Translations under genes and position numbers: made by a program
Notes under the pieces: generated by a model
Databases searched by the model: none
Seen by the model: the letters and a program-made list of their open reading frames with translations, nothing else
Told to the model about the DNA's origin: nothing
DNA from: Geminicoccaceae bacterium
GTDB taxonomy: Bacteria > Pseudomonadota > Alphaproteobacteria > Geminicoccales > Geminicoccaceae
Assembly: GCA_025999455.1 (NCBI GenBank)
Contig: AP024683.1
Coordinates: 1,123,501 to 1,187,500, forward strand
Direction of reading: 5' to 3'
Length of the DNA: 64,000 bases
Part shown: positions 1 to 64,000 of the stretch, in pieces
Numbering within the stretch: the stretch's first letter is position 1
How the letters are laid out: each line of letters opens with the position of its first letter

Positions 1-2
1 GG

Positions 3-35
3 CGCGGCAACGCCCGGGCCGTTTACCGGCTCTGA
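3..35 (+). CDS. C-terminal tail of an upstream gene, possibly amidohydrolase-2 family (partial)
   Basis: The frame through 3-32 reads RGNARAVYRL and then stops at TGA (33-35). Many amidohydrolase-2 (L-fuconolactonase-like) proteins end with a GNA...Y.L pattern, and such hydrolases are often encoded beside the aldo/keto reductase type that follows here. Only ten codons are visible, so this rests on a short motif and on context. A competing reading is the frame open to the TAG at 107-109, which would end the upstream gene later. Confidence 0.35.
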   Translation, partial: RGNARAVYRL

Positions 36-140
36 CCGACCGGCTGCGGGCCTGCCCCGCCGCGATCGAACGCCTGTGCGCCCTCGCCGCCCGCTCCGGG
101 CTCGGCTAGCCTTTGCGCCGGCTCGGACGGGGAGGCGGAG

Positions 141-1166
141 ATGGCGGAAGAGCTGCCGCGGCGGCGGGTCGGGCGGACCGACCTCGAAGTGACGGTGCTT
201 GGGCTCGGCGGGGCACCGCTCGGCGATCTCTACGAGAAGATCCCGGATGCGCGCGCCTGGGCCACGATCGAGGCCGCCTGGCAGGCCGGGATCCGGCTGT
301 TCGACACGGCCCCGCTCTACGGCCACGGGTTGAGCGAGCACCCCATGGGCGAGGTGCTGCGCTCGAAGCCACGGGATTCCTTCGTCCTGTCGACCAAGAT
401 CGGCCGCGTCCTCGAGGCGGCCGATCCGCGGACGATCGATCGCGGTCAATGGGCCGGTGGGCTGCCGATGCGCTGGCGGTTCGACTACACGGCCGACGGT
501 ACCCGCCGCTCGCTCGAGGACAGCCTGCAGCGGCTCGGGCTCGAGCGGATCGACATCGTCTTCGTCCACGATCTCGATCCCTGGTGGTGCCCCACGGCCG
601 AGATCTTCGAAGCGAGGCTGCGCGAGCTCATGGCGGGCGGTTGGAAGGTCCTGGACGAGCTGCGCGCGGCCGGGACCATCCGGGCGATCGGTCTCGGCGT
701 GAACGCGGTCGAGCCCTGTCTGCGCCTCGCCCGCGAGGCCGATCCCGACGTCTTCCTTTTGGCCGGGCGCTACACCTTGCTGGAGCAGGGCGGGCTCGGC
801 GATCTCCTGCCGCTCGCCCGCGAGCGGGGTTTCTCCTTCCTCTTGGGCGGTCCCTACAATTCCGGGATCCTCGCGACCGGCGCCGTCCCCGGCGCGCGCT
901 ACGACTACAAGCCCGCACCACCCGAGATCCTGGAGCGCGTGCGGCGCATCGAGGCGGTCTGTGCCCGCCACGGCGTGCCGCTCAAGGCGGCGGCGATCCG
1001 CTTCCCCTTGGGCCTCGATCGGGTGGCGGCGATCGTGCCGGGGGCGGTCCGCCCCGAGGAGGTCGAGGAGAACCGCCGCTTGATCTCGATGCCGATCCCG
1101 CGGGCGTTCTGGGACGAGCTCGTGGCCGAGGGGCTCTTGGCCGCGGAGGCGCCGCTACCTCCTTGA
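141..1166 (+). CDS. Aldo/keto reductase, L-fucose (D-threo-aldose) 1-dehydrogenase-like
   Basis: This is a 341-residue cytosolic NAD(P)-dependent oxidoreductase of the aldo/keto reductase superfamily. The catalytic tetrad is visible as Asp55 and Tyr60 (FDTAPLYG), Lys86 (STKIGR) and His143 (FVHDLD). The GLGGAPLG N-terminus and the ADGTRRSLEDSLQRLGL stretch are typical of the D-threo-aldose 1-dehydrogenase / pyridoxal 4-dehydrogenase subgroup, which oxidises L-fucose-like aldoses to lactones. GGGGAGGCGGAG precedes the ATG. If the preceding fragment is a fuconolactonase-like hydrolase, the two would act in sequence on a sugar and its lactone. The exact substrate cannot be read from sequence. Confidence 0.9.
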   Translation: MAEELPRRRVGRTDLEVTVLGLGGAPLGDLYEKIPDARAWATIEAAWQAGIRLFDTAPLYGHGLSEHPMGEVLRSKPRDSFVLSTKIGRVLEAADPRTIDRGQWAGGLPMRWRFDYTADGTRRSLEDSLQRLGLERIDIVFVHDLDPWWCPTAEIFEARLRELMAGGWKVLDELRAAGTIRAIGLGVNAVEPCLRLAREADPDVFLLAGRYTLLEQGGLGDLLPLARERGFSFLLGGPYNSGILATGAVPGARYDYKPAPPEILERVRRIEAVCARHGVPLKAAAIRFPLGLDRVAAIVPGAVRPEEVEENRRLISMPIPRAFWDELVAEGLLAAEAPLPP

Positions 1167-1189
1167 GCGAGGGGCTAGGGCCTCCGAAG

Positions 1190-1310
1190 AAAATGGCCCG
1201 CGCCTGCCGTTTCCGACGGGCGCGGGCCCCAAGGATGTCTCAGCCCTCAGCGCCTTCTCCTCTACCGCGCGACGAGCCGCGATTCTGTGGCGAAACGCAC
1301 AGGTCGCAGC
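1190..1310 (-). ncRNA. Candidate small RNA (unclassified), minus strand
   Basis: The minus-strand terminator at 1195-1228 has no protein gene upstream of it. Going upstream on the minus strand there is a small hairpin (CTGTG...CACAG, near 1290-1305) and, further up, CTATAGG around 1321-1327, which could be a -10 element. No good -35 was found. The transcript would be roughly 110-120 nt. I could not match it to 6S RNA, 4.5S SRP RNA, RNase P, tmRNA or a tRNA. The 5' end is an estimate; only the 3' terminator is firm. Confidence 0.35.
1195..1228 (-). terminator. Strong intrinsic terminator reading on the minus strand
   Basis: A perfect 10-bp stem pairs 1195-1204 (GGCCCGCGCC) with 1219-1228 (GGCGCGGGCC), and the loop can pair further (CCGT/ACGG). 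On the minus strand the stem is followed at once by ATTTTCTTC, a U-tract. On the plus strand no T-run follows, so it does not look like a terminator for the aldo/keto reductase gene. No minus-strand protein gene ends here, which implies a non-coding transcript or a lost gene. Confidence 0.6.
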
Positions 1311-1379
1311 AGCGGGCGCGCCTATAGCCGGGATCGGGCCTCGACCGCCTCCGCGGCCGTGGCCCGGGAGAGGCGAAGG

Positions 1380-1400
1380 GCCGCCGGTCCGACCGGCGGC
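1380..1400. promoter_or_regulatory. 21-bp inverted repeat just before the ribosome-binding site of the 1421 gene
   Basis: GCCGCCGGTC (1380-1389) and GACCGGCGGC (1391-1400) are perfect inverted copies around a single base. The repeat abuts the GGAGGA ribosome-binding site of the GNAT-like gene starting at 1421. It could be an operator or, in RNA, a leader hairpin. The tandem paralog at 2359 lacks a matching element. Confidence 0.4.
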
Positions 1401-1420
1401 GGTCGAGGAGGACCCGATCC

Positions 1421-2167
1421 ATGCCCTTGTCCGAACGCGACCTCGCGATCGTCCAGCTCGGCATCGATTCGCTCACCCGGACGATCGCCGAGCTCGGGCT
1501 CACGCTCGTAATCGAGCAGGATTTCGAAGGGCTCGCGGCGTTCTTGGCGGCGCGCGGCACCTTCGTGAACCCGAGCTTCGACCCGAAGACGAGTCGGCTC
1601 GGCTGGCGCGATTTCTGGGTCCACCTCCTGGATCCGGCCGGCCGGTCGATCGCCTGCAGCGCCGAGAAGGTGATCGAGACCGAGGACTTCATGGAGGAAG
1701 TCGCGACCGGGCGGATCTGGTACGAGGGCGGCTTCGCGAGCCGGGGCGGGCCGGCGCGGATCGAGGTCCTGCAGCCGAGCGTGCGCCTTTCCGGCACGCT
1801 CAGCCATTCGGGCTCGACCTGGGTCGACCCGGTCTGGCGCGGTCAGGGACTCGCCATGCTCATGACCCGGCTCTCGCGCGCGCTCTCCTTCCGCAACCAC
1901 GGCGTGGCGGCGAACACGGGTTTCGTCCGCCACAGCCTCTACGTGACCCCGGTGCCGACCGAGAGCTACGGCTACGCCCACGTCGAGAAGTGCCTCGACG
2001 GCTTCTTCCCGCCGCAGGGCGGGCCCGAGGTCCTCTATCTCTGCTGGATCACCGATCTCGAATTCGTCCGCTCGGTCGAAGCGTTACCCGAGCATCCCCG
2101 CCATCCCGTCCGGCTCGCCCCGGCCGAAGCTGCGCGCGCGGCCGAATTCGCTCGAGCGGCGGGCTGA
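1421..2167 (+). CDS. GNAT-like protein of unknown function, first of a tandem pair
   Basis: This 248-residue protein is clearly conserved with its neighbour at 2359 but its substrate is unknown. Around residues 128-160 the stretch SGSTWVDPVWRGQGLA followed by MLMTRLSRALSFRNHG resembles GNAT motif A (acyl-CoA pyrophosphate binding, R-G-x-G-L/x-A). Other blocks shared by the pair are YEGGFAS, SVRLSG.LSHSGST, ANTGFVR, SYGY.HVEKCLDG, FPPQGG and LYLCWIT. There is no signal peptide or membrane segment, so it is probably cytosolic. AGGAGGA lies 9 bases before the ATG. An acyltransferase role is an inference from the motif only. Confidence 0.8.
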   Translation: MPLSERDLAIVQLGIDSLTRTIAELGLTLVIEQDFEGLAAFLAARGTFVNPSFDPKTSRLGWRDFWVHLLDPAGRSIACSAEKVIETEDFMEEVATGRIWYEGGFASRGGPARIEVLQPSVRLSGTLSHSGSTWVDPVWRGQGLAMLMTRLSRALSFRNHGVAANTGFVRHSLYVTPVPTESYGYAHVEKCLDGFFPPQGGPEVLYLCWITDLEFVRSVEALPEHPRHPVRLAPAEAARAAEFARAAG

Positions 2168-2228
2168 CGCGACTCGCGGTCGGGCGGTTAACGGGAGGTG
2201 ACATCGGGCTACGACACGATCGCGAAGA

Positions 2229-2245
2229 CCTTTGGTTAACAAAGG
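2229..2245. promoter_or_regulatory. AT-rich inverted repeat between the two GNAT-like paralogs
   Basis: CCTTTG (2229-2234) and CAAAGG (2240-2245) form a perfect 6-bp inverted repeat around GTTAA, in the only AT-rich patch of the 191-bp gap. It is followed by GGGTTATCG, which could form part of a promoter for the second paralog. It has no T-tract, so it does not look like a terminator. The function is unproven. Confidence 0.25.
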
Positions 2246-2358
2246 GTTATCGCCGAGAACGGGTCCGCCGCGCGAACCGCGGCTTCGACTCCCGGCGGGA
2301 CCGGCGGTGGGCGCGAGCCCCCGCCGCGTTCCGGGAGGAACCAGGAGGACCCGGACCC

Positions 2359-3093
2359 TTGCCCACGAGCGATCGCCTCGTTCCCCTGCAGGACGGGATC
2401 GACGCGCTCACCGACGCGGTCGCCCGTCTCGGCCTGAGCCTCGTGATCGAACGCGATTTCGGCCGCCTCGTCCGCTTCCTCGAAAGCCAGGGAAGCTTCG
2501 CCAATCCGAGCTTCGATCCGCGCAAGAGCCGCCTCGGCCCCGAGGATTTCTGGCTCGCCGCGGTCGACGAGGAGGGCGCGATCGTGGCCTCGAGCGCCGA
2601 GAAGGTCATTGAAGTCGAGGACTTCATGGACGAGGTCGCGACCGGCCGGATCTGGTACGAGGGTGGTTTCGCTTCGGCCTTCGGCGTCGCCCGCATCCCG
2701 ACCCTGCCCGTGAGCGTGCGGCTGTCGGGCCGGCTCAGCCACTCGGGTTCGACCTACGTCGTCCCCGCCCACCGGCGCTCGGGGCTCGCCATGTTCCTGC
2801 CCTGGCTCTCGCGCGCGCTCTCCTTCCGCAACACGGGCTGCCTCGCCAACACCGGCTTCGTCCGCCAGAGCCTCGCCGACACGCCCGTGCCGACGCGCTC
2901 CTACGGCTACGTCCACGTCGAGAAATGCCTCGACGGCTGGTTCCCGCCGCAGGGCGGCTCGGAAATCCTCTATCTCTGCTGGATCACCGCGGAGGAGTTC
3001 CGCGCCAAGCTCGCGACCCTGCCGGACCATCCGCGCCATCCGGTGCCGCTGCCGGAAAGGCGTCGCGCGCATCTCGCGCCGGTCGCGGGCTGA
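2359..3093 (+). CDS. GNAT-like protein of unknown function, second of a tandem pair
   Basis: This is a 244-residue paralog of the 1421 gene. The start is taken as TTG at 2359 because the leader (AGGAGGACCCGGACCC then TTGCCC) lines up base for base in layout with that of the first copy (AGGAGGACCCGATCC then ATGCCC); a longer in-frame extension upstream has no ribosome-binding site. The shared blocks (YEGGFAS, SGSTYVVPAHRRSGLA, ANTGFVRQSL, HVEKCLDG, LYLCWIT) are intact, so both copies are probably functional. The 3' end overlaps by about 110 bp the end of a convergent reading frame on the other strand. Confidence 0.8.
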   Translation: MPTSDRLVPLQDGIDALTDAVARLGLSLVIERDFGRLVRFLESQGSFANPSFDPRKSRLGPEDFWLAAVDEEGAIVASSAEKVIEVEDFMDEVATGRIWYEGGFASAFGVARIPTLPVSVRLSGRLSHSGSTYVVPAHRRSGLAMFLPWLSRALSFRNTGCLANTGFVRQSLADTPVPTRSYGYVHVEKCLDGWFPPQGGSEILYLCWITAEEFRAKLATLPDHPRHPVPLPERRRAHLAPVAG

Positions 3094-3658
3094 GCGTTTC
3101 CGGCCGCGCCTCGCCGGCCCCGGCCGAGACGAGGCGCAGGCTCTCGCGCAGCCGGCAGAGCTGCAGCAGCTCCACGACCCGCACGCCGTCGTCGGCGGTC
3201 GGCAACAAGAGCTGTCGCCAGCGCTCGAGCGCGAGCGGGCTCTGCACGACGAGGTCCTGCAACAAAGGCGAGCCCGTGAACCGCACGGTCCGCTGATCCT
3301 CGCGCAAGAGTTCGCCGAGGGTGCGGCGGGCGGCGCGCGGGTCGGCCGCTTCGGCCGCGGCCAAGGCTTCGAGCCGGCCGAGCGGGGCGGGCTCGTCCGG
3401 GGCCGCGGGCGGCGCGAGCCACTCGGCCTCGGGCACGAGCAGCCGGAATTGCGGGGTGTCGATCGCGCAGCGGGGCGGCAGGAGCCCGTCGACTCGCCGC
3501 TCCCGCCAGATGCTCCAGGCCATCTCGAGGGCCGGGTCGGCCCCGTCGAGGAAGGTCGGCGGCAAAGGGCGCTTGGCGAGCCAAACGAGCGCGGCCATCG
3601 GGTCTCCCCGGTCGAAGGGCGGCACGCGGATGCGCTCCGGATCGTCTCCGCTCGGCAT
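2984..3658 (-). CDS. Hypothetical protein (uncertain gene)
   Basis: This is an open frame of 224 codons in the gap between the GNAT-like pair and a TRAP operon on the same strand. The middle part (LEMAWSIWRERR, PQFRLLVPEAEWL, LRLLP-type helical segments, VRVVELLQLCRLRESLRL) looks protein-like with balanced hydrophobic residues. The last 35-40 codons overlap the 3' end of the convergent 2359 gene and are low complexity, so the true end may be earlier through an error or the frame may be decaying. There is no clear ribosome-binding site before the ATG at 3658. I recognise no family. Confidence 0.45.
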   Translation of the reverse strand: MPSGDDPERIRVPPFDRGDPMAALVWLAKRPLPPTFLDGADPALEMAWSIWRERRVDGLLPPRCAIDTPQFRLLVPEAEWLAPPAAPDEPAPLGRLEALAAAEAADPRAARRTLGELLREDQRTVRFTGSPLLQDLVVQSPLALERWRQLLLPTADDGVRVVELLQLCRLRESLRLVSAGAGEARPETLSPRPARDARDAFPAAAPDGADGPAGSRAWRGTPPR

Positions 3659-3768
3659 CCGCTACGGCCCCGCCACTCTCGCCCGCGAGCGTAAACGGCC
3701 CGCCAAGGCCGCCCGGCCGATCGAGCCGCGGCACATCCAGGTACCGCCGCGGCCCGGGCGTATCCGGC

Positions 3769-4821
3769 TCACCTGGCGATCTGGAAGAGCCGGAGCCGCT
3801 CGGCGTCGACCTGCTTCTCGGCTTGGGCGAGGGCCTGCTCCCAGGCGTCCAACCACTCGCGGCCGTACTTCTCCACGAACCATTGCTTGGCCGCCTCGCG
3901 GCCGGGCAGGAGTTTCGCCTTCTCTTCGGGCGGCATGACCCGGATCGTGCCGCCTTCCTTGACGAACTGCTCGTAGGCCCGGCTTTCGAACGCTTTGTTG
4001 AAGTCGACCTGGACGCGCGCCATCTGCTCGACCCCGTCCACGACCAGAATCTGGAGGTCCTTGGGCAAGCTCTTGAGCCAGGCGTCGCTCATCCAATAGA
4101 AGCCGTAGAGGTACATGTGCTCGTCGATGACGACGTGCTTGACGACCTCGTGCAGCTTGTTCGGCACGACGTCGGTGATCGCGATGTTGAGACCTTCCGC
4201 CACCCCGGTCGCGAGCGAGGTGTAGACCTCGCCCCAGGGGATCGGCACCGGGTTGGCGCCGGCACCCCGCACGAAGTTGACCTGGATCGGGCTGTCGACG
4301 ATGCGGATCTTCATGCCGGCGAGATCCGCGGCTTTGAGGACCGGCTTCTTGGTGAAGAAGCTGCGCCAGCGCCCGGTGTTGCCCATCGCCACGAGCCGGA
4401 CGTTGCCGGTCTTCTTCAAGACGGCGTCCCGCAGCTTCTCGAAGAAGGGTCCGCGGCCGACCGCCTCCGCGACGAGATCGTCGCGGATCATGTAGGGGAT
4501 GTCGGTGACCTGGATTTCCGGGAAGAAGGCCGAAGCCCCGCCCACGGAGGTGTGGGTGAGCTCGAGCGTGTTGAGCTGGACCTGCTCGAAGAGCTCGCGG
4601 AACTGGCCGAGCTGGCCCGCCGGGTAGATCTCGACCTTGATCCGTCCGCCGGAACGGCTCTCGAGGAAGGACTTCAAGAACACGCCCGGCACGTGATCGT
4701 CGGAGTTCTCGGTGGCCGGGCCCACGTGCGCATATTTGAGGGTGTATTGTTGCGCCCCGAGCGGGCCCGCCGCGAGCAGTGCCACGCCCGTGATCAGCGC
4801 CCCCAAGACCGTCTTCCGCAT
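3769..4821 (-). CDS. TRAP transporter solute-binding protein (DctP family)
   Basis: This is a 350-residue periplasmic binding protein. A Sec signal peptide of about 23 residues (MRKTVLGALITGVALLAAGPLGAQ) is followed by YTLKYAHVGPATENSDDH and the DctP core, with VEIYPAGQLGQFRELFEQVQ and the conserved MKIRIVDSPIQ and GVAEGLNIAITDVVP segments. GGGAGG sits before the ATG. It lies 33 bp after the DctM permease, so the order of transcription is Q-M-P. The family usually carries carboxylates or related organic acids, and the ligand here cannot be deduced. SMART positions for the carboxylate-binding Arg fit the MKIRI region. Confidence 0.92.
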   Translation of the reverse strand: MRKTVLGALITGVALLAAGPLGAQQYTLKYAHVGPATENSDDHVPGVFLKSFLESRSGGRIKVEIYPAGQLGQFRELFEQVQLNTLELTHTSVGGASAFFPEIQVTDIPYMIRDDLVAEAVGRGPFFEKLRDAVLKKTGNVRLVAMGNTGRWRSFFTKKPVLKAADLAGMKIRIVDSPIQVNFVRGAGANPVPIPWGEVYTSLATGVAEGLNIAITDVVPNKLHEVVKHVVIDEHMYLYGFYWMSDAWLKSLPKDLQILVVDGVEQMARVQVDFNKAFESRAYEQFVKEGGTIRVMPPEEKAKLLPGREAAKQWFVEKYGREWLDAWEQALAQAEKQVDAERLRLFQIAR

Positions 4822-4854
4822 CGTCGAACCTCCCTTTCGTTCGCCCTTCTCGTT

Positions 4855-6156
4855 TCAGCTCGCGAACCCGAACGCCCGCGGCAGCGCCAGGGTCACCTCG
4901 GGCACGTAGGTCACCAAGAGGATCACCGCCAGGTGGACCGCGTAATAGGGCAACATCTCGCGCGCGATCCGCTCGATCCGCTCCCGCGAGAGCGCCGAGC
5001 TCACGAACAGGACGAGCCCGACCGGTGGGGTGGCGAGCCCGATCGTCAAGTTGATGCACATGACGAGCGCGAAGTGGATCGGGTCGACCCCGAGTTGCTG
5101 CATCGTCGGGGCCAAGATCGGGCCCAAGATGAGGATCGCCGGGCCCGCGTCCATGAACATGCCGACCACGAGCAGGAGGACGTTCACGAGGAAGAGCAGG
5201 ACGAGCGGCTCGTCGCTGATCGCGAGCAGCGCGCTCGCGAGCTTGCCCGGCAGGCCCGAGAGGGTCGCCACCCAGCCGAACAGCGCCGCGGTCCCGATCG
5301 CCAAGAGCACCGCACTCGCCGCCACCCCGGCGCGCAGGAAGAGCGGCGGCAGGTCGCGCAGGCGCAGCGTGCGCAGCACGAGGAGCGAAAGGAGGAGCGC
5401 GTAGACCACGGCCGCCGCGGCGGCTTCGGTCGGCGTGAAGACCCCGCCCAGGATCCCGCCCAGGATGATGAGCGGGGTGAGCATGGGCAAGAAGGCACCG
5501 CGCGCCGCCGCGGCGAGCTCGGATAGGGGCGCGCGGGCCGCGGTCCGGGGATAATCCCGCCGGCGGGCCAAGAGGTTGGTCACCGCCATGAGGCCGATCG
5601 CGACGAGCAGGCCCGGAACGAAGCCGCCCAGGAACATCGCCGCCACCGACACGTTCATGACGTAGGCGTAGATCACCATGATGATCGAGGGCGGGATGAT
5701 GGGCCCGATGACCGCCGAGGCGGCGGTGACGGCGGCCGCGAAGGCGCGGCTGTAGCCCTGCCGCTGCATCGCCGGGACGAGGATCGAGCCGAGGGCGGAA
5801 ACGTCGGCCACGGCCGAGCCCGAGAGCCCGGCGAAGAGGACGGATGTCAGGATGTTGACCTGGGCGAGGCCGCCTCGGAAGTGGCCCACGAGCGCGGTCG
5901 CGAAGCGCACGAGCCGTTCGGTGATCCCGCCCACGTTCATGACTTCGCCCGCGAGGATGAAGAGCGGGATGGCGAGGAGCGGGAACTGGTTGATGCCCTG
6001 GAAGATGCGCTGCGGCACGACCGCCAGGAATTGCGCCCGATCGGCCAACAAGAACGCCGCGATCGGCGCGAGCGCCATGGCGAAGACGATCGGCACACCG
6101 AGCGCCATCGCGGCGAGGAAGATCCAGACGTAAGCGGTACCGAGCACGGCGCTCAC
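4855..6156 (-). CDS. TRAP transporter large permease (DctM family)
   Basis: This is a 433-residue inner-membrane protein with about 12 hydrophobic segments. Family marks include GVPIVFAMALAPIAAFLL near the N-terminus, PLLAIPLFILAGEVMN, LFAGLSGSAVADVSALGSI, VIGPIIPPSIIMVIYAYV and PTEAAAAAVVYALLLSL. The start is GTG at 6156, which overlaps the TGA of the small permease gene (GTGA), so translation is probably coupled. It forms the sodium-driven uptake channel together with the small subunit and the binding protein at 3769-4821. Confidence 0.93.
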   Translation of the reverse strand: MSAVLGTAYVWIFLAAMALGVPIVFAMALAPIAAFLLADRAQFLAVVPQRIFQGINQFPLLAIPLFILAGEVMNVGGITERLVRFATALVGHFRGGLAQVNILTSVLFAGLSGSAVADVSALGSILVPAMQRQGYSRAFAAAVTAASAVIGPIIPPSIIMVIYAYVMNVSVAAMFLGGFVPGLLVAIGLMAVTNLLARRRDYPRTAARAPLSELAAAARGAFLPMLTPLIILGGILGGVFTPTEAAAAAVVYALLLSLLVLRTLRLRDLPPLFLRAGVAASAVLLAIGTAALFGWVATLSGLPGKLASALLAISDEPLVLLFLVNVLLLVVGMFMDAGPAILILGPILAPTMQQLGVDPIHFALVMCINLTIGLATPPVGLVLFVSSALSRERIERIAREMLPYYAVHLAVILLVTYVPEVTLALPRAFGFAS

Positions 6157-6791
6157 TCCGCCCCGGCCGGGACGCCCTCGGCGACCGGTTCGGCGTGCCG
6201 GTCGGGGGCGAGGGCGTGCAGGAGGTGGCGGAGCGCCTGTTCGACGGCGATCACGAGCATGACCGCACTCCCGATCGGCATCGCCGCGAACACCCAGGCC
6301 ATCGAGACGTCGCCGAGCATCGCCGCGACCTGGCTGCGGGCGTTCCAGGCGAAGGTCGTTCCCCGCCAGACGAGCATCGCGAGCACCGCGACGACGATCA
6401 GGAGCACGAAGGCGAAGAGCAGGTGCCGGGCCCGCCTCGGCAAGAGCCGCGGCAGGATCTCGATGGCGACGTGGCCACCCGCCACCAGCGCGAGCGGCGC
6501 GCCGGTGAAGGTGAGCCAGATCATCGCGAACTTGGCGACCTCTTCGCTCCAGGAGAGGGCGTCGTTGAGGACGTAGCGCCAGAAGACCCCGATCGCGACC
6601 ACGGCCGTGACGGCGGCGCAGAGCAGGATGGTGGCGAGCCGGCAGGCCAGGAGGAGGGCGCGGTTGAGCCGGCCGAGGCCGGCCGCGGCCCGCTCCAGGG
6701 CGCTCAACACGGGCGCGATCCGCCGCGTCGCGGCACGGCTCGAAGCCTTTCGCGCCCGCTCGTCACGGCCCCGTCCTCCCCGATCGAACAT
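6153..6791 (-). CDS. TRAP transporter small permease (DctQ family)
   Basis: This small inner-membrane subunit has four predicted membrane helices: LLLACRLATILLCAAVTAVVA, KFAMIWLTFTGAPLALVAGG, LLFAFVLLIVVAVLAMLVW and VFAAMPIGSAVMLVIAVEQ. The family signature RYVLNDALSWSEE follows helix 1 and GHVAIEI follows helix 2. The N-terminus is uncertain: ATG at 6791 gives 212 residues with a basic leader, while GTG at 6710 gives 185, closer to the usual size. Neither has a good ribosome-binding site. It is first in the Q-M-P operon and divergent from the ammonium channel gene. Confidence 0.85.
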   Translation of the reverse strand: MFDRGGRGRDERARKASSRAATRRIAPVLSALERAAAGLGRLNRALLLACRLATILLCAAVTAVVAIGVFWRYVLNDALSWSEEVAKFAMIWLTFTGAPLALVAGGHVAIEILPRLLPRRARHLLFAFVLLIVVAVLAMLVWRGTTFAWNARSQVAAMLGDVSMAWVFAAMPIGSAVMLVIAVEQALRHLLHALAPDRHAEPVAEGVPAGAE

Positions 6792-6893
6792 TGGGGGAGG
6801 GTTCGCGAACGCGTCAAGCGCGGCGCCGGCCTGCCCTTGCCCACATCCTGTGCTCATTTTTCGGGCGGACTTTTCGGTCGGCTCGGCGCTTCT

Positions 6894-6908
6894 GCCTACA
6901 AAATAGGC
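6894..6908. promoter_or_regulatory. Short inverted repeat in the TRAP/ammonium channel divergent promoter region
   Basis: GCCTA (6894-6898) and TAGGC (6904-6908) flank CAAAA in the 252-bp region between the divergent dctQ and amt genes. The surrounding bases (6855-6905) are the most AT-rich in this part, as expected for a promoter. No NtrC-type site and no correctly spaced sigma-54 promoter were found. It is a possible operator, with low confidence. Confidence 0.25.
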
Positions 6909-7043
6909 GGGCGTGCCGCGGTCGGCTGTTCGGCCGGTCCGCGAAGCGGCTCGGAGCGTTCCGGCACGATTTTTGTTGCATGGGTCGCCGGACGGCGCGC
7001 CCGGACGGAACGGCGCGCCTCGGGCAGGACGAGAGGAGCCGCG

Positions 7044-8327
7044 ATGTACCGTTGGCCGCGACTGGCGATCATGGCCCTGGCCGTGGGCCTGGCGGGCGCC
7101 GCACCGGCGCTCGCCGACGAGCCGACGCTCGACAAGGGCGATACCGCTTGGATGATCACCGCCACCGCCCTCGTACTCTTGATGACGATCCCGGGCGTGG
7201 CGCTCTTCTACGGCGGCATGGTCCGCAAGAAGAACGTGTTGTCGGTGCTCATGCAGGTCTTCGCGATCTGCTGTGCCATGAGCATCGTCTGGATGGTCAT
7301 CGGCTACAGCCTCGCCTTCGCCGAGGGCACGCCCTATGTCGGCGGCCTCTCCAAGATGTTCTTCGCCGGCATGGGGGTCGACACGCTGCAAGGGACCATT
7401 CCCGAGAGCGTGTTCGCGACCTTCCAGATGACCTTCGCGATCATCACCCCGGCCCTCATCGTGGGTGCCCTCGTCGACCGGATGAAGTTCGGTGCTCTCC
7501 TCCTCTTCATGATCCTCTGGTCGATCTTCGTCTACGCGCCGGTCACGCACTGGGTCTGGGGCGGTGGGTTCCTCGGTGGTGACGGCGTGCTCGACTATGC
7601 GGGTGGCACGGTCGTCCACATCAACGCCGGGATCGCCGGGCTCGTCGCCTGCCTCGTCCTCGGCCCGCGCATCGGCTACCGGACCGAGCCCATGGCGCCG
7701 CACAATCTCACGCTCACCGTGATCGGCGCCTCGCTCCTCTGGGTCGGCTGGTTCGGCTTCAACGCGGGCTCGGCCGTGGCGGCCGACGGCCGGGCGGGCA
7801 TGGCCATGCTCGTGACGCAGATCGCCACCGCCGCCGCCGCGATCGCCTGGATGCTCGCCGAGTGGATCGCCAAGGGGAAACCCTCGGTCCTCGGCATCGC
7901 CTCGGGTGCGGTGGCGGGCCTCGTCGCCATCACCCCGGCCTCGGGCTTCGTCCTGCCGAACGGCGCGCTGGTGATCGGGCTCGTGGCCGGCATCCTCTGC
8001 TTCTGGGCCTCGGTCTACCTCAAGAACTGGCTCGGCTACGACGACAGCCTCGACGTCTTCGGCGTCCACGGCGTGGGCGGCATCGTCGGGGCGATCCTGA
8101 CCGGGGTGTTCGCCGTCGAGGCGGTGGGTGGCACGCCCGGTCTGCTCGAGGGCAACGCGGCGCAGGTCTGGATCCAGATCAAAGGCATCGTCTGGACGAT
8201 CGTCTGGTGCGCGGTCGCGACCTTCGTGATCCTCATGATCGTCAAAGCGATCACCGGGCTTCGGGTCGATCGCGACAGCGAGCGCGAAGGTCTCGATCTC
8301 GCCCTGCACGGCGAGGCGGTCCAGTAA
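7044..8327 (+). CDS. amt: Ammonium transporter (Amt/MEP/Rh family)
   Basis: This 427-residue inner-membrane channel has a cleavable leader (about 1-24, ending APALA) and eleven membrane helices. The hallmarks of the pore are the twin histidines His192 (GGTVVHINAG) and His342 (DVFGVHGVGG), the conserved Asp184 in DYAGG, and the opening motif DTAWMITATALVLLMTIPG. GAGAGGAG precedes the ATG at 7044; longer in-frame extensions upstream are spurious. Usually this gene sits next to glnK, whose PII protein blocks the pore, but no glnK is found in either flank here. The gene is followed by a strong terminator and is likely monocistronic. Confidence 0.95.
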   Translation: MYRWPRLAIMALAVGLAGAAPALADEPTLDKGDTAWMITATALVLLMTIPGVALFYGGMVRKKNVLSVLMQVFAICCAMSIVWMVIGYSLAFAEGTPYVGGLSKMFFAGMGVDTLQGTIPESVFATFQMTFAIITPALIVGALVDRMKFGALLLFMILWSIFVYAPVTHWVWGGGFLGGDGVLDYAGGTVVHINAGIAGLVACLVLGPRIGYRTEPMAPHNLTLTVIGASLLWVGWFGFNAGSAVAADGRAGMAMLVTQIATAAAAIAWMLAEWIAKGKPSVLGIASGAVAGLVAITPASGFVLPNGALVIGLVAGILCFWASVYLKNWLGYDDSLDVFGVHGVGGIVGAILTGVFAVEAVGGTPGLLEGNAAQVWIQIKGIVWTIVWCAVATFVILMIVKAITGLRVDRDSEREGLDLALHGEAVQ

Positions 8328-8354
8328 CCGGTTTTCCTTGGCCTCCCCACCTTC

Positions 8355-8385
8355 GACCGCCCGGTCCGCCGGGCGGTCTCTTTTT
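8355..8385 (+). terminator. Intrinsic terminator of the ammonium transporter gene
   Basis: A perfect 10-bp stem GACCGCCCGG (8355-8364) / CCGGGCGGTC (8369-8378) with loop TCCG is followed by TCTTTTT. It lies 27 bp after the amt stop codon and separates it from the next transcription unit. Confidence 0.85.
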
Positions 8386-8466
8386 CCGGTTTCGATGCGT
8401 CGCGCTCGACCCCCGCGTGTGGCGCCGGGGTTTACGAAACGCGCCCCGGGTGCTCAATTCCAGCCG

Positions 8467-8493
8467 TGATCGTCTTTCTCGAAAGAACGATCA
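8467..8493 (+). promoter_or_regulatory. Inverted repeat in the leader of the SBP56 gene
   Basis: TGATCGT (8467-8473) pairs with ACGATCA (8487-8493), and inside it CTTTC pairs with GAAAG with one bulged A, giving 12 pairs. The element directly abuts the GGGGGAG ribosome-binding site of the methanethiol oxidase gene (ATG at 8509). It could be a DNA operator or a leader hairpin affecting translation. Confidence 0.45.
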
Positions 8494-8508
8494 GGGGGAG
8501 CGCACACC

Positions 8509-9909
8509 ATGGCCACGTCCTTGCGGCCCGATCCGACCTTCTATCCGAACCCGCGGCTCGCCGCCAAAGCCCCGCCCGAGACCTTCGCCTACGTCGTCGC
8601 CTTCGACCCGAACCGGGCGGTGCCCGATCGGCTCGCCGTGGTCGACGTCGATCCGGCTTCACCGAGCTACGGGCGGATCCTGCACGAGAGCGAAGCGAGC
8701 GCGGTCGGCGACGAGTTCCACCATTTCGGCTGGAACGCCTGCAGCTCGCATCTCTGCCCGAACGCGCCGCACCCGCACGTCGAGCGCCGCTACCTCGTGG
8801 TCCCGGGCCTGCGCTCCTCGCGCATCCACGTCTTCGACACCAAGCCCGATCCCCGCAAACCCCGCCTCGTCCACGTCGTGCAGCCGGAGGAGATCGCCGA
8901 ACGCGCCGGCTATTCCCGGCCGCACACGGTCCATTGCGGGCCCGAGGGGATCTACGTGAGCGCGCTCGGCGACGGCGACGGCAAGGGGCCGGGTGGCGTG
9001 TTCCTCTTGGATCCGGAGAGCTTCGCCGTCCTCGGCCGCTGGGAGCTCGACCGCGGCCCACAATATTTCGCCTACGATTTCTGGTGGCATCTCGGGCACG
9101 ACACGCTCGTCACGAGCGAGTGGGGCACGCCCGACATGGTCGAGAACGGGCTCGTGCCGGAGCTCGTCCTGGGTGCCAAGTACGGCCGCCGGCTGCACTT
9201 CTTCGACCTGCACAAGCGCCGCCACCTGCAGGAGATCGATTTCGGCGAGAAATACCAGCTCGTCTTCGAGCTCCGCCCGGCCCACGATCCGACCAAGGCT
9301 TACGGCTTCGTCAATTGCGTGCTCTCGCTCGAGGACCTCTCCTCCTCGATCTGGCTCTGGTTCCGCGAGAACGGCAAATGGGCGGTCGAGAAGGTCGCGA
9401 CGATCCCGGCCGAGCCCGCCGACCCCGACCTCCTGCCGCCGGTCCTCAAGCCCTTCAAGGCCGTCCCGCCGCTCGTCACCGACATCGACCTCTCGGTCGA
9501 CGACCGCTTCCTCTACGTCTCCTGCTGGGGGACCGGCCAGTTCCTGCAGTACGACGTGTCCGATCCGCGCCGTCCGAAGCTTACCGGGGAGCTCCGGATC
9601 GGTGGGATCGTGAGCCGGGCGCCGCATCCGTCGGCACCCGACCGGCCCTTGAACGGCGGGCCGCAGATGGTCGAAGTCAGCCGCGACGGCCGGCGGATCT
9701 ACTTCACGAATTCGCTCTACGGCGCGGTCGACCCGCAATTCTACCCCGACGGTATCGAAGGCTGGATGGTCAAGGTCGAGGCCGACCCGGCAGGCGGCAT
9801 GCGCTTCGATCCGCGCTTCTTCCTCGCTTGGCCCGGTCCGCACCGGCCGCACCAGATCCGCCTCGAAGGAGGCGACGCCTCCTCGGACTCCTATTGTTAC
9901 CCCTCGTGA
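8509..9909 (+). CDS. Methanethiol oxidase / selenium-binding protein SBP56 family
   Basis: This 466-residue protein covers the full SBP56 family length. The block DEFHHFGWNACSSHLC (Cys78 aligns with the selenium-binding cysteine of human SELENBP1; His71 and His72 precede it) is diagnostic, as are PHTVHCGPEG, YVSALGDGDGKGPGGV, FAYDFWWHLGHDTLVTSEWG, DIDLSVDDRFLYVSCWG and PHQIRLEGGDASSDSYCYPS. The family forms a beta-propeller copper enzyme that oxidises methanethiol to formaldehyde, H2S and H2O2 (EC 1.8.3.4). There is no obvious signal peptide. A membrane protein gene follows after 52 bp and is probably co-transcribed. Confidence 0.93.
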   Translation: MATSLRPDPTFYPNPRLAAKAPPETFAYVVAFDPNRAVPDRLAVVDVDPASPSYGRILHESEASAVGDEFHHFGWNACSSHLCPNAPHPHVERRYLVVPGLRSSRIHVFDTKPDPRKPRLVHVVQPEEIAERAGYSRPHTVHCGPEGIYVSALGDGDGKGPGGVFLLDPESFAVLGRWELDRGPQYFAYDFWWHLGHDTLVTSEWGTPDMVENGLVPELVLGAKYGRRLHFFDLHKRRHLQEIDFGEKYQLVFELRPAHDPTKAYGFVNCVLSLEDLSSSIWLWFRENGKWAVEKVATIPAEPADPDLLPPVLKPFKAVPPLVTDIDLSVDDRFLYVSCWGTGQFLQYDVSDPRRPKLTGELRIGGIVSRAPHPSAPDRPLNGGPQMVEVSRDGRRIYFTNSLYGAVDPQFYPDGIEGWMVKVEADPAGGMRFDPRFFLAWPGPHRPHQIRLEGGDASSDSYCYPS

Positions 9910-9961
9910 GCGGTCGGGTCGCGCAAGCCGATCCGCCCGGCCCGCCGGTCGACCCCACGAG

Positions 9962-10588
9962 GTGAGCGAAGGGCTCGCGCCCTGGCTCCTCGTCGCCGGG
10001 CTCGGCGCCTTCCACGGGCTGAACCCGGCGATGGGCTGGCTCTTCGCGGTCGCCCTCGGGCTGCACCGCGGCTCGGGCCGGGTGGTCGCCTGGGCGCTCC
10101 TACCGATCGCCCTCGGCCACGCGCTCGCGATCGCCGCCGCCGTCGCGGCCTTCCTCCTCGCGGGTGCGGTGCTCGAGCTCGCGGTCCTGCGGCGAGTCGC
10201 GGGCGTGCTCCTCCTCGCCTGGGCCTTCTGGGTGGTCCGCCGCGGCCATCCCCGGCGGGTGCGCGTGGGCATGACGACGGGTGCGGCAGGGCTCGTCCTC
10301 TGGTCCTTCACCATGGCGAGCGCGCACGGCGCCGGCCTCATGCTCCTGCCGGCGCTCGTGCCGATCTGCTTTTCGGGCGGGGTCGTGCCGCAGCTCGCGA
10401 CGACGAGCGGCAGGGCACTCCTCGTCGTCCTCCTGCACAGTGCCGCGATGCTCGCCGTGACCGCCGCCCTGGCCTTCCTCGTCTATCGGGTGGTCGGCGT
10501 CGCGATCCTGCGCTCCGCCTGGCTCAACCTCGACCTCTTGTGGGCCCTCGCGCTTTCCGCGACCGGCCTCTGGCTCCTCCTCGGCTGA
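9962..10588 (+). CDS. Polytopic membrane protein with conserved histidines (LysE/NiCoT-like)
   Basis: This 208-residue protein with six predicted helices starts at GTG 9962 with GAGG just upstream. His-containing motifs lie at the helix edges: GAFHGLNPAMGW near the N-terminus, ALGHALAI, MASAHGAGLMLLP and LLHSAAML. The first resembles the G-x-x-H-x-x-x-P(G/A) pattern of LysE/UreH/NiCoT-type metal permeases. It directly follows the SBP56 gene, a copper enzyme, so metal delivery to it is an attractive but unproven idea. No named family was recognised with certainty. Confidence 0.8.
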   Translation: MSEGLAPWLLVAGLGAFHGLNPAMGWLFAVALGLHRGSGRVVAWALLPIALGHALAIAAAVAAFLLAGAVLELAVLRRVAGVLLLAWAFWVVRRGHPRRVRVGMTTGAAGLVLWSFTMASAHGAGLMLLPALVPICFSGGVVPQLATTSGRALLVVLLHSAAMLAVTAALAFLVYRVVGVAILRSAWLNLDLLWALALSATGLWLLLG

Positions 10589-10597
10589 CGGATCGGA

Positions 10598-10846
10598 TCA
10601 CGAAAGCCGCCAGATCCGTGCGCGAAGGAAGGTCACACCCTCGGAATCGCGGGCGTAGAAGAGGGTGAGCAGCATCCCGTCGCGGCGCGGCAGGGTTCGG
10701 GGAGAGGCCGGATCCTTCGCGGGCAGCCCGCGCGCTTTCTCGATCGGCGCCTCGATCCGCCAACTCCCGCACCGTTCGCTGCGGGGGTGGGGCGCTGCGC
10801 TCACGAAGCGCGACGGCGCCACGGTCTCGCGCGAGCCGAGGTCGCG
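10598..10846 (-). pseudogene. C-terminal remnant of an unknown protein, nearest copy of a tandem repeat
   Basis: On the minus strand this segment reads as a protein-like tail (SRFVSAAPHP, RIEAPIEKARGLPAKDP, TLPRRDGMLLTLFYARDSEG, VTFLRARIWRLS) ending at a stop at 10598. Copies 2 and 3 of the repeat upstream keep parts of it (RIEAPIEKASGLPAKDP, PRRDGTLLTA) but in other frames and with early stops. This looks like the 3' end of a gene that was triplicated and then decayed. No start, ribosome-binding site or family could be assigned. Confidence 0.3.
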
Positions 10847-11290
10847 GCGAAGGAAGGTCACGCCCCCGGATCCCAGGCGCAGGGGGCGGTGAGCAGGGTC
10901 CCGTCGCGGCGCGGCACCGTGCGGGGATGACCCGGATCCTTCGCGGGCAGCCCGCTCGCTTTCTCGATCGGCGCCTCGATCCGCCGGGGGCGCCCCTTTT
11001 CTCGTAGCCGTCGGGGAAACGCCGCGCTCACGAAGCGCGACGGCGCCACGGGTCTCCTGCTGGCCGAGGTCGAGCCGAAGGAAGGTCACGCCCCGGATCC
11101 CAGGCGCAGGCGGCGGTGAGCAGGGTCCCGTCGCGGCGCGGCAGCGTGCGGGGAGAGGCCGGATCCTTCGCGGGCAGCCCGCTCGCTTTCTCGATCGGCG
11201 CCTCGATCCGCTACCGCCCGCACTTTCGCTGCGGGGGTGGGGCGCCGCGCTCACGAAGCGCGACGGCGCCACGGTCTCGCGCAGGCCGAC
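10622..11290. repeat. Three tandem imperfect repeats of about 225, 228 and 216 bp
   Basis: Copies begin at 10622, 10847 and about 11075, each with GCGAAGGAAGGTCAC or a close variant. The best conserved core includes GTCCCGTCGCGGCGCGGCA, CGGATCCTTCGCGGGCAGCC, CTTTCTCGATCGGCGCCTCG and CTCACGAAGCGCGACGGCGC. Copy 1 is exactly 225 bp, or 75 codons. Differences are substitutions and short indels that break the minus-strand frame between copies. The array ends abruptly at about 11290 in unrelated sequence. It lies between the SBP56 operon and the double hydrolase gene. Confidence 0.85.
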
Positions 11291-11953
11291 GTCGGACTGT
11301 CCATCGCTTCGCCGACTCCATTGGCCCTGAAGTGGCTCTCGCCGTCCGACACGATCGGTCGAGCACGCGTCCGCCGCGGCGTGCCTCGGGGCACCGCAGC
11401 TCCCGGCGAGACGACGGCACATCGCGTAGCGTGCACGTCCCCACGGACCGAACGACCCGAGTGCCCGCTGGCGATCTCCGTTTCCGGCGCGCGGGTCCGC
11501 CTAGCGCCGGAGGGCCGCATTCGAACGGGCGCGCAGCTTCGCACGTCGGGACCTTTTCTGCGATGCCGCGGCCGTTTCCAAGCGCATGCAGGCGGCCGCG
11601 CGCTTCCGAGGGCGTTGGCCGGCTCTCGAACCGAACCGCGGCGGTGCCGACAGACTGGCTTGTCGGGCAGGGAGGACCAGTGGCGAGGTCTCCGTGTCTT
11701 TCGCTTCGGAGGCTGGGCTCCACCGTCCGCCCTCGCCACGGGCGAAAGCGAACCCGTGCGGGTGACCGCAGGCTCGCCTCGAGAAGGGTCTGCCTAACCT
11801 GCCGGAAGGGCGTTGTCGGCAATCGCGACCGCCGACGTTTGGCGTCGGCGCGGGGCGCGGATCGCGGCAAGCGGCGCCAACGATGTCTTGAACGGAGCCG
11901 CAAGTTGGTCGCGTCGCCGTGGCGCCTCCCAACGACACGGTGGCGGGCTCTCT
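11291..11953. other. Gene-poor stretch without recognisable coding sequence
   Basis: Open frames exist in both directions because of the high GC content, but none has a ribosome-binding site, a recognisable domain or sensible amino acid composition (long runs rich in R, A, P, S). Codon-position GC bias is weaker than in the neighbouring genes. I see no RNA gene, terminator or mobile element. It probably is decayed DNA next to the tandem repeats. Confidence 0.5.
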
Positions 11954-13852
11954 TCACCGCCCGCTCCAATCGTATGCTTCGGAGCGACGGGCGAGTGCGC
12001 TCGACCTCGGCGGTCCGGGCTGCTTGCGGTGCGCATCTTCGCCCGCGGGGGAGAGGATGGTGGCCGGTTCACGCGGCGGGCCCGGGCCGGTCGCGGCAGA
12101 CGGACGGACGGATTCCTTCAGCGGAGGGTCGGCAGCGGAGTTGCCCGGTCCTTCTCGCCGAAGGGCGTCGAGTTGGCGGCGGAGGAGCTCCGACAGGAGG
12201 CGGCGCGAAGCCGGGTCGCTGAAGGTGTGCCCCGCACCCTCGACGACCCGGACCTCGACCTTGCCGGCGAAGCGAGGCTCGCGTGCGAGACCGACCAGCC
12301 GATCACGCGCCGCGGAGCTGGGATCGTCCGCCCCGTAGAGGAAGAGCAGCCGAACCCCGCGGTCGACCAGCGCCCGGAGGCTCCGGCCCGGTGTCGAGAC
12401 GAGCGTCGCGAGCCGTCGCAGCGGCGCCGGCAGTGCCCCGGCGAGCTTCCCGCCGATCCGTTCGATGAGCACGCGCGCGGCGGGCAAGAGCTCGCCGCGA
12501 CCCGCGAGAGCCTCGGACCAGGACGTCGGTCGGACGAGGAGGGCCAGGAGCGTGCGGGTCGGGAGGAACACGACCGGGTGGAACGGCCGCCAGGCGAAGC
12601 GCGGCAAGTTGACGAGCACGGCGCCCACGATCCGCGGATCGCCCAGAGCGGCGTGGAAAGCCATGAACGCGCCCGAGCACACGCCCGTCGCGACCACCCG
12701 CCCGGCACCTCGGTCGGCCAGGAGGTCGAGGGCGGCCCGCACCTCGGCGAGGGCACCGCGTCGATAGATGTCGACGCCGTTCGCGCCCGGCTCGGCCCCG
12801 CTGTCGCCGAGCCCGCCGAGGTCGATCCTGAGGCTCCGGATCCCGTCTGCCGCGAGTGTGCGCGCGAGGTCGACCGCGACGCGCCCGGGTCCGCAGCGCG
12901 GGGTGGCGCCGGTGTTGAGGATCAGGAGCGCCGGTCGTTCCGCCGCCACCCGCGGCGGCGAAGGTTCGGTGAGCGTGCCGACGAGCCGTTTCTCCGGGCC
13001 GAACCGCAAGGTCCGCTCGACGAACCCCTCACTTACGAGCACGGCTTCCTTCGGCAGGGGCGCGAGTGCCACCGACGTGCGCCCGGCGGAGGGGGCTCCC
13101 TCGGCCACGAACCGGACGAGGCGGGCGAAGGCCTCCCGCGGCGGGGTCGCGAGCAGCGGGTCGCGCATCAACTCGCTCCAGCCGCGGAACGGCTCGGCCT
13201 CGAGCCGGGCGCCGGCCGCGACCCAGGCGGCGAGCGCACCGGCGAGCGGCGGACCGTCGGGCCGTGCGAACAGCAAGACCCGGGGCGCCGGCGGGCGCCG
13301 GGCCGCGAGCGGATCGAGCCGACCGAGTTCGGCGAGCGCCGCGGCGTCGAGGGCGAAGCCACCCGCCACGATCCCCTCCGCACCGACGGCCGAGCCGTGG
13401 TCGGTCGGCCCGCCGGGCGCGAGGCGTGCGAGCGCGCGCAACTCCCGCACGTAGGTCCGGCCGGAGGGCGGTGGTGCCAGGAGCGCGAGGCAGGCGACGC
13501 CGCTCGTTCGACCCCCCGCCTCGGCGGCGAGGAGGGCCCCGAGCCGGAGCCCGACGAAGGCGACCTCGCGGGCACCGCTCCGCTCGCGCAGGAGTCGCGC
13601 CGCCTCGAGCAGCGCCTCGATCCAGCGGCCCACGAGGGAGGTGCCGGGTGGTGGATCGAGCGCATCCCCGGTTCCCGGAAGGTCGAGCCGGAGGGTAGGC
13701 AATCCCGCGGCAGCGAGTGCGTCGGCGAGCTCCACGAAGCTGCGCCGCACGCACAGCGCCTCGAACCCCCAAGGCGGGCAGAGCACGACGCCGCGCCCGC
13801 CCGAGGCCGGGTGGAGCCAGCCGAGCCAATCGCGCGCCGCGAGCGGGATCAT
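11954..13852 (-). CDS. Fused double alpha/beta-hydrolase; second domain with Cys nucleophile
   Basis: This is a 632-residue protein with two alpha/beta-hydrolase domains in tandem. Domain 1 (about 15-250) has LPTLRLDLPGTGDA and the nucleophile elbow GLRLG (101-105), where Arg103 replaces the usual Ser; no catalytic His is evident, so it is probably inactive. Domain 2 (about 300-565) has SLRIDLGGLGDSG and elbow GVCSG (390-394), giving Cys392, with Asp509 (YGADD) and His542 (EGAGHTF) to complete a C-D-H triad. Similar separate hydrolases with GLRLGA and GxCSGA elbows occur in acyl-carrier-protein and exosortase gene clusters. Residues 569-632 are low complexity and may be a read-through tail. 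It lies downstream of, and on the same strand as, the carrier protein and its ligase. Confidence 0.75.
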   Translation of the reverse strand: MIPLAARDWLGWLHPASGGRGVVLCPPWGFEALCVRRSFVELADALAAAGLPTLRLDLPGTGDALDPPPGTSLVGRWIEALLEAARLLRERSGAREVAFVGLRLGALLAAEAGGRTSGVACLALLAPPPSGRTYVRELRALARLAPGGPTDHGSAVGAEGIVAGGFALDAAALAELGRLDPLAARRPPAPRVLLFARPDGPPLAGALAAWVAAGARLEAEPFRGWSELMRDPLLATPPREAFARLVRFVAEGAPSAGRTSVALAPLPKEAVLVSEGFVERTLRFGPEKRLVGTLTEPSPPRVAAERPALLILNTGATPRCGPGRVAVDLARTLAADGIRSLRIDLGGLGDSGAEPGANGVDIYRRGALAEVRAALDLLADRGAGRVVATGVCSGAFMAFHAALGDPRIVGAVLVNLPRFAWRPFHPVVFLPTRTLLALLVRPTSWSEALAGRGELLPAARVLIERIGGKLAGALPAPLRRLATLVSTPGRSLRALVDRGVRLLFLYGADDPSSAARDRLVGLAREPRFAGKVEVRVVEGAGHTFSDPASRRLLSELLRRQLDALRREGPGNSAADPPLKESVRPSAATGPGPPREPATILSPAGEDAHRKQPGPPRSSALARRSEAYDWSGR

Positions 13853-14122
13853 CCGAAGCCCGCCATCGGCATCGGTTGTCCGACGCCGGGCATCGCCCGA
13901 TCGGGCCTCGGCACGCGGCCCCGAGGCTCGGCGCCGGACGCGGCCGCCAAGGGCAGGAGCGTGCCCCGCCGGCGGCACGCTTCGGGCCGACGGATCCGTA
14001 TCGAGGCGGGATCGCGCACGCCGAGGACGGATGAAAAGTGCTTCGCCGTGCTGCCACAACCGCGCCGGCGACAGGCGCGGAGGGCTACGCCCGACCCCGA
14101 GAGCCGTTCGAGCGATCCCTCG
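13853..14122. other. Gene-poor spacer between the hydrolase gene and the 198-bp repeats
   Basis: No supported gene. Immediately before the hydrolase ATG (13852) the minus strand reads GATGGCGGGCTTCGG, only a weak ribosome-binding site. No terminator, promoter or RNA was recognised. Confidence 0.4.
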
Positions 14123-14716
14123 GTGGCTCCCGACCCGCTCGCGACGGGGCCGGTCGCCGCGCTCGACAGGAGCGGCGGCCGGACCGATCGACCGAACGGC
14201 CGTTCGCGGTCGAGCGCGGCGCGCACGCGTGCGAAAGGCTCCGTCGGACTGCCGCGCTCGCTCGCGCGGTCGGCGCGAAGCGTCGTGCCCGACGACGATA
14301 GGAGCTCCGACGTTCCCCTGATGGAGCCGAAGCCGCCCGCGACGGAGCCGGTCGCCGCGCCCGACCCGAGCGGCAGCCGGACCGATCGACGGAACAGTCT
14401 TTCGCGATCGAGGGCGGTGGGCTCGCACGTGAACGGCGCCGTCGGACAGCCGTGCTCGCGCGCGGCGTCGTTGCGGAGCGCCGTGCCCGACAATGATCGG
14501 AGCCCCGACCTCCCCCGGATGGAGCCGAACCCGCTCGCGACGGGGTCGGTCGCCGCGCCCGACACGAGCGGCAGCGTGACCGATCGACCGATCGGCCCTT
14601 CGCGGTCGAGGGCGGCGGCCTCGTAGGCGAATAGCTCTGTCGGACCGCTGGCAGCGCGTTGCCGGTCGGCACCCGGGGCTCCGCCCGGCAGCGAGAGAGG
14701 CCCGAGGGATCCGAAC
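14123..14716. repeat. Three tandem 198-bp repeats (third copy diverged)
   Basis: Copies start at 14123, 14321 and 14519, spaced exactly 198 bp (66 codons). Shared blocks include CCGCTCGCGACGGGG, GGTCGCCGCGCCCGAC, GACCGATCGAC, TTCGCGGTCGAG, CCGTCGGAC and CGCCGTGCCCGAC. The first two copies align end to end; the third is clear for about 125 bp and then drifts. The frame is open through copies 1-3 on the minus strand, but the translation has no recognisable fold and amino acid changes between copies are frequent. There is no similarity to the 225-bp repeats on the other side of the hydrolase gene. Confidence 0.85.
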
Positions 14717-15521
14717 CCTCTTGCGGCAGCGGGAACAGCGAGGTGTGAAGTACGGGGTGGCCGAACGGGTCGGCGGAACGATCCCGTGCGGTCGCGCGCG
14801 CCCGCGTCGCCTGCGAACGGGCCCGCCCGGCGGTCGGGTTCATGCCCGAGGTCGGTGCCGAGGGCCGTGGCCGCGCCCGGGACGTGCGGGTCGCAAGGGC
14901 GGTCCGGCAATCCTGCCGAGACGGAGAGCCTGGAAGCGATGCCAGCTCGGATATCGAGGGCGGGACCTACGAACACGGGACGGTCGGCGCGGTTCGGCAC
15001 ACGGTCGAAAAGGGGATCGGTCCTGCAATCGATGCCCCCGACGCTTCGGGCAGCGAAAGACCCCGGCTCGATGCAGCAGGCGCGGCGCGAACCGCGGTCG
15101 ATGAGGGCTGCCCTCGGGCGCACAGCTCCCGCGCCGCTCGGAACGGTGCGGCCCGCGGGCACGAGGCCGGATGACCGGTCCGGACCGCCGTCGAAGCGGG
15201 CTGCGCCGGGACGGGCGTTTCGCGTCCCGAGCCGAAGCCCCCGAGGTCCCGACCCGGCGCCACGGGCCCGGCCCGGATCGATGCCGAACCCTCCGCCGCA
15301 CCCGCCGTCGCGCGCCGAAGCCGCGATCTTCGGGCGGCACGGGGGAACCGGCCCGAGGACGTACTCGGCTTCCCCGCCGCGCGGAACGACGTCACGCTTG
15401 GACGTGAAGGCGGACGCCCCGGCTGCGCCCGTTCGAGCCCGGACCGCTCTCGCCACGCCGGGGTCGAGGTCCGAGCGCGCGTCGCCCGCGTTCGGCGAGT
15501 GCCGAGCCGGACCCACCGGGC
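14717..15521. other. Gene-poor stretch downstream of the carrier-protein ligase gene
   Basis: About 800 bp with open but unconvincing frames on both strands, arginine/proline/alanine-rich translations, no good start signals and no domain. It follows the stop of the amino acid:[carrier protein] ligase gene on the minus strand and runs into the 198-bp repeats. It may hold decayed remains of further genes of that operon. A T-arm-like sequence near 14703 was considered and rejected as a tRNA. Confidence 0.45.
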
Positions 15522-16538
15522 TCAGCTCCCGAGCAGCGCGCGGACCGCGCGCGGCCACCGCTCGGGTTCGAGCCCGTGGTGGCGCAACAACGCGAGGGCG
15601 AGCCGTTCGAGGCCGATTCCCACGCAGGCGCTGTGCGCCGGCTCGCCTCGGGCGGTGCGGAGCCCGAAGGTCCGGCCGAAACGGTCGCGGTGCCAGTTGA
15701 AGGAAAGGCAAGCGGTGGGTCCGCCCCCGTCGAGGATCGGGACCAGGAGCTCGAACTTCAGGCCCTGCTCCTTCTGGCTCGCCGCCATCATCCGACCGCC
15801 GCGGCCGAAGAACGGATCGTGCGCGGTGGTAATCGTGCACGGCAGCGCGAGCTCGTCGATCAGCCGGCGGCCACGTTCGAGCCAATCGTCCCGGAACGCC
15901 CGCACCGCCTCCGGCTCGCCGATCCGGACCTGCTCGCGCATGCGGAAGAATTGGAGCCGGGTCGGCTCGCGCGAAGGTTCGTGCCGGAAACACCAGGAGG
16001 CGACGTCGACCAGGGCCCCGCGCTCGGGCAGGGGGCCGCGGGCGGCGAGGGTCGGATAGACCGGGTAGCAAGCGGCCGGGAGGAGGGCCACGTCGGTCGG
16101 CCGTTGGCGTGTGGTCCAATCGCGGCCGGCTTCGAGGTCGGCCAAGAGGGCACGGTGCGCGCGCTCGTCGCCCGTGAAGGCGTGGACCGTGCCGGCCAGA
16201 TGCGGGAAGCCCTCGAGATAGCCGCTCCGCTCGAGCTCGCGCCGCGGCAAGGCCGGCGGGAAGCGCAGCCGCTCGGCCCCGTCTTCGGCGGTTCGGCGGC
16301 TCACGAACTCGTCGATCCGCTCGATCAGCGCCTCGAACCGGGCGCTCCGGCCGTACAGCCCGGGCACACCGGTCTCGAGGAGCAGGCCCGCTTCCGTCAA
16401 ATCCCGGAGGAAGTCGGAGGCCGGGCCGACCGTGGGCGCGGTCCCGGCACTCCCTTCACGGCCATCCGGCGAGAGACCCGACGGCGGAGGCGCTTCGGCG
16501 CCGACCGGCGGGCCGAGCCCGTCCACGGGCGCCGTCAT
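15522..16538 (-). CDS. Amino acid:[carrier protein] ligase (class II aaRS-like, atypical SerRS homolog)
   Basis: This 338-residue protein is a truncated class II aminoacyl-tRNA synthetase core without a tRNA-binding domain. Family work on Bradyrhizobium homologs showed that such enzymes activate Gly or Ala with ATP and load it on the phosphopantetheine of a carrier protein. Motif 2 is FRHEPSREPTRLQFFRMREQ, motif 3 GIGLERLALALLRHHG. The active-site zinc ligands are seen as Cys157 (PAACYP), Glu202 (FRMRE) and Cys305 (HSACVG), with spacings 45 and 103 as in that family. The first 40 residues are a Pro/Gly-rich extension. Its ATG overlaps the TGA of the carrier protein gene (ATGA), so the pair is translationally coupled. 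Confidence 0.92.
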   Translation of the reverse strand: MTAPVDGLGPPVGAEAPPPSGLSPDGREGSAGTAPTVGPASDFLRDLTEAGLLLETGVPGLYGRSARFEALIERIDEFVSRRTAEDGAERLRFPPALPRRELERSGYLEGFPHLAGTVHAFTGDERAHRALLADLEAGRDWTTRQRPTDVALLPAACYPVYPTLAARGPLPERGALVDVASWCFRHEPSREPTRLQFFRMREQVRIGEPEAVRAFRDDWLERGRRLIDELALPCTITTAHDPFFGRGGRMMAASQKEQGLKFELLVPILDGGGPTACLSFNWHRDRFGRTFGLRTARGEPAHSACVGIGLERLALALLRHHGLEPERWPRAVRALLGS

Positions 16539-16798
16539 GCGCTCACCTCCGCTGCCAAGAGTTCGCGCAGCGCCGTCGCGAGGGCTTCGATCGTGCGGAA
16601 GGTTTGCCGCGTCAGCAGCCGGTCGGGGAACTCGACGCCGAAGCGCTCCTCGAGCGCCAGCATCAGGTCGACGCTGCCGTGCGAGGTGAGCCCCGCCCGC
16701 CAGAGATCGTCGCGGTCGCCGATCGCGGCGACGTCCACCGCCAAGGAGCCCTCGCGCGCGAGCAGCGCACGGATCTCGCTCACGAGCTCGTCCGGCAC
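16535..16798 (-). CDS. Dedicated carrier protein for the amino acid ligase
   Basis: This is an 87-residue four-helix carrier protein. GTG at 16798 is chosen because GGAGG lies 8 bases upstream; a longer frame to 16870 adds only a low-complexity Arg-rich leader. In place of the usual DSL motif it has AGLTSHGSVDLMLALEE, with Ser39 at the phosphopantetheine position. The T-S-H form is typical of the carrier partners of amino acid:[carrier protein] ligases and unlike fatty acid ACP. The C-terminal half (FGVEFPDRLLTRQTF, IEALATALREL) fits helices 3 and 4. It sits first in an operon with the ligase. Confidence 0.92.
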   Translation of the reverse strand: MPDELVSEIRALLAREGSLAVDVAAIGDRDDLWRAGLTSHGSVDLMLALEERFGVEFPDRLLTRQTFRTIEALATALRELLAAEVSA

Positions 16799-16904
16799 GG
16801 CCGACCTCCGTCTTCGGGCGGTGGGCGGCCGCCCGAGCTCCGTGCGGGTCCCGCCCCTCGACCGGGACACCGCACCGCCCGGGGCGGTTATGCGCCGGAT
16901 CCGG

Positions 16905-17900
16905 TTAACGAAGCGTTACCGTCGCGGCGGGTCGGAGCGGCGGCAGACCGGCCTCGATCCTGGCCCGGTACGGCTCCAGGAAGGGTGGCAGGACGAGCCG
17001 TTCGCCGAGCGTCTCGACCGGCTCGTCGACCGTGAAGCCGGGCCCGTCGGTCGCGAGCTCGAACAGGACGCCGCCCGGCTCGCGGAAATAGAGCGAGCGG
17101 AACCAGTGGCGGTCGACCTCGCCCGAGTGGCGGACGCCGGCGGCGCCGAGCCGCTCCGCCCAGGCCGCGAGTGCGCCGCGATCGGCGACCCGGAACGCCA
17201 CGTGGTGCACCGCCCCGGCACCTTGCCGCGCCCCGGGCAGGCCGCGTTGGACGCGGAGCTGGAGCTCGGCGCCGCTCCCACCCGGGCCGCAGGCGAAGCG
17301 CCAGACCCACGCCTCGCCGGTTTCGGGGTCGGGGTCCGGGCCTTCGCCGAGGAACCGGAAGCCCAAGAGCTCGACGAGGAAGCGAGCGCTGGGCTCGGCC
17401 TCGGGGAGCGCCAGGACCACGGGGCCGAGGCCGCGGAGCTGCCGTTCGGCGGGCACGGGGCTGCGCACCCAGGGATGGGCGCGGCTCGGGCCCTCCTCGA
17501 CCGTGAGCAGAAGGCGCTGGCCCTCCGGATCTTCGAAGCGAAGCCCCGGCCGTCCGCCCGGCTCGCGGGTTCGGCGCGTGGCGATCCCGAAGCCGCGCAG
17601 CCACTCGTCCCACCAGGCGAGATCCGCCTCGCTCGCGACCGCGAGCCCCGTGCGCGCCACGCTGCGGTTGCCGCGCCGCTCGCTCGGCAGCGGCCAGACG
17701 AAGAAGGTCAGGTCGGTGCCGGGGCTGCCGACCGCGTCGGCGTAGAAGAGGTGCCAGGCCGAGACGTCGTCTTGGTTGACGGTCCGCTTGACGAGACGAA
17801 GGCCCAGGACTTCGGTGTAGAACCGATAGTTGCGTGCCGCGTCCGCGGCGATCGCGGTCAGGTGGTGGAACCCGGCGAGCTCCGGTGCCGGCGGCAGCAT
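16905..17900 (-). CDS. VOC-family ring-cleaving dioxygenase-like protein (PcpA/LinE/MhqO type)
   Basis: This is a 331-residue cytosolic protein with two glyoxalase/VOC modules (about 8-140 and 155-290). Likely iron ligands are His12/His13 (AGFHHLTAIA), His in GAVHHVAFRV and Glu in GGVLFELATDG, as in hydroquinone-type extradiol dioxygenases of the MhqO/PcpA group. FYTEVLGLRLVKRTVNQDD and WHLFYADAVGSPGTDLTFF are strong family blocks. GGGAGGA precedes the ATG at 17900. The gene follows a TRAP operon closely on the same strand and lies 106 bp before the carrier-protein operon, so it may be co-transcribed with either. The substrate is unknown. Confidence 0.9.
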   Translation of the reverse strand: MLPPAPELAGFHHLTAIAADAARNYRFYTEVLGLRLVKRTVNQDDVSAWHLFYADAVGSPGTDLTFFVWPLPSERRGNRSVARTGLAVASEADLAWWDEWLRGFGIATRRTREPGGRPGLRFEDPEGQRLLLTVEEGPSRAHPWVRSPVPAERQLRGLGPVVLALPEAEPSARFLVELLGFRFLGEGPDPDPETGEAWVWRFACGPGGSGAELQLRVQRGLPGARQGAGAVHHVAFRVADRGALAAWAERLGAAGVRHSGEVDRHWFRSLYFREPGGVLFELATDGPGFTVDEPVETLGERLVLPPFLEPYRARIEAGLPPLRPAATVTLR

Positions 17901-17929
17901 GGATGTCCTCCCGAAGCCACCGGATGGAC

Positions 17930-18082
17930 TTAGCGCGGCTCGCGGTCCTGTCGAGGCCGGCCGTGCGGATCCCGCGCGCCGATCAGAAGAGCGAGGCCGA
18001 ACAACGCCAACACGACCGGCCAGACGAGAACTTGCGCGCCGTCGAGGCCGAAGAGGAGCGGCCGATCGAGGAAATGCTCCAA
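17930..18082 (-). CDS. Small single-pass membrane protein (50 residues) of the second TRAP operon
   Basis: A short frame not covered by usual length limits. It starts at TTG 18082 with AGGAGGAGACC directly upstream and stops at TAA 17930. It reads LEHFLDRPLLFGLDG, then AQVLVWPVVLALFGLALLIGA and a charged tail RDPHGRPRQDREPR: one hydrophobic helix of about 20 residues followed by a basic/acidic C-terminus, typical of small inner-membrane proteins. It begins 9 bp after the stop of the DctM permease, so it would be co-translated with it. The role is unknown; it may stabilise the permease. Confidence 0.65.
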   Translation of the reverse strand: MEHFLDRPLLFGLDGAQVLVWPVVLALFGLALLIGARDPHGRPRQDREPR

Positions 18083-18091
18083 GGTCTCCTC

Positions 18092-19456
18092 CTATTGCTG
18101 CATCGATCGCGGCAGCCAGAGTGCTATGTCCGGGAAGGCGATCACGAGGAGAAGCCCCACGAGTTGCAGGAGCACGAACGGGACGATGCCGCGATAGACG
18201 TCCTCGATGCGCACGCGCTGGCCGGCGGTCCCCTTGAGATAGAAGAGCGCGAAGCCGAAGGGTGGAGTCAAGAAGCTGTTCTGGAAGTTGATCGCGACGA
18301 GGATCGCGAACCAGAGCACGAGCTCGGGTCGCGCCACGTGGTCGCCGAGATCGAGCATGCGGACGATCGGGTAGGTCACCGGCAGCACGATGAGCGTGAT
18401 CTCGAGCCAATCGAAGAAGAACCCGAGCACGAAGACGAGCGCCATGATCAAAAACAGGATGCCCCAGGGTCCCAGGCCCAGATCCTGGATCAGATCCGTG
18501 ACCACGTGGTCGCCGCCGAGCGAGCGGAAGACGTAGGAGAAGGTCGTGGCGCCGATGATCACGAAGAAGACCATGGCGGTGGTGAGGGTGGCGCTGCGAC
18601 AGACGCTGTGCAGCAGCGAAAGGTCGAAGCGGCCGTTGAGCACGCAGAGGAGCGTGGCGCCGGCGGCGCCGACGGCGGCCGCCTCGGTCGGCGTCGCCCA
18701 GCCGAAGAACATCGAGCCGAGCACGAGGAAGACGAGGAAGGTCGGCGGGAAGAGGCTCTTGGCGAGCATGCCGACATAGGCCCACGGCGTTCGGGGGCCG
18801 TCCCCGGCCGGGGGCAAGGGGGCGATCGCCGGGTTCAAGCGGGTGACGAGGAAGATGTAGAGAAGATAAAGCCCGGAAAGCAGGAATCCCGGGAAGAAAG
18901 CCGCGAAGAACAGATCGCCCACCGAGAGTTGCAAAAGATCGCCCATGATCACGAGCATGATCGAGGGCGGGATGAGGATGCCGAGCGTGCCGGCGGCGGC
19001 GATCGTTCCGGTCGACAGGCGGTCGCTGTAGCCGGCGGCCTGCATGGCGGGCAGGGCCAAGAGCGTCATCATGACGACCGAGGCGCCGATGATCCCGGTC
19101 GCCGCGGCCAAGATCGTGCCCATGAGCGTCACCGCCATGGCGAGGCCGCCGCGCACCCGGCGCAGGACGATCCCGAGCGTGCGGAGCAGGTCCTCGGCCA
19201 CGCCCGACTGCTCGAGCATCGTGCCCATGAAGATGAACATCGGCACCGCGACGAGCACCGGATTTTCGGCCGCAGTGCCCCAGATCCGAACCGGGATGTT
19301 GAAGAACTCGATGAGCGAGAAGACGCCGAACACCCAGCCCAAGAAGCCGAACAGCAAACCCACGCCGCCGATCACCGCGGCGACCGGCAGGCCGCTGAAC
19401 AGCAGCACGACGAGGGCCGCGAACATCAGGAGCGGCAGGAGATCTTCGACGTACAA
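18092..19456 (-). CDS. TRAP transporter large permease (DctM family), second system
   Basis: This is a 454-residue inner-membrane protein with about 12 helices. Family blocks seen are GLPVAAVIGGVGLLFGFLG, NPVLVAVPMFIFMGTMLEQ, GLAMAVTLMGTILAAATGI, GTIAAAGTLGILIPPSIML, TPTEAAAVGAAGATLLC and LTPPFGFALFYLKG near the C-terminus. It differs from the first system's DctM in the long insertion between helices 1 and 2 (WVFGVFSLIEFFNIPVRIWG), placing it in a distinct subfamily, often encoded in the order P-Q-M as here. It begins 15 bp after the small permease gene. Confidence 0.93.
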   Translation of the reverse strand: MYVEDLLPLLMFAALVVLLFSGLPVAAVIGGVGLLFGFLGWVFGVFSLIEFFNIPVRIWGTAAENPVLVAVPMFIFMGTMLEQSGVAEDLLRTLGIVLRRVRGGLAMAVTLMGTILAAATGIIGASVVMMTLLALPAMQAAGYSDRLSTGTIAAAGTLGILIPPSIMLVIMGDLLQLSVGDLFFAAFFPGFLLSGLYLLYIFLVTRLNPAIAPLPPAGDGPRTPWAYVGMLAKSLFPPTFLVFLVLGSMFFGWATPTEAAAVGAAGATLLCVLNGRFDLSLLHSVCRSATLTTAMVFFVIIGATTFSYVFRSLGGDHVVTDLIQDLGLGPWGILFLIMALVFVLGFFFDWLEITLIVLPVTYPIVRMLDLGDHVARPELVLWFAILVAINFQNSFLTPPFGFALFYLKGTAGQRVRIEDVYRGIVPFVLLQLVGLLLVIAFPDIALWLPRSMQQ

Positions 19457-19471
19457 GGCCGCCCCCGACGC

Positions 19472-20032
19472 TCAGGTGCCGACCGGCGGATGGGCGCGGT
19501 GCAGATCGGCGAGCCGCTCGCGCACCTCGGCCGGCCCGAACAGGAACAAGAGGTTCTTGAGCAGGATCGCCACGGTCGCGGCGAGCAGCAGGATCATCGA
19601 GATCGGGATGAAGGCCTTGATCGCCCAGCGGAACGGCAGGCCGAGGCCGGAGGAGGAGCGTTCACCTTGCGCCCACGAGATCTCCACGAAATAGAGCGAG
19701 ACGACCAGGATCACGACGCAGAACGGCACGAAGAAGAAAAGACAGCCCAGCGTCTCGATCCAGGCGCGCGTCCGCGGCGAGAGCCGCTCCCGGACGAGAT
19801 CGATCCGGACGTGACTGTCGGCGAGATAGGCGAAGCCCAAGGCCAGGCAGAAGTTCATCGTGTGGACGTGCCACTCCAGTTCCTGGAGGAGCGTCGAGCC
19901 CAACACGAAGAAGCGGCGGGTCACGACGTCGAAGATCGTGACCGCCATGAGCACGACCATGAGCCAGGCGGCGCGCTCGCCGATCCAGCGCACGAGCCGA
20001 TCGAGACGGTCGGCGAGCGCGAGGGCTCCCAT
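19472..20032 (-). CDS. TRAP transporter small permease (DctQ family), second system
   Basis: This is a 186-residue inner-membrane protein with four helices. Characteristic segments are AAWLMVVLMAVTIFDVVTRR, LQELEWHVHTMNFCLALGFA, the conserved DSHVRIDLV, and FFFVPFCVVILVVSLYFVEI followed by GLPFRWAIKAFIPISMILLL. The long periplasmic/cytosolic pattern fits the larger DctQ class that pairs with 450-residue DctM proteins. It lies between the binding protein (113 bp upstream) and the large permease. Confidence 0.92.
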   Translation of the reverse strand: MGALALADRLDRLVRWIGERAAWLMVVLMAVTIFDVVTRRFFVLGSTLLQELEWHVHTMNFCLALGFAYLADSHVRIDLVRERLSPRTRAWIETLGCLFFFVPFCVVILVVSLYFVEISWAQGERSSSGLGLPFRWAIKAFIPISMILLLAATVAILLKNLLFLFGPAEVRERLADLHRAHPPVGT

Positions 20033-20145
20033 GGCTGTCCGTTCCCGTCGCTGGAAGAGGGAAATCGTCGTGGAGGCACGCGGCGGCCACCCGGCCGACG
20101 CCGAGCGGCCGCCTGCCGTTCAGTCACCGTCGCGGCCGCTAGCGA

Positions 20146-21201
20146 TCACTTCAAGAAGCCCACCGCCTGCCATTGCGCGTATTGGGCGCGGAAAGCCTGG
20201 AGCGACTCGAACGCCTTCTTGAAGTTCGGGTTCTTGGCCGACTCTTCGGCGGCGACTTCCTCCCAGGCCTTCTTGAAGGCGTCGAGGATCGGCTGCGGCC
20301 AGCTGTGGATCGTGATCCCCTTGGCGGCCATCTCGTTCAAGGCCTTGGCGTTGGAGGCCGCACCCTCGGCGAGCTGGGTCAAGAGCTCGCGCTCGCAGGC
20401 CATCTCGACCGCGAGCTTGTATTTGGGCGACAAGGAATTCCACTTGTCGAGATTGACCAGCAGCTGATTGAAGGTGAAGGGCTGGTGCCAGCCCGGGAAG
20501 TAGTAGTGCTTGGCGACCTGCCAGAGACCCATGGTCTGGTCCATCACCGGCATCGAGAACTCGGCCGCGTCGATCACGCCGCGCTCGAGCGCGGGGTAGA
20601 TGTCGCCGGGCGTGATGAGCTGGGAGGAGACGCCGAGCTTCTCGAGCGTCCGACCGCCGAGGCCGGCGATCCGCATCTTGAGCCCCTTGAGGTCGTCGAC
20701 GGTCTTGATCTCCTTGCGGAACCAGCCCGAGGCCTCGGGCTCGATCAACGAGCAGTCGATCGCCTTGATCTTGAACTGGGCGAGGATCTCGTCCTGCAGT
20801 TGCTGCCCGCCACCGAACTTCTTCCAGGCGAGATATTCGGAGGCGTTGGGCCCGAACGGGATCGCGTTGAAGACGGAGAGCGAGCTGTCCTTGCCGATCC
20901 ACAGGCCGAGCCCGCCGTAGCCCATCTCGATCGAGCCCGCCTGGACCGCGTCGAAGATGCCGCCGCCCGGCACGAGCGCGCCCGGCTCGTTGAACTGGAT
21001 CCGGAAATTGCCGTCGGTGAGCTGCTCCACCCACTGGGTGAAGCGGATCTGCGATTGGCCGATGACCGCCAGGCTCGAGGGATAGGCCCCCGCGAGCTTC
21101 CAGCGCAGCCGCTCTTGCGCCTCGGCCCCACTCGCGGCCAGGCCCACGAGTGTCACCGCGACCACCGCTCCGATCCGCCGCCACGTCCGACCAATCGCCA
21201 T
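20146..21201 (-). CDS. TRAP transporter solute-binding protein, second system
   Basis: This is a 351-residue periplasmic protein with a signal peptide of about 31 residues (ending GLAASGAEAQ). The start at ATG 21201 has GGGAGGGA upstream; a much longer in-frame extension is spurious. The core shows WKLAGAYPSSLAVIGQSQIR, FNEPGALVPGGGIFDAVQAG, ASGWFRKEIKTVDDLKGLKM, RIAGLGGRTLEKLGV, ERGVIDAAEFSMPVMDQ and YYFPGWHQPFTFNQLLVN, typical of the FcbT1/TakP-like group that binds 2-oxo acids, halobenzoates or similar, sometimes as a dimer. The ligand here is unknown. A MocR regulator gene lies 164 bp upstream on the same strand. Confidence 0.92.
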   Translation of the reverse strand: MAIGRTWRRIGAVVAVTLVGLAASGAEAQERLRWKLAGAYPSSLAVIGQSQIRFTQWVEQLTDGNFRIQFNEPGALVPGGGIFDAVQAGSIEMGYGGLGLWIGKDSSLSVFNAIPFGPNASEYLAWKKFGGGQQLQDEILAQFKIKAIDCSLIEPEASGWFRKEIKTVDDLKGLKMRIAGLGGRTLEKLGVSSQLITPGDIYPALERGVIDAAEFSMPVMDQTMGLWQVAKHYYFPGWHQPFTFNQLLVNLDKWNSLSPKYKLAVEMACERELLTQLAEGAASNAKALNEMAAKGITIHSWPQPILDAFKKAWEEVAAEESAKNPNFKKAFESLQAFRAQYAQWQAVGFLK

Positions 21202-21365
21202 CGCGTCCCTCCCTGTCCCGGGTCCGCCGACCCGCGCCCGCGTCCCGTGGAGATCGGACCTAGCAACCGAGCCGCGGCTCGACCAGCGCCCGAAGCGGGA
21301 CCCCGGCCTGCGGTCGTGCGCGAGTCGGCGCGGGAGAGCCGTACCGTCGATCGGCGGGCGAGGGG

Positions 21366-22934
21366 TCAGCGAACGGTTTCGCCGCGCCGAGCCCGGTCCG
21401 CCGGGCCGGCGGGCGCGTGGCCGCGGCCGACCGGGCGGCGGACCTCCGCCTCGACCTCGCGGATCGCCCGGGCGAGCTCGGCGAGGCCGCGGCGGGTCTC
21501 GGCCTCGCCCACCCCGGCATAGCCCAAGAGCAGCCCCGGTCGGGGCGAGGGGCCGCGATAGAAGGCGGAAAGCGGCGGCGCTTCGACCCCGCGCCTGGCC
21601 GCCGCTTCGGCGACCGCGCGATCGTCGAGCTCGGGCGGGAGCCAACCCACGAGGTGCATGCCCGCGTCCGCCGGGGCGAGCTCCAGCGCCGGCCCCACGA
21701 TCTCCCGGGCGAGCTCCAGAAAGCGCGCCTGGCGTTCGGCGTAAAGGGCGCGCATCCGCCGGATGTGCTGGGCGAGCCTGCCGTCGGCGATGAACTCGGC
21801 GAGCGCCGGCTGGGCGAGCATGGGCGGATGCGTGTCGGTGACCCGCCGCACCGCCGCGAAGGCGTCGACCAGATGCGTCGGCACGACCATGTAGCCGAGC
21901 CGGAGGGCGGGGAACAGGATCTTGCTCATCGTGCCGACGTAGATGACCCGCCCGTCGGCATCGAGGCCTTGGAGGGCGGCGAGCGGCCGGCCGGCGTAGC
22001 GGTATTCGCTGTCGTAATCGTCCTCGAGGACGAAGGCGTCGGCGGTCCGCGCCCAGTTCAGGAGTTCGAGCCGCCGGGCGAGGCTCATCGTGATGCCGAG
22101 CGGATATTGGTGGCTCGGCGCGACGCAGGCCATGCGCGCGTCCGGCGCGAGCCGCTTGCCGGCCTCGACCGACAGGCCCTCGGCGTCGACCGGCACCGGT
22201 ACGAGCTCGGCGCCGGCCGCGAGCAGCGCCCCCTCGAGCCCGGCATAGCCCGGCTCCTCGACCCACACCCGGTCACCCGGGTCGACCAGGACCCGGGCCG
22301 CCAGGTCGAGCGCCTGCTGCGCACCGCTCACGATCAGCACCTGATCGGCCGTGCAGCGGACCGCGCGGGCCGCCCCGAGATGGGCGGCGAGCGCCTCGCG
22401 CAAGGGCCGCCAGCCCATGGGATCGGCGCCGATCAGGAAGGAGGCGGGTGGTGTGCGCCAGTGGCGCTGCAGGAGCTTCGCGAACTCCTCGAAGGGGAAG
22501 CTCGCGAGCTCGGGAAGCCCGGGCGCGAAGGGCCGGGTGCGGCTGCTCGTGCGGGCGAGGCCCACGAGCCGCCGGCCGCGCGCCGAGGGCCCGGGGGCGG
22601 GGCTCGCCGGGGAGGGCGCGGCGAGCGGCCGGGCGGTCGAGGCGTCCTCGGGCAGGGCCCGGCTCACGAAGGAGCCGGCGCCGACCCGGCCGCCCAGATA
22701 GCCCTCGGCCGCGAGCTGCTCGAAGGCGGCGAGCACCGTGTTGCGCGAGACGCCGAGGTCGCGGGCGAGCGTGCGGCTCGCCGGCAACCGCGCACCGGGC
22801 TGCAACCGTCCGGTCAAGATCGCCTCGCGGATCGCGAAATAGAGCTGGCGGTAGAGCGGCTCCGGGGCGGTCGGGTCGAGCGCGAGGCTCGCGAGATGCG
22901 CGGGGCCGGGGCGGCGGCGTTGCGGGCGGGGCAT
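21366..22934 (-). CDS. MocR-type transcription regulator (GntR HTH fused to class I aminotransferase fold)
   Basis: This 522-residue protein has an N-terminal winged helix of GntR type (about 20-90: LYRQLYFAIREAILTGRLQP, RLPASRTLARDLGVSRNTVL, EQLAAEGYLGGRVGAGSFV) joined by an Ala/Pro-rich linker to a PLP-binding aminotransferase-like domain. The PLP lysine is in GTMSKILFPALRLGY, and EDDYDSEYRY and APSHQYPLGITMS are family marks. Such proteins sense PLP or amino compounds and often regulate a divergent gene. Here the divergent gene is pyruvate kinase, and a TRAP operon lies downstream, so the target is unclear. The start at ATG 22934 follows the MPRPQRRR leader. Confidence 0.92.
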   Translation of the reverse strand: MPRPQRRRPGPAHLASLALDPTAPEPLYRQLYFAIREAILTGRLQPGARLPASRTLARDLGVSRNTVLAAFEQLAAEGYLGGRVGAGSFVSRALPEDASTARPLAAPSPASPAPGPSARGRRLVGLARTSSRTRPFAPGLPELASFPFEEFAKLLQRHWRTPPASFLIGADPMGWRPLREALAAHLGAARAVRCTADQVLIVSGAQQALDLAARVLVDPGDRVWVEEPGYAGLEGALLAAGAELVPVPVDAEGLSVEAGKRLAPDARMACVAPSHQYPLGITMSLARRLELLNWARTADAFVLEDDYDSEYRYAGRPLAALQGLDADGRVIYVGTMSKILFPALRLGYMVVPTHLVDAFAAVRRVTDTHPPMLAQPALAEFIADGRLAQHIRRMRALYAERQARFLELAREIVGPALELAPADAGMHLVGWLPPELDDRAVAEAAARRGVEAPPLSAFYRGPSPRPGLLLGYAGVGEAETRRGLAELARAIREVEAEVRRPVGRGHAPAGPADRARRGETVR

Positions 22935-23103
22935 GGCGATCCCGTCGATTGGCCCCGTGCGCTTTAGCCGATCCGGGCCGCTGCGGCCAGCCATTCGCAT
23001 CGGACTCCGCGCCGCCGTGACGCCGCCCGCGCGATGGTCTATGGGCAGGTGCTCGCGCGGCAGGTGGTGGGGGCGGGTCCGATGCGCCCCGCGGGAGGAG
23101 AGG

Positions 23104-24515
<1,412 letters not shown>

Positions 24516-24519
<4 letters not shown>

Positions 24520-25178
24520 CGAACCCGCCCCCGCCGAGCGGATCGCGCATGGGCCCGGAGCCGAACCTCTCGACCTCCCCGCCCGCCGCCGAGCGCTACG
24601 GCGTGATCTACGCCGATCCGCCATGGACCTTCTCGACCTATTCCGTGAAGGGCAAGGGCCGGAGCCCCGAGGCGCACTACGACTGCATGAGCCTCGAGGA
24701 TCTGAAGAAACTCCCGGTCGGCGATTGGGCGGCGCCCGATTCCGTGCTCCTGCTCTGGGCCACCGATCCGCTCCTCGACAAAGCCTTCGAGCTGATCCGC
24801 GCTTGGGGCTTCACCTACAAGACCGTCGGGTTCTATTGGGTGAAGCTCAACAAGAGCGGGCGCGGCTTCTTCACCGGGCTCGGCTTTTGGACCCGGGCCA
24901 ACCCCGAGCCCTGCCTGCTCGCCACCAAGGGCCGTCCCAAGCGCTTGGCGAGCGACGTCGCGAAGCTCGTCGTCTCGCCGCGTCGCGAGCATTCGCGCAA
25001 GCCCGACGAGATCTACGAGCGGATCGAACGGCTCGCCCCGGGGCCCTATCTCGAGCTCTTCGCGCGGACCGCGCGCCCGGGCTGGGACGCCTGGGGGGCC
25101 GAGGTCGGGCTCTTCGACCGGGGCGAGGTCCCGACCCGCCGCTGGGCCTCCAATTCCTATCCGAACGCGGCGGAGTGA
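24516..25178 (+). CDS. MT-A70-family adenine methyltransferase
   Basis: This is a 220-residue SAM-dependent methyltransferase. The catalytic DPPW (residues 34-37, YADPPWTFSTYS) and the order of blocks (LWATDPLLDKAFELI, GFYWVKLN, LLATKGRPKR, HSRKPDEIYERIERL, YLELFART) match the MT-A70 group that methylates adenine N6 in DNA or RNA. GTG at 24516 overlaps the pyruvate kinase stop (GTGA); ATG at 24549 is an alternative that drops a Pro/Ser-rich leader. No restriction partner is near, so it looks like an orphan methylase. MT-A70 genes are common on phages, but here base composition matches the chromosome. Confidence 0.9.
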
Positions 25179-25326
25179 CCGTCGTCCCGCCGGCTCGGAT
25201 GAACAGGCGCGGCCCGGGGCGCTGGACGGCGGGCGAGGCCTAGGCTAATTTTCCTCCAGCGAAAAGATCCCTTGTCCCGAGGTCGGGACCCTCTAGCCTC
25301 GTCGGAAGAGGCCACGGGAACCTCGC

Positions 25327-26379
25327 ATGTCCGACGTCACCGAGCGCGCCCGGCGCTTGCACGCGAGATCCGTCGTCTGGGACGCGCACGCCTGCCTTCC
25401 CCTCCACCCGGATGCCGATCTCGGTGTCCTGCAGCGGCACCACGCGGCGGGCGCGACCTTCGTCTCGGTCAACATCGGCATGGACATGAACCCCCTGCCG
25501 CAAGTGATGACCGTGCTCGCCTCCTTCCGCGCCCAGTTGCGCGCCCGGCCCGACCTCTTCGTGCCGGTCGACACGGCCGCGGACGTCGAGCGTGCCAAGC
25601 GCGAGAACAAGCTCGCGGTCGCCTTCGACCTCGAAGGGGCGATCCCGCTCTGCCGCCGTCCCGAGATGGTTTTTCTGTTCCACGATCTGGGCGTTCGGCA
25701 GATCCACTTGGCCTACAACCGCAACAACGAAGTGGCGGGCGGCTGCTACGACGACGACGTGCCCTTGAGCCCGCTCGGCCGGCGGATCGTCGAGGCGGTC
25801 TACGAAGCCGGGATGTTCATGGACGTCTCGCACACCGGCCACCGCTCGAGCCTCGACATCATGGCGATGGGGCTCGGCCCGGTGATCTTCAGCCACGCCA
25901 ATCCGCGCGCGCTCAAGGCCGACAAGCGCAACGCCACGCTCGAGCAGATCGAGGCCTGTGCGGCGACCGGTGGGGTGGTCTGCGTCAACGGCGTCGGCCG
26001 CTTCCTGACCGACCCCAAGGGCGGCACTCCTGCGATCCTGGACGCGATCGACTGGCTCGCCGAGCGGATCGGCCCCGACCATGTCGGCCTCGGCATCGAT
26101 TACAGCTACCCCTCGCAGGGGCTCGACGACGAGCCGCCGGGCCTCGACCGCGACCATTGGTGGCCGCGGCGCGAGGGCTACGGCGCCGGGCTCGGCGGAA
26201 TCCGCATCGCCAGCCCGGAACAGCTGCCCGAGATCACCGAGGGGCTGTTGCGGCGCGGCTGGCCGGAAGCCGACGTCGAGAAGGTGCTCGGCCGCAACAT
26301 GCTGGAGCTCGCCCGCCGGGTCTGGAAGCCGAGCCGGGTCGGCGCCCTCGAGCGGGCGGCGCCGGCGCGGGTCGGCTAG
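25327..26379 (+). CDS. Membrane dipeptidase family M19 (renal dipeptidase-like)
   Basis: This is a 350-residue amidohydrolase-fold peptidase. Zinc-site motifs are AFDLEGAIPL (bridging Glu), FMDVSHTGHRS (His) and VIFSHANPRAL (His). The N-terminal HxD motif of the family appears as WDAHACLPLH, with Cys in place of Asp. It carries LGIDYSY near the C-terminus and ends with the ILGxNxLR-like VLGRNMLELARRVW. No signal peptide, so it is probably cytosolic and may act on dipeptides or a related amide. The start at ATG 25327 is supported by ACGGGAACC only weakly. Confidence 0.9.
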   Translation: MSDVTERARRLHARSVVWDAHACLPLHPDADLGVLQRHHAAGATFVSVNIGMDMNPLPQVMTVLASFRAQLRARPDLFVPVDTAADVERAKRENKLAVAFDLEGAIPLCRRPEMVFLFHDLGVRQIHLAYNRNNEVAGGCYDDDVPLSPLGRRIVEAVYEAGMFMDVSHTGHRSSLDIMAMGLGPVIFSHANPRALKADKRNATLEQIEACAATGGVVCVNGVGRFLTDPKGGTPAILDAIDWLAERIGPDHVGLGIDYSYPSQGLDDEPPGLDRDHWWPRREGYGAGLGGIRIASPEQLPEITEGLLRRGWPEADVEKVLGRNMLELARRVWKPSRVGALERAAPARVG

Positions 26380-27749
26380 TTCCCGGCTTCGAAGGCACCC
26401 AGGTCGAAGCCGCGGCCCAGGGGCGTGCGCGGCTCGAGGTTCGAAGGGTGACGATATTGCCAGAGCGGGTCGAGCCGCAGCCTGCGCCAAGGCCGGGTGC
26501 GGACCGCGGCGTCGATCGCGGGCGAACCCGGCGCCGGGCGATAGTCCCCCCGGCCGGGGTCGCGGAAGGCGAAGCTCCGGGTCTCGAGCCCGCTTTCCAC
26601 CACGACCCCACCGTCGGCGAGCCGGCCCGGCCCCACGATCAGGTTGTTGACGAGCCGGACCGGGCCCGAGCCGCGATTGGCGACCGCGATCGAGCCGTCC
26701 GTGGGCCGCACGATCGTGTTCCAGGCGATGACCGTCTGGGCGCCGGGCGCGTTCTTCTCGGACGCGATCGACAAGACGACCTTGTTGGGGCTCGTCGCGC
26801 TCTCGACGAAGAGGTTGCCGAGCAGGAGCGTGGGTGCCCCTTCGGCGATGTCGACGAGGTAGGAGGAGGCTTTGCCGGGATCGTCCTCGATCCGGTTGTA
26901 GAGGATCCGGTTCTCGCTCGCCCGCGTCTTGACGTTGTGGCCGTCGGCCGCGCCGTGGATCCAACTGCCGATCAAGACGAAGGGCTTGGCTTCGCCGATG
27001 TAGATGTTGTGGCCGGGCGGGACACCCGCCGCCTCCCAGTCCGGCACGAGGTTCGAGTGGAACTCCGAGCGCTCGATCCGGAGCTCGCCCTTGAAGTCGA
27101 GGGCGGAGAGGATGCCGATCTCGTTGCCGTGGATCAGGACTTCGCGGAGCGTGAGATCGCCCCCCTCGGCGCGGATCCCGGCACCGTTCTTGTCGGGCAC
27201 GCGGGAGCCCGTGAGCTCGACGTTCTCGACCAGGACCTTGCGGCCGGCGATCACCCAGGTGGCTTTGCCGGCCGCACCCGTGCCGCCCGCGTCGATCCGC
27301 GGCCGGCCACCCACCCCGCGGATCGTGAGCCGGTTGGCGCGCCAGATCGCGACGTCGCGGTAGGTGCCGGGGTGGATCTCGATCGTGTCGCCGTCGCGAG
27401 CGGCAGCCGCCGCCTGGCTCGGCAGCGCGAATTCCTTTCCCGGGCCGACCTGGAGGATCCGCCCGCGCCGGCGCTCGGCCTCGACCGGCTCGGCCGCGGC
27501 CAGAACGGGGTCGTTCCCATCCTCGCCGCCACTCTCCTCGCCGGGCTCGAGACGGACCGGCGGGGCGAAGCCGTCCGGATCGACCTCGACCCCGTCGAAC
27601 TCCATTCGCCGGACCTCGTGCCGCTCGAAGGGCAGGACGAAGACCCGGCCGTCCTGCAGCTCGATCCGCAGCTCCGCCCGGGTGGCGCCCCCGAGCAGGA
27701 GGGCGCAGGCCACCAAAGCGGCCATTCTCGTCGTCCGACCTCGGCGCAT
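26376..27749 (-). CDS. Secreted right-handed parallel beta-helix protein
   Basis: This is a 457-residue protein. ATG at 27749 gives MRRGRTTRMAALVACALLLG, a Sec signal ending near GATRAEL; an upstream in-frame extension lacks a ribosome-binding site. A short N-terminal module (IELQDGRVFVLPFERHEVRR) precedes the beta-helix, which shows periodic turns such as GDTIEIHPGTYRDVAI, LTIRGVGGRPRIDAGG, VLVENVELTG, LTLREVLIHGNEIGIL, ENRILYNRIEDDP and VRLVNNLIVGPG. The C-terminus (GDYRPAPGSPAIDAA) is typical of choice-of-anchor and pectate-lyase-like proteins. It probably is a periplasmic or surface carbohydrate-related protein. The stop overlaps that of the convergent dipeptidase gene. Confidence 0.88.
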   Translation of the reverse strand: MRRGRTTRMAALVACALLLGGATRAELRIELQDGRVFVLPFERHEVRRMEFDGVEVDPDGFAPPVRLEPGEESGGEDGNDPVLAAAEPVEAERRRGRILQVGPGKEFALPSQAAAAARDGDTIEIHPGTYRDVAIWRANRLTIRGVGGRPRIDAGGTGAAGKATWVIAGRKVLVENVELTGSRVPDKNGAGIRAEGGDLTLREVLIHGNEIGILSALDFKGELRIERSEFHSNLVPDWEAAGVPPGHNIYIGEAKPFVLIGSWIHGAADGHNVKTRASENRILYNRIEDDPGKASSYLVDIAEGAPTLLLGNLFVESATSPNKVVLSIASEKNAPGAQTVIAWNTIVRPTDGSIAVANRGSGPVRLVNNLIVGPGRLADGGVVVESGLETRSFAFRDPGRGDYRPAPGSPAIDAAVRTRPWRRLRLDPLWQYRHPSNLEPRTPLGRGFDLGAFEAGN

Positions 27750-27896
27750 GCCCGTCCTCACTCGCCTTCGAGGTGCCCGGAACCGCGCAGGTTCTCCACC
27801 GAGGGTGACGAAGCCCCGGCACACCGACCCGCCACTCTCGCATCGCGGCCCCGGCGGGGCAAGGCGATCGACGGCCGGGTCGCCCGCTCCCCCGCC

Positions 27897-28484
27897 TCAG
27901 CGCGCGGCGCGGCCCAGTGCCCGCAGATGCTCGAGCCAGGCGCGCCGGCGGGCGTCGCCGATCGCGTCGACCCGGCCCACGAGGGTGGTTCGCACCGGCC
28001 GCAGACCCACGAAGCGCAGCACGTTGTGCTCGAGGCCGCGCAGACCGTGGGCGCCGAACCACCAGCGATAGACGAGCGCCGGCATTCCCATCGTGACGAC
28101 CAGCCGGGCCGAGCGGCCGGCGAGCCGGGCCCGCGATCGGCCGCTCGCGGCCTCGCCCTCCCAGGCGAAGCCCGGCCGCAGCACCTGCTCGAGCCAGGCC
28201 TTGGTCGAGGCCGGCATCGTGCCGAGCCAGAGCGGAAAGATCAGGACGAGATGCTCGGCGTCGCGCAACGCCTCTTGGCTCGCCCGCAGGCCGGCCGGAA
28301 CCTCGCCCCGCTCGTAGTCGGCCTTGCGGCGAAGGAGCGGCACGTCGAGCCGGCCGAGCGCGATCTCCTCGACCCGGTGGCCGGCGGCCCGGGCGCCTTC
28401 GGCGTATGCGCTGGCGAGCGCCGCGCAGAAGCGGGCGGGATCGGCGTCGGGGTGGGCGTTCACGACCAAGATGTTTCGACCCAC
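27897..28484 (-). CDS. NAD(P)H dehydrogenase (quinone)-like flavodoxin-fold protein
   Basis: This is a 195-residue cytosolic FMN/FAD protein of the MdaB/KefF/NQO type. It starts ILVVNAHPDAD, a phosphate-binding loop, and has HLVLIFPLWLGTMPASTKAW and the LVVTMGMP block of the flavin site. The segment FAWEGEAASG then RLAGRSARL matches the family's dimer region. These enzymes reduce quinones by two electrons. It lies 15 bp after the DUF4139 gene, so both are probably one transcript. The acceptor is unknown. Confidence 0.9.
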   Translation of the reverse strand: MGRNILVVNAHPDADPARFCAALASAYAEGARAAGHRVEEIALGRLDVPLLRRKADYERGEVPAGLRASQEALRDAEHLVLIFPLWLGTMPASTKAWLEQVLRPGFAWEGEAASGRSRARLAGRSARLVVTMGMPALVYRWWFGAHGLRGLEHNVLRFVGLRPVRTTLVGRVDAIGDARRRAWLEHLRALGRAAR

Positions 28485-28499
28485 GGCCGGCCACCCCGC

Positions 28500-30488
28500 T
28501 CAGAACACGAGGTCGCGCAAGAAGGTGCGCAACGCCGCCTCGGCCCGGCCGACCGCGTCGCGGGCCCGGGCGAGGTCCGCGGAAAGCGCCTCGAGCCGGT
28601 CCTCGGTCCGCGACAGGCTCGCGAGATAGCGGCGGGCGAGGTCGCTCTGGGCGGGCACGGCGGCCAGGTTCGCTCGGAGCCGCTCCTGTTCGGCCACGAG
28701 CTCGCCCCGCTCCTCCTCGAGCCGGTCGCGCCCCGCCTCGGCCTCGTCGAGCGCGCCTTTGAGCCGCGCGACCTCGGCCATCGCCCGGCGCAAGGGCTCG
28801 GGCACCTCGCGGGCCGTGGCGAGGGCGGCGAGCCGGTCGGGCGCCAGCTCCAGGAGCTCGAGGCGCTCGAGCTCGGGCCGCTCGAGGACGACCTCGAGCT
28901 CGAGCGTCGCGCCCGCCGCCACGGCGCGCTCGATCCGCCAGAACCGCTCGGCTTCGGCCGTGGCCACAGGGGTCGCCAGACGGAAGCCCGGGAGCTTCGG
29001 ATGCTCGAGGACGAGAGTTCGGCCTTCGTCCGGCGGGGTGCGGAGCCGGTAGCGGGTCTTCCGCCGCTCGACCCGCTCCAGGGTCAAGACGCCGTCCGCG
29101 ACCTTCGCACTCGTGAGCCGGTCCTCGCGGCCGGGTTCGACCTGGAGCGTGGTTCGGGCGTCGAGGGCGAAGGGGACGAGCCGGCTCTCGCCCGGCGGCA
29201 GGCGGGCGAGCTCGGCATCGCCGCGGAACTCCAGCCGGCCGTCCTCGGCGAGGGCGAAGACCGTGAGGATGCCGGCGGGCAGCGTGCTCACCCCGTCGTT
29301 GGCGATCCGCAGGGCGAGGAGCGGCCGCACCGGGTCGCGGTCGGCCTGGACCAGGGTGATCCGCTCGGCCGGCAGCACCCGATCGAACACCGGCAGGAGG
29401 GCGGTGCCCCGATCCGGCACCGAGACCTTCCCGGGCAGGCGGAAGACGGTCGTGGCCGCGTTCTCGACCGTCGCGGCCGCCTCGATGGCGGCGAACGCTT
29501 CGGCCGGGGCGGCGTAGAGGACGTTGCCGGCCGGGGCCGGGGCGTCGGCGGCGCGCGCCCGGGCGCGTGGCGGTGCGGCGGCGGCCGCGGTGGGCAACGC
29601 CCCCTCGTCGACCCGCGGGCGGATCCCCTCGGGCAGCGGAATCGGCGCTTCGGGCCGCTCGGCCCAGACGAGCTTCGAAAGCGCTTGGCGCAGGGTGACC
29701 GGGGCGCCCGCGAGGAGGGTGAGTTCGACCTCCTGCCAGTCGCGGCCCGTCCGGTTGTCGACCACCGCCCAGCCCTGCAAGCGGGCCTCGCCTTCGCCGA
29801 GGACGGCGCGGTAGGCCATCTTCCAGACCGGCGCCTCGGCGAGCCAGGCGACCCGCACCCGTCGCTCGCCCGGGCCTTCGAGGCGCAGCCGGACGCGCCG
29901 TTCGGCCGGCTCGCGCGCGGCGGCCAGCCGCTCGAGGGCGGTGCCGAGGACGGCGGCCAGTCCCGGATCGAGGATGCGGATCGATCCGGTTTCTTCGAGG
30001 AGAACCGACCGCAGGCCCTCGGCCGTGGCGAGGGTGAGCCGGTGGCGGACGAGCCGCGCCTCGCCCTCCTTCCGTTCTTCGGGGACCACCGAGACGATCC
30101 GGCCGTCGAGCGCCTGCGGCCCGCCCACGGCCACGGGCACGCCCTTGAGCGCCGCGAGCAGGGCCTGCGGGGAAGAAAGCTCGCGCTCGCCGATCGGCAG
30201 GTCGCGCAAGAGATCGGCGCTCGGCGCTTCGCCCGCGAGCGTGACCGTCCGGGCGGCCCCGCTCGGATCGGTGACGACGAGGCTCTTCAAGAGGTCGTCG
30301 GCCTGGGCGCGGGGGACGACGAGCTCGAGCTCGGCGCTCGGGCCCACCTCGGCCGCGTGGTCCAGGAGGACGAGCCCGGCGCTCGACAAGAGGACGCGTT
30401 CGAGGCGGAGGTCGGTCGACATCGCGGCTCCCCCGTGGCCGGCGAGCGGGACGAGGAGGGCGAGCAGGGCGAGGGAACGGCGCGGCAA
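28500..30488 (-). CDS. DUF4139 domain protein (secreted, coiled-coil C-terminus)
   Basis: This is a 662-residue protein with a signal peptide (MPRRSLALLALLVPLAGHGG). Residues 25-150 hold the N-terminal beta domain (LRLERVLLSSAGLVLLDHAA), followed by the DUF4139 core with VAWLAEAPVWKMAYRAVLGE and VVDNRTGRDWQEVELTLLAG, both strongly conserved. The last 100 residues are a coiled coil (AMAEVARLKGALDEAEAGRD onward). The function of the family is unknown; a relative was once linked to mucoidy in bacteria. It lies 37 bp after nnrS and 15 bp before the flavodoxin-fold gene, suggesting an operon. Confidence 0.88.
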   Translation of the reverse strand: MPRRSLALLALLVPLAGHGGAAMSTDLRLERVLLSSAGLVLLDHAAEVGPSAELELVVPRAQADDLLKSLVVTDPSGAARTVTLAGEAPSADLLRDLPIGERELSSPQALLAALKGVPVAVGGPQALDGRIVSVVPEERKEGEARLVRHRLTLATAEGLRSVLLEETGSIRILDPGLAAVLGTALERLAAAREPAERRVRLRLEGPGERRVRVAWLAEAPVWKMAYRAVLGEGEARLQGWAVVDNRTGRDWQEVELTLLAGAPVTLRQALSKLVWAERPEAPIPLPEGIRPRVDEGALPTAAAAAPPRARARAADAPAPAGNVLYAAPAEAFAAIEAAATVENAATTVFRLPGKVSVPDRGTALLPVFDRVLPAERITLVQADRDPVRPLLALRIANDGVSTLPAGILTVFALAEDGRLEFRGDAELARLPPGESRLVPFALDARTTLQVEPGREDRLTSAKVADGVLTLERVERRKTRYRLRTPPDEGRTLVLEHPKLPGFRLATPVATAEAERFWRIERAVAAGATLELEVVLERPELERLELLELAPDRLAALATAREVPEPLRRAMAEVARLKGALDEAEAGRDRLEEERGELVAEQERLRANLAAVPAQSDLARRYLASLSRTEDRLEALSADLARARDAVGRAEAALRTFLRDLVF

Positions 30489-30525
30489 GCGGGTGGCTCC
30501 GAGGCGGGCGGACGGGTGGACCCTA

Positions 30526-31731
30526 TCATGCGGGCGAGCCCGCCGGAACGCGGGGGGAAAGCAGCATCGGCGCGTAGCCGCAAAGGAAGATCGAGAAGGC
30601 GGCGAGCCAGAGGAGCCCGGCCGTCGGCACGAGGAGCGAGGCGGCTTCGGGCAGGACCGCCGCGCCGGCGCGCAGAAGTGCGGCCGCAGCCAGGGCCAGA
30701 TAGGCGGCCGCGGTCGCGGGCGGGGCGTGCAGCGCCCGGCCGGTGTGGCCGCGCGTCGCCCGGGTCATGACGGCCAAGGTCATGAGGCCGATGCCACCCA
30801 CCGTCCAAAGGTGGGTCGAGGCGAGCAGGAGGCCGGGGAGTTCCCGGAGCAGGCCCGCGCCGGCAGCCAGAAAACCCAGCGGCACGAAGAGATAAGCGAG
30901 GTGGAGGACCCAGAGGAGCGGCTCGGCGAGGGTCGCGAAGGGGCGCCAGCGGGCGAGCCGGACGAGGTGGGCGAGGCCGGCCGCGAGGGCCGCGAGTCCC
31001 GGCACCGCAGGCGGGAGCGGGACGAGCCGGTCGACGAGGAGGAGGGCGAGGGCGAAGCCGGCGAGCCCGAGCGTCGAGCGGTCGAACCGGCCGAAAGGCG
31101 CCGGCAAGGGCACGCCCGGCCGGGCGTGGCGCAGCCAGTTGGTCGTGAAGGAGGGGACGATCCGGCCGCCGATCAGGAGGATCAAGAGGAGGTAGAAGGC
31201 GATCGCGGCGTGGGCGGCGACCGGCGCCGGGCTCGCCCGGCTCAGCTCCAGGTGGAAGGCGAGCTGGGCCGTGAGCAAGAGGCCCACGAGGCCGATCACC
31301 GGGTAGTTGCGCCGGTTCGCGCCCACGACGACCTCGCGGCCCGTGAGGAGGAGCAAGGCCGCCGGAAAGAGCAGGGTCGCGACGGCCACGGCCGGGGCCG
31401 GCAGGGCACCGCTCGCGGCCACGGCGAGGCGACCCAGGAGCCAGAGCCCGGCGAGCCCGGCCAAGGGTAGGCCCGAGAGCGGCAGCCGGCCGGTCCAGTT
31501 CGGAACCGCGGTCAAGAGGAAGCCCGCCAGCGCCGCCGAGGCGTAGCCGAAGAGGAGCTCGTGGGCGTGCCAGGCGGCGGGCGGCCAGGCCGCCGGGAGC
31601 TCGGAGAGGCCGAGCTGGAAGGCGGTCCAGACGAGCAGGGTCCAAACCGCTTGGACGCCGGCCAGGAGGAAAAAGGGCCGGAAGCCGTAGCTCAAAACGG
31701 CCGGCCCGGACCAGGGCCGGGTGCGGGGCAT
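30526..31731 (-). CDS. nnrS: NnrS family membrane protein
   Basis: This is a 401-residue inner-membrane haem-copper protein of the NnrS family with twelve helices. The start MPRTRPWSGPAVLSYGFRPF and PAAWHAHELLFGYASAALAG are diagnostic, as are PVIGLVGLLLTAQLAFHLE, GGRIVPSFTTNWLRHA, STHLWTVGGIGLMTLAVMTR and ATRGHTGRAL; the histidines in these are the likely metal ligands. The family is associated with tolerance of nitric oxide and its iron complexes. GAGGAGGACG lies before the ATG at 31731. A palindromic site is found in the divergent promoter region. Confidence 0.93.
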   Translation of the reverse strand: MPRTRPWSGPAVLSYGFRPFFLLAGVQAVWTLLVWTAFQLGLSELPAAWPPAAWHAHELLFGYASAALAGFLLTAVPNWTGRLPLSGLPLAGLAGLWLLGRLAVAASGALPAPAVAVATLLFPAALLLLTGREVVVGANRRNYPVIGLVGLLLTAQLAFHLELSRASPAPVAAHAAIAFYLLLILLIGGRIVPSFTTNWLRHARPGVPLPAPFGRFDRSTLGLAGFALALLLVDRLVPLPPAVPGLAALAAGLAHLVRLARWRPFATLAEPLLWVLHLAYLFVPLGFLAAGAGLLRELPGLLLASTHLWTVGGIGLMTLAVMTRATRGHTGRALHAPPATAAAYLALAAAALLRAGAAVLPEAASLLVPTAGLLWLAAFSIFLCGYAPMLLSPRVPAGSPA

Positions 31732-31754
31732 CGCCGCCACGGTCGTCCTCCTCG

Positions 31755-31777
31755 AAAGATCGATCTTTTGTCGATCT
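31755..31777. promoter_or_regulatory. Palindrome and 11-bp-spaced direct repeat upstream of nnrS
   Basis: AAAGATCGATCTTT (31755-31768) is a perfect 14-bp palindrome. TCGATCT occurs at 31760-31766 and again at 31771-31777, one helical turn apart. The element lies between divergent nnrS (start 31731) and the cyclase gene (start 31892), directly upstream of the nnrS ribosome-binding site, in an AT-rich patch. nnrS genes are usually controlled by NO-sensing regulators of the Fnr/NnrR or NsrR kind, but the spacing here does not match TTGAT-N4-ATCAA. Confidence 0.5.
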
Positions 31778-31891
31778 ATTCTCCTCCGACACCTCGGCGG
31801 CACGATCCGACCCGTGGTCGCAGCGGCCATTCGCCCCGCCCGCTTGCGCGCGCGGGCCCGGCCGGCGAGCCTCGCGGCTCGGGAGGCCACC

Positions 31892-32581
31892 ATGCGCATC
31901 GTCGATCTGACCCGGCCGATCGCCGACCATTTCCGCTGGCCGGTCGAACGGACGCTCCTCAAGGCGCACGAGCGGGGCGACCTCTTCCAGATCACCCGCG
32001 TCGCGCTCGGGACCCACGGCTTCACCCACATGGACGCGCCGCGGCACTATTTCCCGGACGGGGCGACCACTTCGGAGGTGCCGCTCGCGGCGACGATCGG
32101 CGAGGCGGCGGTCGTGGACCTGCGCGACGTCCGCCCCGACGAGCCGATCGACGCGAGCCGGCTCGAAGCCCGTGCCGGACATCTGCGTGCGGGCGACGTG
32201 GCCCTCCTCGCCACCGGCTGGGAGCGGCAGCGGCCGCTCGAGGACGAGCGCTTCTGGCGTGAAGCCCCCTGGCTCACCCGCGACGCCGCGGCATGGCTCC
32301 TCGCCCGCAAGATCAAGGCGCTCGCGGTCGACTTCCCGCAGGACCGCGTCATCCGCGATCTTCTCGACGGCATCGTCCGGCCGATCGAGGAGCACGTCAC
32401 CCACGACGTGCTTTTGCGCCGCGGCGTGATCCTGATCGAATATCTCACGAACACCGACGCGCTCGACCGCGACCGCGTCTTCTTCTGCTGCCTGCCGCTC
32501 AAACTCCCGGCGTGCGACGGCGCACCGGCGCGCGTCGTGGCTTTCCTCGACGGCCCGCCCGTCCTCGCGGCGGCGGCCTAG
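31892..32581 (+). CDS. Cyclase family protein (kynurenine formamidase-like)
   Basis: This is a 229-residue metal-dependent hydrolase of the cyclase (PF04199) family. The family motif HGxTHxDAxxHY is seen as LGTHGFTHMDAPRHYFPDG, with the histidines and aspartate that bind the metals. MRIVDLTRPIADHF opens the protein. GGGAGGCCACC precedes the ATG at 31892. KynB hydrolyses N-formylkynurenine; relatives open lactams or other amides, and no kyn genes are nearby, so the substrate is open. The stop overlaps that of the convergent gene at 32578. Confidence 0.9.
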   Translation: MRIVDLTRPIADHFRWPVERTLLKAHERGDLFQITRVALGTHGFTHMDAPRHYFPDGATTSEVPLAATIGEAAVVDLRDVRPDEPIDASRLEARAGHLRAGDVALLATGWERQRPLEDERFWREAPWLTRDAAAWLLARKIKALAVDFPQDRVIRDLLDGIVRPIEEHVTHDVLLRRGVILIEYLTNTDALDRDRVFFCCLPLKLPACDGAPARVVAFLDGPPVLAAAA

Positions 32582-33210
32582 GCGGCGAGCGGCGCCGGCT
32601 CGTCGAGGGCGGAGGGACGCGGCGGACGGCTCGCCCCACCGACGCGCGAGCCCCGCGCGAGGTCGGCCAGGAGCTCGGCCACGACCGAGTCGATCAGCGC
32701 CGCGCCGGGCGAAGGCCGGGGCGCGACGAGCGCCTCGGGTTCCACGTGCCATTCGGGCTCCTCGGTCCCGCGCTCGTCCCGGGGCGCTGCGGTCGGGGCG
32801 GCGGTCTCGGGAGCTTCGTGCCGATCCGGGGCGGGCGGCGCGGCCGGGCGCACGGGCTCGGCCGGCTCCGCGGCCGCGCGGACGGGCGACCGCTCGGGCC
32901 GCTCGCGACGCAGGCGCTGGAGCTGCTCGCGGGCGAACTCGTGGTCCTTGGCGAGCCGGGCGGCGAAGCGGCAGAGCGAATCGAGCGAGGGCAGACCTTC
33001 GCGTCCTCCACCTTCGAGGAGCGCGTCCAGGACCCGGACCTCGAGCGCGTCGAGCCGGGCGCGCTTCCATTGCGCGGCGACCAGACCTTCGAGGGCGAGT
33101 TCCTCGGCGGCGTCCTCGGGCGGCAGGCGGACCGCCCAGGCGGCGCGCAGCCGCGCGAGGGCCGGGTCCGAGCCGAGCGGGGTGGCGAGGGTGTCGGCGT
33201 CGGCGTGCAT
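32578..33210 (-). CDS. Hypothetical protein with helical N-terminus and Pro/Ala-rich linker
   Basis: This is a 210-residue protein. The N-terminal half is helical (PALARLRAAWAVRLPPEDAA, ELALEGLVAAQWKRARLDAL, VRVLDALLE, SLCRFAARLAKDHEFAREQL) and resembles small alphaproteobacterial proteins with an AWR/K-R-x-R-x-E helix; the middle is a Pro/Ala/Glu-rich disordered linker; a short helix follows (ALIDSVVAELLADLARG). Function unknown. The gene has an AT-rich promoter-like region upstream and a GGGAGTGAACC before the ATG. It could be a mobile-island-type gene, but no recombinase is near. Confidence 0.75.
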   Translation of the reverse strand: MHADADTLATPLGSDPALARLRAAWAVRLPPEDAAEELALEGLVAAQWKRARLDALEVRVLDALLEGGGREGLPSLDSLCRFAARLAKDHEFAREQLQRLRRERPERSPVRAAAEPAEPVRPAAPPAPDRHEAPETAAPTAAPRDERGTEEPEWHVEPEALVAPRPSPGAALIDSVVAELLADLARGSRVGGASRPPRPSALDEPAPLAA

Positions 33211-33227
33211 GGTTCACTCCCGTCGAG

Positions 33228-33290
33228 GTTGTAGGTTTTTTATCAGTACATAGGCTGACAGGCAATATCAAACGGATGTTAGCCTCATCG
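33228..33290 (-). promoter_or_regulatory. AT-rich promoter region of the 32578 gene
   Basis: This is the most AT-rich 60 bp of the window. On the minus strand it reads TTGATATTGCCTGTCAGCCT followed by ATGTACTGATAAAAAACC. TTGCCT and TAAAAA with a 17-bp spacer, or TTGATA with a 17-bp spacer to TACTGA, could serve as -35 and -10 elements about 40-50 bp before the ATG at 33210. AT-richness so far from the local average may also mark an acquired segment. Confidence 0.4.
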
Positions 33291-33460
33291 TGCGGATCGT
33301 GGGCTGGTCTCGCCGACCCTCGACCTCGGCCTCGCGCGGTGCGTCGCGCGCGGCGAGGCCGTCGGCCCGGTGCGCGGGCTTGCGTGGGCGCACCCGGTCG
33401 GCCAAAGGGGCGGTGAAGGCGACGGGGAGGTCGCCGCATCGAAGTCGGGGAGGGGGATCC

Positions 33461-33928
33461 ATGGCCCGAGGGAGGACCGTGGCCGGGGCGCTCGTCTGCG
33501 CGCTCCTCGCCGCCGCGAAGACGGCCGACGCTGCCGAACCCGATCTCGATCTGCGGGCCCTCGCTCTCAACATCTACCACGAGGCCGGGCCGAGCCGGCA
33601 GGCGATGCTGGCGGTCGGCTGGCTCACCCTCAACCGCTCGCGCCACCCGGGCTTCCCGAAGAGCCTCTACGAGGTCGTCTACGACGCCAACGGCGCCGGC
33701 TGCGCCTTCGACTGGACCTGCGACGGGCGGGACGACCGGCCGACCGATCCGCGGCGCTTCGCCCTCGCCCTCGAGGTCGCGAAGGAGCTCCTCTCGGCGG
33801 CGCCGCCGCCCGACCCGACCCGTGGTGCCCTCTTCATGCACGCCGCTTCGCGCAAACCTCCCGCCTACACGAAGAAGCTTCGCCGCACGGGCTCGATCGG
33901 GCAGAACGTCTTCTACCGGCCGACCTGA
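33461..33928 (+). CDS. Cell wall hydrolase (SleB-like, Hydrolase_2 family)
   Basis: This is a 155-residue secreted enzyme. The signal peptide is MARGRTVAGALVCALLAAAK ending near TADAA. The catalytic domain shows LALNIYHEAGPSRQAMLAVG (catalytic Glu in YHEA), LTLNRSRHPGFPKSLYEVVY, CAFDWTCDG and the ALFMHAASRKPPAY tail with FYRPT at the end, as in PF07486 peptidoglycan hydrolases (lytic transglycosylase-like, spore cortex SleB fold). In a non-sporulating bacterium such proteins act in cell-wall remodelling. GGGGAGGGGGATCC precedes the ATG at 33461. Confidence 0.9.
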   Translation: MARGRTVAGALVCALLAAAKTADAAEPDLDLRALALNIYHEAGPSRQAMLAVGWLTLNRSRHPGFPKSLYEVVYDANGAGCAFDWTCDGRDDRPTDPRRFALALEVAKELLSAAPPPDPTRGALFMHAASRKPPAYTKKLRRTGSIGQNVFYRPT

Positions 33929-33999
33929 GCACGGGCGCGGCGGCGCACCGCGCCGGCGGGGTCGCGGCCGGGAACCAGAAGGCGCGGAGGGAGAAGGGG

Positions 34000-35058
34000 A
34001 TGCGGAGCTGGCAGATCATCCGGTGGGGCGAACCGCTCGAGCCCCGCGACTATCCCGATCCGAAGCCCGAGGGCCGGCAGGTCGTGCTGCGCGTCTTGAC
34101 CTCCGGGATCTGCCATTCCGACCTGCATCTCTGGCAGGGTTATTTCGATCTCGGTGGCGGCGAGAAGCTCGACATCACGACCCGCGGGCTCCAGCTCCCC
34201 TTCACCCTCGGCCACGAGGTCTTGGGCGAGGTCGTGGCGGTCGGCCCCGAGGTCCACGAGGTGCGGCCCGGCGACCGGCGGATCGTCTATCCCTGGATCG
34301 GCTGCGGCGCCTGCGCCGACTGCGCGCGCGGCGAGGAGCTCTTGTGCGTGAAGCCGCGGGTGGTCGGGACCTGGCGGGACGGCGGCTATTCGACCCACGT
34401 GCTCGTGCCGGACGCCCGCTATCTCGTCGACTACGACGGGCTCGACCCGGCGGTCGCCTGCACCTACGCCTGCTCCGGGGTGACCGCGCTCTCGGCCCTC
34501 AAGAAGACCGGCCTCAGCCGCGACGACCAGACGCTCCTCATGGTGGGCTGCGGCGGGGTCGGGCTGCAGGCGCTGCAGATGGCCCGCGCGGTCGTCCCGG
34601 GCCGGATCGTCGTGGCCGAGCCGGACCCGGCCAAGCGCGAGGCGGCGCTCGCAGCCGGCGCCGACCACGTCGTCGACAATCGCGACACGAAGGCCGCGGT
34701 CCAGGCGGTCAAGGACTTCTCTTCGGGCGGGGCGGCGGCCGCGATCGATTTCGTGGGCCGGCCCGAGACCGCCCGTTTCGCGATCGACGCTTTGCGGCAG
34801 AAGGGCGGCACGCTCGTCGTGGTCGGCCTCTACGGCGACCGGCTCGTCTATCCCCTGCCGCTCTTTCCCTTGCGGGTGCTCACCGTGCGCGGCTCCTACG
34901 TCGGCACGCTCGAGGATCTGCGCGAGGTCGTCCGCTACGCCAAGGAAGGCCGCTTGAAGCCCTTGCCCGTGAAGACCGTGCCGATCGAGCATGTCAACGC
35001 GGCGATGGCCGATCTCGCGGCCGGGCGGGTGACGGGGCGGATCGTCCTCAAGCCTTGA
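34000..35058 (+). CDS. Zinc-dependent alcohol dehydrogenase (MDR family)
   Basis: This is a 352-residue medium-chain dehydrogenase. Catalytic zinc residues are Cys38 (TSGICHSDLH) and His72/Glu73 (LGHEVLGE); the structural zinc cysteines are Cys102, Cys105, Cys108 and Cys116. The NAD-binding motif is LLMVGCGGVGLQALQMAR. The start at ATG 34000 has GGAGGGAGAAGGGG upstream; the frame upstream is only incidentally open. It may oxidise a primary alcohol, and no partner is next to it. Its 3' end overlaps the convergent ATPase gene by 11 bp. Confidence 0.92.
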   Translation: MRSWQIIRWGEPLEPRDYPDPKPEGRQVVLRVLTSGICHSDLHLWQGYFDLGGGEKLDITTRGLQLPFTLGHEVLGEVVAVGPEVHEVRPGDRRIVYPWIGCGACADCARGEELLCVKPRVVGTWRDGGYSTHVLVPDARYLVDYDGLDPAVACTYACSGVTALSALKKTGLSRDDQTLLMVGCGGVGLQALQMARAVVPGRIVVAEPDPAKREAALAAGADHVVDNRDTKAAVQAVKDFSSGGAAAAIDFVGRPETARFAIDALRQKGGTLVVVGLYGDRLVYPLPLFPLRVLTVRGSYVGTLEDLREVVRYAKEGRLKPLPVKTVPIEHVNAAMADLAAGRVTGRIVLKP

Positions 35059-37384
35059 GAGCCCTCGGCGCCGCGGCGGGCTCGAACACGACCGCCTCGT
35101 AGAGCTCTTCTTCCTGGGCGCAGTGCAGATCGAGGATCGCCTCGAGCGCGTAGAGCGTGCGGCGGAGCTCGGGCAGATCCTCGGGCAGCGGGCCTTCGGG
35201 CGGGATCTCCGCCACGAGCCGGGCGAGCCGGCGGACGAGATGGGCGATCTCGCGGTGCGTCCGGCTGATCGGCGCCATCGGGTCGCGGCCGCCGAGCATG
35301 CGGGCGATCTCGGGATGGAGGCGGCGCTCGTCCTCCCGCTCGTGGGCCAACACCTGGGCCTCGAGCGCCCGGACGAGCTCCTCGAGCTCGGTGCGGAGCT
35401 GCGGCCCGTCGCCCGTACCGAGCCGGTCGGCGAGCGCCCGCGCCCGCTCGATCACCGGCCGCAAGGCGCGATGATCGGCCTCGAGCTCGCCGATCCGCTC
35501 GGCCGAGAGCCCGGGGGCGCGTCGCCCGGGTTCGGCGGCGCCGAGCGCCCGGAGCGCGTTCAGGATCACCGCGACGTCGATCGCCTCCTGGAAAAGTGCC
35601 CCGGCCAAGGGCGGCAGATGGCCGAGCGCGGCGGCGACCATGCCGAGCCCCGAGAGCGCCATACCGGCGCCGATCGACTGGAGCGCGATCCGGCGCGCCC
35701 GGCGGGCGATCCGGATCGCGTCGACCAGCCGGTCGAGCCGGTCGACCAGGAGCACGACATCGGCCGCTTCGGCGGCGGCCGCCGCCCCGCGCGCGCCCAT
35801 CGCCACGCCCACGTGCGCCGCGGCGAGGGCGGGGGCGTCGTTGATCCCGTCGCCCACCATGACGGTCACCGCCTCGGCGCGTTCGGCGCGGACCGCGTCG
35901 ACCTTGTCGGCCGGGGTCCGGTCGGCGAGCACGGTGTCGATCCCGAGTGCCGTGCCGATCGCCTCGGCCACGTCGGCGCGGTCGCCGCTCAGCATGACGG
36001 TGCGCGACAGGCCCGCCTCGCGCAGCGTCCGAAGCGCCCGCGGTGTCTCGCGGCGGATCTCGTCGGCGAGGAGCAGGGCACCGGCGAGCTCGTCCTCGAC
36101 CGCGACGAAGACCGGGGTGGCGCCGTCGCGCTCGGCGCGGCGGATCGTCCGCTCGGCCCAGCTGCCGAAGAGGCCGCGGCCGTCGGTGTGGGCGAGCCGG
36201 CCGAGGCGCACGAGCCGGCTGCCGACCCGGCCGGAAATGCCCTCGCCCGGGGCTTCGCGGACCTCGCTCGGGAGCTCGAGGGGCAGGCCGCGGGCGCGTG
36301 CCGCGCGGACGATCGCATCGGCCAAGGGGTGGCTCGAGGCCTGATCGAGGGAGGCGGCGAGGCGCAGGAGCTCGTCCGGTGCGAGCTCGCGGCAGGGGAC
36401 GACCGAGACGAGCCGGGCGCGGCCGGTCGTGAGCGTGCCGGTCTTGTCGAAGACGAGGGTCGCGGCACGGGCGAGCGTCTCGAGCGCGGCACCGGTCTTG
36501 AAGAGCACGCCCCGCCGGGCGGCGGCGGAGATGCCGGCCGTGATCGCGACCGGGGCGGCGAGGATCAGGGGACAGGGCGTCGCGACGACGAGGACGGCGA
36601 GCGCCCGGACCGGATCGCCCGAGAGCGCCCAGGCCGCGGCGGCCAGCGCCAGCGTCACGAGGAGGAAGGGAAGCGCGAAGGAATCGGCGAGGCGGACGAG
36701 CGGGGCCTTGCTCGCCTGCGCGGTTTCGACGAGCCGCACGATCGCCGCATAGGTGCTCTCGGCGGCCCGCGCGCGGGCTTCCATCCGCAAGGGCGGGCCG
36801 GCGTTGAGCGCGCCGCTCCGGAGCCTTTCGTCGGGCTCGCGGCGGACCGGGAGCGGCTCGCCCGTCAAGGCCGCCTCGTCGAGCGTCGCCGGGGCGTCGA
36901 GCAGGACGCCGTCGACCGGCACGATCTCGCCCTGCGCCACGAGCAGCCGATCGCCCGGCTCGATCGCCTCGACCGGGACCGTCTCGAGGGCACCGTCCCG
37001 CTCGCGCCGGGCGCTGCGCGGCGCGCGGTCGAGCAGGGCCGTGAGCTCGCGGCGGGCCCGCCTTTGCGCCTGCTCCTCGAGGACGTTGCCGCCCGTGAAC
37101 ATGACGGCGATCACCACACCCGCGAGATGCTCGCCCAAGAGGAGCGCCCCCGTCATCGAAAGGGCGGCGACCGCGTCGACCCCGGTCTCGCCACGGGCGA
37201 GGTTCTTCGCGATCTCGACGAGGAGGAGCCCCAGGGGCGGGACGATCCCGGCCGCCCAGGCGAGCGAGGCGAGCTCGGCCTCGCCGAGGCCCCGGGCGAG
37301 GAGGCCGCAGACGAGTGCGCCGAGCGCCCAGAGGAGTGCCATCCGGTGCGGGCTCGGCCACGGGAAGGGCGCGGCAGGGGACAA
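35048..37384 (-). CDS. P1B-type metal-transporting ATPase with C-terminal hemerythrin domain
   Basis: This is a 778-residue inner-membrane pump. The transmembrane metal motif is Thr269-Pro270-Cys271 (VVATPCPLILAAP), the phosphorylation site Asp313 (FDKTGTLT), the actuator loop LTGEP and the hinge MVGDGINDAPAL (510-519); there is no N-terminal metal-binding domain. From about residue 630 a hemerythrin-like four-helix domain follows, with His638, His681, His690, His710 and His754 as likely di-iron ligands. This build defines the P1B-5 group, represented by Nia of Sinorhizobium meliloti (Ni/Fe export). The start is TTG 37384 with CGGGAG at good spacing; ATG at 37342 has none. It is divergent from the lyase gene. 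Confidence 0.92.
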   Translation of the reverse strand: MSPAAPFPWPSPHRMALLWALGALVCGLLARGLGEAELASLAWAAGIVPPLGLLLVEIAKNLARGETGVDAVAALSMTGALLLGEHLAGVVIAVMFTGGNVLEEQAQRRARRELTALLDRAPRSARRERDGALETVPVEAIEPGDRLLVAQGEIVPVDGVLLDAPATLDEAALTGEPLPVRREPDERLRSGALNAGPPLRMEARARAAESTYAAIVRLVETAQASKAPLVRLADSFALPFLLVTLALAAAAWALSGDPVRALAVLVVATPCPLILAAPVAITAGISAAARRGVLFKTGAALETLARAATLVFDKTGTLTTGRARLVSVVPCRELAPDELLRLAASLDQASSHPLADAIVRAARARGLPLELPSEVREAPGEGISGRVGSRLVRLGRLAHTDGRGLFGSWAERTIRRAERDGATPVFVAVEDELAGALLLADEIRRETPRALRTLREAGLSRTVMLSGDRADVAEAIGTALGIDTVLADRTPADKVDAVRAERAEAVTVMVGDGINDAPALAAAHVGVAMGARGAAAAAEAADVVLLVDRLDRLVDAIRIARRARRIALQSIGAGMALSGLGMVAAALGHLPPLAGALFQEAIDVAVILNALRALGAAEPGRRAPGLSAERIGELEADHRALRPVIERARALADRLGTGDGPQLRTELEELVRALEAQVLAHEREDERRLHPEIARMLGGRDPMAPISRTHREIAHLVRRLARLVAEIPPEGPLPEDLPELRRTLYALEAILDLHCAQEEELYEAVVFEPAAAPRALKA

Positions 37385-37533
37385 GCGGGGCGCTCCCGGG
37401 GGATGCGATCGATCCTGCTCTTTTTAGCGGTTCCGAATTTCCGCCGTCAGCGGGGCCGGGGGCGACACGGTGTCGGATGCGCCGGGCGTTCGCCGGCGCT
37501 AGCGTAGGGCCGGGGCTTTCGGGAGCGGGGGCG

Positions 37534-38475
37534 ATGGAAGATCCGAAGCTGCGCGGGATCTGGGCGGCGATCGTCACGCCGGTCGATCCGGACGGTGAGA
37601 TCAACCTCGAGCGCTGGGCACGCCACGCGCGTTGGCTGTTGCGCCAGGGCTGCCACGGGCTCGGCGTGTTCGGCACGACGGGCGAGACCCAGGCCTTCTC
37701 GGTGGGCGAGCGCCGCGCCGCGCTCGAGGGACTCCTCGCCGCGGGCCTGCCGGCCGAGCGGATCATCCTGGGCGTCGGCTGCTGCGCCCGGGCCGACACG
37801 GTGGCGCTGATCCGCCACGGGCTCGAGCTCGGCATCACCCGGATGCTCGCGCTGCCGCCCTTCTTCTACAAGAACTTGCCGGACGCCGGCCTCGTGCGCG
37901 CCTTTTCCGAGGTGATCGAGAAGGTCGCCGACCCGAGGCTCGAGCTCCTGCTCTACCATTTCCCGCAAGTCTCGGGCGTGCCGATCCCCAAGGCCGTGAT
38001 CACGGCCCTCGTCGAGCGCTATCCGGCGACGATCAAGGGGATCAAGGACAGTTCGGGCGATCTCGCCCACAGCCTCGATCTCGCCCGATCCTTCCCCGGC
38101 CTCGCGGTCTTCGCGGGCGCCGACCAGCATCTCTTGGAACTGTTGAAGGCGGGTGGGGCCGGCACGATCTCGGCCGCCGCCAACTTGAACGCGGCCGCGA
38201 GCCGGGCCGTCTTCGACGCCTTCGAGCGGGGCGATCTCGCCGCCGCCGAAGCGGGGATGCGGAAGGTCGCGGCGGTGCGCGAGGCGCTGCAGAAGCGGCC
38301 CTTGATCCCGGCGATCAAGCACGTGATCGCCGACGGCCGGCACGACCCGGTCTGGCGGACGGTACGGCCGCCGCTCGTCGAGCTCGACCCGGCCGAGGGG
38401 GAGCGGCTCCTCGCCGAGCTCGAGGCCGCGGGCTACGTCTACGACCCGGACCTCTACGCGGTCGCGGCGGCCTGA
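37534..38475 (+). CDS. Dihydrodipicolinate synthase/N-acetylneuraminate lyase family protein
   Basis: This is a 313-residue TIM-barrel aldolase. The pyruvate-binding motif GTTGE (47-51), Tyr141 (LLYHFPQVSGVPI) and the Schiff-base Lys171 (GIKDSSGD) are present. MEDPKLRGIWAAIVTPVDPD opens the protein. Relatives split or form bonds to pyruvate, for example in lysine synthesis or sugar acid breakdown; YHFPQ instead of YN(I/V)P suggests a catabolic member rather than DapA. The ATG at 37534 has GGGAGCGGGGGCG upstream. It is divergent from the metal ATPase. Confidence 0.9.
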   Translation: MEDPKLRGIWAAIVTPVDPDGEINLERWARHARWLLRQGCHGLGVFGTTGETQAFSVGERRAALEGLLAAGLPAERIILGVGCCARADTVALIRHGLELGITRMLALPPFFYKNLPDAGLVRAFSEVIEKVADPRLELLLYHFPQVSGVPIPKAVITALVERYPATIKGIKDSSGDLAHSLDLARSFPGLAVFAGADQHLLELLKAGGAGTISAAANLNAAASRAVFDAFERGDLAAAEAGMRKVAAVREALQKRPLIPAIKHVIADGRHDPVWRTVRPPLVELDPAEGERLLAELEAAGYVYDPDLYAVAAA

Positions 38476-38592
38476 GGACCGGGCTCGCCCGACCGCGCCG
38501 GGACTGATCCGCGCGGAGCGCCGGGCCGTAGAGCGGAGGGGTGCGGCCCGGGGCCGGGGCCGCGCCCTTCGGCTCGGGCCCTGGCAGTTCCG

Positions 38593-39177
38593 ATGCTCGC
38601 CCAGACCTCGCCCGCCTCGGCGAAGCGCGACGCCGCCCCCTCGACGGTGGCGGTGCTCGTCAACCTGGCGGGCTTCCAAGCCGGCTGGTTCGCCTGCGTG
38701 CTCGGCGCCGCCCACGGTGTGCCCTGGCTCGGCCCGCTCGTGGCCGCACCGGTGCTCACCTGGCACCTCGCGACCGCCCGCCACCCCGGCCGCGCCGCGC
38801 TTCTTCTCGCGGTGGCGGCCCTCGTCGGGCTCGGGCTCGACACGCTCCTGATCCGCGCCGAGCGCATCGCCTTCTCGGAGGGCGTCCTCCTCGAAGGCTG
38901 GGCGCCCTATTGGATGGTGTGCTTGTGGGCGCTCTTCGCGTCCACGTTCGAGGTGAGCCTGCGCTGGCTGCGCGAGAAGCCCGTCCTCGCCGCGCTCTTC
39001 GGTGCCCTGGGCGGGCCGCTCGCCTATTGGGCGGGGGCACGGCTCGGTGCCGCGACGCTCCTCGAGCCCGTCTGGGCCGGCCTCCTGCTCGTGAGCCTGG
39101 TCTACGCCCTGGCCACGCCGCTTTTGATGCTGCTCGCCCGCGAACTCGAGGCCGGGGCAGTGGAGGGTGGGCCTTGA
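38593..39177 (+). CDS. DUF2878 membrane protein
   Basis: This is a 194-residue protein with five to six membrane helices (VAVLVNLAGFQAGWFACVLG, AALLLAVAALVGLGLDTLLI, VCLWALFASTFEVSLRWLR, AALFGALGGPLAYWAGARLG, LLLVSLVYALATPLLMLLA). The N-Q-GW pattern and the YWMVCLWALFASTF block are typical of DUF2878. Such genes commonly occur next to CFA-synthase-like methyltransferases in proteobacteria, as here. The TGA overlaps the TTG of the DUF1295 gene. A lipid-modification role is inferred from that association. Confidence 0.88.
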   Translation: MLAQTSPASAKRDAAPSTVAVLVNLAGFQAGWFACVLGAAHGVPWLGPLVAAPVLTWHLATARHPGRAALLLAVAALVGLGLDTLLIRAERIAFSEGVLLEGWAPYWMVCLWALFASTFEVSLRWLREKPVLAALFGALGGPLAYWAGARLGAATLLEPVWAGLLLVSLVYALATPLLMLLARELEAGAVEGGP

Positions 39178-39965
39178 GCTGGCTCGCGATCCTCGGCTCG
39201 GGCTGGGCGATCGTCGCGATCGCCATGCTCTGGGCGTGGGACTGGCAGCGGCGGCATCGCGATGCCGGCATCGTCGACGTCTGCTGGTCGGCGGCGATGG
39301 GCTTCTTCGCCGTTTGGTGCGCGCTCTGGGCCGAGGGTGACCCGACCCGGCGGCTGCTCGTGGGGCTCCTGGGCGGCCTCTGGGCCGCGCGCCTCGCCTG
39401 GTACGTCGCGACCGACCGCGTGCTCGGCAAGCCCGAGGACGGCCGCTACCAGCGCCTTCGGGCCCATTGGGGCGAGCGCGCCCAGCCGATGTTCCTCCTC
39501 TTCTTCCAGGCCCAAGCGCTGGCCGCGGCCGTGTTGGCCCTGCCCTTCCTCGCCGCCGCTTCGGTCGGAAGCCCGCTTCCCGGCTGGGCGCTCGCGCTCG
39601 CGCTGCTCGTCTGGGCGGTGGCGGTGGTCGGCGAGAGCACGGCCGACCGCCAGCTCGCCACGTTCCGCGCCGATCCCGCGAACAAGGGCAAGACCTGCCG
39701 GGTCGGTCTCTGGCGCTATTCCCGCCACCCCAACTATTTCTTCGAGTGGCTGCACTGGTTCACCTACCCGCTCCTCGCCTGGGGTGAGCTCTGGGCCGTG
39801 GCGGTGGCGCTCCTGGGCCCGGCCCTCATCCTCGCGACCCTGCTCAAGGGCACGGGCATTCCCTACACCGAGCTGCAGGCGGCGGCCTCGCGGCCGGACT
39901 ATCGCGACTATCAAGAGACGACCTCGATGTTCGTCCCCTGGCCGCCCAAGGAGAAGCGTGCGTGA
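39174..39965 (+). CDS. DUF1295 membrane protein (steroid 5-alpha-reductase-like fold)
   Basis: This is a 263-residue inner-membrane protein of the DUF1295/ICMT-like superfamily with six or more helices. The C-terminal signature GLWRYSRHPNYFFEWLHWFT is diagnostic (NADPH and lipid site), and AGIVDVCWSAAMGFFAVW and FLLFFQAQALAAAVLALPF are typical. The start is TTG 39174, overlapping the DUF2878 stop (TTGA), with GGAGGG 8 bases before. Its own stop overlaps the following GTG. Relatives reduce or desaturate lipids or sterols. It is coupled to the CFA-like gene downstream. Confidence 0.9.
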   Translation: MSWLAILGSGWAIVAIAMLWAWDWQRRHRDAGIVDVCWSAAMGFFAVWCALWAEGDPTRRLLVGLLGGLWAARLAWYVATDRVLGKPEDGRYQRLRAHWGERAQPMFLLFFQAQALAAAVLALPFLAAASVGSPLPGWALALALLVWAVAVVGESTADRQLATFRADPANKGKTCRVGLWRYSRHPNYFFEWLHWFTYPLLAWGELWAVAVALLGPALILATLLKGTGIPYTELQAAASRPDYRDYQETTSMFVPWPPKEKRA

Positions 39966-40990
39966 AGACCGCGATCGAGCTCGCCGAGAGCGGCGTCCTC
40001 CCCGATCCGATGATCCGGATCGGCATCCGCCGGATGCTGCGGCGTCGGCTCGAGGAGGAGGCGGCGGCCGCGGCCGAGCGGGCGCGCTGGCGGGCCGGGC
40101 TCGCTTCGGCCCCGGTCACGATCCACGCCGATGCCGCCAACGCCCAGCATTACGAGCTGCCGACCGCGTTCTTCGAGCGGGTGCTGGGGCCTCGGCTCAA
40201 ATACAGCGCCTGTCTGTGGCCCGAGGGCGTCGGGAGCCTCGCCGAGGCCGAAGAGGCGATGCTCGCCCTCACCACCGCGCGGGCCGAGATCGCTCATGGC
40301 CAGCGGATCCTCGAGCTCGGCTGCGGCTGGGGTTCGCTCTGCCTCTACTTGGCCGAACGCTTCCCGACCGCCCGGATCACGGCGCTCTCGAACTCGCGGA
40401 CCCAGCGCGCCTTCATCGAGAGGCGGGCGCGCGAGCGCAGCCTCGCCAATCTCGAGGTCGTGACCACCGACGTCGCGGCTTTCGACACGGCCGAGCGGTT
40501 CGACCGCATCGTCTCGGTCGAGATGTTCGAGCACGTCCGCAACCATCGCGAGCTCTTCCGGCGGATCGGCCGCTGGCTCCGGCCGGGCGGCAAGCTCTTC
40601 GTCCACGTCTTCGCGCACCGGCTCTACGCCTACCCCTTCGAGGACGAGGGACCTGCCACCTGGATGGCCCGCCACTTCTTCACGGGCGGGCTCATGCCCT
40701 CGCTCGACCTGTTGCCCGAGGCGGCCCGCGACGTCCTCGAGCTCGAGGAGAGCTGGACGGTCGACGGCACGCACTATCAGAAGACGCTCGAAGCCTGGCT
40801 CGCCGAGCAGGACGCGGCGCGCGCCGAGCTCCTGCCTCTTTTCACCGCGACCTACGGGGCCAAGGACGCGCGGCTCTGGTTCCAGCGCTGGCGGATCTTC
40901 TTCATGGCCTGCGCCGAGCTGTTCGGCTTCCGCGACGGCACCGAATGGCTCGTCGCGCATTATCGCTGGCGCGCCCCCGGCCGCGCGTAG
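39962..40990 (+). CDS. Cyclopropane-fatty-acyl-phospholipid synthase-like methyltransferase
   Basis: This is a 342-residue SAM-dependent methyltransferase. The SAM motif is RILELGCGWGSLCLYLAERF, and the CFA-family blocks are HYELPTAFFERVLG, KYSACLWPEG, FDRIVSVEMFEHVRNH and GGKLFVHVFAH; YHYKTLEAW-like HYQKTLEAWLAEQD and LWFQRWRIFFMACAELFG close it. GTG at 39962 overlaps the DUF1295 stop. In the family these enzymes add a methylene or methyl group to unsaturated acyl chains; clusters with DUF1295 have been tied to methylated or furan fatty acids in other alphaproteobacteria. The exact product is not predictable from sequence. Confidence 0.9.
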   Translation: MKTAIELAESGVLPDPMIRIGIRRMLRRRLEEEAAAAAERARWRAGLASAPVTIHADAANAQHYELPTAFFERVLGPRLKYSACLWPEGVGSLAEAEEAMLALTTARAEIAHGQRILELGCGWGSLCLYLAERFPTARITALSNSRTQRAFIERRARERSLANLEVVTTDVAAFDTAERFDRIVSVEMFEHVRNHRELFRRIGRWLRPGGKLFVHVFAHRLYAYPFEDEGPATWMARHFFTGGLMPSLDLLPEAARDVLELEESWTVDGTHYQKTLEAWLAEQDAARAELLPLFTATYGAKDARLWFQRWRIFFMACAELFGFRDGTEWLVAHYRWRAPGRA

Positions 40991-41023
40991 CGGCGGGTTG
41001 TCGGCGGCGCCGCGTCGCGGCAT

Positions 41024-41049
41024 GGCTCCCCCCGACCGTTCGGGGAGCC
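41024..41049 (+). promoter_or_regulatory. Hairpin that would hide the ribosome-binding site of the 41054 gene
   Basis: GGCTCCCC (41024-41031) pairs perfectly with GGGGAGCC (41042-41049) across a 10-base loop. The 3' arm contains GGGGAG, the only ribosome-binding site before the GTG at 41054, so the folded RNA would block translation. There is no T-tract after it, which argues against a plain terminator for the CFA-like gene. It may be a translational switch or incidental. Confidence 0.45.
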
Positions 41050-41053
41050 GGAT

Positions 41054-42022
41054 GTGCCCATGATCTCCGCCGATCCGCTCGTCGGCTTCGCCCACGCCGC
41101 CTATCGCCTGGGGGAGCGGGCGCGGGCCCGCGGCCTGCCGCTGCGCTTCGTCGAGGTCCGCGACCGGAGCGGCCTCGAGGCCGTGATCGGCGAGCTCGAG
41201 GTCCTCGTTATCTCCGGGCTCTGGCGGGACGGTCTCCTCGACGAGGCGCCCAAGCTCCGCTTCGTCCAATCGATCAGCGCCGGCACCGACCAGTACGGCA
41301 AGGAGGCGCTCCGCGCGCGCGGCATTCGCCTCGCGAGTGCCGCCGGGGTCAACGCGAACGCGGTCGCCGAGCACGCGATCGCACTCCTTCTGGCCCTCAC
41401 GCGGCTCCTGCCCGAGGCGGTCCGCAACCAGGAGAAACGCTTCTGGCGCGGCATGATCGGCGAGCTCGACCGGCGCGAGCAGGAGCTCGCCGGCAAGACC
41501 CTTTTGCTCGTCGGGCTCGGCCGGATCGGCGGGCGGATCGCTTCCCTCGCCCGCGCCTTCGGCATGCGGGTCGTGGCCGTCCGCCGCGATCCCTCGGCGG
41601 GGGCGGAAGGCGCCCACGAGGTCCACGGGCTTTCCGAGCTCGACCGGCTCTTGCCCGGAGCCGACGTGCTCCTGCTCGCTTGCCCGCTCACCCCCGAGAC
41701 CGAGAACCTGGTCGACGCGCGTCGGCTCGGGCTCCTGAAGCCCGGGGCGCTGTTCGTGAACGTGGCGCGCGGCCGCTGCGTGGTCGAAGAGGCGCTCGCC
41801 GACGCACTCGGTTCGGGCCGGCTCGCCGCGGCGGCGATCGACGTCGCACGCGAGGAGCCGCCGCCGCCCGATTGGCCCCTCTGGAGCGTGCCGAACCTCC
41901 TCGTCACACCGCACACCGCCGGCGAGACGCGGGCTTACGAGGACCGCGTACTCGACCTCCTGGTCGAGAACCTGGATCGGCTGCGGCGCGGCGAGACGGT
42001 CCTCGTCAACCAGGTCGTCTGA
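41054..42022 (+). CDS. D-isomer-specific 2-hydroxyacid dehydrogenase
   Basis: This is a 322-residue NAD(P)-dependent dehydrogenase. The nucleotide-binding motif is LLLVGLGRIGGRIASLARAF. The catalytic Arg is in FVNVARGRCVVEEALADAL, the Glu in AIDVAREEPPPPDWPLW and the His in LLVTPHTAGETRAYEDR. The start is GTG 41054 with GGGGAG at good spacing, although ATG 41060 is also in frame. GhrA/SerA-like enzymes reduce glyoxylate or hydroxypyruvate or oxidise D-2-hydroxyacids. Convergent with the aminotransferase (3-bp gap). A leader hairpin may control translation. Confidence 0.9.
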   Translation: MPMISADPLVGFAHAAYRLGERARARGLPLRFVEVRDRSGLEAVIGELEVLVISGLWRDGLLDEAPKLRFVQSISAGTDQYGKEALRARGIRLASAAGVNANAVAEHAIALLLALTRLLPEAVRNQEKRFWRGMIGELDRREQELAGKTLLLVGLGRIGGRIASLARAFGMRVVAVRRDPSAGAEGAHEVHGLSELDRLLPGADVLLLACPLTPETENLVDARRLGLLKPGALFVNVARGRCVVEEALADALGSGRLAAAAIDVAREEPPPPDWPLWSVPNLLVTPHTAGETRAYEDRVLDLLVENLDRLRRGETVLVNQVV

Positions 42023-42025
42023 GGC

Positions 42026-43408
42026 TCAAGCGGCCTTCGCCATCGCCGGCAAGGCCGCATCCAGCCCCCGCTGCAGCCGGTCGAAGAGCTCGTCGATCTC
42101 GTGCTCCTCGATGATGAGCGGCGGGCAGATCCCGATCACGTCGCCCGGCAGCGGCCGCACGATCAGCCCCTGCTCGAGGCAGCGCTGGACGATCTGCGCG
42201 GCGGCCTTGGCTTCTTGCGGGAACTGCTCCTTGGTCCGCTTGTCGGCCACGATCTCGAGGCCGCCCAGGAGGCCCACCCCGCGCGCCTCGCCCACGAGCG
42301 GGTGCGCCGCGAGCTGGACGAGCCGCTCCTGGAAGCGCGGGCTCACCCGCTGGACGTGTTCGAGGATCCGGTCGCTCTCGTAGATCTTCAAGGTCTCGAG
42401 CGCGACCGCGGCGGCAACGGGATGGCCGCTGTAGGTGTAGCCCATGCCGAGCGTGCCGAGTTTGGCCGACTGATCGGCGAGAACCTCGTAGAATTCCTGG
42501 CTCATGAGCACGGCGGCGATCGGCACGTAGGCCGAGGAGAGTTGCTTCGCGCAGATGACGAGGTCGGGGCGGATCCCGAAGGTGTCGCAGCCCCACATGT
42601 TGCCGGTCCGGCAGAAGCCGTTGATGACCTCGTCGGCGACGAAGAGGATGTCGTATTTGCGCAGGATCGGCTGGATCTTCTCGAAATAGCCCTTGGGCGG
42701 GACCACCACCCCACCCGCGCCCATGACCGGCTCGGCGAAGAAGGCGGCGATCGTTTCCGGCCCGAGCGCCCGGATCAGCGTGTCGAGCTCCTCGACGAGC
42801 CGGCTCGCGAAGGCGCCTTCGCTCTCGCCCGGTAGCGCGTCGCGATAATGCGAGGGGCAGGTGAGGTGGAAGAAGCGGTCCGACATCGGCAGATCGAAGC
42901 CGACCCGCGCATAGGGCAGGCCCGTCAAGTGCCCGCCCGCGAGCGTGATGCCGTGATAGGCCCGCTTGCGCGCGATGATCCGCTTCTTCTCCGGCTTGCC
43001 GCGCGCGTTGTTGTAGTACCAGACGAGCTTGATCGCCGTGTCGATCGCTTCCGAGCCGGAATTGACGAAGAACACCTTGGCCATCGGCTTCGGTGCGATC
43101 GACACGAGCTTCTCGGCGAGCTCGATCACGGGCTCGCTCGAGCGGTGGGCGAAGACGTGGGTATAGGGAAGCTGCTCCATCTGCCGCCGGGCGGCCTCGA
43201 CGAGGCGCTTCTCGGAGAAGCCGAGCGAGGCGCACCAGAGCCCGGAGAGGCCCTCGACGTAGGCCTTGCCGTCGTCGTCCCAGACCCAGATGCCTTCGCC
43301 ACGGGTGATGACGAGCGGGCCCTGCTGCTCGTGCGCGCGCAGATTGGTGTAGGGATGGACGAGATAGGCCTTGTCGCGCGCGTGGAGCGAGTTGGGTGCC
43401 TGGACCAT
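42026..43408 (-). CDS. Class III aminotransferase (omega-amino acid:pyruvate type)
   Basis: This is a 460-residue PLP enzyme. The PLP lysine is Lys288 (DLVICAKQLSSAYVPI), preceded by FVADEVINGFCRTG with the PLP-binding Asp. SGLWCASLGFSEKRL, FVNSGSEAIDTAIKL, RKRAYHGITLAGG, and GEARGVGLLGGLEI are the family blocks of omega-transaminases (beta-alanine, taurine or polyamine to pyruvate). TGMGYTYSGHP-like GMGYTYSGHPVAAAVALE is typical. The donor amine is unknown. GGAGAATTCC precedes the ATG at 43408. Divergent from hemH. Confidence 0.93.
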   Translation of the reverse strand: MVQAPNSLHARDKAYLVHPYTNLRAHEQQGPLVITRGEGIWVWDDDGKAYVEGLSGLWCASLGFSEKRLVEAARRQMEQLPYTHVFAHRSSEPVIELAEKLVSIAPKPMAKVFFVNSGSEAIDTAIKLVWYYNNARGKPEKKRIIARKRAYHGITLAGGHLTGLPYARVGFDLPMSDRFFHLTCPSHYRDALPGESEGAFASRLVEELDTLIRALGPETIAAFFAEPVMGAGGVVVPPKGYFEKIQPILRKYDILFVADEVINGFCRTGNMWGCDTFGIRPDLVICAKQLSSAYVPIAAVLMSQEFYEVLADQSAKLGTLGMGYTYSGHPVAAAVALETLKIYESDRILEHVQRVSPRFQERLVQLAAHPLVGEARGVGLLGGLEIVADKRTKEQFPQEAKAAAQIVQRCLEQGLIVRPLPGDVIGICPPLIIEEHEIDELFDRLQRGLDAALPAMAKAA

Positions 43409-43565
43409 GGAATTCTCCTGCGGCCGCCCGGCGTTCCGGGAACGGCTCGGCGGCGGCAGTCTATGATCCGGCGGGCGGTGCGTCCACGTAGGAGGAAGCG
43501 GACCGGCTTGTACCGGACGTGCGAAAGGCTATCTGCGCGGCGATGGGCGCGGAGGGGGTGGAGCC

Positions 43566-44648
43566 ATGGTCGGGACGGGGGTGCTCGAGCGGCGAACGGA
43601 GCGGACGCGGGTCGAAACCGGGCCCCTGCCGGCCGACCACCCGCCGATCCAGCCGGCGCGGATCGGCGTGTTGATCTTGAATCTCGGCACGCCGGACGGG
43701 ACCGATTATTGGTCGATGCGGCGCTATCTCTCGGAGTTCTTGTCGGACCCGCGGGTGATCGACTATCCGGCCTGGCTCTGGCAGCCGCTCCTCCAGCTCG
43801 TGATCCTGAGCAAGCGGCCCTTCTCCAAGGGCAAGGAGTACGAGGCGATCTGGAACAAGGAGCTCGACGAGAGCCCCTTGAAGACGGTGACGCGCAGCCA
43901 GGCGGCCAAGCTCGCCGCGCGGCTCGCCGGCAAGCGGCCGGAGATCCGCGTCGATTGGGCGATGCGCTACGGCAATCCCTCGATCGCGAGCGCGATCGAC
44001 CGGCTCGTCGAGCAGGGCTGCCGGCGGCTCCTCTTGATGGCGCTCTACCCGCAATATGCGGCGCCGACCACCGCCACGGCCTACGACAAGGCCTTCGACG
44101 CCTTGAAGAAGCTCAAATGGCAGCCGGCGATCCGCACGCTGCCGCCCTATCACGACCACCCGACCTACATCCGCCTGTTGGCCGACAGCATCCGCCGGCA
44201 TCTGGCCGGGCTCGACTTCGAGCCCGAGCTCCTGCTCATGTCCTATCACGGGGTGCCGAAGCGGTTCCTGCTCGAAGGCGATCCTTACCATTGCCACTGC
44301 CGGAAGACCTCGCGGCTCGTGCGCGAGGCGCTCGGTTGGCCCGAAGACAAGGTCATGGTCGTCTTCCAGTCGCGCTTCGGCCGGGAGGAATGGCTGCAGC
44401 CCTATCTCGACGAGACGCTCGCCGAGCTCCCGTCCCGCGGCGTCAAGAAGATCGCCGTGATCTCACCGGCTTTCGTGACCGACTGCCTCGAGACGCTCGA
44501 GGAGATCGCTACGGCCGGCCGCGAGACCTTCCTCGAGGCGGGTGGAGAGAAGTTCACCTACATCCCCTGCCTCAACGATTCGGACGAGCACATCGACTTC
44601 CTGGCCGAGCTCGCCACGGCCGAGCTGCAGGGCTGGCTCCAGGCCTGA
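43566..44648 (+). CDS. hemH: Ferrochelatase (protoporphyrin ferrochelatase)
   Basis: This is a 360-residue enzyme that inserts ferrous iron into protoporphyrin IX, the last step of protohaem synthesis (EC 4.98.1.1). The catalytic His228 lies in LLMSYHGVPKRFLLEGDPYH, and CLNDSDEHIDFLAEL near the C-terminus holds the family Glu/His metal-side residues. GVLILNLGTPDGTDYWSMRR is the N-terminal mark. The N-terminus is about 30 residues longer than in E. coli. GGAGGGGGTGGAGCC stands before the ATG. No other hem gene is near. Confidence 0.95.
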   Translation: MVGTGVLERRTERTRVETGPLPADHPPIQPARIGVLILNLGTPDGTDYWSMRRYLSEFLSDPRVIDYPAWLWQPLLQLVILSKRPFSKGKEYEAIWNKELDESPLKTVTRSQAAKLAARLAGKRPEIRVDWAMRYGNPSIASAIDRLVEQGCRRLLLMALYPQYAAPTTATAYDKAFDALKKLKWQPAIRTLPPYHDHPTYIRLLADSIRRHLAGLDFEPELLLMSYHGVPKRFLLEGDPYHCHCRKTSRLVREALGWPEDKVMVVFQSRFGREEWLQPYLDETLAELPSRGVKKIAVISPAFVTDCLETLEEIATAGRETFLEAGGEKFTYIPCLNDSDEHIDFLAELATAELQGWLQA

Positions 44649-44760
44649 GGGCGCGGCAGAACGTCGCGGCCCGGGTTGAAAGCCCGAGGTCGCCGCGGTA
44701 CCGCCTCGCGAAACTTTCGGCCGGCCGATCGTGATGGGTCCGTCCGCCGAGTGAGGCGGC

Positions 44761-45705
44761 ATGCATGGTTCCGAGGCTCCGCGCGCCGGCGGCGGGCTGC
44801 TCGCCGGCAACGCCGTCACCCTCGCGGCGATCGTTCTCTGGGCGAGCTCCTTCCTCGTCACCGATCGGTTGTTGCAGAGCTGGAACCCGGTCTGGCTGAC
44901 GGTCGGCCGGATCCTGGGCGCGGGTCTCCTGCTCCTCGCGTTCTGCGCCCTCGCCGGGCGGCTTCGGACGCTGCGGCCGAAATCCTGGCCGCGGCTCGCC
45001 CTCGCGAGCGTGCTCGGCTTCGGCCTGGCCGGCCTCGCGATCGTCGTCGGCCAGAAATTCTCCGACCCGGTGACGACGGCGATCATCGTCACGACCGGGC
45101 CGCTCATTTCGGCCGTCATGGGGATCCTCGACGGCAGCGAGCGACCGAACCTGCACCTCTGGGCGGGCATCCTCATGGCGATCGCGGGCGGTGTCCTCGC
45201 GAGCCTCGAGCCCGGCAGCTGGCTCCCGTCGCCGCGGGGCGGGGAGTTCCTCGTCCTCCTCTCGCAGATCCTGTGGATCTGGTATTCGCGGATCTCGGCC
45301 TCGGGCTTGGGCGAGCTCGACGCGATCGCCAAATCGACGCTCGGCCTCACGATCGGCGGCCTGTTCCTGTTGGCCGTGGCGGCGATCGGCACGCTCGCGG
45401 GCCTCGTCCCGCTCGGGATCGATCTCGGCGCCGAGAGCCTGGCACTCATGGGTTGGCTCGCCGGCTTCTCGATCGCCGTCTCGGTCTCGCTCTGGCTCGT
45501 GGGCGTGCGGATCTTGGGGGCCACGATCGCCGCGATCCACACGAACTTGGCACCCTTCTACGTCATGCTCATGGCCCTCCTGCTCCTCGGCACGGCACCG
45601 CGGCTCGGCCAGATCCTGGGCGGGGCGCTCGTGGCCGGTGGTGCGGTGCTCGCCCAATGGCCGGCGATCCGCCGGGCGCTGCGGGCCGAGCCGCCGATCG
45701 CCTGA
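44761..45705 (+). CDS. DMT-superfamily transporter (EamA domains)
   Basis: This is a 314-residue inner-membrane protein with ten predicted helices in two EamA repeats (about 15-145 and 160-305). Blocks such as TLAAIVLWASSFLVTDRLLQ, GAGLLLLAFCALAGR, VLGFGLAGLAIVVGQKFSDP, GPLISAVMGILDGSERPN and NLAPFYVMLMALLLLGTAPR fit drug/metabolite exporters. It lies 112 bp after hemH on the same strand and 22 bp before the ZapE gene. The substrate is unknown. Confidence 0.92.
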   Translation: MHGSEAPRAGGGLLAGNAVTLAAIVLWASSFLVTDRLLQSWNPVWLTVGRILGAGLLLLAFCALAGRLRTLRPKSWPRLALASVLGFGLAGLAIVVGQKFSDPVTTAIIVTTGPLISAVMGILDGSERPNLHLWAGILMAIAGGVLASLEPGSWLPSPRGGEFLVLLSQILWIWYSRISASGLGELDAIAKSTLGLTIGGLFLLAVAAIGTLAGLVPLGIDLGAESLALMGWLAGFSIAVSVSLWLVGVRILGATIAAIHTNLAPFYVMLMALLLLGTAPRLGQILGGALVAGGAVLAQWPAIRRALRAEPPIA

Positions 45706-45727
45706 TCGACCCCCTCGGGGATCCGCT

Positions 45728-46891
45728 TTGCTCGTCACCCTCCTCGATCAGCGGATCGCGCGCGGCGAGCTCGCGCTCGACCCGCAGCAACGCGCCGCGG
45801 CCGAGCGGCTCGATGCGCTCGCGCGAAAGCTGACCGCGCCACCGGCCGCTCCGGCCAAGGGTTTGTGGGCACGGCTCGTGGGCGGCCGCAGCCCGACCGC
45901 GGCGGAGGAGCGGCACGGGGTCTACCTCCACGGCCGCCCCGGCCGCGGCAAGTCGATGCTCGTCGACCTCCTGCTCGAGGCCGTGCCGATCGCCGCCGCG
46001 CGACGGGTCCATTTCCAGCCCTTCATGCTGGAAGTGCACGAGCGGCTGCGGGCGCTGCGGACCGCTTCGGCGGATGCCGATCCGCTCGCCGCCCTCGCGC
46101 GCAAGCTCGCCGGCCGCATCCGCCTCCTCTGCCTCGACGAGCTCGAGGTCCGCGACATCGCCGATGCGATGATCCTGGGCCGCCTTTTCGAGGCGCTCCT
46201 GGGCTTCGGGGTGGCGATCGTCGCGACCTCGAACCTGCCGCCCGAGCGGCTCTACGAGGGCGGGCTCAACCGCGAGCTCTTCCTGCCGACGATCGCGCTG
46301 TTGCGCCGCCGGCTCGAGGTCGTGACCCTCGACGGGCCGGTCGACTATCGGCTGCGGCGGCTCGACGGCCTCGCCCTGCACCTGGCTCCGCTCGGGCCCG
46401 AGACCGACCGCGCGCTCGAGCGGATCGTGGCCGTGCTCACCGACGGCCGGCCGTTCCGCCCCGAGACGCTCGACGTGGCCGGCCGACCCCTGCACGTCCC
46501 GGAAGCCGCCGGTCCGGTCGCCCGGTTCGACTTCGCCGAGCTCTGTGCGCGGCCGCTCGGGCCGGCCGATTATCTGGCGCTCACCGAGCGGTTCGGGGTG
46601 ATCGTACTGCGCGGCGTGCCGATCTTGACCCCCGACCGCCGCAACGAGGCGCGCCGGTTCGTGACGCTCGTCGATGCGCTCTACGAGCGCAAGGTGATCC
46701 TCGTCGCGACTGCCGAGGCCGAGCCGGAAGCGCTCTATCCCGAAGGCGAAGGGGCGTTCGAGTTCCGCCGCACGGTGAGCCGGCTGCGCGAGATGCGGAC
46801 GCGCGAGTGGCTCGAGCGCTGCCGCGCCCGCCGACCGGAGGATCTGCCGCGCAGCTTCACCGCCTTCGCGCTCACTTCCGATCTTTCCTGA
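45728..46891 (+). CDS. zapE: ZapE/AFG1-like ATPase
   Basis: This is a 387-residue P-loop ATPase of the AFG1 family. Walker A is HGRPGRGKSMLVDLLLE, Walker B is LLCLDELEVRDIADAMILGR, and sensor motifs VAIVATSNLPPERLYEGGLN and LALTERFGVIVLRGVPILT are present. ZapE binds the Z-ring in E. coli and helps division under stress; the mitochondrial homolog Afg1 is involved in respiratory complex turnover. The start is taken as TTG 45728 (22 bp after the transporter stop); upstream extension has no start signal. It is slightly longer than the E. coli protein. Confidence 0.9.
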   Translation: MLVTLLDQRIARGELALDPQQRAAAERLDALARKLTAPPAAPAKGLWARLVGGRSPTAAEERHGVYLHGRPGRGKSMLVDLLLEAVPIAAARRVHFQPFMLEVHERLRALRTASADADPLAALARKLAGRIRLLCLDELEVRDIADAMILGRLFEALLGFGVAIVATSNLPPERLYEGGLNRELFLPTIALLRRRLEVVTLDGPVDYRLRRLDGLALHLAPLGPETDRALERIVAVLTDGRPFRPETLDVAGRPLHVPEAAGPVARFDFAELCARPLGPADYLALTERFGVIVLRGVPILTPDRRNEARRFVTLVDALYERKVILVATAEAEPEALYPEGEGAFEFRRTVSRLREMRTREWLERCRARRPEDLPRSFTAFALTSDLS

Positions 46892-46967
46892 ACGCGGCGC
46901 ATCCCCGCTTACGCGCTAGGTCCGAACGGAACCCCCGCCGGCTCGGGACGCGGCTATCCTCGGGCTC

Positions 46968-47318
46968 GTGCGCCGGTCCCTAAGCCTCGCCGTTGGCCTC
47001 TCTCTTTTGCTCGCCGCGCTGCTCGCGGGCGGGACGGCGGCCGCGCAACAACCGCCGGCCTGCCGGGCCGAGACGGCGGGGATCGTCGCCTGCATGGCCG
47101 GGCGGCTCTGCGAATGCCGTTTCGAACGGCCGGGGCGGATGACGGGGGTGAGCGGCGGCTGGCGCTGGGATTGCGGGATCCTCCGCCCCGCCTGCGGCGG
47201 CGGGCCGGACACGCCTGCGACGACGTCCGATCATCCTCAGACCCTGCCGCCTTCGTTCGGCCTCGATCTCACGCTGCCGACGGCACCTCCACGACCGCGC
47301 CCCCGGGTACCGTTCTGA
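46968..47318 (+). CDS. Small secreted Cys-rich protein (hypothetical)
   Basis: This is a 116-residue protein. GTG at 46968 opens a signal peptide (RRSLSLAVGLSLLLAALLAG, cleaved near TAAAQ). The mature part has six cysteines (PACRAETAG, ACMAGRLCECRFERP, WRWDCGILRPACGG) that could form disulfides, then a Pro-rich tail (PTAPPRPRPRVPF). No family was recognised. The ribosome-binding site is weak. The next gene, 107 bp on, is also a small exported protein; both may be envelope proteins. Confidence 0.65.
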   Translation: MRRSLSLAVGLSLLLAALLAGGTAAAQQPPACRAETAGIVACMAGRLCECRFERPGRMTGVSGGWRWDCGILRPACGGGPDTPATTSDHPQTLPPSFGLDLTLPTAPPRPRPRVPF

Positions 47319-47425
47319 GCGGGTGCGACGACGATTGCCGCTGCGCGCCGCCCGCTGCATAGTTTCGCTCGGGCGGTGACCCGTGGCCGGACGAAATGGC
47401 TGCGGGAAAAAGGAAAGAGGAAGTG

Positions 47426-47986
47426 ATGCGGACGCTCGTCGGGGCGTGCGTCGGATTCGTGTTGGCCGGCTCGGCGCTGGCGCAGACTTCCACGATCGAT
47501 CCGGACCGGGCCTGGCAGCGCCGCCAGGCGGATACGGCCGAGCAGCGGGCGGTGACCGACCCGGTCGGTGCCGCTTCGATGGCGCGCGAGGAACGGCGGC
47601 GGATGGCGGTCGAGAGCCGCGGCGCGATCGACGCCGAGGCGATCGCGACCGAACGGCGGCTCGAGCGGGTGAGCCAGGCCGGCCGGTCGGCCGAGCCCGT
47701 GCCGCCGCGACCGGCCCGCGCCGGCGAGCGCTTGCCGTTCAGCGCCGACACCTCCCGCGATCGGGAGCTGTTCGCGGTCGAGCGCGACCCGCTCGCCACT
47801 GCCGACCTCCTGCTCGAGCGGGCGGCGGAGGGGATCGCCGAGGGTCGCACGGATGCGGCGCGCTCGGACCTCGCCTTCGCCGCGGCGGAGCTGCAGATGG
47901 CCGTGGGCACGGCGGATCCCGCCCGGCTGGAGCGAGCCCGCCAGCGGCTCGGCGAGCTCCAGGCGCAACTGCCCGGGCCGCGCTGA
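47426..47986 (+). CDS. Exported helical protein of unknown function
   Basis: This is a 186-residue protein. ATG at 47426 gives a good signal peptide (MRTLVGACVGFVLAGSALAQ) with AAAGAGGAAGTG upstream; a 10-residue upstream extension is less likely. The mature part is charged and helical (PDRAWQRRQADTAEQRAVTD, LATADLLLERAAEGIAEGR, RARQRLGELQAQLPGPR) and may be coiled coil. No domain recognised. It is convergent with the RraA-like gene, 7 bp away. Confidence 0.7.
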   Translation: MRTLVGACVGFVLAGSALAQTSTIDPDRAWQRRQADTAEQRAVTDPVGAASMAREERRRMAVESRGAIDAEAIATERRLERVSQAGRSAEPVPPRPARAGERLPFSADTSRDRELFAVERDPLATADLLLERAAEGIAEGRTDAARSDLAFAAAELQMAVGTADPARLERARQRLGELQAQLPGPR

Positions 47987-47993
47987 ACGCGCC

Positions 47994-48707
47994 TCAGCGG
48001 CCGCGCTCGCGCAGCCAGAGGGCGAAGGCGGCGCGGCTTTCCTCACTCGCCGGGTAGAGGCCGGGCAGCCGGTCGCCCGCCCGCACGCGCTCCTCGACGA
48101 ACTCCTCGTAGAGCGTCATCTCGGCGGCCTCGGCCGCGACTTCGGCCGCGAGATGCGCGGGGATGCAGACGACACCCTCCGCATCGCCCACCATGACGTC
48201 GCCCGGATAGACCGCCACCCCGCCGCAGGCGATCGGTAGGCCGATGTCGGCGGCGTGGTGCCAAATGGGCCCCGTGGGCGGGCTCGGCCGGCGGTGGTAG
48301 GCGGGGAAGCCGAGCCGCGCGATCCCCGGGCTGTCGCGGAAGCCGCCGTCGGTCACGATCCCCGCCACACCCCGCACCGCGAGCCGCGTCACGAGGATGT
48401 CGCCGGCCGAGGCGCCACGCGGATCGCCCCGGCTGTCGATGACGAGGACGTGGCCCGGCGGGCAGGTCTCGATCGCCTTGCGCTGGGGATGCTCGGGATC
48501 GGCGTAGGCCGCCATCACGTCGAGATCCTCGCGCGCGGGAATGAAGCGGAGCGTGAAGGCAGGGCCGACCATGGGCGGCTGGTTCGGGCCCACCGGGTGC
48601 ACGTCCTGCAAACAGACGTTGCGGAAGCCGCGCTTGAAGAGGCAGGTCGTCAAGGTCGCGGTGCTGACCGCCGAAAGCCGCGCCCGGGTCGTCTCGTCCA
48701 GGACCAT
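47994..48707 (-). CDS. RraA family protein (4-hydroxy-4-methyl-2-oxoglutarate aldolase-like)
   Basis: This is a 237-residue protein of the RraA/HMG-aldolase fold. The G-x(20)-R-D motif region is seen in SAGDILVTRLAVRGVAGIV followed by TDGGFRDSPGI, where Arg and Asp bind substrate and metal. VGPAFTLRFIPAREDLD and AIACGGVAVYPGDVMVGDAE are typical. ATG at 48707 is chosen because GGGGAGGTGGG precedes it. In the family, members cleave HMG/oxaloacetate to pyruvate; others inhibit RNase E. A catabolic aldolase/decarboxylase role is more likely here. Confidence 0.9.
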   Translation of the reverse strand: MVLDETTRARLSAVSTATLTTCLFKRGFRNVCLQDVHPVGPNQPPMVGPAFTLRFIPAREDLDVMAAYADPEHPQRKAIETCPPGHVLVIDSRGDPRGASAGDILVTRLAVRGVAGIVTDGGFRDSPGIARLGFPAYHRRPSPPTGPIWHHAADIGLPIACGGVAVYPGDVMVGDAEGVVCIPAHLAAEVAAEAAEMTLYEEFVEERVRAGDRLPGLYPASEESRAAFALWLRERGR

Positions 48708-48811
48708 CGCCCACCTCCCCGCTCTGCCGCCGCGCGGTCGCCCTCCTAGCAGCACCGGGGCGGGTGCGGCATCCTCCCGCACGCAACACCTGCGCATCGG
48801 GGGCGCCCCTC

Positions 48812-49348
48812 TTGTCACCCCTCCTTCGACCCGCGCGCGAGCACGACCTTCCGGACATGCTCGCGATCTACGCGCCGGAGGTTCGCCACGGCACGGCGAG
48901 CTGGGAGTGGGAGCCGCCCGATCTCGCCGAGTTCGCCCGCCGCTTCGCCGCCCAGCAGGCGCAGGGCTGGCCTTGGCTCGTGGCCGAGCTCGACGGTCGG
49001 ATCGCGGGCTACGCTTACGCGAGCCGCTACCGGCCGCGGATCGGCTACGGCTGGTGCGTCGAGGATTCGGTCTACGTCGCCACCTTCGCCCGCGGTCGCG
49101 GGGTCGGCCGGACGCTCCTCCAGGGGCTGATCGCCGCGGCGGCCGAGCGCGGCGCCCGGCAGATGGTGGCGGTGATCGGCGATTCGGCCAACACGCCCTC
49201 GATCGCGCTGCACCGCGCCTGCGGCTTCGTCCACGTCGGCACGCTGCGGTCGATCGGCTTCAAGGCCGGCCGCTGGCTCGATTCGGTTCTCATGCAGCGG
49301 GCGCTGGGCGAGGGGGCGGCGAGCCCGCCCGGCCCGCTGCCGGGGTGA
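48812..49348 (+). CDS. GNAT acetyltransferase, phosphinothricin/methionine-sulfone type (PAT-like)
   Basis: This is a 178-residue cytosolic N-acetyltransferase. LLRPAREHDLPDMLAIYAPE, ASWEWEPPDLAEFARRF, and the acyl-CoA motif SVYVATFARGRGVGRTLLQ are present, and LHRACGFVHVGTLRSIGFKA and WLDSVLMQR close it, as in PAT/MddA enzymes that acetylate methionine sulfone, phosphinothricin or similar amino acids. The start is uncertain: TTG 48812 gives the usual length, while GTG 48764 would add 16 residues. Divergent from the RraA-like gene. Confidence 0.88.
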   Translation: MSPLLRPAREHDLPDMLAIYAPEVRHGTASWEWEPPDLAEFARRFAAQQAQGWPWLVAELDGRIAGYAYASRYRPRIGYGWCVEDSVYVATFARGRGVGRTLLQGLIAAAAERGARQMVAVIGDSANTPSIALHRACGFVHVGTLRSIGFKAGRWLDSVLMQRALGEGAASPPGPLPG

Positions 49349-49465
49349 GCGCCCGGGCTCGGGGGTCGGATCGGCGCGCGGCGGGCATGCCCCCGGCCGG
49401 CTTGCGGCCGGCCGAGCGAGCCGCCATCTGCGGGCGGCAGCGATCCGAACCGAGGCAGCGAGCCC

Positions 49466-50899
49466 ATGCAGCACACCCAGCTCTACATCGACGGCCAGTG
49501 GCGCCCGGCCGTGGCCGGCGGCACGATCACGCTGATCGACCCGGCGACCGAGGAGCCGGTGGGCACCGCCGCCCAAGCCGAGCGGGCCGACGTCGAGGCG
49601 GCCGTCGAGGCCGCGGTGCGCGGCTTCGCCAAGTGGCGCAAGGTGCCGGCTTGGGAGCGCTCGAACCTGTTGCGCAAGGCCGCCCAGCTCCTGCGCGAGC
49701 GGGCCGACCAGGTCGCCCGCCAGCTCACGATCGAGGTCGGCAAGCCGCTCGCGCAGTCGAAGGGCGAGGTCCAAGCGGCGGTCGAGTGCATCGATTGGTT
49801 CGCCGACGAGGCGCGACGGATCTACGGCCAGAGCCTGCCGGGGCGGACCGCCGAGCAGCGCTTCGAGGTCCGCTACGAGCCGGTGGGCCCGGTCGCCGCC
49901 TTCACCGCCTGGAACTTCCCGATCGTCCTCCAGGCCCGCAAGATCGCCCCGGCGCTCGCCGCCGGCTGCTCGATCGTGACGCGCCCGGCGGAAGAGGGGA
50001 CCGGGGCGGTCAAGCTCCTGATCGACTGCTTCGTCGACGCCGGCGTGCCGGCCGGCGTCCTCAACCTTCTGACCGGTGTCCCGCAGCCGATCTCGGAGGC
50101 GGTCATGGACGACGACCGCATCCGCAAGGTGACCTTCACGGGCTCGATCCCGGTCGGCCAATGGTTCATGCGCCGCGCCGCCGACACGGTGAAGCGGATG
50201 AGCATGGAGCTCGGCGGCCACGCGCCGGTCATCGTCCACGAGGACGTCGACCCGGAGAAGGCGGCCCTTCTCTCCGCGCAGGGCAAGGCGCGCAACAACG
50301 GCCAGGTCTGCGTGAGCCCGACCCGCTTCTTCGTGCACAAGAAGCACGAGCGGGTGTTCACCGAGACCTTCGCCGCGGCCCTTTCGAAGATGAAGATCGG
50401 CCACGGCCTCGAGCCCTCGACCGAGATCGGCCCGCTCATCAACAAGCGCCGGCTCGACTTCATCGAGAAGATGGTGGCGGACACGGTGGCCGAAGGTGCG
50501 CGCGTGGTCTGCGGCGGTAAGCGGCCGGCCGGCTTCAACCGAGGCTTCTTCTACGAGCCCACGGTCTTCTCCGACGTGCGCGACGAGATGCGCATCATGC
50601 GCGAGGAGCCGTTCGGGCCCTTGGCACCCGTCACGAGCTTCGAGGACGTGGACGAAGTGATCGAGCGCGCGAACGCGCTGCCCTACGGCCTCGCCGGCTA
50701 CGTCTTGACCAACTCGCAGAAGCTCGCCGCCAAGACCATCGACGGGCTCAAGACCGGGATCGTGGGCGTCAACAGCTTCGTGGCCGCGACCGCCGAGATG
50801 CCGTTCGGTGGTGTCAAACATTCGGGCTTCGGCCGAGAGAACGGCCAGCAGGGCATGCTCGACTACCTCGACTGCAAATTCGTCAACCTCGTGGTCTGA
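49466..50899 (+). CDS. NAD(P)-dependent aldehyde dehydrogenase (semialdehyde type)
   Basis: This is a 477-residue ALDH superfamily enzyme. Catalytic residues are Cys282 (NNGQVCVSPTRFFV), Glu248 (MSMELGGHAPVIV) and Asn150 (FTAWNFPI). The family's cofactor-binding Lys is replaced by Arg173 (IVTRPAEEG). The general similarity is to GabD/succinate semialdehyde dehydrogenases and to alpha-ketoglutarate semialdehyde dehydrogenase. The actual aldehyde cannot be told. GAGGCAGCGAGCCC precedes the ATG. It stands alone between the PAT-like gene and the Uma2 pair. Confidence 0.93.
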   Translation: MQHTQLYIDGQWRPAVAGGTITLIDPATEEPVGTAAQAERADVEAAVEAAVRGFAKWRKVPAWERSNLLRKAAQLLRERADQVARQLTIEVGKPLAQSKGEVQAAVECIDWFADEARRIYGQSLPGRTAEQRFEVRYEPVGPVAAFTAWNFPIVLQARKIAPALAAGCSIVTRPAEEGTGAVKLLIDCFVDAGVPAGVLNLLTGVPQPISEAVMDDDRIRKVTFTGSIPVGQWFMRRAADTVKRMSMELGGHAPVIVHEDVDPEKAALLSAQGKARNNGQVCVSPTRFFVHKKHERVFTETFAAALSKMKIGHGLEPSTEIGPLINKRRLDFIEKMVADTVAEGARVVCGGKRPAGFNRGFFYEPTVFSDVRDEMRIMREEPFGPLAPVTSFEDVDEVIERANALPYGLAGYVLTNSQKLAAKTIDGLKTGIVGVNSFVAATAEMPFGGVKHSGFGRENGQQGMLDYLDCKFVNLVV

Positions 50900-50972
50900 G
50901 AAGGCGCGGGGCGCTTCCCGTGGAGCGCCCCGCCCGCCCGTGCTAGCTTCCGAGCCGAGGGTGGAGGGGACG

Positions 50973-51569
50973 ATGGGCGCCTCGGCACGGCTCGCGGATC
51001 TCTCGCTCGACGGCTTCCTCGCCTGGGAGGAGCGGCAAGAGCTGCGCTACGAGCGGGTGGGCGGGGTCGTCCGCGCCATGGCGGGCGGGACCCGGGCGCA
51101 CGACACGATCGCCGGCAACCTCCGCTTCTCGCTCCGCCAACAGGTCAGGCGGCGGGGCTGCCAGGAGTTCGGCTCCGACGTCAAGGTCGTGAGCCCGCGC
51201 GGCGATGTCATGTACCCCGACTTGACGGTCCGTTGCGGTCGTCGGGACGACCGCGCGACCACGGTCGAGGATCCGATCCTCGTCGCGGAGGTGCTGTCCG
51301 AGAGCACGCTCCGCCACGACCTGCTGCTGAAACGTTTGGCCTACAAGTCGATCCCGTCTCTGCAGGTGATCCTCTACCTCGCCCAGGACCAAGCACGGGT
51401 GGACGTCGTGCGCCGGGGCCCGGACGGCCGGTGGGACGACGGGGATCCCGCGGTCGGGCTCGATGCGGTCCTTTCGCTGCCGGAGCTCGGGATCGACCTC
51501 CCGCTCGCCGAGCTCTACGCCGACACCGACGTCGCCGAGCGCGGCGGCGGGCCGGCGGAAGAGAGCTGA
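50973..51569 (+). CDS. Uma2/DUF820 family putative nuclease, first of a tandem pair
   Basis: This is a 198-residue protein of the Uma2 (DUF820) family, with a PD-(D/E)xK restriction-endonuclease-like fold. DGFLAWEERQELRYERVGG, VVRAMAGGTRAHDTIAGNL, the catalytic region VMYPDLTVRCGRRDDRAT, ILVAEVLSESTLRHDLLLK and YLAQDQARVDVVRR are family marks. GTGGAGGGGACG precedes the ATG at 50973. These genes occur in many copies in cyanobacteria and some proteobacteria, and their function is uncertain. It is about 85 percent identical by eye to the following gene. Confidence 0.9.
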   Translation: MGASARLADLSLDGFLAWEERQELRYERVGGVVRAMAGGTRAHDTIAGNLRFSLRQQVRRRGCQEFGSDVKVVSPRGDVMYPDLTVRCGRRDDRATTVEDPILVAEVLSESTLRHDLLLKRLAYKSIPSLQVILYLAQDQARVDVVRRGPDGRWDDGDPAVGLDAVLSLPELGIDLPLAELYADTDVAERGGGPAEES

Positions 51570-51610
51570 AAGTCGTGGCGACGCTCGAGATCCGTGAGCC
51601 GGAGAGCATC

Positions 51611-52210
51611 ATGGGTGCATCGGCGAAAACGATCGACCTCTCGCTCGAAGGCTTCCTCGCCTGGGAAGAGCGTCAAGAGCTGCGCTACGAGCGGGTGGGC
51701 GGGGTCGTCCGCGCCATGGCGGGCGGGACCCGGGCGCACAACAAGATCGCGATCAACTTACTCCTGGCTCTCGGATCCGTCGTCCGCCGGCGCGGCTGCG
51801 AGCTGTTCGGCTCCGACGTCAAGGTCGTGAGCCCGCGCGGTGACGTCATGTACCCCGACCTGACGGTCCGGTGCGGGCCGCGCAACGACCGGCTCACCAC
51901 CGTCGACGACCCGCTGTTGGTCGCCGAGGTGCTCTCGGAGAGCACGCTCCGCCACGACCTGCTGCTGAAGCGCTTGGCCTACAAGTCGATCCCGTCTCTG
52001 CGGGTGATCCTCTACCTCGCCCAGGATCAGGCCCGGGTCGACGTGGTGCGGCGGGGCGCGGACGGCCGGTGGGACGACGGGGAGCCTGCGGTCGGGCTCG
52101 ATGCGGTCCTCGCACTGCCGGAGCTCGGGATCGACCTCCCGCTCGCCGAGCTCTACGCCGACACCGACGTCGCCGAGCGCGGCGGCGGGCCACCCGACGA
52201 GGAGGGTTGA
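51611..52210 (+). CDS. Uma2/DUF820 family putative nuclease, second of a tandem pair
   Basis: This is a 199-residue paralog of the preceding gene. Long blocks are identical (LAWEERQELRYERVGGVVRA, VVSPRGDVMYPDLTVRCG, YKSIPSL, PLAELYADTDVAERGGG), and differences cluster in residues 5-15, 45-60 (KIAINLLLALGSVVRRRGCE) and 88-95. The nucleotide similarity extends across the coding region, so this is a recent tandem duplication with some divergence. The Asp and Glu of the nuclease site are kept. The stop is 1 bp from the following aldolase start. Confidence 0.9.
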   Translation: MGASAKTIDLSLEGFLAWEERQELRYERVGGVVRAMAGGTRAHNKIAINLLLALGSVVRRRGCELFGSDVKVVSPRGDVMYPDLTVRCGPRNDRLTTVDDPLLVAEVLSESTLRHDLLLKRLAYKSIPSLRVILYLAQDQARVDVVRRGADGRWDDGEPAVGLDAVLALPELGIDLPLAELYADTDVAERGGGPPDEEG

Positions 52211-52211
52211 G

Positions 52212-52994
52212 ATGGACGGAGCCGCCTTCCGCGAGCGGATGCGCGCCGGTGAAACGGTGTTCGGGCTCGGCGTGCGTGTCGCCCGGTCGGGCGAGATCGC
52301 ACTCGTCGCCAAGGCGGCCGGGTTCGACTGGCTGTTCGTCGACATGGAGCACAACACGCTCTCGATCGACGCGGCCGCCCAGATCTGCCAGGCCGCCCTC
52401 GCCGCCGGTCTGCCGGCGCTCGTGCGGATCCCGGGCCCCGATCCCCTCACCGCTTCGCGCCTGCTCGACACGGGCGCCACGGGGATCGTCGTCCCGCACG
52501 TCGACGGGCCGGAAGCGATCGCACCCGTGATCGCCCAGTGCCGATTCCCGCCCAAGGGTCGCCGTTCGATCGGCGGGCCCTTGCCGCAGCTCCACTACGC
52601 CGCACTACCGGCCGTCGAGCACATGGCGAAGGCCGACGAGCGGACCTTGATCGTCGCCATGATCGAAAGCCCCGAGGCGGTCGCCGCGGCCGGCGACATC
52701 GCGGCCCTGCCGGGCGTCGACGCGCTCCTCGTGGGCTCGAACGACCTCGCCCTCGAGATGGGGATCCCGGGCCGGCTCGACGATCCGCGGCTCGAGACGG
52801 CCTATCGCGAGGTCATCGCCGCGGCGCGCACCTACGACAAACCGGTCGGGCTCGGTGGCGTCTACACGGCCGAGCTCCTCGCCCGCTACCTGCCCTTGGG
52901 CTTCCGCTTCGCGCTTTTGGGCTCCGATCTCGCCCTCCTGCTCGCCGGTGGCCGCGAGCGGGTGGCGACCGCCCGGCGGATCGTCGAGGGCTGA
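52212..52994 (+). CDS. HpcH/HpaI-family aldolase
   Basis: This is a 260-residue class II pyruvate aldolase. FDWLFVDMEHNTLSIDAA, ALVRIPGPDP, GIVVPHVDGPEAI, MIESPEAVAAAGDIAALPGV and DALLVGSNDLALEMG are the family blocks; Glu in MIES and Asp in GSND bind the metal. HpaI cleaves 4-hydroxy-2-oxo-heptanedioate to pyruvate and succinic semialdehyde; the aldehyde dehydrogenase upstream could use such a product, but this is speculative. GGAGGGTTGAG just precedes the ATG. The start abuts the Uma2 gene. Confidence 0.93.
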   Translation: MDGAAFRERMRAGETVFGLGVRVARSGEIALVAKAAGFDWLFVDMEHNTLSIDAAAQICQAALAAGLPALVRIPGPDPLTASRLLDTGATGIVVPHVDGPEAIAPVIAQCRFPPKGRRSIGGPLPQLHYAALPAVEHMAKADERTLIVAMIESPEAVAAAGDIAALPGVDALLVGSNDLALEMGIPGRLDDPRLETAYREVIAAARTYDKPVGLGGVYTAELLARYLPLGFRFALLGSDLALLLAGGRERVATARRIVEG

Positions 52995-53135
52995 GCGGAG
53001 GGCCGGCGCGGCCGGTCCGACCCGGAGCCTGCCGCCCCCGAGCGCCCACCCCTGGGTGGCGGAATCGCTCGCGCGTTGCATCGCCGCGCGAACCGGTGTC
53101 TTCTCGCCGGGCATCGGACCGGCGGGGGGCTGCCC

Positions 53136-56120
53136 ATGGCGCTCGACGAGGCCTTGCACGAGGGATCGGCGGCGGAGCGGCCGGAGCCGGCCGAGACGGC
53201 ACCGCCCGACGCCACGCTCGGCGCGATCGCCGACACGCTCGCCGAGGCGCGCGCCGCGGCCGACCGCGACCCGCTCGCCAACCCGATCCAGAGCCTCGCC
53301 TGCGCGCTCGCCGAGCGGCTGGTCGCCGGCCGGCTCGACGACGCCGCCCTCGACCGCCTCGTCCGCCGGCTCACGCTCGACGCCTTCCGCTCGCGCGCCG
53401 AACGGCTGCGTGCCTATCTCGGCGAGACCGACCCCAAGGCCAACCGGGCGCGGATCGAGGCCCTCGTGCGCGGCTTGGCGACGGGACCCGACGGAGCGCC
53501 CGTCTCTTTCGACACCTTCGCCCGACGGGTCGGCCGGCTGCGCTACGGCTTCGTGATCACCGCGCACCCGACCTTCGCGCTCGCCCAGCGGTTGCGCGAG
53601 CTCCTCGTGACCCTGGCTCTCGAGCTCGGCCCCGACGGGAGGCCGCTCGATCCGGCGGCGCGCGCGGCCCTGCTCACCGAGGTCGAGGCCGTCGCCCACC
53701 GTCCGGACCCCAAGCTCGACCTCGCGGCCGAGCACCGCCAGTCCATGCGGGCGATCGGCAATCTGCGGGCGGCGATCGAGATCGTCCATGCGACCGTGCT
53801 CGACGTGGCGGCCGAGCTCTGGCCGGACCGCTGGACCGAGCTCACCCCGCGCCTCCTCTCGGTGGCGAGCTGGGTCGGCTACGACACCGACGGGCGGGCC
53901 GACATCGCCTGGCAGACGACGCTCGCGAGCCGCCTCGCCCTGCAGCTCGCCCAGCTCGAGAGCTACGCTGCTTCGATCCGGGCGGTGCGCGCCGAGCTCG
54001 CCCCGGGCGAGCCTCTCGGCCCGCTCCTCGAGCTCGTCGAGGCGCGGCTCGCCCTCGCCCTCAAATCCTGCGCCGACGAGCTCGAGGGGCTGCGCGGCCA
54101 GCCGGGCGCGGTCGTCGACGAGGCGGCCCTCGCTCGGCTCGCCCGCGAGATGGCGAGAGGATTGCCCTGGCGGCTGCGGGATTCGGCGGAACTCGCGCGG
54201 CTCGTGGACCGCTGCATCGGCGCGGCCCGCAAGCCCGAGGTGCTGCGCCGGCTCCTCCTCTTGCGCGCGCAGATCGCGACCCAGGGCCTCGCCATGGCCG
54301 GCACGCATCTGCGGATCAACGCACTCCAAGTCCACAACGCGGTGCGCAAGCTCGTCGGTCTCGACCACGCGGCCGACGATCCGACCCATCGGCTCTCCTA
54401 CATCGAGAAGATCGCGGCGCTGATCGCCGAGGTCCGGCCGGTGGCGATCAATTTCGGATCGCTCGTCCAAGAAAAGGCGACCGCCCGGCGAGCGATGATG
54501 ATCGCCGCCCAGCTCGCCAAATATCTGGACGCCTCCGAATCGATCCGCTTCCTCATCGCCGAGTGCGAAACACCTTTCACGCTGCTCGCCGCCCTCTACC
54601 TGGCCGAGCTCTTCGGTGTGGCCGATCGGCTCGACATCACGCCGCTCTTCGAGACCCGCAAGGCGCTTGAGCAGGGTGTCGCGATCCTCGACCAGGCGCT
54701 CGCCGTCCCGGCTTGGCGCGCGCATCTCGAGCGCCGCGGGCGGATCTGCGTCCAGACCGGCTTCTCCGATGCCGGCCGCTATCTCGGTCAAACCGCCGCG
54801 GCGGTCGCGATCGAGCGGATCCGGCTCGGTCTCGTCGAGGTCCTGGCCCGCCACGGGCTCGACGATCTCGAGGTCGTGATCTTCGACACCCACGGCGAGA
54901 GCATCGGCCGGGGTGCGCATCCCGAGAGCTTCGCCGAGCGCCTGGCCTATGTCGACACGCCGGAGAGCCGGCGCCGCTTCGCCGCCGCCGGGCTCGAGGT
55001 CGTCCAGGAGACGAGCTACCAGGGCGGCGACGGCTATCTCCTCCTGCAGAGCGAGGCCTCGGCACTCGCCGTCGTCACGCGCGTGCTCGAGCACGTGCTC
55101 GCGCCGGTCGAGGAGCGGAGCGACCCGTTCTACGTCGAGACCGCCTATGTCGACGAATTCTTCGCCGCGGTCCGGCTCTTCAACGACCGGGTCATCGAGG
55201 ATCCGGCCTACGCCGCCTTGTTGGGCGTCTACGGCACGAACCTCCTCTATCCTTCGGGCTCGCGCCCGGTGCGGCGGCAGTTCGACGCCGGGATCCGCCC
55301 GGTCCTGCTCGACCATCCCTCGCAGATCCGGGCGATCCCGCACAACGCCGTGCTCCAACAGCTCGGCATCCTGGCCAACACGGTGGGCGGGCTCGGCCAA
55401 GCGATCGCCAAGGACCCGGAGCGGTTCCACCGTTTCTACCGCGAGAGTGCCCGCTTCCGCTCGCTCGTGCGGATGGTCGAACACGCCTTCATGTTCACCG
55501 ATCTCGACGTCGTGAAGGCGCTGATCGACCGCTTCGACCCGGGCTTCTGGCTGGCGCGGGCGGCCGCGGCGCGCGATCCCGCCGAGGTCGAGGAGCTGCG
55601 CGCGGTGGCCGACCACGTCGAGCGGCTCGGGCTGCACGATCGGCTCGCGCGGATCTTCCGGGTCTTCCAGCGCGACTATCTCGACCTCGCCGCCGCACTC
55701 CGCGAGCATCGAAGGCGTACCCGCGGCGCCGGCGCCCGGCCGATCGCGATCGATCCCGCCACCCGCGACAATCTCCACATGCTCCACGCGCTGCGCCTCG
55801 CGCTAATCGAACGGCTGATGCGCCGGGCGGTGCGGATCCCCGACTTCTCCGACCGCCACGAGGTCACCCACGACGCTTTGATCGAGGCGATGTTCCGGCT
55901 CGAGGTCGAGCCCTCCTTGCAGCTTCTGGGGCAGATCTTCCCGGTCCTCGAGAGCCCCCGCTCCGAACAGGATTGGGGCGAGCCCTCGACCTATGCGGGC
56001 GATCGCGAGCAGTCCTACGCGCAGGAGCACGCCACGCTCTTCCGGCCGATGGCCGCGGATCACGACCTCGTGCGGCGGATCGGCAGCGCGATCGTCCACC
56101 ATCTGGGCGCCTTCGGCTGA
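53136..56120 (+). CDS. ppc: Phosphoenolpyruvate carboxylase, divergent type
   Basis: This is a 994-residue enzyme that would carboxylate PEP to oxaloacetate (EC 4.1.1.31). The catalytic His144 is in VITAHPTFALAQRL (TAHPTE in classical enzymes). ASWVGYDTDGRADI, GSRPVRRQFDAGIR and GRGAHP correspond to SWMGGDRDGN, GSRPAKRR and GRGGGP. The usual active-site Lys in GYSDSAKDAG is Arg548 here (GFSDAGRYLG), and the HGRGG loop reads DTHGESIGRG (from 584). The start ATG 53136 is preceded by GGCGGGGGGCTGCCC only, but it begins the conserved region. The C-terminus ends without the canonical NTG, so function should be treated as probable. Confidence 0.85.
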   Translation: MALDEALHEGSAAERPEPAETAPPDATLGAIADTLAEARAAADRDPLANPIQSLACALAERLVAGRLDDAALDRLVRRLTLDAFRSRAERLRAYLGETDPKANRARIEALVRGLATGPDGAPVSFDTFARRVGRLRYGFVITAHPTFALAQRLRELLVTLALELGPDGRPLDPAARAALLTEVEAVAHRPDPKLDLAAEHRQSMRAIGNLRAAIEIVHATVLDVAAELWPDRWTELTPRLLSVASWVGYDTDGRADIAWQTTLASRLALQLAQLESYAASIRAVRAELAPGEPLGPLLELVEARLALALKSCADELEGLRGQPGAVVDEAALARLAREMARGLPWRLRDSAELARLVDRCIGAARKPEVLRRLLLLRAQIATQGLAMAGTHLRINALQVHNAVRKLVGLDHAADDPTHRLSYIEKIAALIAEVRPVAINFGSLVQEKATARRAMMIAAQLAKYLDASESIRFLIAECETPFTLLAALYLAELFGVADRLDITPLFETRKALEQGVAILDQALAVPAWRAHLERRGRICVQTGFSDAGRYLGQTAAAVAIERIRLGLVEVLARHGLDDLEVVIFDTHGESIGRGAHPESFAERLAYVDTPESRRRFAAAGLEVVQETSYQGGDGYLLLQSEASALAVVTRVLEHVLAPVEERSDPFYVETAYVDEFFAAVRLFNDRVIEDPAYAALLGVYGTNLLYPSGSRPVRRQFDAGIRPVLLDHPSQIRAIPHNAVLQQLGILANTVGGLGQAIAKDPERFHRFYRESARFRSLVRMVEHAFMFTDLDVVKALIDRFDPGFWLARAAAARDPAEVEELRAVADHVERLGLHDRLARIFRVFQRDYLDLAAALREHRRRTRGAGARPIAIDPATRDNLHMLHALRLALIERLMRRAVRIPDFSDRHEVTHDALIEAMFRLEVEPSLQLLGQIFPVLESPRSEQDWGEPSTYAGDREQSYAQEHATLFRPMAADHDLVRRIGSAIVHHLGAFG

Positions 56121-56162
56121 ACCGCCGAGGCCGAGAAACGACAAGGAGCGGGGAGGAAGCGC

Positions 56163-56906
56163 ATGCGGGAACGCCTCGCGGGCAAGGTCGCGCTCGTCAC
56201 CGGGGCCGCGACGGGGATCGGCCGGGCCACCGTCGAACGGCTCGCGGCCGAGGGGGCGAAGGTCGTGGCGGCGGTCGCCGAGCCGGGTCAGCTCCAGGCG
56301 GTCGAGGGCTTCTCGCCCCTCGTCCTCGACGTGCGCTCGGAAGCCGATTGGGAGGCCGCGGTCGCGACGGTCGAGGGGCGCTTCGGCGGGCTCGACATCC
56401 TCGTGAACAACGCCGGGATCCACCGATCGGGCGGGGCGCTCGAGACCGACCGCGCGCTCTGGGACGAGGTCATGGCGGTCAATCTCTGGGGCACCTTCCT
56501 CGGGTGCCGCACCGCGATCCCGGCGATGCGCCGGCGCGGCGGCGGGGCGATCGTCAACCTCGCCTCGATCAACGCCTTGACCGCCGCACCGCGAGCCGCG
56601 GCTTACGCCGCCTCGAAGGGCGGGGTGCGGGCCTTGACGATGGCGCTCGCCATCGACCACGCGCGGGAGAACATCCGCATCAACTGCGTCTGCCCCGGCG
56701 CCGTCGCCACACCGCTCCTCGAGGGCGTGATCGCCCGCGCCGAGGATCCCGAGGCGATGCGACGGATCATGGTCGACCGCCACCCGATGGGTCGGATCGC
56801 CGAACCCGAGGAAGTGGCGGCGGTCATCGCCTTCCTGGCGAGCGACGACGCCTCCTTCATGACCGGGCTCGCGATCCCGGTCGACGGCGGCCGCTCGATC
56901 CGCTGA
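56163..56906 (+). CDS. Short-chain dehydrogenase/reductase (SDR)
   Basis: This is a 247-residue classical SDR. The cofactor motif is VALVTGAATGIGRATVERLA; NNAG is present (LVNNAGIHRSGG); the Ser and Tyr-x-x-x-Lys sites are NLASINALTAAPRAAAYAAS with K in AASKGG; the C-terminal PVDGGRSIR is typical. Acts on a hydroxyl/keto substrate that cannot be identified. GGGGAGGAAGCGC precedes the ATG at 56163. It lies 42 bp after ppc and 81 bp before an E1 alpha gene. Confidence 0.92.
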   Translation: MRERLAGKVALVTGAATGIGRATVERLAAEGAKVVAAVAEPGQLQAVEGFSPLVLDVRSEADWEAAVATVEGRFGGLDILVNNAGIHRSGGALETDRALWDEVMAVNLWGTFLGCRTAIPAMRRRGGGAIVNLASINALTAAPRAAAYAASKGGVRALTMALAIDHARENIRINCVCPGAVATPLLEGVIARAEDPEAMRRIMVDRHPMGRIAEPEEVAAVIAFLASDDASFMTGLAIPVDGGRSIR

Positions 56907-56987
56907 GACCGGCCCCGCTCCATCGGCTTTTGACAAGGGTCGCCCCGACCCGCATGGAAGGCGGCGGGACGGCGAGCGGAGGGGGTC

Positions 56988-57989
56988 TTGAGCGCCGGCT
57001 TCCAGCGCAATCTCGACGTCGAGCGCGTCAAGGCGCTCTTGCGGACGATGGTGGCGATCCGCGCCTTCGAGGAGGAGGCGCTCGCCGCCCAGAAGGAGGG
57101 GCTCGTCAAAGGCGCCATCCACCCCTCGATCGGCCAGGAGGCGGTGGCGGCCGGCGTGTGCGGGGAGCTCCGGCGCGACGACGTGTTGCTTTCGACCCAT
57201 CGCGGCCACGGCCACACCCTCGCCAAGGGCGCCGACCCCTTCGCCATGATGGCCGAGCTCATGGGCCGCGCACCCGGCACCTCGCAGGGTAAGGGCGGCT
57301 CCATGCACATCGCCGACTTCTCGGTCGGGATGCTGGGGGCCAACGGGGTGGTCGCGGCCAACATCGGCATCGCCGCCGGTGCGGCGCACGCGATCAAGCT
57401 CCTGGGCGGCGACCGCATCGTCTGCTGCATCTTCGGCGACGGCGCGGTGAACCGCGGCCCGTTCCTCGAGGGCCTCAACTGGGCGGCCGTCTATCGTCTG
57501 CCGGTCCTGTTCGTGTGCGAGGACAACGGCTACGCGGCCACGACCCGGACCCGCGAGCTCACCGCCGGCCCGGGGCCGCTCGCCCGCGCCCGGGCGCTCG
57601 GCATCGAGGGCGAAGTGGTCGACGGCAACGACGTGCTCGCGGTTTCCGAGGCGACGCGCGCGCTCGTGGCCGCGGTCCGAAGCGGCGCGGGGCCGCGCTT
57701 CCTCCACTGCCTCACCTACCGCCTCGCCGGCCACACGGGGGCCGATGCCGGCACCTATCGGCCGGCCGAAGAGGTCGAGGCGCGCTGGAAACGATGCCCG
57801 ATCGCCCGGGCGCGGGCGTTGCTCGAGGCGGCAGGCGTGGCGGCCGCCGAGCTCGACGCGCTCGAGGCCGGAGCACGGGGCGAGATCGCGCGCGTCGCGG
57901 CGGCGGCGCGGGCGGCCCCCTGGCCCGATCCGGCGCTCGCTTGGACCGACGTGCAGGATCTGGGTGCGGCCGTGCGGGCGGAGGGCTGA
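56988..57989 (+). CDS. TPP-dependent 2-oxoacid dehydrogenase E1 component, alpha subunit
   Basis: This is a 333-residue thiamin diphosphate enzyme subunit. The TPP motif is FGDGAVNRGPFLEGLNWAAV with N in CEDNGYAA. HPSIGQEAVAAG, LSTHRGHGHTLAKGADP and GKGGSMHIADFSVG are typical of pyruvate or acetoin dehydrogenase E1 alpha. TTG at 56988 has GGAGGGGGTC upstream. No E2 or E3 gene is next to it, which is unusual for acetoin (acoABCL) or pyruvate (pdhAB) operons. The E1 beta gene follows 3 bp later. Confidence 0.92.
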   Translation: MSAGFQRNLDVERVKALLRTMVAIRAFEEEALAAQKEGLVKGAIHPSIGQEAVAAGVCGELRRDDVLLSTHRGHGHTLAKGADPFAMMAELMGRAPGTSQGKGGSMHIADFSVGMLGANGVVAANIGIAAGAAHAIKLLGGDRIVCCIFGDGAVNRGPFLEGLNWAAVYRLPVLFVCEDNGYAATTRTRELTAGPGPLARARALGIEGEVVDGNDVLAVSEATRALVAAVRSGAGPRFLHCLTYRLAGHTGADAGTYRPAEEVEARWKRCPIARARALLEAAGVAAAELDALEAGARGEIARVAAAARAAPWPDPALAWTDVQDLGAAVRAEG

Positions 57990-57992
57990 GCC

Positions 57993-58982
57993 TTGGCCGA
58001 GATGAGCTATCTCGAGGCGGGGGCGCTGGCGCTGCGCGAGGCGATGCGCGCCGATCCCCGGGTCTGGGCGCTCGGCGAGGATCTCGGCCGGGGCGGGGTG
58101 TTCGGCCAGTACAAGGGGCTGCAGGCCGAGTTCGGCCCCGAGCGGATCGTCGACACGCCGATCAGCGAAGCCGCGATCATGGCCGTGGCGACCGGGGCGG
58201 CCATGCTCGGCACGCGTCCGGTCGTCGAGATGCGCTTCGCCGATTTCGCGCTCTGCGCGATCGACGAGCTCGTGAACCAGGCCGCCAAGGCCCGCTACAT
58301 GTTCGGTGGCCAGACGCGCGTGCCGCTCGTCGTCCGCGAGCCCACGGGCCGCTGGCGGAGCTCCGCGGCGCAGCACAGTCAGAGCCTCGAGGCCTGGTAC
58401 GTGCACGTTCCCGGGCTCGTGGTCCTCGCCCCCGCCACCCCGGCCGACAACCGGGCCCTCCTGCGCGCCGCGATCGCCTGCGACGATCCGGTGGTCCATT
58501 TCGAGCACAAGAATCTCTGGCCGCTCGTGGGCGAGGTCCCGGACGAGCCCGAGCCGGCGCCGATCGGCAAAGCGCGGCGCGTGCGCGAAGGCGCGGATCT
58601 CACCCTCGTCACCTGGTCGGCCACCGTGCACGAGGCGGTGCGCGCGGCCGAACTCCTGGCCCGCGAGGGGATCGGCACGGATCTCTTCGACCTGCGCTCG
58701 CTCTGGCCTTGGGACCGCGAGGCCGTGCTCGCCTCGGCGGCCCGCACCGGCCGGCTGCTCGTCGCGCACGAGGCCGTGCAGGTGGGCGGGTTCGGGGCCG
58801 AGATCGCCGCGACCGTGGCCGAGGAGCTCGGCGTGCCGGTCGCCCGGATCGGGGCGCCACGCCTGCCCGTGCCCTACAGCCCACCGCTCGAGGCCGAGCT
58901 CGAGGTCGATGCCGAGCGGATCGCGCGGGCGGCGCGCCGGCTGCTCGACCGGCCGGTGCGGCGCCGCGCGGTTTCCGCGTAG
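57993..58982 (+). CDS. TPP-dependent 2-oxoacid dehydrogenase E1 component, beta subunit
   Basis: This is a 329-residue transketolase-like beta subunit. MSYLEAGALALREAMRADPR, WALGEDLGRGGVFGQYKGLQ, DTPISEAAIMAVATGAAMLG, FADFALCAIDELVNQAAKAR, WRSSAAQHSQSLEAWYVHVP and the C-terminal transketolase domain (DLFDLRSLWPWDREAVLAS) are all present. TTG 57993 and ATG 58002 are both possible starts; GGAGGG lies before the first. Forms the alpha2-beta2 E1 with the preceding subunit. The substrate may be pyruvate, acetoin or a branched-chain 2-oxoacid. Confidence 0.92.
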   Translation: MAEMSYLEAGALALREAMRADPRVWALGEDLGRGGVFGQYKGLQAEFGPERIVDTPISEAAIMAVATGAAMLGTRPVVEMRFADFALCAIDELVNQAAKARYMFGGQTRVPLVVREPTGRWRSSAAQHSQSLEAWYVHVPGLVVLAPATPADNRALLRAAIACDDPVVHFEHKNLWPLVGEVPDEPEPAPIGKARRVREGADLTLVTWSATVHEAVRAAELLAREGIGTDLFDLRSLWPWDREAVLASAARTGRLLVAHEAVQVGGFGAEIAATVAEELGVPVARIGAPRLPVPYSPPLEAELEVDAERIARAARRLLDRPVRRRAVSA

Positions 58983-59068
58983 CCAGCGGCGCCGAGACCG
59001 GCCTCCGCTCTTCCCTTCGCGCGCCCGACGCGCCACCTCCGCGTTTCGGAAGCGGGGAGGTCGGGCCG

Positions 59069-59893
59069 ATGGCGCTCGCCTGGCGGCAGTTCGCCGGAGA
59101 GGCCGGACGTGGTCTCGCCCACGCCCTCGTGCCGCGGCTCGCGGCGCGACGGGCGTTCGCGCGACGCCGCCGCGCCGGGCTCTTGGAGCCCGAGATCGCG
59201 CTCGTCCCGTTCCTGCTCGACCCCGACCGGGTGGGCGTCGACGTGGGCGCGAACGCCGGCTTCTGGAGCCTCGCCATGGCGGAGCGGGCGCGCCGGGTCG
59301 TCGCGATCAAGCCGATCCCCGAGATCGCCCGGGCGCTCGAGCGGCGGATGCCGCGCCGCGTGAAGGTACTCGGTTGCGCCCTCTCGGATCGGTCGGGCCG
59401 CGCCCTCCTGCGCATCCCGAGCGATGCCGGGCGTGCGACGATCGAGCCCGCCAACCCGCTCGTCGACGAGCCGCCGGTGCGCAGGATCGAGGTCCCGCTC
59501 GTCCGGCTCGACGAGCTGCCGTTCGAGGCGCCGCTCGGGCTCGTCAAGATCGACGTCGAGGGTCACGAGCTCGCGGTCTGCCGCGGTGCGGCCGGGCGGC
59601 TCGCGACCGACCGACCGGCGCTCGTCGTCGAGGCCGAAGAGCGCCACCGGCCGGGTGCGGTGGCCGATCTGGCGGCCTTCCTCGGCGACCTGGGCTACGA
59701 GGGCTTCTTCCTCGAGCGCGGTGCGTTGCGGGTGATCGCGGCCTTCGATCCCGCCCGTCACCAGCCGCTCGACCGGTCCGGGCGACCGGCCCCGGGGCCT
59801 GCCGGCTGGATCAACAATTTCCTCTTCGTGCCGGAAGGCGGCGAGGCGGTGCTCGAGCGCGCGGTCGCGGCGTGCTTCGGCGGCGGTATTTAG
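59069..59893 (+). CDS. FkbM-family methyltransferase
   Basis: This is a 274-residue SAM-dependent methyltransferase of the FkbM type. The SAM motif is VGVDVGANAGFWSLAMAE, and the family mark is LGLVKIDVEGHELAVCRGA. FLLDPDRVGVDVGANAG and PALVVEAEERHRPGA are further marks. FkbM proteins often methylate sugar hydroxyls in polysaccharides or secondary products. GGGGAGGTCGGGCC precedes the ATG at 59069. The stop overlaps that of the convergent tupA. Confidence 0.92.
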   Translation: MALAWRQFAGEAGRGLAHALVPRLAARRAFARRRRAGLLEPEIALVPFLLDPDRVGVDVGANAGFWSLAMAERARRVVAIKPIPEIARALERRMPRRVKVLGCALSDRSGRALLRIPSDAGRATIEPANPLVDEPPVRRIEVPLVRLDELPFEAPLGLVKIDVEGHELAVCRGAAGRLATDRPALVVEAEERHRPGAVADLAAFLGDLGYEGFFLERGALRVIAAFDPARHQPLDRSGRPAPGPAGWINNFLFVPEGGEAVLERAVAACFGGGI

Positions 59894-60735
59894 CGGCCGC
59901 CGTCGCTCCCCGGCACGGCCCGGGCCGTGGCGATCGGCCGGAAGGGCCGCGTTCCGCCGACCTCGAACGAGCCGATCGCCGCCTGCCCCTCGGGCCCGCC
60001 GAGCCAGTCGGCCAAGGCCCGGGCTTCGGCCACCTTCACGTGCGGGTGGCGGGCCGGGTTCACGAGGGTGACCGCGTAGACGTTCGAGAGCCGCGGATCG
60101 CCTTCGACCAGGACCACGAGACCGCGGCGGTTGGCGAAGCTCGCCCACGTGCCGCGGTCGGCGAGCGTGTAGGCACCCATGGCGGCCGCGATGTTCAAGG
60201 TCGCGCCCATGCCGGAGCCGGCCTCCCGGTACCACCCGCGCGCGGCGCTCCCGGGATCGATCCCGGCCGCCCGCCAGAGCTCCCGCTCTCGCTCGTGCGT
60301 CCCGCTCGCGTCGCCGCGGCTCACGAAAGGGGCACCCGAAGCCGCGATCGCCCGGAATGCCGCGAGGACGTCGCGGCCGCGCGCGCCGGCCGGATCCTCG
60401 GCCGGGCCCACGAGCAGGAAGTCGTTGGCCATGATCTCCCGTCGGTCGATGCCGAAGCCCGCCGCCACGAACGCCTCTTCGCTCGGCGGATGGTGGAGGA
60501 GGAGGAGATCGGCATCGCCCCGCTCGCCGAGCTTCAAGGCCTGGCCCGTCCCCACCGCCACGACTTTGACCCGGATGCCGCTCGCTTTCTCGAAGCGCGG
60601 CAGGAGGTAGCCCAACAGACCGGAGTTCTCGGCCGAGGTCGTGGTCGCGAGGAGGATCGAACGGTCGGCCGCCCGGCTCGCCGAGACAGGAGCGCCGAGG
60701 GCCAGGGCCAGGAAGACGCGGCGGGGCAGCTGCAT
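59890..60735 (-). CDS. tupA: Tungstate/molybdate-type ABC transporter substrate-binding protein
   Basis: This is a 281-residue periplasmic protein. The signal peptide MQLPRRVFLALALGAPVSAS ends near SRAADRS. The oxyanion-binding signature TTTSAENSGL, followed by LLPRFEKASGIRVKVVAVGT and the GDADLLLLHHPPSEEAFVAA and FVSRGDASGTHERE blocks, matches TupA. Serines and threonines in TTTS and SRGDxSGT wrap the oxyanion. Tungsten is used in some formate dehydrogenases. It lies 23 bp after the ATPase gene in the order coiled coil, permease, ATPase, binding protein. Confidence 0.92.
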   Translation of the reverse strand: MQLPRRVFLALALGAPVSASRAADRSILLATTTSAENSGLLGYLLPRFEKASGIRVKVVAVGTGQALKLGERGDADLLLLHHPPSEEAFVAAGFGIDRREIMANDFLLVGPAEDPAGARGRDVLAAFRAIAASGAPFVSRGDASGTHERERELWRAAGIDPGSAARGWYREAGSGMGATLNIAAAMGAYTLADRGTWASFANRRGLVVLVEGDPRLSNVYAVTLVNPARHPHVKVAEARALADWLGGPEGQAAIGSFEVGGTRPFRPIATARAVPGSDGGR

Positions 60736-60758
60736 CGGCCGGTTCCCTCGCGCGCGGC

Positions 60759-61511
60759 TCAGGCGAGCAGCTCGCCGGCCAGGAAGGCGCCGGCCTCGCG
60801 GCTCGACGGCCGGGCGAAGAAGGCAGCGGCCTCGCTCGCCTCGACGAGCCGGCCCGCGTGGAGAAAGAGCACGTCCTCGGCGAGGCGGCGGGCCTGGCCG
60901 AGATCGTGGGTGCTCATGACGATCGTGACCCCGCGGCCGGCGAGGTCGCGGACGATCGCCTCGACCATCCGGGTGGCGGCCGGGTCGAGGCTCGCGGTCG
61001 GCTCGTCCAGGAGGAGGAGTTGGGGACGGAGCGCCCAAGCGCGGGCGAGCGCCAGGCGCTGCTGCTCGCCGCCCGAAAGGGAGCGGGCGGCGCGCCCCTC
61101 GAAACCCTCGAGACCGACGAGGGCCAAGGCCTCGGCGATGCGAGCCCGACGTTCGCGCCGGAGAACGCCGCGGGCGGCGAGCGCCACGGTGAGATCACCC
61201 CGCACCGATCGGCGCAGCAGCACGGGCTTCTGGAAGACGAAGGCCTGAGCGAGCCGGCGCCGGGCGGGGTCGGGCTCGGCCCAACGCAAGCGGCCGCGGG
61301 AGGGCGGCACGAGCCCGTGCAGGACGCGCAGGAGCAGGCTCTTGCCGGCGCCGTTGGGGCCCAGGATCAGGGTGCAGCGCCGCGGTCGGAGCGTGAAGGA
61401 GAGGCCGTCGAGCAGGCGCTTGCCGCCGAGCTCGACGACCAGGCCCTCGACCTCGAGCGGCAGGAGCGGCGCGGGTTCGGGCCCGGGCGCGGCGGCGAGC
61501 CGGCCGATCAT
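60759..61511 (-). CDS. tupC: Tungstate-type ABC transporter ATP-binding protein
   Basis: This is a 250-residue ABC ATPase. Walker A is ILGPNGAGKSLLLRVLHG, the signature LSGGEQQRLALARAWALR, Walker B LLLLDEPTASLD, and the switch His in MSTHDLGQARRL. Its ATG at 61511 overlaps the permease TGA (ATGA). It powers uptake of the oxyanion delivered by the binding protein. Confidence 0.93.
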   Translation of the reverse strand: MIGRLAAAPGPEPAPLLPLEVEGLVVELGGKRLLDGLSFTLRPRRCTLILGPNGAGKSLLLRVLHGLVPPSRGRLRWAEPDPARRRLAQAFVFQKPVLLRRSVRGDLTVALAARGVLRRERRARIAEALALVGLEGFEGRAARSLSGGEQQRLALARAWALRPQLLLLDEPTASLDPAATRMVEAIVRDLAGRGVTIVMSTHDLGQARRLAEDVLFLHAGRLVEASEAAAFFARPSSREAGAFLAGELLA

Positions 61512-62230
61512 CCCTCGATCCGCCGCGCCATCCGCTGGAGCCCGGCGGCGGCGAGGTTGACGGCGAGCACCACGAGGATCAGCACGAAGCCGAGCGCCAG
61601 GGCCTGTTCGAGGGCGCCTTTGCTGGTCTCGAGGGCGATCGCCGTCGTCATCGTGCGGGTGTGGCCGCGGATGTTGCCGCCGACGATCAAGATGGCACCC
61701 ACTTCCGCAGCCGCCCGGCCGAACCCGGCGAGACAGGCGGTGGCGAGCCGGTAGCGGGCATCGACGAGGAGGACCGGCACGGCCGCGAGCGGGCGCAGGC
61801 CGAGCGAGGCCAGATGTTCGCGATAATCCTCGAGCAGGTCCGTGACCGCCTGGCGGGCGAGGGCGGCGACGATCGGGGTGACCAGGATCGTCTGGGCGAT
61901 CACCATGGCGGTCGGCGTGAACAGGAGCCCGTGGTCACCGAGCGGCCCGGATCGCGAGAGGAGGAGGTAGACGAGAAGGCCCACGACGACCGGCGGCAGG
62001 CCCATGCCGGCATTCACGAGGAGGACGAGCGCGCCGCGACCGGGGAAGCGGGCGAGGGCGAGCAGCGCCCCGAGCGGCAGGCCCAGCATCGCGGCGAGCG
62101 CCGTCGCGGCGAGGCTCACCTCGAGCGAGAGGGCGACGATCGCCAAAAGCTCGGGGTCGGCGCTCCAGAGGAGCCGGAGCGCCGTAACCGCCGCCTCGCC
62201 GATCTCGCCCGAGATGCCGAGTGGACCCAC
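61508..62230 (-). CDS. tupB: Tungstate-type ABC transporter permease
   Basis: This is a 240-residue inner-membrane protein with about five to six helices. LSLEVSLAATALAAMLGLPL, LPPVVVGLLVYLLLSRSGPL and the EAA-like loop ASLGLRPLAAVPVLLVDARY are present, then AGFGRAAAEVGAILIVGGNI, RGHTRTMTTAIALETSKG, which is diagnostic of TupB. The start is GTG 62230, 8 bp after the stop of the small coiled-coil gene, so no promoter fits between them. Confidence 0.92.
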   Translation of the reverse strand: MGPLGISGEIGEAAVTALRLLWSADPELLAIVALSLEVSLAATALAAMLGLPLGALLALARFPGRGALVLLVNAGMGLPPVVVGLLVYLLLSRSGPLGDHGLLFTPTAMVIAQTILVTPIVAALARQAVTDLLEDYREHLASLGLRPLAAVPVLLVDARYRLATACLAGFGRAAAEVGAILIVGGNIRGHTRTMTTAIALETSKGALEQALALGFVLILVVLAVNLAAAGLQRMARRIEG

Positions 62231-62237
62231 GCCGGAC

Positions 62238-62507
62238 TCAGGGGGAGGTCGGCTGCGCGCCCTCGAGCCGGGCGATCCGCTCCTCGAGGCGCTTCAACTG
62301 ACGCTGGACCCCGCCCCAGGCGATGTGCTCGCTCGAATAGCGCAGCACCATGCCGGTCAGCACGGTCATCTCGTCGCCGAGCTCGACGTCCCGGCTCTCG
62401 GCTTTCTCGAGGCGGTTTCCCATCCGATCGAGCTGCTCGCGGATCTGCCGCAGCTCCTCGAGCACGCGCTGAAGCTGGGTGGCGATGAATTCCAGGCTGA
62501 CCGTCAT
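62238..62507 (-). CDS. Small coiled-coil protein (89 residues) upstream of tupB
   Basis: The frame from ATG 62507 reads MTVSLEFIATQLQRVLEELR, QIREQLDRMGNRLEKAESRD, VELGDEMTVLTGMVLRYSSE and HIAWGGVQRQLKRLEERIAR, with heptad-spaced leucines and charged residues. This is clearly an alpha-helical coiled coil with no membrane segment. It is 7 bp before the tupB GTG and must be in one transcript with it. No known tup component has this form. A role in the transporter or as an unrelated cytoskeletal/adapter protein is open. Confidence 0.75.
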   Translation of the reverse strand: MTVSLEFIATQLQRVLEELRQIREQLDRMGNRLEKAESRDVELGDEMTVLTGMVLRYSSEHIAWGGVQRQLKRLEERIARLEGAQPTSP

Positions 62508-62590
62508 CGGGCCGCGACCGATCCTTTCTCCTCGAAACAGTTTAGCAGAGCCCGCCGTCGCCGGCCATCGCAGGCGCCCGGGCGGCGCCG

Positions 62591-63982
62591 TCAGGCCATG
62601 GGCCATGGCGGCAAAGGTGCCCGGAGCCGTTCGAAGGCCCGCGCCATCTGCAAGACGCCCCGATCGTCGAAGCGCTTGCCGACGATCTGCAGGCCGATCG
62701 GCAGCCCTTCCGGATCGACCCCGCAGGGGACCGAGCAAGCCGGCTGCTCGGACTGGTTGAAGGGGGCCGTGAACACGATGTGCTCGAAAGGCCGCTCCAG
62801 ATCGTTTCCGGGGCAGGCGTCCTCGGCCGCGAAGGGCGGGATCGGCAGGGTCGGGGTCAAGAGATAGTCGACGCGGTTCAGCACCGCCTGGCAGCGGGCG
62901 CGCATCTCGAACAGCTTGGCGAGCGCGCGTGCCCCCTCGATCGCGCTCGAACGCACCGCCGCCATCGCCCAGTCGCGCACGAAGGGGAGGCATCCGGCCA
63001 GTCGCTCGGGCGCGAGGTCGAGGAGCTGGGCGGCGAGCCGGGCGCGGAAGAAGAGGTCGAGGGCGTGGTAGAGCTCGGGCTCGAGGAAGGGCTCGACCGG
63101 CTCGACCACCGCCCCGGCCGCTTCGAAGCGCCGCGCCGCGTCCAGGATCGCGGCACGGATCGGCTCGGTGACCGGCAGGCCCGCGCCGATGTCGAGGCAG
63201 AGGCCGAAGCGTACGCCCTTCGGGTCACGGTCGAGGTTCGCCGCGAAGTCCTGCCGCTCGTAGGGGAGCGCCATGAAGTCGCGCGGGTCGGGCTTCGCGA
63301 GCTCGTCCATGAGGAGGGCGGCATCGCGCACGGTCCGGGTCATGGGCCCGGTCACCCGACCGAGGAAGGGCGGGTCGATCGGCACCCGGCCGAGGCTCGG
63401 CTTCAAGGCGAAGATCCCGCACCAGGCGGCCGGCAGGCGGACCGAGCCGCCGATGTCGGTGCCGAGCGCCAAAGGCCCGTAGCCGGCCGCGACCGCGGCG
63501 CCGGCCCCCGAGCTCGAGCCCGAGGTGTTCTTCGCGGGGTTCCAGGGGTTGCGGGTGACGCCGTGGAAGCTCGAGACACCCGAGGCGAGCATGCCGAAAT
63601 CGGGCATCGTGGTTTTGGCGAGGAAGACGCAGCCGGCTTCGCGCAGCCGGGCCGCGGGTGGCGCGTCGGTCCCGGCCACGGGCCCGCCGGCCAAGGCCCG
63701 GGTCCCGATCGGGGTCGGCGCCCCGGCGGTCACGATGTTGTCCTTGATCGTCACGGGCACGCCGTCGATCGGCGAGAGCGACTCGCCCCGCTGCCAGCGC
63801 GCCTCGCTCTCGCGCGCCTGCTCGAGCGCCCGGTCGGCGAAGAGCAGATAGACCGCGTTGAGGGTGCGGTCGCAGGCTTCGATGCGGTCGAGGGCGGCCT
63901 TCGTCGCCTCGACCGGGGAGAGCGTCTTCGCCCGGAAGGCGGCCGCGAGCTCGGCGGCCGAGAGATCGTGGATCGCGGTCAT
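62591..63982 (-). CDS. Amidase (amidase signature family)
   Basis: This is a 463-residue amidase. The Ser-cisSer-Lys triad is in VPVTIKDNIVTAGAPT (Lys), NTSGSSSGAGAAVAAGYGPL (cis-Ser) and LGTDIGGSVRLPAAWCG (nucleophile Ser). SPIDGVPVTIKDN and FALKPSLGRVPI are typical. Members hydrolyse amides such as nicotinamide, indole-acetamide or aminoacyl-tRNA (GatA). The wide C-terminal part with LPIPPFAAEDACPGND suggests a catabolic amidase, not GatA. The full gene lies within the window, with TGGCGAGAGGAGACGAGC upstream of ATG. Confidence 0.92.
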   Translation of the reverse strand: MTAIHDLSAAELAAAFRAKTLSPVEATKAALDRIEACDRTLNAVYLLFADRALEQARESEARWQRGESLSPIDGVPVTIKDNIVTAGAPTPIGTRALAGGPVAGTDAPPAARLREAGCVFLAKTTMPDFGMLASGVSSFHGVTRNPWNPAKNTSGSSSGAGAAVAAGYGPLALGTDIGGSVRLPAAWCGIFALKPSLGRVPIDPPFLGRVTGPMTRTVRDAALLMDELAKPDPRDFMALPYERQDFAANLDRDPKGVRFGLCLDIGAGLPVTEPIRAAILDAARRFEAAGAVVEPVEPFLEPELYHALDLFFRARLAAQLLDLAPERLAGCLPFVRDWAMAAVRSSAIEGARALAKLFEMRARCQAVLNRVDYLLTPTLPIPPFAAEDACPGNDLERPFEHIVFTAPFNQSEQPACSVPCGVDPEGLPIGLQIVGKRFDDRGVLQMARAFERLRAPLPPWPMA

Positions 63983-64000
63983 GCTCGTCTCCTCTCGCCA

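Follow-up and report, generated by a model that had tools for sequence, protein, structure and literature searches.

What becomes of the amino acid that a seryl-tRNA-synthetase-like ligase places on a carrier protein, and does the double α/β hydrolase encoded downstream take part in its removal? Characterized relatives of this ligase activate glycine or alanine. In a 2022 review the role is called unknown (PMC9437257). We analyzed a 64-kb stretch of DNA, here termed the window, which corresponds to positions 1123501 to 1187500 of a single-contig genome of 3.76 Mb. As shown in Table 1, carrier protein, ligase, and double hydrolase are encoded on one strand, in the order also found in the cassette described below.

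Table 1. Features of the ligase locus in the window (window coordinates)
Feature	Position	Strand	Identification and remarks
Glyoxalase-fold gene	16905-17900	-	Precedes the carrier protein gene
Carrier protein, 87 aa	16535-16798	-	PF00550, NF005480; Ser39 codon 16682-16684 in GLTSHGS
ATGA overlap of carrier protein stop and ligase start	16535-16538	-	Read directly
Amino acid:[carrier protein] ligase, seryl-tRNA-synthetase-like, 338 aa	15522-16538	-	NF005479, alignment with 3mey; C157/E202/C305
Non-coding gap between ligase and hydrolase	13853-15521		1,669 bp; 198-bp tandem repeat at 14133-14645
Double α/β hydrolase, 632 aa	11954-13852	-	PF12146 + PF00561

The carrier protein gene starts with GTG and has a GGAGG sequence 7 bases upstream. 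Its product scored 34.6 bits against PF00550 and 98.4 bits against NF005480 (cutoff, 72), contains the phosphopantetheine serine, showed no deviation at 16 conserved positions, and is related to Atu2571 (2jq4) and to the carrier chain of 4h2w. The ligase scored 463 bits against NF005479 (cutoff, 357) over positions 17 to 315 of 318 and matched the solved Bll0957 structure (3mey) with 312 bits (E = 4e-92), the zinc region being aligned without gaps. Its zinc ligands, separated by 45 and 103 residues as in Bll0957, were invariant across 12 aligned ligases. Judged by these profile matches, the two proteins are members of the known NCBIfam families NF005480 and NF005479. The sequence-only reading had proposed a carrier protein with a T-S-H motif, coupled by ATGA to a ligase with an intact zinc triad in the spacing of the Bradyrhizobium enzymes, and these assignments were borne out. 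In the relatives G002 and G001, the junction of the two genes is GTGA at the same place. Of 128 positions with strong conservation, the window ligase deviated at 13 (the median being 1.6%), and its residues 1 to ~43 form a low-complexity N-terminal extension with a weak coding signal. Neither ligase relatives in viral contigs nor carrier protein relatives in phages were found.

The downstream gene had been described in the same reading as a hydrolase pair with a Cys nucleophile. Two hydrolase domains are present, but the nucleophile is confined to the second one, which holds C392, D510, and H542. This Cys-Asp-His triad was invariant in 35 of 35 aligned homologues, and the G-x-C-x-G motif around Cys392 was likewise kept in the alignment of 35 relatives. 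In the N-terminal domain the nucleophile site is occupied by R103 in the window and by Arg (23 sequences) or Gly (12 sequences) in the alignment, so that this domain looks like a pseudo-enzyme. An AlphaFold model of the protein had a mean pLDDT of 82, with values below 50 for residues 572 to 632, and a structure search with this model returned esterases, lipases, and thioesterases, i.e., only the general fold (Z of ~25, rmsd of ~3 over 216 residues). The C-terminal ~60 codons (11954-12129 for the last 58), disordered in the model, have a non-coding-like codon profile, as would follow from loss of the original stop codon. The N- and C-terminal domains resemble the exosortase A associated hydrolases 2 (TIGR03101) and 1 (TIGR03100), respectively, and relatives occur in exopolysaccharide loci with a carrier protein, an AMP ligase, and a PLP decarboxylase. 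In contrast to the exosortase A associated hydrolases, the window protein is a fusion of both halves, and it scored far below both curated cutoffs (77.9 bits against TIGR03100, cutoff 168; 74.5 bits against TIGR03101, cutoff 203).

The hydrolase had also been taken as the next gene on the strand after the ligase. Strand and order agree with this, but the two genes are separated by 1,669 bp of non-coding sequence with a 198-bp tandem repeat, and an operon is therefore not supported. The gap occupies the place that DUF1839 and GH2 genes have in most relatives. A minus-strand frame is open throughout it and lacks a coding signature, and the gaps of the window contained no remains of a dehydrogenase, DUF1839, or GH2 gene above shuffled controls. 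Rfam and tRNA scans gave no matches. Intergenic tandem arrays lie on either side of the hydrolase gene, at 10623-11294 (227 bp x 3) and at 14133-14645 (198 bp x 2.6); they are unrelated to each other and had no match in the relatives' loci examined.

A comparison of 80 ligase loci from named genomes revealed a six-gene cassette consisting of carrier protein, acyl-CoA dehydrogenase, ligase, DUF1839 protein, GH2 glycosidase, and double hydrolase, which recurs in alpha- and betaproteobacteria and in two Myxococcaceae MAGs. The first five genes are arranged in this order in nearly all of the loci. The double hydrolase gene was found within 10 kb of the ligase gene in 46 of the 80 loci, in 28 of these at its canonical place, and no hydrolase was found within this distance in the remaining 34, some of which are cut by contig ends. 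Annotated cassettes of Azospirillum and Mycetohabitans have all six genes in canonical order, those of Rhizobium and Shinella have the hydrolase gene turned or displaced, and the hydrolase was found on many plasmids that also bear the ligase. In Cupriavidus and Ralstonia, cassettes contain a second DUF1839 gene downstream of GH2 on the opposite strand (L038:23707-24660; L084, L087, L114, and L121).

We also searched a sample of 385 genomes of the class to which the window belongs, in which 9 genomes had a ligase over cutoff, 6 a full-length double hydrolase, and 4 a DUF1839 protein. All six hydrolase genomes had the ligase (hypergeometric P of 2e-11 by genome and 1.5e-7 by genus), and all four DUF1839 genomes had both ligase and hydrolase. 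One further genome, G176, has a partial hydrolase match near a contig start and no ligase; this may be a relative of the exopolysaccharide type. The conserved neighborhood that the sequence-only reading had named as a check is thus present in both data sets. The wide gap and the lack of support for an operon could suggest that unrelated genes became neighbors by chance; however, the linkage is conserved over many genera, which rules out this explanation and leaves it a negligible probability. The link between hydrolase and cassette exceeds chance, and the hydrolase is a genuine conserved partner.

The proposal of a new branch of aminoacylation did not hold as such, since most of the neighborhood was described in 2010. 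In a note in proof, Iyer and colleagues listed a carrier protein, a dehydrogenase, the conserved open reading frame Atu2574, a glycosidase, and lipopolysaccharide-related genes, and predicted Atu2574 to be the ligase that attaches an amino acid to a surface sugar (PMC2922099). We equate Atu2574 with DUF1839 by position. The window shares carrier protein and ligase with the cassette outlined there, whose relatives have the dehydrogenase, an Atu2574-type open reading frame, the glycosidase, and polysaccharide genes, but it lacks three members, and the main text of the 2010 paper makes no mention of the double hydrolase. In a 2023 survey, DUF1839 was grouped with papain-like enzymes and a function in the processing of glycans was suggested (PMC10318531). 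None of the article texts covered names the double hydrolase as a cassette member, and priority for this assignment is uncertain. Compared with the systems of the ligases Bll0957 and Atu2573 and the carrier protein Atu2571 (Mocibob 2010, 2013; 3mey, 4h2s, 4h2w, 2jq4), the window agrees in the family of the ligase, in the zinc triad with its spacing, and in the pairing with a carrier protein; it differs by the low-complexity extension of the ligase and by the ATGA coupling of ligase and carrier protein with no dehydrogenase.

Several observations connect the cassette with surface polysaccharides. Relatives of the hydrolase are also located in exopolysaccharide loci, two of which encode a separate carrier protein and an AMP-forming ligase, one of them together with a PLP decarboxylase. 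In Rhizobium sp. NLR16a a polysaccharide flippase domain (PF13440) is fused to the double hydrolase in a protein of 1103 aa (L162:5366-8677), encoded near ligase, DUF1839, and GH2. In Sphingomonas aquatilis (L127:2039-14103), carrier protein, dehydrogenase, ligase, and double hydrolase lie, as read from the protein sequences, within a putative exopolysaccharide locus, and no DUF1839 was found in this genome. A scan with 15 polysaccharide-protein queries and a radius of 10 kb detected at least one exopolysaccharide-type gene at 34 of the 80 ligase loci. With the same queries no polysaccharide gene was found in the control sequence, for which the 64-kb window was used together with five further loci; the sole match of the control scan, L032, was the G018 hydrolase locus itself. 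The window genome still has polysaccharide export genes.

The location of hydrolase genes in exopolysaccharide loci, the fusion with a flippase, and the proximity to GH2 as a glycan enzyme could mean that the hydrolase acts on the finished glycan, by de-esterification or trimming, instead of on the carrier protein. We consider this improbable, because the hydrolase is repeatedly found beside carrier proteins of a dedicated type and their loading enzymes, which are of two unrelated kinds. We rather assume that the ligase would activate a small amino acid with ATP and attach it, through the phosphopantetheine thiol, to the carrier protein. Where the cassette is complete, the acyl-CoA-dehydrogenase-like flavoenzyme may then alter the bound group, and its transfer to a sugar in the precursor of a surface polysaccharide would be the task of the papain-like DUF1839 protein, the Cys-nucleophile double hydrolase, or both. 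The conserved association with one Cys hydrolase and with polysaccharide loci, together with natural variants that keep the hydrolase and lack DUF1839 and GH2, leaves a few enzymes and one class of acceptor as candidates.

How the hydrolase would contribute can be pictured in two ways. It could be the missing transferase, with one dead domain and with Cys392 accepting the aminoacyl group from the carrier protein and passing it, ahead of export and independently of DUF1839, to a lipid-linked sugar, in which case the trio in the window would be a minimal set; we put this forward tentatively and regard it as rather unlikely. Alternatively, the hydrolase might serve in editing or off-loading, as a thioesterase releasing mischarged or stalled carrier protein, DUF1839 being the real transferase in full cassettes. 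Its fold is near those of esterases and thioesterases, and 34 of the 80 loci, some of them truncated at contig ends, lack a hydrolase gene within 10 kb, whereas a DUF1839 gene is present in nearly all. However, Sphingomonas and the window's genus retain the hydrolase with no intact DUF1839, which would be unexpected for an accessory editor, and the nucleophile is Cys instead of Ser. This alternative, too, is unlikely in our view.

The window does not contain the complete cassette, as the dehydrogenase, DUF1839, and GH2 are absent. DUF1839 and GH2 had no match in the whole window genome, and its best dehydrogenase match was a generic protein of 28% identity encoded away from the locus. With these three genes gone, the hydrolase is the sole candidate left at the locus for unloading the carrier protein. 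We favor, with a probability of about 0.5, the reading that the locus is a reduced, working copy of a conserved carrier-protein aminoacylation cassette linked to surface polysaccharide, in which carrier protein, ligase, and hydrolase were left after loss of the other members and the hydrolase remains a candidate for removal of the aminoacyl group. This reading is weakened by decay of the cassette in the genus, by the 13 departures of the ligase, by the distance and fast evolution of the hydrolase with its non-coding-like tail, by the absence from the window of any polysaccharide gene matching our queries, and by the published proposal of DUF1839, not the hydrolase, as transferase.

Within the genus, G002 kept carrier protein, ligase, and hydrolase. 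G001 contains a pseudogene cassette, in which the carrier protein is frameshifted through the Ser motif and the ligase start and the hydrolase are broken, G005 has an eroded cassette with remnants of all six genes, stop codons were reported in the hydrolase match of G004, and no cassette genes were found in G003. In an rpoB nucleotide tree G000 and G005 were sisters, which implies that the same three genes were lost repeatedly or that there was exchange within the genus; repeated loss is favored because the hydrolase identities match the species tree. NG86 estimates of dN/dS for the window versus G002 were 0.41 for the carrier protein, 0.38 for the ligase, and 0.53 to 0.59 for the hydrolase, the fastest evolving of the three (0.36 to 0.41 versus G004 and G005), compared with 0.08 to 0.28 for neighboring genes, but as dS is near saturation these values are only indications, here of purifying selection on the three retained genes.

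These data also bear on the alternative that the cassette is being lost genus-wide and that the window represents an early stage of a relic, with intact frames and a pathway that no longer works. The loss of three core genes without trace, the disrupted copies in related genomes, the unusual ligase substitutions, and dN/dS values above that of the adjoining TRAP gene (0.08) point in this direction, and the window cassette is possibly on its way out. On the other hand, dN/dS between the window and G002 is clearly below 1, all catalytic residues are retained, the carrier protein shows no deviations, and the coupled junction is common to G002. Sequence alone does not separate a minimal set that still works from a relic in decay; we regard the relic as a real possibility, though less probable than the reduced, working cassette.

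Two minor observations concern the surroundings of the locus. In the window, the cassette is separated from a MocR-type regulator gene by genes for the glyoxalase and a TRAP transporter, and these are absent from G005 (L030 7728-8552). Elsewhere in the window, two pairs of neighboring small genes (1421-2167/2359-3093 and 50973-51569/51575-52210) are similar and look like tandem duplicates.
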